Shown here: positions 1 through 33,356 of the stretch, in pieces
How positions within the stretch are numbered: position 1 is the first letter of the stretch
Layout of the letters: each line of letters starts with the position of its first letter
Source of the DNA: Desulfotignum sp.
Lineage (GTDB): Bacteria > Desulfobacterota > Desulfobacteria > Desulfobacterales > Desulfobacteraceae
Direction: 5' to 3'
Assembly (NCBI GenBank): GCA_011390635.1
Contig: JAABSA010000039.1
Span: 1 to 33,356 of the forward strand
DNA: 33,356 nucleotides
Notes under the pieces: model-generated
Databases searched by the model: none
What the model was told of the DNA's origin: nothing
The model's input: the letters and a program-made list of their open reading frames with translations, nothing else
Program-made: the position numbers and the translations under genes

Positions 1-1343
1 AGGTTGAGATATTCAGCTGCCTTGCTTTTGTTGCCGCCGGCCAGTTCCATGGCTTTTTTCAGGTAGGCTGACTCGATGGTGGACAGAATTTCATCTAAAT
101 CCACGCCCTGCTCCACCTCGTCCAGGTTGAACCGCCGGTCTTCCACCACCTCGATCCACCGCCGTTTTTTGTGCATGGAAATGGTGAGACTTTCGGGCAG
201 GATGATGTTGGTGGAGGACAGGGCCACCGAGCGTTCAATCAGGTTTTCCAGCTCCCGGACATTGCCGGGAAACGAGTATTTGTTGAGAAAATCGATGGCA
301 TAGGAGGAGAGCTTCACAATATCCTTGCCCATTTTTTTAGAATATTTTTCTGCAAAGTGCTGGGCCAGGATGGCCACATCCCCTTTTCTGTCCCGCAGGG
401 GCGGTACCTTGATGGGAATGACATTGAGGCGGAAGAACAGGTCTTCTCTGAACCGGCCTTCAATCACCTCCTCTTCCAGTCTCTTGTTGGTGGCGGAAAT
501 AATGCGCACATCCACTTTTATTTCACTGGTGCCGCCCACAGGCTTGAAAGCGGTTTCCTGGACCGCCCGCAGCAGCTTCACCTGGAGCAGCGGAGAAAGC
601 TCCCCGATCTCATCCAGAAAGATCGTGCCCTGATCGGCGGCCTCGAACAATCCTTTTTTATCCACCACCGCACCGGTGAAAGATCCCCTGACATGGCCGA
701 AAAATTCGCTTTCCATGAGGGTATCCGGGATACCGCCGCAGTTGACTACCACAAAGGGTTTGTCTTTGCGGTCGGAATTTTCATGAATGGCCCGGGCGAT
801 GAGTTCCTTGCCGGTACCGCTTTCCCCTGTGACGAGCACATTGGTCTTGGTGGGGCTGACCTGCTGGATGCGTTTAAAAATGGCGGCCATGCCCGGACTT
901 TTGCCGACAATACGGTTGAAATGCAGCTGGTCCTTGAGTTCAGAGCTGCGGTGCTCTCTTTCCTGCTCCAGGGTCTGGAGGGCCAGTGCCCTGGCGATGG
1001 TCTGGCGCAGCTCATCATTGTCAAAGGGCTTGGGAACAAAATCATATGCCCCCTCATTCATGGCTTTTACGGCAATTTCCGTGGTGGAATAGGCGGAAAT
1101 CATGATGACCACGGTGTCTGGGTGCTGTTTTTTTACCTCTTTTAATACATCCAGCCCGGTGATATCCCCCAGACGGATATCACACAGTACCAGGTCATAG
1201 GCATCTTTCCGGATCAGGTTCAATGCCTGCTTGCCGTTTTTGGCGCAAAAAACCCGGTAATTTTCCCTGGCCAGCAGCAGTTCCAGAAACTCCCGCATGC
1301 TTTCGTCATCATCCACCACCAGTATGTTGTATTCATCACTCAT
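1..1343 (-). CDS. Sigma-54-dependent response regulator (NtrC/AtoC family), C-terminus cut by window edge
   Basis: A cytoplasmic two-component transcription activator that would be phosphorylated by a partner histidine kinase and drive open-complex formation by sigma-54 RNA polymerase. About 447 codons are present. The receiver domain covers residues 1-120, with acidic residues at 11-13, the phospho-acceptor D55 and K105. The AAA+ domain follows, with Walker A GESGTGKE (173-180), the sigma-54 contact loop as GSFTGA (220-225; the usual form is GAFTGA) and Walker B IFLDEIGE near 241-248. The first helix of a Fis-type HTH (AGGNKSKAAEYLN) is visible at the left edge, so only a few tens of residues are missing. 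ATG at 1343 was chosen because the receiver fold starts there. The Shine-Dalgarno is weak (GGGA about 11 nt upstream), and a small ORF ends in the ATGA overlap at the start. No kinase gene lies in the window, so the signal and targets are unknown. Confidence 0.95.
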   Translation of the reverse strand, partial: MSDEYNILVVDDDESMREFLELLLARENYRVFCAKNGKQALNLIRKDAYDLVLCDIRLGDITGLDVLKEVKKQHPDTVVIMISAYSTTEIAVKAMNEGAYDFVPKPFDNDELRQTIARALALQTLEQEREHRSSELKDQLHFNRIVGKSPGMAAIFKRIQQVSPTKTNVLVTGESGTGKELIARAIHENSDRKDKPFVVVNCGGIPDTLMESEFFGHVRGSFTGAVVDKKGLFEAADQGTIFLDEIGELSPLLQVKLLRAVQETAFKPVGGTSEIKVDVRIISATNKRLEEEVIEGRFREDLFFRLNVIPIKVPPLRDRKGDVAILAQHFAEKYSKKMGKDIVKLSSYAIDFLNKYSFPGNVRELENLIERSVALSSTNIILPESLTISMHKKRRWIEVVEDRRFNLDEVEQGVDLDEILSTIESAYLKKAMELAGGNKSKAAEYLN

Positions 1344-1516
1344 GCATTGTAGTCCCAAAAATGGTTGGATTCAAACCTGTTGTTCAGCCATTTTGTCATG
1401 CAATCCTGCAGCAGCGGTTCAGCGAACCCCCAACCACAGGTCCAGCCCGTGAATACCCAAGATACGGGCATCCGGGCAATGCGGCCGTCAGGGGTGTTGA
1501 AAGACAATTTTACCAT
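1340..1516 (-). CDS. Possible 58-residue small protein between pyrC and the response regulator
   Basis: An open frame of 58 codons starts at ATG 1516, overlaps the last 29 bases of pyrC, and stops at TGA 1342-1340, which overlaps the response regulator ATG in the four-base ATGA arrangement. The predicted product is rich in aromatic residues (five Trp) with two Cys, and contains the stretch MPVSWVFTGWTCGWGF. I do not recognise a family. Its own Shine-Dalgarno is poor. It may be a translation-coupling leader for the response regulator, a real small protein, or chance. The geometry is seen directly; function is unknown. Confidence 0.3.
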   Translation of the reverse strand: MVKLSFNTPDGRIARMPVSWVFTGWTCGWGFAEPLLQDCMTKWLNNRFESNHFWDYNA

Positions 1517-2786
1517 CCACCATGGTGGTCACCGCCCTTCCCTGGACCGCCATGCCGCCAAAAGGCGTGTTTTGGCTTTTGGACACAAACCGGCCTGGAT
1601 CTATGGTATGTTTTTTTTCCAGATCAATCAGGGTCAGGTCCGCCCGGCTGCCGGAGATAATATCATTGTTCATGCCCAGGATCCGTGCCGGATTTTTTGC
1701 CATTTTCCGGACCAGGTCTTCCAGGGTCAAAAAACCATCGTGCACCAGCTTCAACGACAGGGACAAAGAGGTTTCAAGTCCCACAATCCCAAAAGCCGCC
1801 TGGTCGAACTCCAGGTCTTTTTCCTCTTTGCTGTGGGGGGCATGGTCGGATGCAATGGCATCAATGGTGCCGTCGACCAGACCCTGGATCACCGCCTGCC
1901 GGTCCTCCTCAGAGCGCAGAGGCGGGTTCATCTTGAAATGGGTGTCATAGTCTTTGACATCTTCATCAATCAGGGTGAAGTAATGGGGTGCGGTTTCACA
2001 GGTCACCCGGATGCCCTGCTGCTTTGCCCAACGGATGAGGTCGATGGATTCTTTGCAGCTGATGTGGCAGAAATGCACATGGGCACCGGTGAGCTGTGAC
2101 AGCAGGATATCTCTGGCCACCATCACGGCTTCAGCAGCACTGGGGATCCCCTTGATGCCCCAGAAAGTGGCGGCAGGGCCTTCATTCATGGCACCTCCGT
2201 TCACAAGGGCGATATCTTCGGCATGGACAAACACCGGCATGGCCAGCCCGTTGCAGTATTCCAGGGCCCTCCGCATGAGCTGGGCATTTGCCACGGGCAG
2301 ACCGTCATCGGTCACCGCTTTGATGCCTGCCTGCTGCATATCCCGGATCTCCGCCAGGTTGGTGCCGGCAGAACCTTTGGATATGGCACCGGCAGGATAC
2401 ACCTTTGCCTTGTTTGCCTGCCTGGCTTTTTCCAGAATAAAGGTGGTCACCTGGGAGTTGTCATTCACCGGCACGGTATTGGGCATGGCACACACGGCAG
2501 TGAATCCGCCCCTGGCTGCCGCTGCAAGACCTGTGGCAATGGTTTCCTTGTATTCATGGCCCGGTTCCCGCAGGTGCACATGGATATCCATGAGGCCCGG
2601 CACCAGCACAAGACCTGCGGCATCGATCACCTGCACATCACCGGTATCTTCCGGCACCGCACCGGATGGCGAAGCATCGGACGGGTCCAGTATTGCAGCA
2701 ATCTGTTCACCGTCTATCAGGACATCTTTTTTTTCATCAACAGAACCCGGATCCAGGACCCGGGCACCTTTAATCAGTATCCGCAT
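1488..2786 (-). CDS. pyrC: Dihydroorotase (class I), pyrimidine synthesis
   Basis: It cyclises N-carbamoyl-L-aspartate to dihydroorotate, the third step of UMP synthesis, in the cytoplasm. The protein has 432 residues, usual for the larger class I dihydroorotases of the amidohydrolase superfamily. The metal-binding motif DIHVHLREPG (H69, H71) is intact, followed by further active-site segments HAED, HISC, APHYF and the C-terminal SDHAPHS. The ATG at 2786 has a strong Shine-Dalgarno (GGAGGAAGCAGAC then ATG). The start lies inside the 3' end of pyrB with a 17-base overlap, so the two genes are cotranscribed and probably translationally coupled, with pyrB first. In some bacteria a PyrC-like partner binds PyrB without catalysis, but the intact metal ligands here argue for an active enzyme. 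Confidence 0.96.
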   Translation of the reverse strand: MRILIKGARVLDPGSVDEKKDVLIDGEQIAAILDPSDASPSGAVPEDTGDVQVIDAAGLVLVPGLMDIHVHLREPGHEYKETIATGLAAAARGGFTAVCAMPNTVPVNDNSQVTTFILEKARQANKAKVYPAGAISKGSAGTNLAEIRDMQQAGIKAVTDDGLPVANAQLMRRALEYCNGLAMPVFVHAEDIALVNGGAMNEGPAATFWGIKGIPSAAEAVMVARDILLSQLTGAHVHFCHISCKESIDLIRWAKQQGIRVTCETAPHYFTLIDEDVKDYDTHFKMNPPLRSEEDRQAVIQGLVDGTIDAIASDHAPHSKEEKDLEFDQAAFGIVGLETSLSLSLKLVHDGFLTLEDLVRKMAKNPARILGMNNDIISGSRADLTLIDLEKKHTIDPGRFVSKSQNTPFGGMAVQGRAVTTMVDGKIVFQHP

Positions 2787-3708
2787 GTCTGCTTCCTCCT
2801 GCCACCAGATAGTAAAGGGCCATGCGCAGGGCCACCCCGTTGGTCACCTGATCCAGGATCATGGAACATGCTGCATCCGCCACATCACTGGCAATTTCCA
2901 CCCCCCGGTTCATGGGGCCCGGATGCATGACCGTCACATCTTTTGCCGCCAGGGACAGCCGGGCTTTGTTCAGGCCGAAACAGCCGGCATATTCGCGTTC
3001 CGTGGGAAATAACACATCGTTCTGACGCTCTTTTTGAATCCTGAGCATCATGATGACATCGGCATCTGCCACACACGCTTCCATGGTGGGGGCCACTGTA
3101 CAGCCCAAAGAGGCAATGCCCGCCGGGATCATGGTCTGGGGTGCGCATATTGACACGGCAGCCCCCATTTTGGAAAACCCGATGATATTGGACCGGGCCA
3201 CCCGGGAATGTGCAATATCCCCGATCATGGCAAGCTTCAGGCCCTGGAGCCTGCCTTTGTTTTCCCGGACACTCATCATATCCAGCAACGCCTGGGAGGG
3301 GTGGGCATGAATCCCGTCTCCGGCATTGATCACCGAACAATCCACCCGCCGGGCCACCTGAACTGCTGCCCCTGATGAGGAATGGCGCATGACGATCACA
3401 TCCGGCCGCATGGATTCCAGATTTTTCACCGTATCGATGAGGGTTTCCCCCTTTACCATGGAAGAACCGGTTTTGGTAATGGCCACAGAATCTGCGGACA
3501 GCCGCTTGGCGGCAATTTCAAAGGAAAGTTTGGTCCGGGTGGACGGCTCCTGGAAAAAAAGCACAATGGTTTTTCCCCGCAGGGTGGGAACCTTTTTCAC
3601 CGGCCGCTGGGAAATTTCCTTCATTCCCATGGCTGTATCCAGAATCAGAGAGATTTCATCCGGATCAAGGGAATGGATATCCAGAATATCCTTTTTCATG
3701 AATCTCAT
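2770..3708 (-). CDS. pyrB: Aspartate carbamoyltransferase catalytic subunit
   Basis: It transfers the carbamoyl group from carbamoyl phosphate to aspartate, the committed step of pyrimidine synthesis. With the start at 3708 (MRFMKKDILD) the product has 312 residues, the normal size. An ATG-like start 15 codons upstream is possible, but 3708 has a good Shine-Dalgarno (AAAGGA) at proper spacing and matches where the family begins. The carbamoyl-phosphate loop EPSTRTKLSFE is near residues 54-64, and DGIHAHPSQALLDM and HPGPMNRGVEI match conserved active-site blocks. No pyrI regulatory subunit gene is adjacent. The gene follows lepB by 79 bases, and the gap holds a short heptamer repeat. No obvious PyrR-type attenuator was found. 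Confidence 0.96.
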   Translation of the reverse strand: MRFMKKDILDIHSLDPDEISLILDTAMGMKEISQRPVKKVPTLRGKTIVLFFQEPSTRTKLSFEIAAKRLSADSVAITKTGSSMVKGETLIDTVKNLESMRPDVIVMRHSSSGAAVQVARRVDCSVINAGDGIHAHPSQALLDMMSVRENKGRLQGLKLAMIGDIAHSRVARSNIIGFSKMGAAVSICAPQTMIPAGIASLGCTVAPTMEACVADADVIMMLRIQKERQNDVLFPTEREYAGCFGLNKARLSLAAKDVTVMHPGPMNRGVEIASDVADAACSMILDQVTNGVALRMALYYLVAGGSRHADTD

Positions 3709-3761
3709 TGCACATCCTTTACAAATTTTTCCCTGCTGACCACCAACCGCCAACAGCTAAA

Positions 3762-3786
3762 AGCTAACAGCTAACAGCTAACAGCT
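3762..3786. repeat. Heptamer tandem repeat in the lepB-pyrB gap
   Basis: About 3.6 copies of AGCTAAC run in tandem just beyond the lepB stop, and a degenerate copy (AACAGCTAA) precedes them. It lies in the 5' leader of pyrB if the gene is read from its own promoter. The repeat is seen directly; no function is implied. Such short tracts can change copy number by slippage. Confidence 0.85.
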
Positions 3787-3787
3787 T

Positions 3788-4387
3788 TCATATCAACAGA
3801 TCACCGATCCGGTTCCACCGCACCCCGAACTCTTCCCTGTCCCAGGACCAGTAGATCATAAAGGCCTTGCCCTTGACGGCCGACAGGTCCACAAATCCCC
3901 AGAACCGGCTGTCATGGCTGTTGTCCCTGTTATCTCCCATGACAAACAGCTTGTCTTCCGGCACAACGATCTGTTTCATGTTATCCGCATGGGTAGGCAG
4001 GTTTGAATACATGGCATAGGGCTCATCAGCCACCGGTCTGCCGTTCACATGCAATTTTTTATCAATAATGGAAACAGTATCCCCTTCCACTGCCACCACC
4101 CGCTTGATGAAATCCTTTGACGGGTCTTCCGGGTACTTGAACACCACAATATCTCCCCTTTGGGGATCTTTGAAGGGAATCAGCACCCTGCCGTCGGTAA
4201 AGGGGATTTTTACCCCGTAAATAAATTTATTCACCAGGATCTGGTCCCCGATCTGCAGGGTTTCCAGCATGGAACCCGAAGGAATCTTAAATGCCTGCAC
4301 AACAAAGGTTCTGATGAACAGAGCAATTACAATGGCAATGAGAATGGCTTCAATATTCTCCCGCCAGGCGTTTTTCTTTTTGGCCAT
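3788..4387 (-). CDS. lepB: Signal peptidase I
   Basis: An inner-membrane serine protease that removes signal peptides from Sec- and Tat-exported proteins, with its active site on the outer face of the membrane. The product is 199 residues, a compact form. There is one N-terminal membrane helix (about residues 11-30), then IPSGSM with the nucleophile S39, the Lys general base in FIKRVVAVEGD (K95), and the C-terminal box GDNRDNSHDSRFWG. All catalytic features are present. The start is 8 bases beyond the stop of the upstream homocysteine-biosynthesis gene, so the two are probably cotranscribed. An in-operon position with pyrB and pyrC is plausible but not functionally meaningful. Confidence 0.97.
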   Translation of the reverse strand: MAKKKNAWRENIEAILIAIVIALFIRTFVVQAFKIPSGSMLETLQIGDQILVNKFIYGVKIPFTDGRVLIPFKDPQRGDIVVFKYPEDPSKDFIKRVVAVEGDTVSIIDKKLHVNGRPVADEPYAMYSNLPTHADNMKQIVVPEDKLFVMGDNRDNSHDSRFWGFVDLSAVKGKAFMIYWSWDREEFGVRWNRIGDLLI

Positions 4388-4395
4388 TTCTACCT

Positions 4396-5565
4396 CTATT
4401 GCTGCACAAACAGGTGCTGGGGTTGCCCTAAAAGGAATTTGGACCGCCTTATGGCGGACTTGAGAAGTTCTGCAATCTTTCTGGCCTTGACCATGCTTGA
4501 CAAAGGATGGGTGGAAATTTGTTGTCCTTTGACCATGATGGTGCCGCTTTTGAGTTCTGCATAGCTCACCTGGCCATAGGATCTGGACACCCCTTCGGGA
4601 TAATCATACCCGTAATCCACAATCTGGGTGAATATCTCTTCATCGGAAACAGCTGTGTATTTGAGGATTTCTTCATTGAGGATGGGAATGGGAATGCCCA
4701 GCCCCACTGACAGGGAGCACCCGTATCCCCGGATGCTCTGCCCCACCAGCCAGTCAGGGGACATCTGCTTTAGATCCCCGATAACAGACAGGGTACCGGC
4801 AGGACCCAGCGGCACCCCGTTCAGCCCCCGGTCCACAGCAGACTTGTGCTGTGTGCCGGTCCAGGTGACATACCCCTGGGCACCGCCCAGAAAAATCCGG
4901 GTGCCCAGTCCGATGGTTTTCAGGTACGGATCATTGAACAAAGGGCTCAACGCGCCTGACGTTGAATAGTTGGCATTGCCCATCCCGGGCTTCAAGGTAC
5001 CCATATAGGTATATTTGATGCGGTCCGACCGGTTCACTGCACAATTATAATTCTGGTAGGCGTTTCTGGGATTCACCAGCATGGCATTGGGAAGTTCTTT
5101 CAGGGTCATGGTTTTTTCGATGCGGCGGTTGGGGTAGCAGTCGGTGCCATAGCTTTCCGCCCGGATTTCGACCGTTTTTCCCGCCACAAGGTCCTGGATC
5201 ACATGGCCGCCGCCGTAATTGAATTCCCCGGGATGCCGCTTGTTCAAAGGATCATCATCACAGGGCTGGGTAGCCCCCAGATAGCAGTCCACCGCAGCGA
5301 TGCCCGAATAGGCAGGCACGTTGTTGAACCAGGTTTTGGAGGTGCGCACCAGGGGTTTGGACTGGCCGATGTTAATGAACGCCCCGGAAGAGCACATGGG
5401 TGCAAATGTGCCGGTGGTCACTACATCCACCTGGCTGGCCGCTTCCACGATGCCGTGTTCTTTTGCAATGCCGATGATTTCCTCGGCAGTCACCACCACG
5501 GCTTCTCCCCGGGCAATTTTTTCGTTTATCTGTTCATAGGTTTTGGTGATTTTATGATCGTTCAT
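4396..5565 (-). CDS. Homocysteine biosynthesis protein (DUF39 / HcyBio family)
   Basis: The family is known from methanogens and sulfate reducers, where it makes homocysteine by putting sulfide onto aspartate semialdehyde, replacing the O-acyl-homoserine route; a ferredoxin/NIL-domain partner normally assists. With the start at 5565 (MNDHKITKTY) it has 389 residues. A start 20 codons upstream is open, but that stretch (basic, low complexity) comes from the repeat region and does not look like family sequence. Conserved-looking cysteines are C58 (in APMCSSGAF), C94, C102 and C143 (in GTDCYPNRR), two of which are candidate catalytic thiols. Glycine-rich blocks such as FNYGGGHVIQDL and LGTRIFLGGAQGY are typical. 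No NIL/ferredoxin partner gene is next to it. The assignment is by pattern recognition and cannot be confirmed by alignment here. Confidence 0.88.
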   Translation of the reverse strand: MNDHKITKTYEQINEKIARGEAVVVTAEEIIGIAKEHGIVEAASQVDVVTTGTFAPMCSSGAFINIGQSKPLVRTSKTWFNNVPAYSGIAAVDCYLGATQPCDDDPLNKRHPGEFNYGGGHVIQDLVAGKTVEIRAESYGTDCYPNRRIEKTMTLKELPNAMLVNPRNAYQNYNCAVNRSDRIKYTYMGTLKPGMGNANYSTSGALSPLFNDPYLKTIGLGTRIFLGGAQGYVTWTGTQHKSAVDRGLNGVPLGPAGTLSVIGDLKQMSPDWLVGQSIRGYGCSLSVGLGIPIPILNEEILKYTAVSDEEIFTQIVDYGYDYPEGVSRSYGQVSYAELKSGTIMVKGQQISTHPLSSMVKARKIAELLKSAIRRSKFLLGQPQHLFVQQ

Positions 5566-5601
5566 GGCTGCCTTGTTTCTTCTCCGTAACCTGCAAGAGT
5601 A

Positions 5602-5643
5602 ACTGTCATGTTTGGTGCCGGGCACCGGCTCGGCAGGATCGCT
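5602..5643. repeat. Dispersed 42-bp repeat, copy 1
   Basis: A 42-base element in the gap between the M23 peptidase and the homocysteine-biosynthesis gene recurs 21 kb away at 26961-27002, with 39 of 42 positions identical by eye. The core contains the palindrome GGTGCCGGGCACC in this copy. Similarity seems to extend loosely about 20 bases further on the left side. It resembles a REP-type intergenic repeat; the family is not known to me. Confidence 0.85.
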
Positions 5644-5669
5644 GTCAATTACAGGATCGCTGTCAATTA
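5635..5669. repeat. 17-bp direct repeat, two copies separated by one base
   Basis: AGGATCGCTGTCAATTA occurs at 5635-5651 and again at 5653-5669. The first copy starts inside the 42-bp dispersed repeat and the second runs over the stop codon of the M23 peptidase gene. This looks like a local duplication of the repeat edge. Confidence 0.9.
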
Positions 5670-7045
5670 AAAGATTGAACTTTTATCTCATCAATTTTGG
5701 ATGTGATATTGTTTTTTATCCAGGTGGGATCCCACCATTCCAGGGGATTGACAAACACATTGTGCACAATCATGGAAAAATGCAGATGATCTCCACCGGC
5801 AAGACCAGTAAGACCGGTATTTCCGATAATATCTCCTTTTTGCACCATATCACCGGGTGACACAACCATGCTGCTTAAATGGGAATACAGACTGGCCAGA
5901 CCGAAACCATGGTCAATGATAACCGTATTGCCGAATATTCCCACCGCCTCGGCCATGATCACCCGGCCGGTATTGGCAGCGCCTATCCCGGCATTGGCAG
6001 TGGAAGCAAGATCGATTCCCATATGGAAGGAGCTGCTGATTTCTTTGCCCTTGTATTTGTAGGTGCGGCGGTCTCCGAATTGTGCCCGGGTGGCGGATCC
6101 GGGCAGCCTGGCAAACCGTCCCTGCCACAGCAGCTGGTTTGTTGTATCAGCCGGTACCTGCAGCACTTTTTCCACATTGGCTTTTCTAAGGGTGGTGTTG
6201 ATCTCCAGGAACTTTTCCAGCAGAGGATTGGGTGCGGAAGCAAAGCGGGCTTCTTTTTCCCCGAGATTGAAATCAGGCATTTTAAATTCCAGGAACTGAT
6301 CTGAAATATTGAGCACATCGGCTCTGAAATCATGGTCCCGGATATAATGATGAAATCCACGCTTGGCAGTATTTCCCGCCATATCCTCTGCAGTTACCCA
6401 CATGCGTGTTCCCGGACCCTGGGTATGGTCCAGTGCAAAAAACGCGGCAAAAATATCTTTTTTTTCAAACATGCCGGAATGGCCCGGAAAAAACCGCTCT
6501 CCCACCATCACCCCGCTTTTGACATCTTCTTCAAACAACCGGTATATGACAAGGCCGGAGCCGCCCCGTTCCACATTATGGCGCTGGGTCAACACCTGGA
6601 TCTGGGGGGGGTTGCTGTCAATAACAACTTTTTTCTCCACTAAAGTTACATTGCCTTTATTCCATCCCCGCCAGGCCTGGTCCGACACCTGGATACGGAT
6701 GAGTGCTTCTCCATCGTTCATGCCGTATTTGCGGGCTTCCACAGGAATGAGAAGCTGGTCTTCCTGCTTTTTTTCAGCGGCAAGAAGGGTGAGAACCGAT
6801 ATAAAAGGGTAGGATTTTTCCAGCAGGATTTTCTCACTTTGCTGCTGCACCAAAGAGACCCTGACATCCCTGAGGCCTGTTTGTGTATCAGTTATTTTCA
6901 GGGACAGTTCATAGCCTTCTTTCAAATACAAGGAGGGCATCTCAACATCCACCTGTGGTGCTGCGCCTTCATATTTGTATATCAACAACCAGACCAGGGG
7001 CACCAGGATGACAGCACATATCACCAGCAAAAAAACCTTCTTCAT
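5663..7045 (-). CDS. Membrane-anchored M23 (LytM-type) metallopeptidase
   Basis: Likely a periplasmic endopeptidase acting on peptidoglycan cross-links. The protein has 460 residues: an N-terminal membrane helix (about 4-23) that may act as an uncleaved anchor, a long middle region of beta-rich, Ig-like character (about 30-330), and a C-terminal M23 domain (about 335-440). The zinc site is intact: HMGID (H341, D345), SHL (H389) and HLHF (H420, H422). ATG 7045 is preferred over a TTG two codons upstream because it has AGGT at suitable spacing and gives the usual MKK start of an exported protein. Its stop falls in a direct repeat. It is divergent from kdsA, with about 157 bases between them. 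The catalytic type is clear; the exact substrate is not. Confidence 0.93.
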   Translation of the reverse strand: MKKVFLLVICAVILVPLVWLLIYKYEGAAPQVDVEMPSLYLKEGYELSLKITDTQTGLRDVRVSLVQQQSEKILLEKSYPFISVLTLLAAEKKQEDQLLIPVEARKYGMNDGEALIRIQVSDQAWRGWNKGNVTLVEKKVVIDSNPPQIQVLTQRHNVERGGSGLVIYRLFEEDVKSGVMVGERFFPGHSGMFEKKDIFAAFFALDHTQGPGTRMWVTAEDMAGNTAKRGFHHYIRDHDFRADVLNISDQFLEFKMPDFNLGEKEARFASAPNPLLEKFLEINTTLRKANVEKVLQVPADTTNQLLWQGRFARLPGSATRAQFGDRRTYKYKGKEISSSFHMGIDLASTANAGIGAANTGRVIMAEAVGIFGNTVIIDHGFGLASLYSHLSSMVVSPGDMVQKGDIIGNTGLTGLAGGDHLHFSMIVHNVFVNPLEWWDPTWIKNNITSKIDEIKVQSFN

Positions 7046-7142
7046 TAACAATACCTATTTTTTTCAAGAGGTTGGCATTACATAAGCGAAACGCCCATAA
7101 AAATACCAGCTATACCCCAACTTATCAAGGAATTTTCCATTC

Positions 7143-7169
7143 TTGACTTTTTGCATGCCAGATTATAAT
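7143..7169 (+). promoter_or_regulatory. Candidate sigma-70-type promoter for the kdsA-lpt-rpoN operon
   Basis: TTGACT (7143-7148) and a perfect TATAAT (7164-7169) lie 33 bases upstream of the kdsA start. The spacer is 15 nt, shorter than the ideal 17, so the match is suggestive rather than secure. It is the only good promoter-like element in the divergent gap. Confidence 0.5.
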
Positions 7170-7202
7170 TTGGCCCAGATGAATTCAAGATAAGGACCCC
7201 CC

Positions 7203-8015
7203 ATGAATAATTTTTTTTTTGACATGCTTGATACCCCCTCCCCCTGCTTCTTTCTGGTGGCAGGACCCTGTGTGATTGAAAACGCCGACACCACCTTTAC
7301 CATTGCACAGACATTGAAAACCATTACCCGGGCCCTGGGGATTCCCTTTATTTTCAAGGCATCCTTTGACAAAGCAAACCGCACATCGGTCCAGTCCTTT
7401 CGGGGACCGGGGTTTGAACAGGGCCTGAAAATCCTGGGCAATATAAAATCCGAACTGGATCTGCCGGTAATTTCAGACATCCATCTGCCGGACCAGGCAG
7501 CAGCTGCTGCCCGGGTACTGGATGTGATTCAGATTCCGGCATTTTTATGCCGCCAGACCGATTTGATCCTGGCGGCCTGCCGCACAGGCAAACCGGTGAG
7601 CATTAAAAAAGGCCAGTTTCTGGCCCCCCATGACTGTAAAAACATTCTTGACAAGGCTGCCACCACCGGCAATCCCCATATTGCCATCACGGAAAGAGGC
7701 ACCAGTTTTGGATACAATAACCTGGTAGTGGACTTCAGGTCCATCCATATTTTAAAACAGATGGGGGTGCCGGTGATATTTGATGCCACCCACAGTGTGC
7801 AGCTGCCCGGCGGCGGTGCCGCAGCCTCTGCAGGGGACCGGCAGTTCATTCCCACCCTGGCAAAAGCCGCCATTGCAGCAGGTGCCCACGGCCTGTTCAT
7901 GGAAACCCACCCCCATCCGGAAAAAGCGTTGTGTGACGGGCCCAACTCCATGCCCCTCAACGATATGGCAGATCTGCTCAAAACCCTTCTGGCCATTAAA
8001 AAGGTATCTGGATAA
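7203..8015 (+). CDS. kdsA: 3-deoxy-8-phosphooctulonate (Kdo-8-P) synthase, metal-dependent type
   Basis: It condenses phosphoenolpyruvate with D-arabinose 5-phosphate to give Kdo-8-phosphate, the precursor of the inner-core sugar of LPS. The protein has 270 residues, normal for KdsA. The N-terminal block is AGPCVIE with Cys at position 23; known metal-dependent enzymes carry Cys here and metal-independent ones such as E. coli carry Asn. Other ligand candidates, DATHS and METHPHPEKALCDG, are present. KASFDKANR, ISDIH and GQFLAP are typical substrate-binding blocks. ATG 7203 has an AAGGA Shine-Dalgarno. It heads a tightly packed operon; kdsC starts four bases after its stop. Confidence 0.97.
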   Translation: MNNFFFDMLDTPSPCFFLVAGPCVIENADTTFTIAQTLKTITRALGIPFIFKASFDKANRTSVQSFRGPGFEQGLKILGNIKSELDLPVISDIHLPDQAAAAARVLDVIQIPAFLCRQTDLILAACRTGKPVSIKKGQFLAPHDCKNILDKAATTGNPHIAITERGTSFGYNNLVVDFRSIHILKQMGVPVIFDATHSVQLPGGGAAASAGDRQFIPTLAKAAIAAGAHGLFMETHPHPEKALCDGPNSMPLNDMADLLKTLLAIKKVSG

Positions 8016-8019
8016 ACCC

Positions 8020-8535
8020 ATGTCATCCCTTCTCAAACAAATAAAAATGCTGGTGCTGGATGTGGACGGTGTGCTGACCGACGGCAGCATAACCTACACG
8101 GATTCCGGAGAACAGATAAAAAGTTTTTTATCCAGGGATGGCCTTGGTATCCGCATGCTCATGGACAACAACATCCAGGTGGGCATCATCACCGGCAGAA
8201 CATCAGGCGCCCTGGCCCACCGGTGCAGGAATCTGGGCATTGATCTGATATGTGAAGGCATCCAGGACAAGGCAAAGGCCATGGACCAGATTGCGGCCCG
8301 CACCGGTATCCATACCTCTGCCATGGCATTTGTGGGGGATGATCTCATTGATCTGCCGGCCATGGGCCGTGCCGGGGTGGCCGTAGCTGTGGCCGATGCC
8401 GCAGATGAGGTGAAATCCCGGGCCGACATCATTACCCGGGCCAAAGGCGGCCATGGTGCTGTAAGAGAAATATGTGAAGCGATTCTCAAGGCCAGGGGGT
8501 TGTGGGACCGGGCCATGAAACCTTTTTTATCATGA
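8020..8535 (+). CDS. kdsC: Kdo-8-phosphate phosphatase, HAD family
   Basis: It removes phosphate from Kdo-8-P to give Kdo, the step after KdsA. The 171-residue product is a capless HAD phosphatase that normally works as a tetramer. The nucleophile motif is LVLDVDGVLTDG (D14, D16), and the Mg-binding motif FVGDDLIDLPAM is near the C-terminal third. A longer open frame extends upstream inside kdsA, but the HAD motif and conserved start place translation at ATG 8020, four bases after kdsA. Its TGA overlaps the lptC ATG. Confidence 0.96.
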   Translation: MSSLLKQIKMLVLDVDGVLTDGSITYTDSGEQIKSFLSRDGLGIRMLMDNNIQVGIITGRTSGALAHRCRNLGIDLICEGIQDKAKAMDQIAARTGIHTSAMAFVGDDLIDLPAMGRAGVAVAVADAADEVKSRADIITRAKGGHGAVREICEAILKARGLWDRAMKPFLS

Positions 8536-9110
8536 AGCAGCAGCACAAAAAAAAAAGCATCCTTTTTCTGGTACTGCTGCTTGCTGCCATGGTCCTGGGC
8601 CTCGGCATTTTTGTCATCACCAGCCGGCTCATGGATGACTCCCCTACCCTCACGGATGTCCATATTGATTCAGAAGCCGCCCTCACACTCAATCTCATGA
8701 AACAGGTTTCCAAAAAAAACGGCATCACTGAATGGGAGCTTGAGGCAGCCACCGCCACCCTGATGAAAAAACAGGACCGGGCTGTGTTAACCGATGTCAA
8801 TGTGGTATTTCATACCGCAGACAATAGTGAGGTTTTTCTGACATCCGACCAGGGAATACTGGATACCCGGTCCCATGACATGAGCTTTGTGGGCAATGTG
8901 GTGGTGCGGCACCAGACATATGTCCTGAAAACTGATAAGTTGCATTATAAAAAAAAACCACATATAATACATTCAGATGCGCCTGTCTGGCTTGCAGACG
9001 AAATTTCCGTGATCGAAGCAGACACCATGGAAATCAAACTGCATGAAAACACCGTGACGTTACAAGGACATGTTAAAGGAAAATTCAGTGAAAAGATTGC
9101 CCTGCCCTGA
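8532..9110 (+). CDS. lptC: LPS export protein LptC
   Basis: A bitopic inner-membrane protein that receives LPS from the LptB2FG transporter and passes it to LptA. The protein has 192 residues: a basic N-terminus, one membrane helix (about 9-30), then a periplasmic beta-jellyroll region (OstA-like) rich in alternating hydrophobic strands. The ATG overlaps the kdsC stop (ATGA). Sequence conservation in LptC is low, so identity rests on length, topology and its place between kdsC and lptA. lptA begins inside its 3' end. Confidence 0.92.
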   Translation: MKQQHKKKSILFLVLLLAAMVLGLGIFVITSRLMDDSPTLTDVHIDSEAALTLNLMKQVSKKNGITEWELEAATATLMKKQDRAVLTDVNVVFHTADNSEVFLTSDQGILDTRSHDMSFVGNVVVRHQTYVLKTDKLHYKKKPHIIHSDAPVWLADEISVIEADTMEIKLHENTVTLQGHVKGKFSEKIALP

Positions 9111-9657
9111 CCGGGTTTTAAAAACACTTGTTGTTGTCATGCTGATTTTGATCAGCTGGGGTACAGGTGCTGCCCAGCAAGAGGAAAAATCAGATGCAGA
9201 CCGGTTGACTGAAGCGCCTTTGCAGATCACCTCCGACAAGATGGTCGCCCACCAGACAGAGGCTCTGGTGGAATTTTCAGGCAATGTCCGGGTGGTTCAG
9301 GAAGACAGCATCCTTCTGGCCGATTCGGTCAAAATTTACTTTCATCCCTCGGGCAAAGACACCAAAGCCGGACAGGATCAAGGCACCCGGGACAGGGTTA
9401 CAAAAATTATTGCCACCCAAAATGTGGAATATACTGCCGGAGACAGAAAAGCCTTTGGTGATATGGCGGTGTATACCACCGAAGATGAAATCCTGGTGCT
9501 CACAGGCACATCAGCCAGACTTCTCACCGGCTCCAGCTGGGTGAAGGGCACCAAAATCACCCTGTACCGAAAAGACAACAGAGCCATGGTGGAAAGTGAA
9601 GGCAAAAACCGTGTCCAAGCCCTTTTTAACCCCGAAGACAAACCTGCTGATCAATAA
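9088..9657 (+). CDS. lptA: LPS transport periplasmic protein LptA
   Basis: It forms the periplasmic bridge that carries LPS to the outer membrane. GTG 9088 is preferred: it has AAAGGA at good spacing and gives a 189-residue protein with a signal peptide (MKRLPC..., hydrophobic core about 11-25, likely cleavage after GTGAA). An ATG six codons earlier is also open. The OstA/LptA fold is shown by LQITSDKM, VEFSGNVRVVQED and TAGDRKAFGDMAVYTTEDEI, a typical series of beta repeats. It overlaps the lptC end by 23 bases and is followed directly by lptB. Confidence 0.95.
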   Translation: MKRLPCPDRVLKTLVVVMLILISWGTGAAQQEEKSDADRLTEAPLQITSDKMVAHQTEALVEFSGNVRVVQEDSILLADSVKIYFHPSGKDTKAGQDQGTRDRVTKIIATQNVEYTAGDRKAFGDMAVYTTEDEILVLTGTSARLLTGSSWVKGTKITLYRKDNRAMVESEGKNRVQALFNPEDKPADQ

Positions 9658-10380
9658 ATGACAGAGCTTTCACTCAAAAAACTGGTCAAAACCTACAACA
9701 ACAAGACCGTTGTTGACAACGCGGACATAACCATAAAGCAGGGCCGGGTTACCGGTCTTTTAGGGCCCAATGGTGCAGGCAAAACCACCACGTTTTATAT
9801 GGCTGTCGGAATGATTCGTTCCGACAGCGGCAATGTGTATCTGAACCAGGAGGACATTACCGGTTATCCCATGTATATGCGGGCCCGAAAAGGGATCGGA
9901 TACCTGCCCCAGGAAAGTTCCATTTTCAAAAAACTGACGGTAAAAGAAAATATCACTGCCATTCTGGAGGTGCTGCCCAAAAACGGTATGAATATCCAGA
10001 CAACAGCGGCAGATTTGATGCAGGAGCTGGGAATAAGCCATCTGGCCGGGCAGAAAGCAGTCTCTTTGTCCGGCGGAGAACGGCGCCGCCTGGAAATTTC
10101 CAGGGTCCTTGCCACCCGGCCGTTGTTTATCCTCTTAGATGAGCCGTTTGCCGGCATCGATCCCCTTGCGGTAATAGATATCCAGCAGATCATCACACAG
10201 CTGACAGACCGGGGAATCGGGGTGCTCATATCAGACCACAATGTCAGAGAAACGCTGGGAGTATGCGATCATGCCTATATCATGAGCCAGGGAAAGGTGA
10301 TTGAATCAGGTCCGCCGGATAAAATTATTGCCAGTGACATTGCCAAAAAAATCTATCTGGGAGAGAATTTCAGACTCTAA
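9658..10380 (+). CDS. lptB: LPS export ABC transporter ATP-binding protein
   Basis: The cytoplasmic ATPase that powers extraction of LPS from the inner membrane, working as a dimer with LptF and LptG (not in this window). The protein has 240 residues. Walker A GPNGAGKTT, the Q-loop YLPQESSIF, the signature LSGGERRRLEISR, Walker B FILLDEPFAGIDP and switch His in ISDHNVRETL are all intact and typical of LptB. The ATG follows the lptA stop with no gap. rpoN starts one base after its stop, the classic order in proteobacteria. Confidence 0.98.
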   Translation: MTELSLKKLVKTYNNKTVVDNADITIKQGRVTGLLGPNGAGKTTTFYMAVGMIRSDSGNVYLNQEDITGYPMYMRARKGIGYLPQESSIFKKLTVKENITAILEVLPKNGMNIQTTAADLMQELGISHLAGQKAVSLSGGERRRLEISRVLATRPLFILLDEPFAGIDPLAVIDIQQIITQLTDRGIGVLISDHNVRETLGVCDHAYIMSQGKVIESGPPDKIIASDIAKKIYLGENFRL

Positions 10381-10381
10381 T

Positions 10382-11824
10382 ATGGAACTTGGATTACAAC
10401 AAAGCCTTACACTGACCCAGCAGCTGGTGATGACACCCCAGCTCCAGCAGGCTATTAAACTCTTGCAATTGTCCCGTGTCGAGCTGGCTGAAATGATCCA
10501 GCAGGAAATGGAGCAGAATCCTGCCCTGGAAGAACTGGGTCCCGAGGATTCAGCAGAAAAGGCATTGTCGGCGGTGGATGCGGAAACCCAGCTGCCGGAA
10601 AAAGAATCTCCTGTCAAGGAAGTCACCATTGATGAAAAAGTCCGGCCGGACACGGACTGGGAAAATTATATCAATGAGTACAATTCCACCGGCCGGATCT
10701 ACACGGAAACAGAACACACCGAAGCCCCTAATTTCGAGGCCTTTACATCTGAAAAGACCACCCTTGAAGCCCATCTCAAATGGCAGCTGATGCTCCGGGG
10801 TCTGGACAAAGAAGAGGTAAGAATCGGCCACATGATCATCGACAACCTCAACCAGGACGGGTATCTGTGTTCGGACGTGGCGGAAATCGCCCAGACAGCC
10901 GGTGTGGAACCGTCTCAGGTGGAAACGGTGTTATCCGTGCTCCAGACCCTTGATCCGCCCGGGGTCTGTGCAAGGGACCTGTGTGAGACACTGCTCATTC
11001 AGGTCAGGCAGCTGGGAATTGAAAATCCGGTACTCACACAGATCATCCAGCATCATTTGAAAAATCTTGAAAACAGAAACAGCAGAAAAATTGCCAAGGC
11101 CCTGCACATTTCCGTGGAAGATGTCCGGGCTGCCGTAAAAATTCTGCAATACCTGGAACCCAAGCCCGGCAGAAAATTTTCCAATGAGGAAGCCACTTAT
11201 ATCATCCCTGATATTTATGTATATAAAGTGGGAGACGGGTTCAAAATTGTCATGAATGATGATGGCCTGCCCAAACTGCGGATCAACCGGTTTTACAAAA
11301 ATGCCATTGCCGACGGCAAAAAAATATCCCGGGAGACAAAGGCATATCTCAATGAAAAAATGCAGTCTGCCTCCTGGCTCATAAAAAGTATCCACCAGCG
11401 CCAGAAAACCATTTATCTGGTCATGGAAAGCATTATTAAATTTCAGTATGAATTTTTTGAAAAAGGCATTGCCTATCTTCGGCCTTTGATCCTCAAAGAC
11501 ATTGCGGAAGATATCAAAATGCACGAATCCACCATCAGCCGGGTGACCACCAACAAATATGCGTATACCCCCCAGGGCCTGTTTGAACTGAAATATTTTT
11601 TCAACTCCTCCATAGAACGGACCGGTGCAGCTTCCATGGCATCTGCCAGTGTGAAGGAAAGAATACGCCTGCTCATTGAGAACGAAGATCCGGATGTTCC
11701 TTTGAGCGATGACAAAATTGCAGCCATCCTCCAGGAAGCCAACATCCAGATTGCCAGAAGAACCGTTGCCAAATACCGGAAGGTGCTCAATATTCTGCCT
11801 TCCAATAAACGTAAACAACTTTAG
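10382..11824 (+). CDS. rpoN: RNA polymerase sigma-54 factor
   Basis: The alternative sigma factor that recognises -24/-12 promoters and needs an AAA+ activator such as the one at the left end of this window. The protein has 480 residues. Region I (LQQSLTLTQQLVMTPQLQQA) is the glutamine-rich activator-responsive part, an acidic region II follows, then the core-binding domain, a helix-turn-helix, and the RpoN box ARRTVAKYRKVLNI near the C-terminus that reads the -24 element. A longer open frame begins inside lptB, but region I sets the start at ATG 10382. hpf follows after 14 bases. Confidence 0.98.
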   Translation: MELGLQQSLTLTQQLVMTPQLQQAIKLLQLSRVELAEMIQQEMEQNPALEELGPEDSAEKALSAVDAETQLPEKESPVKEVTIDEKVRPDTDWENYINEYNSTGRIYTETEHTEAPNFEAFTSEKTTLEAHLKWQLMLRGLDKEEVRIGHMIIDNLNQDGYLCSDVAEIAQTAGVEPSQVETVLSVLQTLDPPGVCARDLCETLLIQVRQLGIENPVLTQIIQHHLKNLENRNSRKIAKALHISVEDVRAAVKILQYLEPKPGRKFSNEEATYIIPDIYVYKVGDGFKIVMNDDGLPKLRINRFYKNAIADGKKISRETKAYLNEKMQSASWLIKSIHQRQKTIYLVMESIIKFQYEFFEKGIAYLRPLILKDIAEDIKMHESTISRVTTNKYAYTPQGLFELKYFFNSSIERTGAASMASASVKERIRLLIENEDPDVPLSDDKIAAILQEANIQIARRTVAKYRKVLNILPSNKRKQL

Positions 11825-11838
11825 GGAGGTATTTTTTT

Positions 11839-12384
11839 ATGCAGACAACCGTTACCTTTAAAAAAATTGATCCATCTGATCCTTTAAAGTCTTACGTTCG
11901 AAAGAAACTGGATAAATTCGACAAAATGCTGGACAGTCCTGCAGAAGCCTATGTGGTATTATCGGTGGAAAAGATCAGACACATTGCTGAAATAACCCTG
12001 GTTTGTGACAAACTCAACATCCATGCCAAAGAGGAATCTGAAAGCATGTATTCATCCATTGACACCCTTGTGGACAAAGTCAGGGCCCAGATCAAAAAGC
12101 ACAAGGAAAAAATCAAACGCCACCTGTCCGGAAAAAAGCAGCGCCTTACGGATACGACGGAAATCATCCATGCCAGGGAGGCCTTTGCATTGGACACAAC
12201 GGCTTTTGACGACCTTGTCATGGAAACCATCGACACCAAACCCATGGACATTGAAGATGCTGTTAATGAATTCAATACCGGCAGGCATGCATTTTTTGTT
12301 TTCAACAATGCCCGCACCGAACAATTGAATGTTCTTTACAAACACAACAACGGAAAGCTGGGATTGATCCAGCCCGGGGGATAA
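11839..12384 (+). CDS. hpf: Ribosome hibernation promoting factor, long form
   Basis: It binds 30S subunits in slow-growing cells and, in the long form, dimerises ribosomes to 100S particles. The protein has 181 residues: an N-terminal ribosome-binding domain (about 1-100, with FKKIDPSDPLKSYVRKKLDK and a basic segment KKHKEKIKRHLSGKKQR), then a C-terminal dimerisation domain (about 120-181, with EDAVNEFNTGRHAFFVFNNA). A strong AGGGAGGT lies upstream of the ATG. The position between rpoN and ptsN is typical. Confidence 0.96.
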   Translation: MQTTVTFKKIDPSDPLKSYVRKKLDKFDKMLDSPAEAYVVLSVEKIRHIAEITLVCDKLNIHAKEESESMYSSIDTLVDKVRAQIKKHKEKIKRHLSGKKQRLTDTTEIIHAREAFALDTTAFDDLVMETIDTKPMDIEDAVNEFNTGRHAFFVFNNARTEQLNVLYKHNNGKLGLIQPGG

Positions 12385-12393
12385 CGAACCCAC

Positions 12394-12852
12394 ATGAATA
12401 TCAGCGACATCCTAAAAAAAGAATCCATTGTGCCCGATCTGGTATCAACCACCAAGCATGGTATTATCCAGGAACTGTCCCGGGCATTGGCAGCCGCTGC
12501 CAATGCCCCTGCACAAGATATTGCCGCCGTGCTGATGGAAAGAGAAACTTTGGGCAGCACCGGTATCGGGGGCGGCATTGCCATTCCCCATGGAAAACTT
12601 ACCGCCGTCACTGAGGTGATTTTGGGATTCGGCCGGAGCCGGTCCGGTGTGGAATACGATTCTCTGGACGGCAGGCCGGTGCATATTTTTTTCCTTTTGC
12701 TGACCCCGGAAAATTCCTCAGGCAGCCATTTAAAGGTGCTGGCCCAGATTTCCAAACTCCTGAAAATGGAGCATTTCAAGCAGGGTTTGAAAACCGCTGA
12801 CACCCTTGACGATATTTATGATATCATCCTGGAACAGGATGAAGACTTTTAA
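12394..12852 (+). CDS. ptsN: Nitrogen-PTS EIIA component (PtsN)
   Basis: A regulatory phosphocarrier related to mannitol EIIA that links phosphoenolpyruvate and nitrogen status to targets such as K+ transport, rather than moving sugar. The protein has 152 residues. The phospho-His is H66 in GGGIAIPHGKL. The C-terminal part HIFFLLLTPENSSGSHLKVLAQISKLL is family-typical. It follows hpf by nine bases and precedes rapZ. No EI or HPr gene is present nearby, so its phosphate donors must be encoded elsewhere. Confidence 0.96.
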   Translation: MNISDILKKESIVPDLVSTTKHGIIQELSRALAAAANAPAQDIAAVLMERETLGSTGIGGGIAIPHGKLTAVTEVILGFGRSRSGVEYDSLDGRPVHIFFLLLTPENSSGSHLKVLAQISKLLKMEHFKQGLKTADTLDDIYDIILEQDEDF

Positions 12853-12869
12853 ATGGATAACTGAAGACA

Positions 12870-13751
12870 ATGCCAAAGGAAACGGTTTATATCATCACAG
12901 GGCTGTCGGGCTCCGGAAAATCTACTGCGATCCAGGCCTTTGAGGACGCATCTTTTTATTGTGTGGACAATATGCCCATGGAGCTTGTGCCCAAGTTTCT
13001 GGAACTTCCCTTTAAGGAAAGCCCGGAAATCAAGGGTATCGCCTTTGTCATGGACATGCGGTCCAAAAATTTTGTTGCCAATTATGCCGGCGGGATATCT
13101 GCCATTGAAGGCCTTGGCATATTGCCCATCATCATATTTCTGGAAGCCGATGTGAACACCCTGGTGAAACGATTCAGCCAGACCCGCCGTCAGCACCCGG
13201 TTTCCGGCACCAAGAGCCTGCTGGAAAGCATTCACTCGGAAATCAGGTTGATGCAGCCCATCAAAGCAACCGCCCACCATATTATCGATACCAGCACCTA
13301 TAATGTGCACCAGCTGAAGTCCAACATTCTGGACCTGATCCACGACGGCACAGAAAATGTCGCACTGATGAAAATAAATGTATTGTCCTTTGGATACAAA
13401 TACGGTATTCCCACAGATGCGGACCTGGTGATCGACATGCGGTTTCTTGCCAACCCCTATTTTGTTCCAAAATTGAAAAACCTTGACGGCGAATCAGAAG
13501 CCGTAAAACAATTTGTCCTGTCCAACCCGGAAGCAAAGATTTTTCTTGAAAAATATATAAATCTGCTTGACTATCTGATACCCTTGTACAAGAGAGAAAC
13601 CAAGGCATATCTTACCATTGCCGTCGGCTGCACCGGCGGCCGGCACAGAAGCGTTGCCATCGCCCGCAGTATTTTTGAACACCTTAACCAGAAAGGAAAC
13701 CATCCCGGGCTCATTCACCGGGATCTTGACCGGGATATAAAAGAAACATGA
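12870..13751 (+). CDS. rapZ: RapZ/YvcJ-family nucleotide-binding protein
   Basis: The family includes the E. coli RNase adaptor that senses glucosamine 6-phosphate and controls GlmZ decay; other members bind UDP-GlcNAc-type ligands. The protein has 293 residues. An N-terminal P-loop GLSGSGKS sits at 11-18 with FYCVDNMP following, and the C-terminal domain holds the conserved GCTGGRHRSVAIA. Whether it acts on a small RNA here is not known, since GlmZ is enterobacterial. The TGA overlaps the ATG of the next gene (ATGA). Confidence 0.95.
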   Translation: MPKETVYIITGLSGSGKSTAIQAFEDASFYCVDNMPMELVPKFLELPFKESPEIKGIAFVMDMRSKNFVANYAGGISAIEGLGILPIIIFLEADVNTLVKRFSQTRRQHPVSGTKSLLESIHSEIRLMQPIKATAHHIIDTSTYNVHQLKSNILDLIHDGTENVALMKINVLSFGYKYGIPTDADLVIDMRFLANPYFVPKLKNLDGESEAVKQFVLSNPEAKIFLEKYINLLDYLIPLYKRETKAYLTIAVGCTGGRHRSVAIARSIFEHLNQKGNHPGLIHRDLDRDIKET

Positions 13752-14167
13752 TCGGAATACTTGTAGTGACCCACGCAACCCTTGGAGCTGCCCTGATCGA
13801 AACGGTACATTTCATTTTGGGCAAAGAACAGGAACATCTGATGTCCATCTCCATCGACATCCAGCAAAACCCGGAAAACCTGAGAAAAAAAATCAAACAG
13901 GGAATTACAAAAGTTACGTCCGACAACGGTGTGATCATTCTCACGGACATGTTCGGCGGCACCCCTTCCAACATCAGTTATTCCTTTCTGGATGAAGGGA
14001 CTGTGGAGGTAATTTCCGGGGTGAATCTTCCCATCCTCCTCAAAGCGGTGACCGCCAGGCATAAGATGGATATGGAGAAACTCACCGCCACCCTTGTGGA
14101 ACACGGCAAGCGCAGTATCTGCCTTGCCAGCGGTATCCTGAAGGGAACCGGACGAAACGGATCATAA
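13748..14167 (+). CDS. PTS EIIA component, mannose family
   Basis: A cytoplasmic phosphocarrier of the mannose/fructose/sorbose class. The protein has 139 residues. The active His is H9 in VVTHATLGAAL, and DMFGGTPSN is the conserved second motif. Family members in this rpoN-linked position lack sugar permease partners and are thought to be regulatory. The expected ptsH and ptsI genes, which follow in many relatives, are absent here; gap comes next. It overlaps rapZ by four bases, so the two are translationally coupled. Confidence 0.94.
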   Translation: MIGILVVTHATLGAALIETVHFILGKEQEHLMSISIDIQQNPENLRKKIKQGITKVTSDNGVIILTDMFGGTPSNISYSFLDEGTVEVISGVNLPILLKAVTARHKMDMEKLTATLVEHGKRSICLASGILKGTGRNGS

Positions 14168-14231
14168 AATATTTTTTTCCGCCGGCACAATCTTACGCGC
14201 GGCAACCCACATTTTGAACAGGAGAAGAACA

Positions 14232-15239
14232 ATGACTATTAAAATTGGTATAAATGGTTTTGGCAGGATCGGCCGAATGGTCTTCAGAGCCGCAATGACA
14301 CAGCCGGAACTGGAAATTGTGGCTATCAATGACCTGACCGACACCCGCACAACCGCCCACCTGCTCCAGTATGATTCTGTTCACGGACAGTTTGACAAAC
14401 CGGTGACCGCCCTTGACGACAGCATTGAAGTGGGCGGCAGGAAGGTGATGGTCACGGCATCCAAAGATCCCTCCCAGATTCCATGGGGGGATATGGAGGT
14501 GGATATTGTCATGGAATGCACCGGTATTTTCAGGGATCGGCAGGGCGCTTCCAGACACCTGGAAGCCGGGGCCAAAAAAGTGTTGATCTCAGCGCCTGCC
14601 AGTGATCCGGACATCACCATTGTCATGGGGGTCAACAATGATATGTATGATCCGTCATCCCACCATATCATTTCCAATGCATCCTGCACCACCAACTGTC
14701 TGGCACCTGTGGCCAAGGTCATTTTAGAAAACTTTGGATTCATATCAGGCATGATGACCACCATTCACTCCTATACCGGGGACCAGCGCATTCTGGACTT
14801 TCCCCACAAAGACCTGCGCCGGGCCAGGGCGGCAGGACTGTCCATGATCCCCACCACCACCGGGGCTGCCAAGGCAGTGGCCCTTGTACTGCCTGAATTG
14901 AAAGGCAAGCTCAACGGCATGTCAGTGCGGGTTCCCACCCCCAATGTCTCCATGGTGGACCTGGTGGTGCTGACACAAAAAAACAACCTGACCATAGAAA
15001 CAGTGAACCAGGCCCTCAAAGCTGCGGCAGACCAGAACCTGAAAGGCATTCTGGGGTACAGCGAACTGCCGCTGGTCTCCATCGACTACAATTCCAACCC
15101 ATTGTCATCCATTGTGGATGCCGCATGTACGGACGTAATAAATGGCAACATGGTGAAAACCTATGCCTGGTATGACAACGAAGCCGGATATTCACACCGG
15201 ATGATCGACGTGGCCCTGATGATCGGAAAATCCCTGTAA
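14232..15239 (+). CDS. gap: Glyceraldehyde-3-phosphate dehydrogenase, type I
   Basis: It interconverts glyceraldehyde 3-phosphate and 1,3-bisphosphoglycerate with NAD in glycolysis and gluconeogenesis. The protein has 335 residues. The nucleotide-binding start is IGINGFGRIGR, and the active site is SNASCTTNCLAP with the catalytic C152. The C-terminal WYDNEAGYSHRMIDV is typical. ATG 14232 has AGGAG at good spacing, and a start six codons earlier lacks one. It is followed by tpiA and secG on the same strand. Confidence 0.98.
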   Translation: MTIKIGINGFGRIGRMVFRAAMTQPELEIVAINDLTDTRTTAHLLQYDSVHGQFDKPVTALDDSIEVGGRKVMVTASKDPSQIPWGDMEVDIVMECTGIFRDRQGASRHLEAGAKKVLISAPASDPDITIVMGVNNDMYDPSSHHIISNASCTTNCLAPVAKVILENFGFISGMMTTIHSYTGDQRILDFPHKDLRRARAAGLSMIPTTTGAAKAVALVLPELKGKLNGMSVRVPTPNVSMVDLVVLTQKNNLTIETVNQALKAAADQNLKGILGYSELPLVSIDYNSNPLSSIVDAACTDVINGNMVKTYAWYDNEAGYSHRMIDVALMIGKSL

Positions 15240-15246
15240 CGCGATG

Positions 15247-15280
15247 ATCAAGTGTAAAAAAGCTTGACCATCAAGTGTAA
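15247..15280. repeat. 11-bp direct repeat in the gap-tpiA leader
   Basis: ATCAAGTGTAA occurs at 15247-15257 and 15270-15280, 23 bases apart (start to start). The first copy is also part of an imperfect stem (TGATCAAG at 15245-15252 with CTTGACCA at 15263-15270). It is close to two helical turns in spacing, so it could be a paired protein-binding site. There is no U-tract on the plus strand, so it is not a terminator for gap. Confidence 0.6.
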
Positions 15281-15298
15281 CAAAAAAAGGAGGCTCCC

Positions 15299-16063
15299 AT
15301 GAAACGCATGCCCATGATCGCAGGCAACTGGAAAATGTTCAAAACCGGACCCCAGGCAGTCGAAACTGCAACCCGGCTGGTTGCGGCCTGTCAGGATATC
15401 ACTGATGTTGACATCATGATTGCCCCGACGTTCGTATCACTGCCCCTGGTGGCGGAGATCGTGAAAAACACACCCGTACGCCCGGGCGCCCAGAACCTGC
15501 ATTTTGAAAAACAGGGCGCATTTACCGGTGAGATATCCGCTGATATGCTGCATGCCGCAGGTGCAGAATATGTCATTATCGGTCACTCTGAGAGGCGCCA
15601 GTACTTTTTTGAAACAGATGAAACCGTCTGTAAAAAAATCCGGGCAGCAGTGACTGCCGGCCTTACACCCATCCTTTGTGTCGGTGAAACCGAAGCCCAG
15701 CGGGACCAGGAAAAAACATTTTTAACCCTTGACAAACAAGTGTCAGATGGGTTACAAGGCTTTGGTCCGGATGAAGTCAAGGACCTGATCCTGGCTTATG
15801 AGCCGGTCTGGGCCATCGGCACCGGCAAAAGCGCCAGTGTCGCCCAGGTAAAAGAAGTACACCAGTATCTTCGGTCTTTGCTGGAAAAACGGTTTTCCCC
15901 CGAACTGGCCCAAAGCATACGGATATTGTACGGCGGGTCGGTCAAGCCGGAAAACATAGCAGATCTGATGCACATCGAGGATGTTGACGGTGCCCTGGTA
16001 GGCGGGGCAAGTCTTGATGTAGATACATTTACCAAAATTATAAAGTTTGATACCATATTATGA
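15299..16063 (+). CDS. tpiA: Triosephosphate isomerase
   Basis: It interconverts dihydroxyacetone phosphate and glyceraldehyde 3-phosphate. The protein has 254 residues. The catalytic set is complete: N10 and K12 in AGNWKMFK, H96 in IGHSERR, and E168 in AYEPVWAIGTG, with the phosphate loop YGGSVKPEN and GALVGGASL near the end. A full AGGAGG precedes the ATG. Its TGA overlaps the secG start. Confidence 0.98.
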   Translation: MKRMPMIAGNWKMFKTGPQAVETATRLVAACQDITDVDIMIAPTFVSLPLVAEIVKNTPVRPGAQNLHFEKQGAFTGEISADMLHAAGAEYVIIGHSERRQYFFETDETVCKKIRAAVTAGLTPILCVGETEAQRDQEKTFLTLDKQVSDGLQGFGPDEVKDLILAYEPVWAIGTGKSASVAQVKEVHQYLRSLLEKRFSPELAQSIRILYGGSVKPENIADLMHIEDVDGALVGGASLDVDTFTKIIKFDTIL

Positions 16064-16359
16064 CAACACTTATCACTGCTTTACATATCACTGTCTGCGT
16101 CCTGCTGATCCTGATCGTCCTGCTCCAGAGCGGCAAGGGTGCGGAAATGGGTGTATCCATCGGCGGGGGCGGCAGCCAGACCCTGTTCGGGGCATCCGGT
16201 CCGGCAACGCTTTTGACCAAGATTACCACCGGTGTTGCCATTGTGTTCATGGTAACCTCCCTGACCCTGGCATATTTTTCCGGTCACAAGGCAGAACAGA
16301 GCATCATCACTGGAAACCCTGCCCCGGTCCAGCAGGCTGCTGACCAGACAGGGGAGTAA
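16060..16359 (+). CDS. secG: Sec translocon subunit SecG
   Basis: A small inner-membrane protein that assists SecYEG export. The protein has 99 residues with two membrane helices (about 4-22 and 52-72) around the conserved loop [17 protein letters not shown] and TLFGASG. The ATG overlaps the tpiA stop; the tpiA-secG order followed by a tRNA-Leu gene is common in bacteria. Confidence 0.96.
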
Positions 16360-16373
16360 AATCATATATGCGC

Positions 16374-16458
16374 GCCGAAGTGGTGGAATAGGTAGACACG
16401 CACGCTTGAGGGGCGTGTGGGGAGACCCGTGGGAGTTCAAATCTCCCCTTCGGCACCA
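16374..16458 (+). tRNA. tRNA-Leu (anticodon GAG)
   Basis: A class II tRNA with a full cloverleaf. The acceptor stem GCCGAAG pairs with CTTCGGC, the anticodon stem CACGC/GCGTG encloses loop TTGAGGG with anticodon GAG at 16408-16410, a long variable arm has stem GGG/CCC, and the T arm is GGGAG-TTCAAAT-CTCCC. The 3' CCA is encoded. It reads CUC and CUU Leu codons. Confidence 0.97.
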
Positions 16459-16467
16459 TTACAATAC

Positions 16468-16506
16468 AGCCATGGGCAGAAATGTTCATGGCTTTTTTAT
16501 TTTTTC
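16468..16506 (+). terminator. Rho-independent terminator after tRNA-Leu
   Basis: AGCCATG (16468-16474) and CATGGCT (16487-16493) form a seven-pair stem with a 12-base loop, followed by an almost unbroken T-tract (TTTTTATTTTTT). It ends the gap-tpiA-secG-tRNA unit, ten bases before the start of the next small gene. Confidence 0.85.
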
Positions 16507-16515
16507 AGGTACAGC

Positions 16516-16698
16516 ATGCCCGATGATTTCAGAAGAAACTGCTTTACATGTAAATTCTTCTATGTAACATGGGATCCGAACCATCCCAATGGCTGCAGAG
16601 CCATGGGATTCAAAACCCGGCAGCTGCCTTCCATGGTTGTCTTTCAGTCCTCAGGTGAGCCCTGCCGGCTGTTTCAGACAAAAAAGAAATCGTCATAA
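16516..16698 (+). CDS. Small four-cysteine protein, probable zinc-binding domain
   Basis: The 60-residue product has Cys at 9, 12, 27 and 50 ([27 protein letters not shown]), a spacing that suits one metal site. I recognise it as a short conserved family seen in Desulfobacterota that is often labelled uracil-DNA glycosylase in databases; it has none of the size or motifs of that enzyme, so the label should not be carried over. ATG 16516 has AGGT six bases upstream. It lies directly after the tRNA terminator and 49 bases before the ClpX-like gene, so it needs read-through or a promoter inside the terminator. Function is unknown. Confidence 0.75.
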
Positions 16699-16711
16699 CC
16701 CTTTGTCTGTC

Positions 16712-16739
16712 TTGCATATTACCAAACCCGGCTTATATT
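16712..16739 (+). promoter_or_regulatory. Candidate promoter for the clpX-like/ahb operon
   Basis: TTGCAT (16712-16717) and TATATT (16734-16739) are separated by 16 bases. The predicted start point falls within a few bases of the ATG at 16748, and no Shine-Dalgarno is visible between, so the transcript could be leaderless. The match is moderate and untested. Confidence 0.35.
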
Positions 16740-16747
16740 ATTTGATT

Positions 16748-18514
16748 ATGAAAACCAAAAATACAATTAATACACAGGATCCCAAACCATATGCACAGGA
16801 TCCCAAAACAATAGAAAAAGAGCTGGGGGAGTTTCTCAATAAAAAATTCGGCGGAAAGGTCCGGATTATTTCCCCCTCGATCCAACCCGATAAAGATGTC
16901 ATTTCAGGCAAACCGCCCGGCAAAGGCAAAAAAGGGCTGATCAATTTCAACATCAAACCGGCAGAACTCATCGCCTACCTGGACCAGTATGTGGTGCGCC
17001 AGAACAGGGCCAAGTCGGTGCTGTCCACCAAGATCTGCACCCACTTCAACCGCATCCGCCATGAAGAAACCAGCGAGGATAAAGGGACAAAAATCACCGG
17101 CCATATCAAGTCCAATATTTTACTGCTGGGTCCCACCGGCATTGGCAAAACATACCTGATTAAACTGATTGCAAAAAAGATCGGCGTGCCCTTTGTCAAG
17201 GCCGATGCCACAAAATTTTCAGAAACCGGCTATGTGGGCGGTGATGTGGAAGATTTGATCCGGGATCTGGTCAAAGAGGCGGATGATGATATTGCACTGG
17301 CTGAATGCGGCATAGTGTATGTGGATGAGATTGATAAAATAGCAGCCAGTCCCAATGTGATCGGCGCACAGGTTTCCAGGACCGGTGTGCAGCGCGCGTT
17401 GCTAAAACCCATGGAAGAAACCGAAGTGGATCTGAAAGTCCCCCATGACCCGGTTTCCATGATGCAGGAACTGGAAACGTTCCAGAGAACCGGAAAACGA
17501 TCCAGCAGACGGGTCAATACCGGCAATATTCTGTTTATTCTGAGCGGTGCCTTTACCGGTCTTACAGACCTGATCAAACAGCGCTTGTCTCAGCAGACCA
17601 TCGGGTTTGGCTCCAGACTCACCCATACTGGCAATGATATGGATTTGTTAAAACAGACCCGTGCCGAAGACCTGGTAAAATATGGGTTTGAATCTGAATT
17701 CATCGGCCGGGTTCCGGTGCGCTGTATTTTGGATACCCTGGAAGAAAATGACCTGTATGCTATTCTCAAGATGCCCAACAACCCGGTCATTCTCAGCAAG
17801 CGCCTGGATTTTGCCGCCTATGGCATCGACATTGCCTTTGAAGATGAGGCATTGAAAATACTGGCAGGTATGGCCTTTACGGAAAACACCGGTGCCCGGG
17901 GCCTGGTGTCTGTGGTGGAAGATGCCCTGCTCCCCTTTGAAGAAACACTGCCATCCCGAAATATCACCCGGTTTGTCGTAACCAGACAGGTGATAGCAGA
18001 ACCATCCGATGTACTCACGGATCTTTTGGCTGATCAACCTGTCCATGACTGGGCATCTTTGCACCACAAGGCAAGGCAAAAAGAGATTGCGTACATCACC
18101 GACCATATCACGGAAAACTGGAAATCATTGTCCATTCTCCACGGACTCACCCTTTCCCGGATCCGGTGTGATATGGCAGCCCGGTACTATTGCACCCATG
18201 TCATGGAAATAGATGATGCGATCCGGAAAATCAAAAAATTTCATGATACCGTCAAGGAAATGGAGCTGGAAATTTCCAAAAGTGCTGATTTGCAAATTAT
18301 ATTTGAAGAAGATGCCATTGATTTTCTCATTGACCAGTTCATTACGCACGGGGTGTCGTCTGAAGCAATGTTGTCCAAACTTTACAACGATTATTATAAT
18401 GGTTTGAACCTGATCAGAGAAAAAACCGGCAAAAACCGTTTTTTCCTGTCAAAGGCTGATCTTGAAGACAGTGAAACCTATCTTAATAATCTTATCAGGA
18501 AAGAAATCACATGA
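16748..18514 (+). CDS. ClpX-like AAA+ unfoldase, divergent, with C-terminal extension
   Basis: The 588-residue protein carries a ClpX-type AAA+ module: Walker A GPTGIGKT (128-135), the pore loop GYVG (161-164), Walker B VYVDEIDK (190-197), FIGR (R321, Arg finger region) and sensor-2 TGARGL (381-386). It keeps an IGF tripeptide (285-287) at the place where ClpX binds ClpP, so protease partnership is possible. It lacks the four-Cys zinc domain that starts true ClpX; residues 1-70 are instead polar with a conserved-looking IEKELGEFLNKKFGGKVRI. About 170 residues extend beyond the usual end, and 515-556 looks like a second copy of the small-domain segment 361-400. The ATG has no clear Shine-Dalgarno. 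Its TGA overlaps the ahbC ATG, tying it to haem synthesis. Substrate is unknown; mitochondrial ClpX acting on ALA synthase is a suggestive parallel, not evidence. Confidence 0.88.
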   Translation: MKTKNTINTQDPKPYAQDPKTIEKELGEFLNKKFGGKVRIISPSIQPDKDVISGKPPGKGKKGLINFNIKPAELIAYLDQYVVRQNRAKSVLSTKICTHFNRIRHEETSEDKGTKITGHIKSNILLLGPTGIGKTYLIKLIAKKIGVPFVKADATKFSETGYVGGDVEDLIRDLVKEADDDIALAECGIVYVDEIDKIAASPNVIGAQVSRTGVQRALLKPMEETEVDLKVPHDPVSMMQELETFQRTGKRSSRRVNTGNILFILSGAFTGLTDLIKQRLSQQTIGFGSRLTHTGNDMDLLKQTRAEDLVKYGFESEFIGRVPVRCILDTLEENDLYAILKMPNNPVILSKRLDFAAYGIDIAFEDEALKILAGMAFTENTGARGLVSVVEDALLPFEETLPSRNITRFVVTRQVIAEPSDVLTDLLADQPVHDWASLHHKARQKEIAYITDHITENWKSLSILHGLTLSRIRCDMAARYYCTHVMEIDDAIRKIKKFHDTVKEMELEISKSADLQIIFEEDAIDFLIDQFITHGVSSEAMLSKLYNDYYNGLNLIREKTGKNRFFLSKADLEDSETYLNNLIRKEIT

Positions 18515-19698
18515 TTGGAATCTCAAAACTTTACTGTGCCACGGTTGAACCTTCTGACGCACTGCGTTATTCCCGGCATTCAGGACAGCTTCCCTCCCAC
18601 CTGCTCCAGTTTTCCATAGATAAAAAACCGGTGGTGGTCTGGAACATGACCCAGCGGTGCAATTTAAAATGTGTGCACTGCTATGCCAGATCCGAAGATA
18701 TATCCTATGACAATGAACTGACCCATGAACAGGCCCTGGCCATGATTGATGACCTGGCGGATTTCGGGGTGCCGGTGCTGTTGTTTTCCGGCGGAGAACC
18801 CCTGGTGCACCCGCGGCTGGTTGACTATGCCCGGTATGCCGTATCCAAAGGCATGCGGGCTGTCATCTCCACCAACGGAACTCTGATCACCCGGGAAAAG
18901 GCAAAGATCCTCAAAGAGATCGGGCTGTCCTATGTGGGCATCAGCCTGGATGGACTGGAAGAGACCCATGACAAATTCAGAGGCGTCAAAGGATCTTTCA
19001 AAAAAGCTATGCAAGCCATTGAAAACTGCCAGGCCGCCGGTATCAAAGTGGGGTTGCGGTTCACCATAAACAAGCGCAATGTCCAGGATATTCCGGGCAT
19101 TTTTGACCTGCTGGAACAAAAAAATATTCCCCGGGCCTGTTTTTACCATCTGGTGTATTCCGGCAGGGGTTCAGAAATTGCCAAAGAAGACCTAAGCCAT
19201 GAAGAAACCCGGAAGGTGCTGGATCTGATCATGGACAGAACCCGTGACCTGCATGACAGAAACATGCCAAAAGAAATTCTCACCGTGGACAACCATGCGG
19301 ACGGCCCCTATATCTACCAGCGGCTCCTGGATGAAAACCCGGAACGGGCAGCCGAAGTGCTGGCACTTCTGGAAATGAATGAAGGCAACAATTCCGGCCG
19401 GGGCATCGGATGCATTTCCTGGGACGGAGAGGTGTATCCCGACCAGTTCTGGCGGGAAAAATCTCTGGGCAATATCAAGGACCAGCCGTTTTCCAAAATA
19501 TGGACCGATGAATCCAATGAATTTTTAATGAAACTGAAACAAAAAAAGAACCATGTCAAAGGCCGGTGTGCCCGATGCCGGTGGCTGGACATCTGTGCCG
19601 GCAATTTTCGGGCCAGGGCGGAATCGGTGGCAGATGATCCCTGGGATTCTGATCCTGCCTGTTATCTTACAGACGAAGAAATCACAAAGGAGAACTAA
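18511..19698 (+). CDS. ahbC: 12,18-didecarboxysiroheme deacetylase, radical SAM
   Basis: It removes the acetate side chains of 12,18-didecarboxysiroheme to give Fe-coproporphyrin III in the siroheme-dependent haem pathway of sulfate reducers and archaea. The protein has 395 residues. The opening MIGISKLYCATVEPSDALRY and LPSHLLQF are typical of AhbC. The radical-SAM cluster is C50, C54, C57 (CNLKCVHC), with SGGEP for SAM binding. The C-terminal auxiliary-cluster region has GIGCISWDGEVYPDQFW and GRCARCRWLDICAG. It starts in the ATGA overlap with the ClpX-like gene and is followed after one base by hemB. The related d1-haem protein NirJ is the alternative, but the start sequence and partners favour AhbC. 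Confidence 0.93.
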   Translation: MIGISKLYCATVEPSDALRYSRHSGQLPSHLLQFSIDKKPVVVWNMTQRCNLKCVHCYARSEDISYDNELTHEQALAMIDDLADFGVPVLLFSGGEPLVHPRLVDYARYAVSKGMRAVISTNGTLITREKAKILKEIGLSYVGISLDGLEETHDKFRGVKGSFKKAMQAIENCQAAGIKVGLRFTINKRNVQDIPGIFDLLEQKNIPRACFYHLVYSGRGSEIAKEDLSHEETRKVLDLIMDRTRDLHDRNMPKEILTVDNHADGPYIYQRLLDENPERAAEVLALLEMNEGNNSGRGIGCISWDGEVYPDQFWREKSLGNIKDQPFSKIWTDESNEFLMKLKQKKNHVKGRCARCRWLDICAGNFRARAESVADDPWDSDPACYLTDEEITKEN

Positions 19699-19699
19699 G

Positions 19700-20677
19700 A
19701 TGCTGTTTCCGGACTACAGGGGCAGGCGCATGCGGGCCAATGCCAATTTCAGGCGGATGATCAGAGAGACGACAATTTCCAGAGATGATCTGATTCTTCC
19801 CTTGTTTGCCGTGGAAGGCAGCGGGGTAAAAAAACCCATCGACTCCATGCCCGGCCATTTTCAGCTGTCAGGTGATTATATTGTCGACTTGGCAAAACAG
19901 GCAAATGGTGTCGGAATACCGGCCATTATTGTTTTCGGCATTCCAGACAAAAAAGATCCGCTGGCCACCCGGGCCTATGCAAATGACGGTATTGTCCAGA
20001 AAACCGTGGCCCGCATCAAAGAAGCGGTGCCGGACATCAGCGTCATCACCGATGTCTGCCTGTGCGGTTATACGGATCATGGCCATTGCGGGGTGGTGGA
20101 AAACGGGATCATTGAAAATGATGCATCTTTGGACCTGCTGGCAAAAACCGCACTTTCCCATGCCCGGGCCGGGGCAGACATGGTGGCCCCGTCCGACATG
20201 ATGGACGGCCGGGTGACCGAAATCCGCCAGGTTCTGGATGAAGAAGGGTTTGACCGGATTCCCATCATGTCCTATGCGGTAAAATATGCATCCGCATTTT
20301 ACGGCCCGTTCCGCCAGGCGGCAGCATCCGCCCCGCAGTTCGGGGACAGAAAAACATACCAGATGGACCCGGCCAATGCGGTGGAAGCCCTCCGGGAAGC
20401 CACCATGGATATCGAAGAAGGGGCCGACATCATCATGGTCAAACCGGCCCTGGCCTATCTGGATATTATATACCGGCTCAAACAGGAGATAGATCTGCCC
20501 ATTGCAGCCTATAATGTATCAGGAGAATACAGCATCATGAAAGCCGGGGAAATGATGGGGTGGGTGAATGCCGCAGACATGATAATGGAAACCCTGGTTG
20601 CCATAAAAAGGGCCGGTGCCGACATGATACTCACCTATTCCGCCATTGAGGTGGCCAGACAGCTGGAGGAGGCATGA
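19700..20677 (+). CDS. hemB: Delta-aminolevulinic acid dehydratase (porphobilinogen synthase)
   Basis: It joins two 5-aminolevulinate molecules into porphobilinogen, the first common tetrapyrrole step. With ATG 19700 (Shine-Dalgarno AAAGGAGA) the product has 325 residues. The zinc site DVCLCGYTDHGHCG gives C120, C122 and C130, marking a zinc-dependent type. The Schiff-base lysines are K195 (in SYAVKYASAFYGP) and K248 (in IIMVKPAL). A longer upstream frame runs through ahbC and is not used. The TGA overlaps the ahbD ATG. Sitting between ahbC and ahbD, it supports haem and siroheme supply from one operon. Confidence 0.98.
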   Translation: MLFPDYRGRRMRANANFRRMIRETTISRDDLILPLFAVEGSGVKKPIDSMPGHFQLSGDYIVDLAKQANGVGIPAIIVFGIPDKKDPLATRAYANDGIVQKTVARIKEAVPDISVITDVCLCGYTDHGHCGVVENGIIENDASLDLLAKTALSHARAGADMVAPSDMMDGRVTEIRQVLDEEGFDRIPIMSYAVKYASAFYGPFRQAAASAPQFGDRKTYQMDPANAVEALREATMDIEEGADIIMVKPALAYLDIIYRLKQEIDLPIAAYNVSGEYSIMKAGEMMGWVNAADMIMETLVAIKRAGADMILTYSAIEVARQLEEA

Positions 20678-21831
20678 GTCATTCCGGAAGCGGTCACAAC
20701 GCCGACGGGGCCCGCGGCAAAACAAACGTGCACAACAGCCCGACCGGACACAACAACAGGACCGGTAACCACACCGCCGGGGCCGGACATACCCTGCGCC
20801 TCGTGGCATGGGAAACCACACGGCGCTGCAACCTGTCCTGCAAACACTGCCGGGCCGTGGCAGAAGACCATCCGTACGAAAATGAACTGGATACCAAAGA
20901 AGCCTTTACCCTGCTGGACCAGATTCGAGAGGTGGGAAACCCCATCATTATTCTCACCGGGGGAGAACCCCTGCTCAGAGAAGATATTTTTGATATTGCC
21001 GCCTATGGCACCAAACTGGGCCTGCGGATGGTCATGGCACCCAACGGCACCCTGCTCACCCCCGACATTGCAGAAAAACTCAAAGCGTGCGGCATCAAGC
21101 GCATCAGCGTTAGCCTGGATGGTGCTTCCCCCAAAACCCATGACAATTTTCGGGGGCTTTCCAATGCCTTTACCGATGCCATCCGGGGCATTCACTTTGC
21201 CAAAGATGCCGGACTGGAATTTCAGATAAACACCACCATCACCAAAACCAATCTGGCGGAAATTCCCAAAATCCTCGCACTGGCTGAAAATCTGGGAGCG
21301 GTTGCCCACCATATTTTTCTGCTGGTGCCCACGGGCCGGGGAAAATATATCGTGGATTCCGCCATTGATGCCGAGGAATATGAACAGACCCTGAACTGGT
21401 TTTATGACCAGCGCGACAAAACGCCTCTTCAGCTCAAGGCCACCTGTGCCCCCCACTATTACCGGATTTTGCGCCAGCGTGCCCATGCCGAAGGCAAAAA
21501 GATCAGTTTTGAATCCCACGGACTGGATGCCGTCACCAGGGGATGTCTTGCCGGCACCGGTTTCTGCTTCATCTCCCATGTGGGACGGGTCCAGACCTGT
21601 GGATTTCTGGATGTTACCTGCGGGGATATCCGGCAGCAGAGCTTTGCTGATGTATGGGAAAATTCCACGGTATTCAATGAATTGCGCGATTTTTCAAGGC
21701 TGGAAGACAAATGCGGTATCTGTGAATACAAACGGGTGTGCGGCGGATGCCGGGCCAGGGCCTATGAAGCCACAGGCAGTTACCTGGCAGAAGAACCCCT
21801 TTGTTCTTACCAGCCCGCCAAAAAGCCATAA
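20674..21831 (+). CDS. ahbD: Haem synthase AhbD (Fe-coproporphyrin III decarboxylase), radical SAM
   Basis: It converts two propionates of Fe-coproporphyrin III to vinyl groups, giving haem b, the last step of the siroheme route. The protein has 385 residues. The radical-SAM cluster is C52, C56, C59 (CNLSCKHC), with LTGGEPL for SAM. A SPASM-type C-terminus shows GCLAGTGFC, QTCGFLDVTCGD, DKCGICEYKRVCGGCRARAYE. The first 40 residues are rich in Gly, Asn and six His (3, 8, 20, 26, 33, 39), looking disordered and possibly metal- or haem-binding. GGAGGAGG precedes the ATG, which overlaps the hemB stop. AhbA/AhbB and the siroheme genes are not in this window. Confidence 0.93.
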   Translation: MSHSGSGHNADGARGKTNVHNSPTGHNNRTGNHTAGAGHTLRLVAWETTRRCNLSCKHCRAVAEDHPYENELDTKEAFTLLDQIREVGNPIIILTGGEPLLREDIFDIAAYGTKLGLRMVMAPNGTLLTPDIAEKLKACGIKRISVSLDGASPKTHDNFRGLSNAFTDAIRGIHFAKDAGLEFQINTTITKTNLAEIPKILALAENLGAVAHHIFLLVPTGRGKYIVDSAIDAEEYEQTLNWFYDQRDKTPLQLKATCAPHYYRILRQRAHAEGKKISFESHGLDAVTRGCLAGTGFCFISHVGRVQTCGFLDVTCGDIRQQSFADVWENSTVFNELRDFSRLEDKCGICEYKRVCGGCRARAYEATGSYLAEEPLCSYQPAKKP

Positions 21832-22187
21832 AAAAATTACGGATACCCTTGATCGTTCACCAGCCAGATTGCAGGGCCTTCGCATGAAAAATTCCAGATA
21901 CTGCCAGGGAAGCATGCCGCCTTGTCCGGCATCCTGTGCCCGGCCCGAGATCCTGCGTGGGCCTTGTCCCATGAGCATAATGAAGTCCGGCAATCCGCGT
22001 TCCGGGTGGAAAGGTACCATCCCGGCATATTATACCAGCGGCCCCCTCCGGCTCTGACGGTCCGTTCACAGGATACCGGACAAGGCTTGCGGAATGCAGG
22101 ACTTTGGCGCCCCCCCGGCGTTTATCCTACAAAAGGACTGTCAGCGCCCTGGGGGATCTCAGGGGATCTGAGGCTGGGCACATCACA
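21832..22187. other. 356-base gap between convergent ahbD and pfp, with structured DNA
   Basis: No convincing gene is seen on either strand. The plus strand has a 57-codon frame (21884-22057) with four Cys but no Shine-Dalgarno and no recognisable family; a minus-strand 63-codon frame overlaps it. The main content is a long inverted repeat (separate entry) and, inside it, a hairpin CCGGGTGG/CCATCCCGG. A smaller palindrome CTCAGGGGATCTGAG lies close to the phosphofructokinase stop. There is no classic U-tract terminator for either gene. Confidence 0.6.
21920..22085. repeat. Long inverted repeat, 19-bp arms with one mismatch
   Basis: CCTTGTCCGGCATCCTGTG (21920-21938) faces CACAGGATACCGGACAAGG (22067-22085). 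Beyond the arms the pairing continues imperfectly on both sides (GCATGCCG against CGGAATGC outside, CCCGGCC against GGACCG inside). The enclosed 128 bases hold another strong hairpin near 22008-22025. This fits either a structured RNA or a small inverted-repeat element (MITE-like). Confidence 0.75.
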
Positions 22188-24278
22188 TCATGCATCTTTG
22201 TCTATGGCATTGAGCACCAGGGTGATGGGCCGGTCTTCTTCTGCTTTGCCGTCAAAACGCACCGGACCGGGTTTACGGTAATGGTCCTCTTCGGGCCCGG
22301 CTGCCATCCATTTTTTGCGCATGGCTTTGTATACCTGGAATGCATTGGAAGAAAGATCCACCATGCTTTTTTCCATGACCAGTTCCAGTCTGCCTTTACG
22401 TTCTTCCAGGTGCATGAGCCTGGCAATGGGAATACCGATGGGCTCCCAGTTTTCAAAGGACTGTTCCAGGTTTTTGATGGCTGCCATCTGGCCGGTCGCC
22501 CCATGGGCCATGAGATGAAAGGCTGTTAATCCCAGGTTATAGGAATAATGGCAGTCAAATCCTGTGGGATCACCCCCTCTGCCGTCATATCCATAAAAAT
22601 GGGTCTGGATTTTAAACCGGGGTTCAGACCGGCGAAATATTTCCGTGACCGGGCCGGGAATCTCATCATCCTTTCCCAGCAATGCTTCACTGACCAGGGC
22701 CTGCTTCAAGGTTTTCAAAGAGATGATCCTGGGTTTCACCAGCAAAAAGACGGCCGACGGATCTGTGAACAAGGCAGCGGCATAGAGATCCGGGTCCAGA
22801 TTTCTGGAGGCCATGAACGACTGGTAGTAGGAACGTGCAATCCCGATTTTATAAATGCCCTGCTCTTTGAGGGCACCCAGGTATTCTGTGACCATATCCA
22901 TGATGATTTTTTCAGTTCTCACCTGGGAAAATTGAAAATTGCCATGAAAGTCGCGTTCCACCAGCAATCCGGCCTGGAAAAATTCCGGAAGCTGGTTGAA
23001 CAACTCATCATCGCGCAGGTTCCATATGGGAAAACCGTTTCTGTCCAGCATCCCTTTGCTGATACGGCGCAGGTAATCCAGTTTTTCGTTCAACGTGGGA
23101 AATGACCGGTGAAAATCCAGGTCATGGATGGTGTTAAAATCTGCGATAATCTTATTGAGCTTGATGATGAACACCTGAATTTCATTAATGGACTCCAGGA
23201 TCCCTTCCGGTATGACCATGACCCCGTAATTTTTGCCGAATGCAGCCCTGCGGACTATGGCATCACAGATAATCCGGGACAGGTGCCGCAGGGTGATGCC
23301 ATAGGCGGTATAGTCGATCTCCCCCGTTTGTTTTGCTTTTTCAAGGCGTTCCTTATCAACATATTCGGCCAGTTCTTCTCCGATGAACACCAGGTTGACA
23401 TGGGTCTGCAAAGCGGTTTCCAGGGCCAGATGGCTGGCCACCCGTCCCATGACTTTACACACATGCCAGTATTTGATATCGGATGCCGCATCTGATGTCA
23501 GGCTGCTGATATTCTGGGAAAAAGCCCGGGCAGCCGAGTGAAATCCAAAGGGAACCGCCAGCAGTTTTGTGCCGTCATCACTTGAAACCTGGATATCACC
23601 GTCAATGGTCTTGGGCACCCCGATCACCCTGATGCCGGCAGCGGTGAAGTGCTGGGCTAAGAATGCGGCGTTGGTGTTGGAATCATCTCCGCCGATGACC
23701 ACCAGGCCCTCCAGATTCAGGGACTGGCAGGTCTTCAGGGCCTGGTTCATTTTTTCGCTGGTGTCAATTTTGGTCCTCCCGGTCTTGATCATGGAAAACC
23801 CGCCCATATTCCGGTGGGCATCCACCAGTTCTTTTGTAATTTCCACATACCGCGATTCAAGCAGCCCGTCCGATCCCAGAATGAATCCATATAACCTGGA
23901 TTCAGGGTTGCAGGCCGTAAGGGCATCAAACAGGCCGGCGATCACATTATGGCCTCCCGGTGCAGGCCCTCCGGAAAAAACCACCCCTATATGCCGTCTT
24001 TTACAAAATGCTTTTTTTTGTGCCATTGATGCATCTGATTTTTCTATCACCTTGTGCACGCAATTATTGATGATGTCGGGCAAAATTCTTTTGGCCTCCC
24101 TGTTCATGCCGAACCTGTATTGTGGCTGTTCAGACAACTGGGTGCACTTTGCATCAAAAATCTTGATACGTTTGGGAACAAATTGTTGCCTTTCAATGGC
24201 TTCCGGACTGGCACTTGCGGTAATTTTGTCTGTAATCGGATGATTCAACACCGTTTTGCGCACCTCTTTTGCGCCCAT
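22188..24278 (-). CDS. pfp: PPi-dependent 6-phosphofructokinase, long form
   Basis: It phosphorylates fructose 6-phosphate with pyrophosphate, a reversible step usable in both glycolysis and gluconeogenesis. At 696 residues it belongs to the long PFP group related to plant enzymes. Motifs: FSGGPAPGGHNVIAG (102-116), GSDGL, GGDDS at 196-200 (the second Asp is the mark of PPi use rather than ATP) and PKTIDGD at 222-228. About 95 N-terminal residues precede the catalytic core. ATG 24278 is preferred (AGGAG upstream) over a GTG two codons before. The next gene on the same strand, a diguanylate cyclase, ends 48 bases upstream, so they may be cotranscribed. Confidence 0.93.
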   Translation of the reverse strand: MGAKEVRKTVLNHPITDKITASASPEAIERQQFVPKRIKIFDAKCTQLSEQPQYRFGMNREAKRILPDIINNCVHKVIEKSDASMAQKKAFCKRRHIGVVFSGGPAPGGHNVIAGLFDALTACNPESRLYGFILGSDGLLESRYVEITKELVDAHRNMGGFSMIKTGRTKIDTSEKMNQALKTCQSLNLEGLVVIGGDDSNTNAAFLAQHFTAAGIRVIGVPKTIDGDIQVSSDDGTKLLAVPFGFHSAARAFSQNISSLTSDAASDIKYWHVCKVMGRVASHLALETALQTHVNLVFIGEELAEYVDKERLEKAKQTGEIDYTAYGITLRHLSRIICDAIVRRAAFGKNYGVMVIPEGILESINEIQVFIIKLNKIIADFNTIHDLDFHRSFPTLNEKLDYLRRISKGMLDRNGFPIWNLRDDELFNQLPEFFQAGLLVERDFHGNFQFSQVRTEKIIMDMVTEYLGALKEQGIYKIGIARSYYQSFMASRNLDPDLYAAALFTDPSAVFLLVKPRIISLKTLKQALVSEALLGKDDEIPGPVTEIFRRSEPRFKIQTHFYGYDGRGGDPTGFDCHYSYNLGLTAFHLMAHGATGQMAAIKNLEQSFENWEPIGIPIARLMHLEERKGRLELVMEKSMVDLSSNAFQVYKAMRKKWMAAGPEEDHYRKPGPVRFDGKAEEDRPITLVLNAIDKDA

Positions 24279-24326
24279 ACACACTCCTGCAGCTTATTGG
24301 TTTTATGGGTTGTGACAATGTGATAA

Positions 24327-25739
24327 TCAGTACACCTGCACCTGGTTCCGCCCGTTTTCCTTTGCTTTATACATCGCAAGATCAGCTCTTTCAAATAAGC
24401 CTGAATGGGTATCTTCTCCTTGTTTTATCTGGGAAATACCGATACTCACGGTTATCCGCACCGTTTCCTGCCTGTATAAAAATTCTATTTTCTCAATTGT
24501 CTGCCGGATTTTTTCAGCGACATTTCTGGCACCGCGTTCATCTGTCTCAGGCATGATCACCGTGAACTCCTCCCCCCCATAGCGTGCCAGCATATCATTT
24601 TTGCGCAGCAGCGGCATGGTCCGGGCAATGATTTCCTTGAGGCATCGGTCCCCGATGGCATGACCGAACCTGTCATTGATGGTCTTGAAACGATCCGCAT
24701 CCATTATCAAAAGGGAAAACATGGTGCCGTATCGCTTGAACCGCTCCAGTTCATCTGCCATTTTTTTGTCATAGGCCCTGCGGTTATAAGCTCCGGTCAA
24801 CTGGTCCTGGTGCAGTTTTTTCTCCAGTTCTTCAGAATACCGGGTGGCTTCATCCAGTTCCTGCCGCAATTTTGCAAACCCGGTTTTGAATCCATGCTGG
24901 TTCTTCTCTGCAGACCGGCGGATGGACTGGTCTGTCAACTGCTTTTTGGAAAGGGCGTTGTCAATGGACGCCAGGCGCTGGTTGACCTGGCGCTTCAAAT
25001 CCTCCAGACTGTCTGTCACATCTGATGCAGTCTGCAATTGCTGCAGTTCATTACTCAGTATTGTTTCAAACCCAGTGTTGGATGCAACCATGGAATGGGT
25101 ATGTTCATAGGAATCAGCCAGTTTGGTTTCAATTTCAAGGATTTTACCCACAATTTCCCGAATAAAGATGATTACTTTTTCCCGGTCCTGGCTGGTATCG
25201 GAAATATACACAAGCACCAGACTGAAAATGCTTTCCCTGATATCGGAAATATCACTGGTATCATTGGCTCTTGTCAGCATTTCAAGAATATTGTCAAGGC
25301 GGGATACATATTTTTTTTCCAGGCTGGCCCGCAGCTTATTGAGCACGTCGTGGTAATCTTCTTTAAAGGTATCGATAAGATTTTCAGAAGACGGCTTTAA
25401 AAATGAGGACAGTATGCCTTTTTTCTTTTTCACCGGTACAGGCCCGATGTCATCCTGGATCATGGCGGTTTTCAGCTGCTCAAATATATAGGCCATTTTC
25501 TCGAAAGAAGCCCCTTTGGTAAAGGCCTGACCCAGATTCCGGCAGGCCTTTGAAAAGGCGGTATCCCCGGTGCCCACCACATCCAGAACAAGGGGCAGAT
25601 ATTTGCGGTACATGCGCTCGGTACGTTCAAACCGCTCCTCAAGGCTGTCCAGTTCCTTAATCAATTCACTTTTCTGGGATTGCAGTTTTTTGATCTGCTC
25701 CTGCAGCAGGTCATCTTTTTCCTCAGTTGGTGTTTTCAT
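24327..25739 (-). CDS. Soluble diguanylate cyclase (GGDEF) with long helical N-terminus
   Basis: It makes the second messenger c-di-GMP from two GTP. The protein has 470 residues with no membrane segment and no receiver domain. Residues 1-40 are a strong coiled coil (LQEQIKKLQSQKSELIKEL), and 40-310 are mostly helical, of unknown type, ending in another coil before the GGDEF domain at about 312-470. The active site is GGEEF (388-392), and an inhibitory I-site RKND lies at 379-382, five residues before it, so product feedback is expected. It is divergent from ftsY. The sensory input cannot be read from the sequence. Confidence 0.93.
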   Translation of the reverse strand: MKTPTEEKDDLLQEQIKKLQSQKSELIKELDSLEERFERTERMYRKYLPLVLDVVGTGDTAFSKACRNLGQAFTKGASFEKMAYIFEQLKTAMIQDDIGPVPVKKKKGILSSFLKPSSENLIDTFKEDYHDVLNKLRASLEKKYVSRLDNILEMLTRANDTSDISDIRESIFSLVLVYISDTSQDREKVIIFIREIVGKILEIETKLADSYEHTHSMVASNTGFETILSNELQQLQTASDVTDSLEDLKRQVNQRLASIDNALSKKQLTDQSIRRSAEKNQHGFKTGFAKLRQELDEATRYSEELEKKLHQDQLTGAYNRRAYDKKMADELERFKRYGTMFSLLIMDADRFKTINDRFGHAIGDRCLKEIIARTMPLLRKNDMLARYGGEEFTVIMPETDERGARNVAEKIRQTIEKIEFLYRQETVRITVSIGISQIKQGEDTHSGLFERADLAMYKAKENGRNQVQVY

Positions 25740-25922
25740 GGCATGTCCATAGTTTCGGGTTTGGGTGATGTGATGTATAATGTAGCGGTCTATCCTTGGA
25801 AAGTAAAGTATTTATGCACATGGAAGTTACAGGCGGTGGCCTGGTTTCTATGCTTGATTTGATTTCGGGAAAATTGTAAAAGGGCATACACATCCACAAC
25901 AAGAACCAAAGGAGAAAAACCC

Positions 25923-26882
25923 GTGGCTTTCAGTATATTCAAAAAAAAAGACCAAGAAAACAAACCATCTGAAACCGGTATTTTCAGCCGTTTGAAGACC
26001 GGTCTGAGCAAGACCCGTGATGTATTGAATACAGATATCAATGCGTTGTTCAAATCCAACCGGAAAATTGATGACAGCCTGTTTGAAGAGCTGGAAGAAC
26101 TGCTGATCACCTCGGATATGGGCATGGATATCACCATGGACATGATGGACCGGATAAGAAAACGCTCCGGCCGCCTGTCCACTGCCGACCAGGTGAAATC
26201 CGTACTGAAAGAAGAACTCATCGCCCTTTTTCCCCAAAAACCGGAATCGGCAGCACCACCTGTTCTAACCAGACCCCATGTGATCATGGTGGTGGGTGTC
26301 AACGGCACCGGCAAAACCACCACATTAGGCAAACTGGCCACCCAGTTCACCCGCCAGGGCAAAAAAGTCCTCATTGCCGCTGCCGACACCTTCAGGGCCG
26401 CAGCCATTGAACAGGTTGAAATCTGGGCAGACCGGGCCGGGGCATCCATTGTCAAACACAAGCAGGGGGCAGATCCGGCAGCAGTGGCCTATGATGCAGT
26501 GGAAGCGGCCATGGCAAGGGGGATTGACATCCTGCTCATCGACACGGCCGGCCGGCTCCATACCCAGAAAAACCTGATGGAAGAATTAAAAAAAATCAAG
26601 CGCACCGTGGCAAAAAAAATGCCGCAGGCACCCCATGAAGTGCTCATGGTACTGGATGCCACCACCGGCCAGAACGCCATATCCCAGGCAAAAATGTTTC
26701 ATGAGGCAGTGGGGGTAACACAACTGGCCGTAACCAAGCTGGACGGCACAGCCAAAGGAGGCATTGTGGCTGCGGTTTCCAGCACTATGGACCTGCCCAT
26801 ACGCTGCATCGGTGTGGGAGAAGGTCTTGACGACCTCCAGGCGTTTGAAGCCGACCGATTTATCAATGCATTGTTTGACTGA
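25923..26882 (+). CDS. ftsY: Signal recognition particle receptor FtsY
   Basis: The SRP receptor GTPase that docks ribosome-SRP complexes at the inner membrane. The protein has 319 residues, with a short N-terminal part in place of the long acidic A domain of E. coli. The NG domain shows GVNGTGKTT (125-133), DTFRAAA (155-161), DTAGR (207-211) and TKLDGTAKGG. The start is GTG 25923 with a strong AAAGGAG. A 183-base divergent gap separates it from the diguanylate cyclase. Confidence 0.97.
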   Translation: MAFSIFKKKDQENKPSETGIFSRLKTGLSKTRDVLNTDINALFKSNRKIDDSLFEELEELLITSDMGMDITMDMMDRIRKRSGRLSTADQVKSVLKEELIALFPQKPESAAPPVLTRPHVIMVVGVNGTGKTTTLGKLATQFTRQGKKVLIAAADTFRAAAIEQVEIWADRAGASIVKHKQGADPAAVAYDAVEAAMARGIDILLIDTAGRLHTQKNLMEELKKIKRTVAKKMPQAPHEVLMVLDATTGQNAISQAKMFHEAVGVTQLAVTKLDGTAKGGIVAAVSSTMDLPIRCIGVGEGLDDLQAFEADRFINALFD

Positions 26883-26960
26883 CCCGGGATTTTTTACCCC
26901 CAGTGCCTGCACACCCCTGTTTTTTTAAATCTTTGCTCTTTTACGCAACTCGCCGGCGTT

Positions 26961-27002
26961 ACTGTCAGGTTTGGTGCCGGGCATAGGCTCGGCAGGATCG
27001 CT
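26961..27002. repeat. Dispersed 42-bp repeat, copy 2
   Basis: This is the same element as at 5602-5643 in the same orientation, with three mismatches. Here the central palindrome is broken (GGTGCCGGGCATA). It sits between ftsY and the LysE-family gene and ends 16 bases before the chosen start of the latter. It adds a spurious open stretch (MVPGIGSAGSLL) to that gene. Confidence 0.85.
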
Positions 27003-27018
27003 TTTGAAAGGCCTTGTC

Positions 27019-27651
27019 ATGTTTGGAATCGAAAATTATACCGGATTTGTAGCAGCTGCCATTATTCTCAATCTTACCCCCGGGGCAGACACCCTGTATA
27101 TTCTGACCCGGAGTATTGCCCAGGGCAGCCGGGCCGGTCTGGTTTCCGTGGCAGGCATCATGTCCGGTTGTGTTGTCCATGTTCTGGCAGCAGCATTCGG
27201 CCTGTCCTTAATCCTGTCCACATCAGCCGTTGCTTTTTTTCTGGTGAAATGGGCAGGTGCCCTTTACCTGATTTTTCTGGGCATAAAGGCGCTGACATCC
27301 AGGGTCCCGGCATTTGAGACCAGGAATGCACGGTTTTCAGACAGAGATCTGATCACCATTTACAAACAGGGGGTGATTACCAATGTACTCAACCCCAAAG
27401 TGGCCCTGTTTTTTTTGTCTTTTCTGCCGCAGTTCATCAACCCGGCAGATGCCCTGGGTCCTTTGCCTTTCCTGGTCCTGGGGGGTACCTTTCTTTTCAC
27501 CGGGACCATCTGGTGCCTGATTTTAACCCGGGCTGCCGGCCTTATGACCCGGACACTGCGTGAAAATGCCCGTATCGGCATCTGGATGCAAAAATCATCC
27601 GGCATTGTTTTTATCGCCTTCGGGCTGAAACTGGCATTTGATAACAGATAA
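27019..27651 (+). CDS. LysE/RhtB-family exporter
   Basis: An inner-membrane carrier that exports amino acids or related metabolites. The protein has 210 residues with about six hydrophobic segments. The start MFGIENYTGFVAAAIILNLTPGAD includes the family motif LTPGADTLY, and a second motif GVITNVLNPKVALFFLSFLPQF is in the middle. ATG 27019 is preferred: GAAAGG lies upstream, and the 16 codons before it derive from the dispersed repeat. The substrate cannot be assigned from sequence. It ends 53 bases before the convergent GntR-family gene. Confidence 0.92.
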   Translation: MFGIENYTGFVAAAIILNLTPGADTLYILTRSIAQGSRAGLVSVAGIMSGCVVHVLAAAFGLSLILSTSAVAFFLVKWAGALYLIFLGIKALTSRVPAFETRNARFSDRDLITIYKQGVITNVLNPKVALFFLSFLPQFINPADALGPLPFLVLGGTFLFTGTIWCLILTRAAGLMTRTLRENARIGIWMQKSSGIVFIAFGLKLAFDNR

Positions 27652-27704
27652 GCTGGAAAACTGCGTGTGAAATGAAATCAAAAACGCGTAACTTTATAGG
27701 TGGC

Positions 27705-28349
27705 TCATAAAGAGGTATTAAAAAATTTCTGACGCAGCCGTTCAAAATGCTCTTTAATTCTGTTTTGCCGGACAGCACCCAGCTGTTTTGTATTTTGGGA
27801 GGTAATCAAATCTGACATTTCATCGATTTCTTGTGCCGTGCTGCGGACCTCTTCGTTCCAGTCACCTTTGTCCATAACCACATACCACAATCTGAAGCTC
27901 TGGGTATAAAGCCGTTCCGTCACCTCTTTCAATACCGGGTTGCCCGCGGCATCATGGATGATATCTCGAATGGCAAAGTCCACTTGTGCAAGGGCTTTGC
28001 GGTTTTTGTCGTCAATCAGGGCATCGCATTTTTTCCCCAGGTCATAAAGAAGATTCAGATGGGTGTTGTTGAGCTGGCCTCCGGCCAGTTGACCCTCAAA
28101 AGCCTCACATTCAAACCGCACCTGGAAGACGTTCATTATTTTGCTGAATTCAATTTCTGTCACCATGCTGCCGGTCCGGGGAATAATTCTGACCAGTTGT
28201 TCCCATTCCAGTCGATTGAGCACATCCCGCACAGGAGAACGGCTGATACCGAATTCTCCAGCCAGTATTTTTTCGTTGAGAATCTGACCGGGCTGATAAT
28301 CCAGATACAATATCCGATCCCGCATGATCTGATAGATGGTGTGGTTCAT
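27705..28349 (-). CDS. GntR-family regulator, FCD (FadR/VanR) subfamily
   Basis: A ligand-responsive repressor or activator. The protein has 214 residues: an N-terminal winged HTH (about 1-70, with EKILAGEFGISRSPVRDVLNRLE), then an all-helical FCD ligand-binding domain with candidate metal-site residues in FAIRDIIHDAAG and RQNRIKEHFERL. It is divergent from the racemase/TRAP cluster, the usual position for the local regulator. A palindrome TGGTATACCA, of the type bound by FCD regulators, overlaps the promoter of the divergent operon. The Shine-Dalgarno is weak. The effector is probably the transported amino or imino acid (inference). Confidence 0.93.
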   Translation of the reverse strand: MNHTIYQIMRDRILYLDYQPGQILNEKILAGEFGISRSPVRDVLNRLEWEQLVRIIPRTGSMVTEIEFSKIMNVFQVRFECEAFEGQLAGGQLNNTHLNLLYDLGKKCDALIDDKNRKALAQVDFAIRDIIHDAAGNPVLKEVTERLYTQSFRLWYVVMDKGDWNEEVRSTAQEIDEMSDLITSQNTKQLGAVRQNRIKEHFERLRQKFFNTSL

Positions 28350-28441
28350 AAATATCTGCCTTGTTTCACATCGTTAATACCGCTCTGCAAAGTGTTGCCG
28401 CTTTTTGTAAAAAATTTATACCAAAAACACAATAAAAAAGC

Positions 28442-28471
28442 TTGACATGAAAATTCACTCACTGGTATACC
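28442..28471 (+). promoter_or_regulatory. Candidate promoter of the racemase/TRAP operon
   Basis: TTGACA (28442-28447), a perfect -35, is followed after 18 bases by TATACC (28466-28471) as -10. It lies about 95 bases upstream of the first gene. The -10 falls inside the palindromic operator described separately. Confidence 0.6.
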
Positions 28472-28472
28472 A
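28463..28472. promoter_or_regulatory. Palindromic operator TGGTATACCA for the adjacent GntR/FCD regulator
   Basis: A perfect ten-base palindrome of the TnGTATACnA type known for FCD-subfamily GntR regulators. It covers the -10 element of the likely operon promoter, so binding would block RNA polymerase; repression is inferred from that geometry. A degenerate half-like site (TTTATACCA) lies near 28415-28423. Confidence 0.6.
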
Positions 28473-28567
28473 TTAACAGGGTTTGTAATATAAATAAAGG
28501 TATTTCTTATAGAAATTTAATAGTTTCATACGTTCTGGCAGGTTTCCCCTTTGTTCGATGGAGGACA

Positions 28568-29302
28568 ATGACTGTTTATCACATCAAAAGAAAGACCCAG
28601 GCATGGTATGGGGAATCCATTGGTATCCTGATTCTGGACGCAGCCTACCCGTGCATTCCCGGAAATATCGGCAATGCCGGCACCTTTGATTTTCCGGTGC
28701 GGTATCAAAAGGTGGCGGATGCATCCATCGACCGCCTGCTCAATCAGCAGGACCCCTCCCTGGCAGAACCCTTCATACAGGCCGCCCAAAAACTTCAGGA
28801 TCAGGGCGTGCGTGCCGTGACCGGCGCCTGTGGATTCATGGCGCTTTTTCAGCAGGAAGTGGCCAAAAGTGTGGATATCCCGGTTTTTCTTTCCAGTCTT
28901 TTACAGATCCCGTTTATCCATCAGATAACAAAGAAAAAAATCGGCATCATAACAGCCAATGCCGGTTGCCTTCAACCCAGGCATTTTACATCCGTGGGGG
29001 TTTCACAAAATTTACCCCTGGTGGTGGCCGGAATGGAAAACCAGCCGGAATTCAGGGATGCGGTCCTTCTGGAAAAAGGCAGCCTGGATTCCGACAAAAT
29101 CCAGAATGAAGTTGTGGAAGTGGCAAAAGAGTTGGTTCAAAAACATCCTGATGTCGGCAGCATCCTTCTTGAATGCAGTGATCTGCCGCCGTATGCCCAT
29201 GCTGTCCAGGCGGCGGTCAAACTGCCGGTGTTTGATTTTTTTACCATGATCAACTACGTGCATACAGCACTTGTGCGCAGTCCTTTTTCAGGATTCATGT
29301 AG
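28568..29302 (+). CDS. Asp/Glu/hydantoin racemase-family protein
   Basis: The fold racemises or cleaves small carboxylates using two cysteines. The 244-residue protein has both: C88 in VTGACGFMALFQ and C203 in LLECSDLPPYA. IGIITANAG in the middle is typical. It starts after GGAGG, and it is the first gene downstream of the operator, followed by the TRAP transporter. In the family, substrates include aspartate, hydantoins and maleate, so the reaction here is open. The gene context favours an amino-acid racemase acting on what the transporter brings in. It could also be a decarboxylase-like arylmalonate homologue, but the two Cys argue against that. Confidence 0.85.
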   Translation: MTVYHIKRKTQAWYGESIGILILDAAYPCIPGNIGNAGTFDFPVRYQKVADASIDRLLNQQDPSLAEPFIQAAQKLQDQGVRAVTGACGFMALFQQEVAKSVDIPVFLSSLLQIPFIHQITKKKIGIITANAGCLQPRHFTSVGVSQNLPLVVAGMENQPEFRDAVLLEKGSLDSDKIQNEVVEVAKELVQKHPDVGSILLECSDLPPYAHAVQAAVKLPVFDFFTMINYVHTALVRSPFSGFM

Positions 29303-29343
29303 ATGCGGTTATACAAGAGATTTGGAAATCGAGGTTTCAAGAG

Positions 29344-29376
29344 CAGCATAGATATGTTATCTATATATTCATGCTG
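29344..29376. promoter_or_regulatory. Interrupted inverted repeat before dctP
   Basis: CAGCAT (29344-29349) and ATGCTG (29371-29376) flank AGATA-TGT-TATCT (29350-29362). It lies 25 bases before dctP, just upstream of the AAGGAGG. It could be a leader hairpin that stabilises or controls the dctP message, or a binding site. A half-site-like GTTATACAA at 29308-29316 resembles one half of the upstream operator. Evidence is structural only. Confidence 0.35.
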
Positions 29377-29401
29377 ATAATTTTATATCAAGGAGGAAAA
29401 C

Positions 29402-30460
29402 ATGATGAAAAAAAGACTGTTTATTCGAGGACTTGCCGTATCATTGATCTGCGGGCTGCTGCTGATTACAGCGGCACCCCAGGTACAAGCCAAGGACGAA
29501 GTATTTAAATGGCAGCCGTCATCCTGGCTCCCGTCCGGTGTAAGCTGGGACACCATCGGTTATGTGTCGAAAAAGGTGGAAAAGATGTCCAACGGACGTC
29601 TGCAGATGACCCCGAGTTCACCCGGCGCTATTGTGCCGGTTGCCGAGCAGCTCAGTGCCGTCGGCATGGGGATCATGAAAGCTACATTCATCTGGCCGGG
29701 GTACTTCCCTGGTGAACTGCCGGTTGCATTCATGCATGGCGACTGTTTTGCCGCTCCCAAAACCATTGGAGAGCTGCGCTATCTTTATGAAACCTATGAA
29801 GACGGCAAAATCATGGACATACTGCGCAAGGAATATGCCAAACACGGGGTACACCTGGTGGGCAACATGTACTGGACACTGGATAACCTCATGATTTCCA
29901 AAAAACCCATTAACGGTGTGGATGATATCAACGGCATGAAATTCAGGACATCTGAATTGATCGCTCTGCAGCTGGCTGATCTGGGCGCCGGCACCATCTG
30001 GGTTCCCGGAGATGAGATCTATACCATGCTGTCCACAGGCGCTGTGGATGCCATTACCTTTTCCCATGCAGCAGATATGGTGGATATGGGATTTCATGAA
30101 GTCACCAAATACTGGATCAAATATCCCAAAGCTGTAGGACCTGCAGCAGATGCCCTGATTGTGAACCTCAAAGAATGGAACAAACTGCCGGATGACCTGA
30201 AAGCCATTTTGGAAACAGCGGTTGAAGCCGGTACAGCAAGAAACGATTACGAGGCTGAACGCAAAATAGCTGAAGCATGGGAATACGTTGAAGGAAAAGG
30301 CATTGAAATCATCGAATGGTCGGAAAAAGATGCCAAAATCCTGGCGGGAAAAGCCAGGGAAGTGGTGCCGGAAAAATATCTGAAAGACCCTGCCTTTGCT
30401 GAAATTTTCAGCATCGTTGACAAATGGGCTGTTGAAATGGGTTACTGGGAAAAAAAATAA
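29402..30460 (+). CDS. dctP: TRAP transporter substrate-binding protein (DctP family)
   Basis: A periplasmic receptor that hands a carboxylate substrate to the DctQM membrane proteins. The protein has 352 residues with a signal peptide (positive MMKKRLFIRG, hydrophobic core 11-25, likely cleavage after QVQA at 30). The conserved Arg that clamps the ligand carboxylate is R182 in GMKFRTSEL. LSTGAVDAITFSHAADM is the usual family block. A strong AAGGAGG precedes the ATG. It is separated from dctQ by a perfect inverted repeat, fitting higher output of the receptor than of the membrane parts. The substrate is not readable from sequence; neighbours suggest an amino or imino acid. Confidence 0.95.
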   Translation: MMKKRLFIRGLAVSLICGLLLITAAPQVQAKDEVFKWQPSSWLPSGVSWDTIGYVSKKVEKMSNGRLQMTPSSPGAIVPVAEQLSAVGMGIMKATFIWPGYFPGELPVAFMHGDCFAAPKTIGELRYLYETYEDGKIMDILRKEYAKHGVHLVGNMYWTLDNLMISKKPINGVDDINGMKFRTSELIALQLADLGAGTIWVPGDEIYTMLSTGAVDAITFSHAADMVDMGFHEVTKYWIKYPKAVGPAADALIVNLKEWNKLPDDLKAILETAVEAGTARNDYEAERKIAEAWEYVEGKGIEIIEWSEKDAKILAGKAREVVPEKYLKDPAFAEIFSIVDKWAVEMGYWEKK

Positions 30461-30471
30461 ACATCCTTTAT

Positions 30472-30509
30472 GAAAAAGACCTTTCTGCAAATCCGGAAAG
30501 GTCTTTTTC
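30472..30509 (+). terminator. Perfect stem-loop between dctP and dctQ (attenuator/terminator)
   Basis: GAAAAAGACCTTTC (30472-30485) and GAAAGGTCTTTTTC (30496-30509) are perfect 14-base inverted arms with a 10-base loop, ending in five T. It should act as a partial terminator, or stabilise the 3' end of dctP mRNA, giving more receptor than membrane subunits. Confidence 0.8.
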
Positions 30510-30552
30510 ACATCTAACTACTCATCCAGGATAGAAAAAGAGAGGATTACGG

Positions 30553-31059
30553 ATGAAAAAAATCCTGGCCGTCATTGACGGTATCAGCGAATGGAGCGGC
30601 AAAATAGTCAGTTTTCTGATTGTTTTCATCGTGGCAATTCTGCTGTATGAGGTTGCCATGCGGTTTGTGTTTAACGCCCCCACCAACTGGGCCCACGAGT
30701 TGACGATGCACATGTTCGGGTTTTTGTCTGTGCTGGCCGGGGCATATGTGCTGCGTTATGACGAGCATGTGAAAATCGATATCATTTACAATCTTTTTTC
30801 TCCAAGAGCCAGGGCCATTATTGACTCTTTTACCTATCTGGTTTTCTTTTTGTTTGTCGGTTTATTGCTGTGGTATAGTGCAGCCATTGCCTTGTGGGCC
30901 ATAAAAATTGGACAGACTGTTTCACCTTCCCCCTGGGGATCGCCTTTGTGGCCCACCAAGACTGCTGTGCCGGTGGCTGCCCTGCTCCTTCTTCTGCAGG
31001 GCATCGCGCAGTTCATTAGGGTTCTCACCTTCGCAATTACTGGAAAGGAATTAAAATGA
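30553..31059 (+). CDS. dctQ: TRAP transporter small membrane subunit (DctQ family)
   Basis: It supports the large subunit in the inner membrane. The protein has 168 residues with four predicted helices (about 15-37, 48-66, 88-110, 128-150). The family pattern RFVFNAPTNWAHELTMHMFG is present, followed by YDEHVKIDIIYN. It follows the intergenic stem-loop and overlaps dctM by four bases (ATGA). Confidence 0.93.
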   Translation: MKKILAVIDGISEWSGKIVSFLIVFIVAILLYEVAMRFVFNAPTNWAHELTMHMFGFLSVLAGAYVLRYDEHVKIDIIYNLFSPRARAIIDSFTYLVFFLFVGLLLWYSAAIALWAIKIGQTVSPSPWGSPLWPTKTAVPVAALLLLLQGIAQFIRVLTFAITGKELK

Positions 31060-32372
31060 CTGAATGGATTCCGATGGCGGTTTTGCTCACAGGGCTGATG
31101 ATGGGACTCATCTCCGGGTTTCCCATGGCGTTCACACTGGCGGGTACATCGGTTATTGCCGCCGTAATATTTTTAGGTCCGGACAGCCTGGGTTTTGTTG
31201 CCACCAATGTCTTTGGTATGATGTCCAACATGATTTTGATCGCCATGCCCCTGTTCATCTTCATGGCATGTGTCCTGGAAAAATCGGATGTTGCCCATGA
31301 CATGTATGCGTTTATTCACCAGATGCTGGGTCCTTTGCGAGGCGGCCTGGCCATGGGAACCGTGTTTATCTGTGCCATTATTGCAGCCATGTCAGGTGTC
31401 AGCACCACAGGGGTTGTTACCATGGGCATCATTGCCCTGCCCATCATGCTCAAGCAGCGGTATAAAAAAAGCATTGCCATAGGGCCCATACTGGCCGGGG
31501 GGGCGTTAGGTCTTCTGATTCCCCCCAGCGTATCTCTAATTATCTATGCCATGATTGCACGGGTTTCTATCGGCAGGCTGTTTGCCGGGGCCATTGTTCC
31601 CGGATTACTCCTGGTATTCGGGTATGTGGCCTATATCGGCATCAGAAGCTATTTGCAGCCCAGCCAGGCACCGGCACTCCCTCCTGAAGACCGGCTGCCC
31701 TGGGGTAAAAAACTGGCCCTGGGAAAAAGCCTTATCCTGCCTGTGCTGATCATTATTGCGGTGCTGGGTTCCATTTTCAAGGGCATTGCCTCTCCCACAG
31801 AAGCTGCTGCTGTAGGCGCCGGCGGTGCATTGATCAGTGCGGCGTTAAACGGTAAACTCAACTGGCAGATGCTCAAAGAATCGTGTTACCGGACCATGGG
31901 CATCAACGGGATGATCATGTGGATCCTTTTCGGTGCCACCTGCTTTACCAGTGTGTTTTTCCGCACCGGCGGGCAGACGATTATCAGTGACATGATGCTG
32001 GGCATTGAAAACCCGGTGTATATTTTCGGCATCATATTGCTGACCATGATTGTGCTGGGATTTTTCCTGGATGAAATCACCCAGATCATGATCACAGTAC
32101 CGGTGTTTCTGCCCATTATTGTACAGCTGGGCTATGACCCGGTGTGGTTCGGTGTGCTTTTCATGACCCAGGTGCAGATGGATTACCTGACTCCACCCTT
32201 TGGATTCTGCCTGTTCTACTTAAAGGGGGTGGCCCCGCCTGAGGTCAGTATGGGGGATATCTACCGTTCCATTTTTCCGTTTTTGTGCATCCAGTTGACC
32301 GTTGTACTGTTGATTTTGTTTTTCCCGCAGATCACTCTGTGGCTGCCTGACAGCGTATTCGGCATACGGTAG
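31056..32372 (+). CDS. dctM: TRAP transporter large permease subunit (DctM family)
   Basis: The sodium-driven translocation subunit, with about 12 membrane helices. The protein has 438 residues. It carries the family signatures AAMSGVSTTGVVTMGIIALP, GGALGLLIPPSVSLIIYAMI and FLDEITQIMITVPVFLPI, all in their normal places. Coupling to dctQ by the ATGA overlap ensures equal production. The next gene, a proline racemase homologue, starts five bases after its stop, so uptake and metabolism are in one operon. Confidence 0.97.
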   Translation: MTEWIPMAVLLTGLMMGLISGFPMAFTLAGTSVIAAVIFLGPDSLGFVATNVFGMMSNMILIAMPLFIFMACVLEKSDVAHDMYAFIHQMLGPLRGGLAMGTVFICAIIAAMSGVSTTGVVTMGIIALPIMLKQRYKKSIAIGPILAGGALGLLIPPSVSLIIYAMIARVSIGRLFAGAIVPGLLLVFGYVAYIGIRSYLQPSQAPALPPEDRLPWGKKLALGKSLILPVLIIIAVLGSIFKGIASPTEAAAVGAGGALISAALNGKLNWQMLKESCYRTMGINGMIMWILFGATCFTSVFFRTGGQTIISDMMLGIENPVYIFGIILLTMIVLGFFLDEITQIMITVPVFLPIIVQLGYDPVWFGVLFMTQVQMDYLTPPFGFCLFYLKGVAPPEVSMGDIYRSIFPFLCIQLTVVLLILFFPQITLWLPDSVFGIR

Positions 32373-32377
32373 AAAAA

Positions 32378-33356
32378 ATGAACTTTACCCACAGCATCAC
32401 CACAGTGGACACCCACACCATGGGAGAGCCCACCCGGGTGGTTACCTCCGGCATCGCCCATATTCCCGGCAAACAGATGGTGGACAAAAAAAACTGGCTG
32501 TCTGAACACCTGGACCACATAAGGCGCATGCTCATGCTGGAGCCCCGGGGACACCAGGACATGTTCGGGGCCATTCTTACGGAACCGGTGTCTGACACAG
32601 CCCATGCCGGGGTGATCTTCATGGATGGGGGTGGATACCTGGACATGTGCGGCCACGGCAGCATGGGGGCCGTAACCGTATTGCTGGAAACCGGGATGCT
32701 GTGCCTGGACAGCCCGGATAAAAATGGAGAGCAGACCCTGTATCTGGATACCCCGGCCGGCCTGATCCATGCCCGGGCAGTCATGGAAAACGGCCGGGTA
32801 TCCCAAGTGACCATCCGGAACCGGGAGTCTTTTTTTTGTGAAACCATAACCATATCCGTGACCCCCATCGGCAGCATCCCTGTTGACATTGCCTATGGGG
32901 GCAATTATTTTGCCCTGGTGGATGCCGCCCTTCTTGGGCTGTCCGTGACACCGGAGAATCTTGATACCCTGAAAACCCTTGGTCTGGCCATCAGAGCAGC
33001 AGTGAACGAAAAATTCTGCAAAAAGCATCCGGGCACTGGAATCCCCGGCAAAGTTGCGTTAACCGAAATTTATGAGCATAGCACCCCGCCCCGCAACATC
33101 GTCATATTCGGCACCGGACAGATCGACCGGTCCCCCTGCGGTACCGGCACCAGTGCCAAAATGGCATTTCTGCACCATAAGGGCCTGCTGAAAACCGGCG
33201 AACCCTATATATACCATAGTGTTTTCGGTACCGAGTTTACCGGAGAAATCATTGAACAAACACATGTGGAAAACCGGCCCGCCATCATACCTGAAATCAC
33301 CGGAAAAGCCTTTATCACCGGATTCCACCAATTTGTTGTGGATGACACCGACCCGT
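32378..33356 (+). CDS. Proline racemase / 4-hydroxyproline epimerase family protein, cut by window edge
   Basis: The enzymes invert the alpha carbon of proline or hydroxyproline with two cysteines. At least 326 codons are present, nearly the whole protein. Both catalytic Cys are intact: C91 in DMCGHGSMG and C254 in RSPCGTGTSAKMA. This rules against the trans-3-hydroxyproline dehydratase subgroup, where the second Cys is replaced by Thr. HTMGEPTRVV at the N-terminus and IYHSVFGTEFTGEI near the end are typical. No neat Shine-Dalgarno is seen (AGAAAAA), fitting coupling to dctM five bases upstream. Proline and hydroxyproline activities cannot be told apart safely from what is visible. Confidence 0.92.
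   Translation, partial: MNFTHSITTVDTHTMGEPTRVVTSGIAHIPGKQMVDKKNWLSEHLDHIRRMLMLEPRGHQDMFGAILTEPVSDTAHAGVIFMDGGGYLDMCGHGSMGAVTVLLETGMLCLDSPDKNGEQTLYLDTPAGLIHARAVMENGRVSQVTIRNRESFFCETITISVTPIGSIPVDIAYGGNYFALVDAALLGLSVTPENLDTLKTLGLAIRAAVNEKFCKKHPGTGIPGKVALTEIYEHSTPPRNIVIFGTGQIDRSPCGTGTSAKMAFLHHKGLLKTGEPYIYHSVFGTEFTGEIIEQTHVENRPAIIPEITGKAFITGFHQFVVDDTDP

Follow-up and report, generated by a model that had tools for sequence, protein, structure and literature searches.

A ClpX-like unfoldase gene linked to siroheme-route haem genes in Desulfotignum and its relatives

Why should the gene for a protein unfoldase be coupled to genes that make haem from siroheme? The question is raised by a 33,356-nucleotide stretch of Desulfotignum DNA (the window), in which the gene for a ClpX-like AAA+ unfoldase of 588 amino acids, here called ClpXL (16748..18514), is followed by ahbC (18511..19698), encoding the radical-SAM enzyme 12,18-didecarboxysiroheme deacetylase, by hemB for porphobilinogen synthase (19700..20677), and by ahbD for the radical-SAM haem b synthase (20674..21831); these and all other stranded features below lie on the forward strand. 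The coordinates bear out the arrangement given in the preliminary description: the stop of ClpXL overlaps the start of ahbC by four bases (ATGA), ahbC and hemB are separated by a single base, and hemB and ahbD again overlap by four. The three enzymes belong to their families by curated models: AhbC, with radical-SAM and SPASM iron-sulfur domains, scores 729.7 bits against TIGR04546 (cut-off 650), HemB, with PF00490, 484.1 bits against NF006762 (cut-off 297), and AhbD 552.2 bits against TIGR04545 (cut-off 500). AhbD and the siroheme route are placed in archaea and sulfate reducers by PMC11306076.

Two precedents for AAA+ proteins in haem synthesis had been named for this locus, and both agree with the literature. 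In mitochondria, ClpX switches on ALA synthase by unfolding it in part (excerpt of PMC7077987), so that there, likewise, a ClpX homologue is tied to tetrapyrrole synthesis; the tie of ClpXL differs in being one of gene order alone and in involving AhbC and HemB, not ALA synthase. Glutamyl-tRNA reductase is a protease target, a substrate of ClpAP and Lon in Salmonella and of Clp in Arabidopsis (passages of PMC5801465), which is again a case of AAA+ proteases setting haem synthesis. Those, however, are general proteases, and their target stands at the start of the pathway. The genes for the ClpAP, Lon and Clp proteases that act on glutamyl-tRNA reductase lie away from the haem genes. In the open-access literature, outside which most subscription papers fall, we found nothing that joins ClpX with ahbC or with a hemB operon in sulfate reducers, and nothing on a ClpX-like protein with radical-SAM enzymes, the titles on ClpX and siroheme being on other subjects; for ClpX paralogues in Desulfobacterota it gave, by title, only ribosome rescue.

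Where the transcript begins can be judged from the upstream flank. Between tpiA-secG and ClpXL lie a tRNA-Leu (gag) gene (16374..16458) and, 3' of it, a terminator-like hairpin (16468-16493). By itself the hairpin is weak proof, because the 7.1-kb region around it holds 11 terminator-like sites when 9.6 are expected from shuffles. A promoter-like pair, TTGCAT and TATATT separated by 16 bases (16712..16739), ends 8 bases before the ClpXL ATG, and the 29 Desulfotignum-family loci displayed have a comparable pair in that position. The consensus promoter scan did not list this pair, whose -35 element matches at three of six positions, so it is conservation that carries the promoter call. From that conservation, ClpXL probably heads the transcript, and the short distance suggests a message that is leaderless, or nearly so, and starts at ClpXL.

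The ClpX-like protein compared with canonical ClpX

The equivalog models do not call ClpXL a ClpX, because it scores below the cut-offs of both: 312.9 bits against NF003745 (cut-off 359) and 286.5 bits against TIGR00382 (cut-off 370.75). Four diverse members of the family also fall below both cut-offs. Nor is it HslU, the related AAA+ unfoldase, since it reaches 157.1 bits against TIGR00390 with a cut-off of 362.45; a separate HslU-like ORF of 462 amino acids is found on another contig of the source genome (C31). The same genome encodes a canonical ClpX of 641 bits on contig C24, with which ClpXL shares 41% identity across the core, and one ClpP, away from the ClpXL locus. Across genomes, canonical ClpX exceeds the TIGR00382 cut-off in 41 of 42, while ClpXL forms a separate band of 276-317 bits (cut-off 370.75) in all 38 genomes chosen for carrying it; the four genomes chosen for being without it have one ClpX match each, and ClpP is present as one copy in 40/40. 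Judged by its sequence, ClpXL is a distinct ClpX paralogue or variant family that stands beside canonical ClpX.

What the two proteins have in common is the AAA+ core with its Walker A and B motifs, the GYVG loop, the arginine-finger box, TGAR and an IGF-type loop. In an alignment of 62 ClpXL sequences, the Walker A region (residues 121-137, GPTGIGKT; 17108..17158), Walker B, the pore-1 loop GYVG (residues 161-164; 17228..17239) and the EFxGR arginine-finger box are each present in 62/62, and the sensor-2 column reads TGAR in every one. The IGF loop of ClpX docks ClpP. The aligned column of ClpXL (residues 285-287; 17600..17608) reads IGF in 46 of the sequences, MGF in 8, LGF in 6 and VGF in 2.

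The differences concern the parts with which ClpX chooses its substrates, namely its N-terminal zinc domain and its RKH loop, neither of which ClpXL has. The double CxxC zinc motif of the four-cysteine N-terminal domain and the RKH loop each occur in 0/62 of the aligned sequences, and the canonical ClpX from the Desulfotignum genome has both. In place of RKH, ClpXL has a longer conserved loop (residues 231-251, VPHDPVSMMQELETFQRTGKR; 17438..17500), with the pattern P[HF]D.. in 57 of the 62. ClpXL also carries a C-terminal extension that canonical ClpX lacks (residues 419-588; 18002..18511). Part of this extension, about residues 511-577 (18278..18478), is apparently a further AAA+ lid (small) domain in diverged form, because profile-profile comparison matches it to the lid domain of ClpXL itself (probability 96.8, pairwise E 3e-10; for a longer stretch of the extension, probability 96.4, E 1.1e-9). 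Searched alone, the extension gave no convincing match to solved structures (best E 0.027) or in plasmids, and the single-sequence AlphaFold predictions were too poor to use, with a mean pLDDT of 41.8 for the extension (185 amino acids) and 30.8 for the whole protein.

Because the AAA+ engine, the GYVG loop and the docking loop are complete, ClpXL probably assembles into an ATP-driven ring that draws polypeptides through its pore and is able to pass them on to the one ClpP of the cell. Likewise, the missing zinc domain and RKH loop, the conserved loop of its own and the additional lid part together suggest that it recognises a set of substrates unlike that of ClpX. A different possibility is that ClpXL degrades nothing and is a remodeller, whose partial unfolding would let a cofactor in or out, such as the iron-sulfur cluster of AhbC or the metal of HemB. 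Such an action would have its model in the partial unfolding by which mitochondrial ClpX activates ALA synthase (PMC7077987), and it would suit the radical-SAM and SPASM domains of AhbC. The ClpP-docking loop in all 62 sequences, however, fits a protease partner, though mitochondrial ClpX also works with ClpP, and by gene content AhbC works in ClpXL-free lineages, so that help of this kind is not essential. We regard a purely remodelling role as improbable.

Linkage to ahbC and the other neighbourhoods

In the Desulfotignum family, ClpXL is placed in 76 genomes, ahbC in 76 and both in 73, and the two are adjacent in 73/73; places, here and below, are those among the best ~150 matches by score, and two further family genomes (G018, G071) with extension matches but no listed place stand outside the 73. 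The ATGA overlap is found in 30 of the 30 family loci that were read. These linkages are not independent, because family members share synteny over a block of some ten genes that runs from rpoN to ahbD. Whole-block synteny is also what one would see if ClpXL and ahbC were conserved neighbours without any functional relation, kept in an ancestral order that decays slowly. That account is helped further by the strong clustering of gene contexts on the ClpXL tree (below), but the ClpXL-ahbC pair survives where the other neighbours differ, the class-to-phylum depth over which it is found outside the family is large, and the four-base overlap recurs there (5 of 20 loci). It is in our judgement the least probable of the explanations considered. 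In the genus of locus L038, a small Cys ORF, ClpXL, ahbC, hemB and ahbD are kept without the other block genes that were searched for.

For the rest of the order, 76 ClpXL genomes outside the family had listed places, and the sample took in 67 of these together with 13 genomes without a match. Among the 67 tested, 58 have ahbC and the pair is adjacent in 54 of them. The 13 genomes without an adjacent pair fall into several kinds: hemB lies directly 3' of ClpXL in six (L093-L098), ahbC is split over two reading frames in one (L105), one has a truncated ahbC and an intact copy elsewhere (L087, L088), the contig ends between the genes in two (G355, G097) and the locus stops at the contig end in another (L106), and a link is absent from two (L089, L099). 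The last of these is labelled contig_end in the tree, and is better taken as unlinked given a ParA-like fragment ~0.6 kb behind ClpXL. Outside the order, 68 ClpXL genomes (one of which, G091, belongs to the order) and 12 without it were sampled; of the 68 tested, 12 have no ahbC and 56 do, with the genes adjacent in 44, at up to 847 bases between profile matches, and apart in 12. At the scale of the phylum sample, 117 of the 123 genomes with both genes could be placed; 85 are linked, in 25 family codes, and 32 apart, in 12, with two codes on both lists. Where linkage was read from upstream stretches, 7/8 of f86 and 2/2 of f99 were linked, and three of f125 and one of f105 were unlinked.

The pairing of ClpXL with ahbC is therefore broad and retained across families, and most lineages have ClpXL at the head of the operon, followed by ahbC and often by hemB and ahbD. 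The preliminary description had proposed a coupling between the ClpX-like gene and the haem genes of the siroheme route, which holds at each level surveyed (73/73 in the family among the places listed, 54/58 in the order, 44/56 outside it, 85/117 in the phylum). It had also named two outcomes that would speak against the proposal. A pairing found in only one species is not what we see, the link occurring in 25 family codes; nor are the neighbourhoods many and unrelated with no link to Ahb genes, as that outcome was worded, given the 85/117. The picture from the neighbourhood survey is nevertheless mixed, with a broad ahbC link on one side and, on the other, the 32/117 unlinked genomes and contexts with DnaJ and LonB-like genes. 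The stop/start overlap, too, is fixed in the gene's own family but recurs only in part beyond it.

This last point comes from 20 linked loci from 19 families outside the Desulfotignum family, all picked for being linked. The distance from ClpXL to ahbC in these ranges from -4 to 772 bases and is -4 in five; the upstream neighbour varies, while the order of ClpXL and ahbC is constant. Larger gaps contain a gene for a receiver-domain protein (L128, L129) or for an FKBP-type isomerase (L132), and a SurA/PpiD-like gene lies near ClpXL in L121. Directly behind ahbC, hemB was called in 10 of the 20, a few of which end early; direct search recovered a hemB that had gone uncalled in L131 and L135.

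The distribution of the family can be followed by its extension, whose profile (A3) matches 346/389 genomes of the class sample (189/201 of the good ones) and 175/395 of the phylum sample (145/328 of the good ones). A scan of named genomes gave a single relative (L037, a Desulfobacteraceae bacterium, and by taxonomy within Thermodesulfobacteriota), and the survey concerns genomes grouped by family codes. In the 395 genomes, ClpXL and ahbC are both present in 123, ClpXL alone in 52, ahbC alone in 67 and neither in 153. A Fisher test gives an odds ratio of 5.4 (p 2.6e-15), which we do not take as proof because it ignores kinship. The 52 and 67 genomes with one gene only mean that ClpXL and ahbC do not need each other, and together with nine loci in which ClpXL precedes a DnaJ gene they contradict the idea of an unfoldase dedicated, by occurrence, to the Ahb route. 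The converse arrangement is found in six loci of ClpXL-free genomes (L161-L166), where ahbC, hemB and ahbD stand together in the same three-gene order but with ClpXL absent.

What, then, stands behind ClpXL where no ahbC is linked to it? We assembled 69 such genomes from 43 of the 52 with ClpXL only (nine have no listed place) and 26 unlinked ones, and found hemB behind ClpXL in 12, elsewhere in 51 and not at all in 6; the family codes outside the order with hemB in this position are f100, f118, f124, f135 and f144. Because ClpXL often precedes hemB where ahbC is absent, the link is better described as one to tetrapyrrole synthesis than to the Ahb route. The nine loci with DnaJ directly behind ClpXL comprise seven in one cluster and two found by direct search, and in four of the nine a gene for a LonB-like protease comes next after DnaJ.

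Neighbours of this kind would be expected if ClpXL were a general proteostasis unfoldase to which the haem operon gives suitable expression, for example together with anaerobic respiration, with the haem enzymes not being its clients. The FKBP-type isomerase gene between ClpXL and ahbC and the SurA/PpiD-like gene near ClpXL point the same way, as do the 52 ClpXL genomes without ahbC and the motif set of ClpXL, which is the same in haem-linked and unlinked members. But a position kept for expression only predicts that the partners vary, yet ahbC recurs in 25 family codes and hemB in five, and the ClpXL-ahbC pair is kept while its flanks change. On the tree, moreover, tetrapyrrole and other contexts are separated by just four changes, with rows that were partly picked by context. 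We consider a general role a serious possibility, if short of an even chance.

The tree itself is a quick one, with 63 rows, two long ClpXL branches and good support for 19 of 60 inner branches, and it does not separate gain from loss. The label for ahbC changes 9 times on it, compared with 21.4 in shuffles, that for hemB 4 times and that for DnaJ twice. This fits, but does not prove, an old tie to tetrapyrrole genes that was lost or exchanged in few lineages.

What the unfoldase may do

Gene order by itself establishes neither a contact nor a substrate. ClpX and trigger factor have been tied via gene proximity (PMC7804408). The position of ClpXL in front of the haem genes hints, without proving it, that the unfoldase handles the enzymes they encode. 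The reading towards which we lean, tentatively, is that ClpXL is a specialised second unfoldase, capable of working with ClpP, which acts partly on tetrapyrrole enzymes. It would act on those translated from its own message, beginning with AhbC, which is the likeliest client because of where the ClpXL gene lies. One guess is that it would remove or reset a radical-SAM enzyme that is damaged or has no cofactor, and so set the flux through the haem branch. Its clients are probably not exclusively tetrapyrrole enzymes, since related genomes place it beside DnaJ and LonB-like genes.

How AhbC might be recognised was considered at its ends. A comparison of AhbC ends from 18 ClpXL-bearing and 10 ClpXL-free loci, made as a check for degrons, gave no consistent difference, and a degron tail was discarded as an explanation, the AhbC of ClpXL-bearing loci having no extra tail in these 18 and 10 sequences. 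This counts against a dedicated role, as do the proteostasis neighbours and the genomes with only one of the two genes.

A bolder version of the preferred reading makes ClpXL a dedicated tetrapyrrole unfoldase, an independent bacterial counterpart of mitochondrial ClpX acting on ALA synthase. AhbC, and HemB with it, would then be recognised through the replaced loop at the top of the pore and the duplicated lid, and with the shared ClpP this would give post-translational control of anaerobic haem synthesis. In some lineages, the small receiver-domain protein encoded between ClpXL and ahbC or hemB would be a switchable adaptor; RssB, a response regulator, is an adaptor of ClpXP (PMC7226468). 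We think this full scheme unlikely as it stands.

A haem role for ClpXL, as read from protein and gene-order comparisons, goes no further than a hypothesis, though a good and testable one. If the functional link is true, the siroheme route would have a protein-level control built into it, and the operon would offer a separate bacterial case of the connection between ClpX and haem seen in mitochondria, one that genetics could approach directly. If there is no link to haem, ClpXL would still be a ClpX paralogue family with a pore-top loop of its own and what seems to be a second lid, present in 175 of the 395 genomes of the phylum sample, and its substrates would be directly testable.

Sequence immediately upstream of the ClpX-like gene

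Between the tRNA-Leu gene and the ClpX-like AAA+ unfoldase gene lies a small cysteine-containing ORF of 60 aa (window 16516-16698), for which searches of Pfam and NCBIfam gave no match. A counterpart was found in 18 of the 20 loci compared within the family, Desulfobacteraceae, and in at least 17 of these 18 matching loci it stands immediately 5' of the unfoldase gene. We also find a promoter-like pair (window 16712-16748) that ends 8 b 5' of the unfoldase ATG, the same spacing being seen in other family loci. This arrangement suggests that the unfoldase message is leaderless.

Genes behind the haem genes and a possibly displaced ahbC

Downstream of the operon the window carries, both on the minus strand, genes for a long phosphofructokinase-like protein of 698 aa (22188-24284) and a GGDEF protein (24327-25739), and the two are found again downstream of the operon in several family loci. 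Within the order, Desulfobacterales, a CBS-domain protein of ~200 aa recurs downstream of hemB or ahbD (L093, L144-L146 and others, a cluster of 12; domain assigned by Pfam in L093). In the single genome that holds loci L087 and L088, the ahbC downstream of the unfoldase gene is truncated (241 aa) and an intact ahbC lies with hemB at another place, as if ahbC had been relocated and a remnant had stayed behind the unfoldase gene.

Further paralogues, proteostasis genes and receiver domains

Additional ClpX paralogues occur in four genomes (G411, contig C1; G088, C45; G396, C444; G498, C23). One exceeds the ClpX cut-off (TIGR00382, 370.75 bits) with 542 bits, alongside canonical ClpX; the other three score 225-250 bits and are neither canonical ClpX nor among the listed ClpX-like unfoldases. 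At L107, L108, L114 and L116 the unfoldase, DnaJ and a LonB/LonC-like protease are encoded consecutively. Four loci (L113, L115, L128 and L129) have, between the unfoldase gene and ahbC or hemB, a short gene for a receiver-domain protein of 118-135 aa (domain assigned by Pfam in L113 and L128); receiver proteins, RssB among them, are described as adaptors for ClpXP (PMC7226468).
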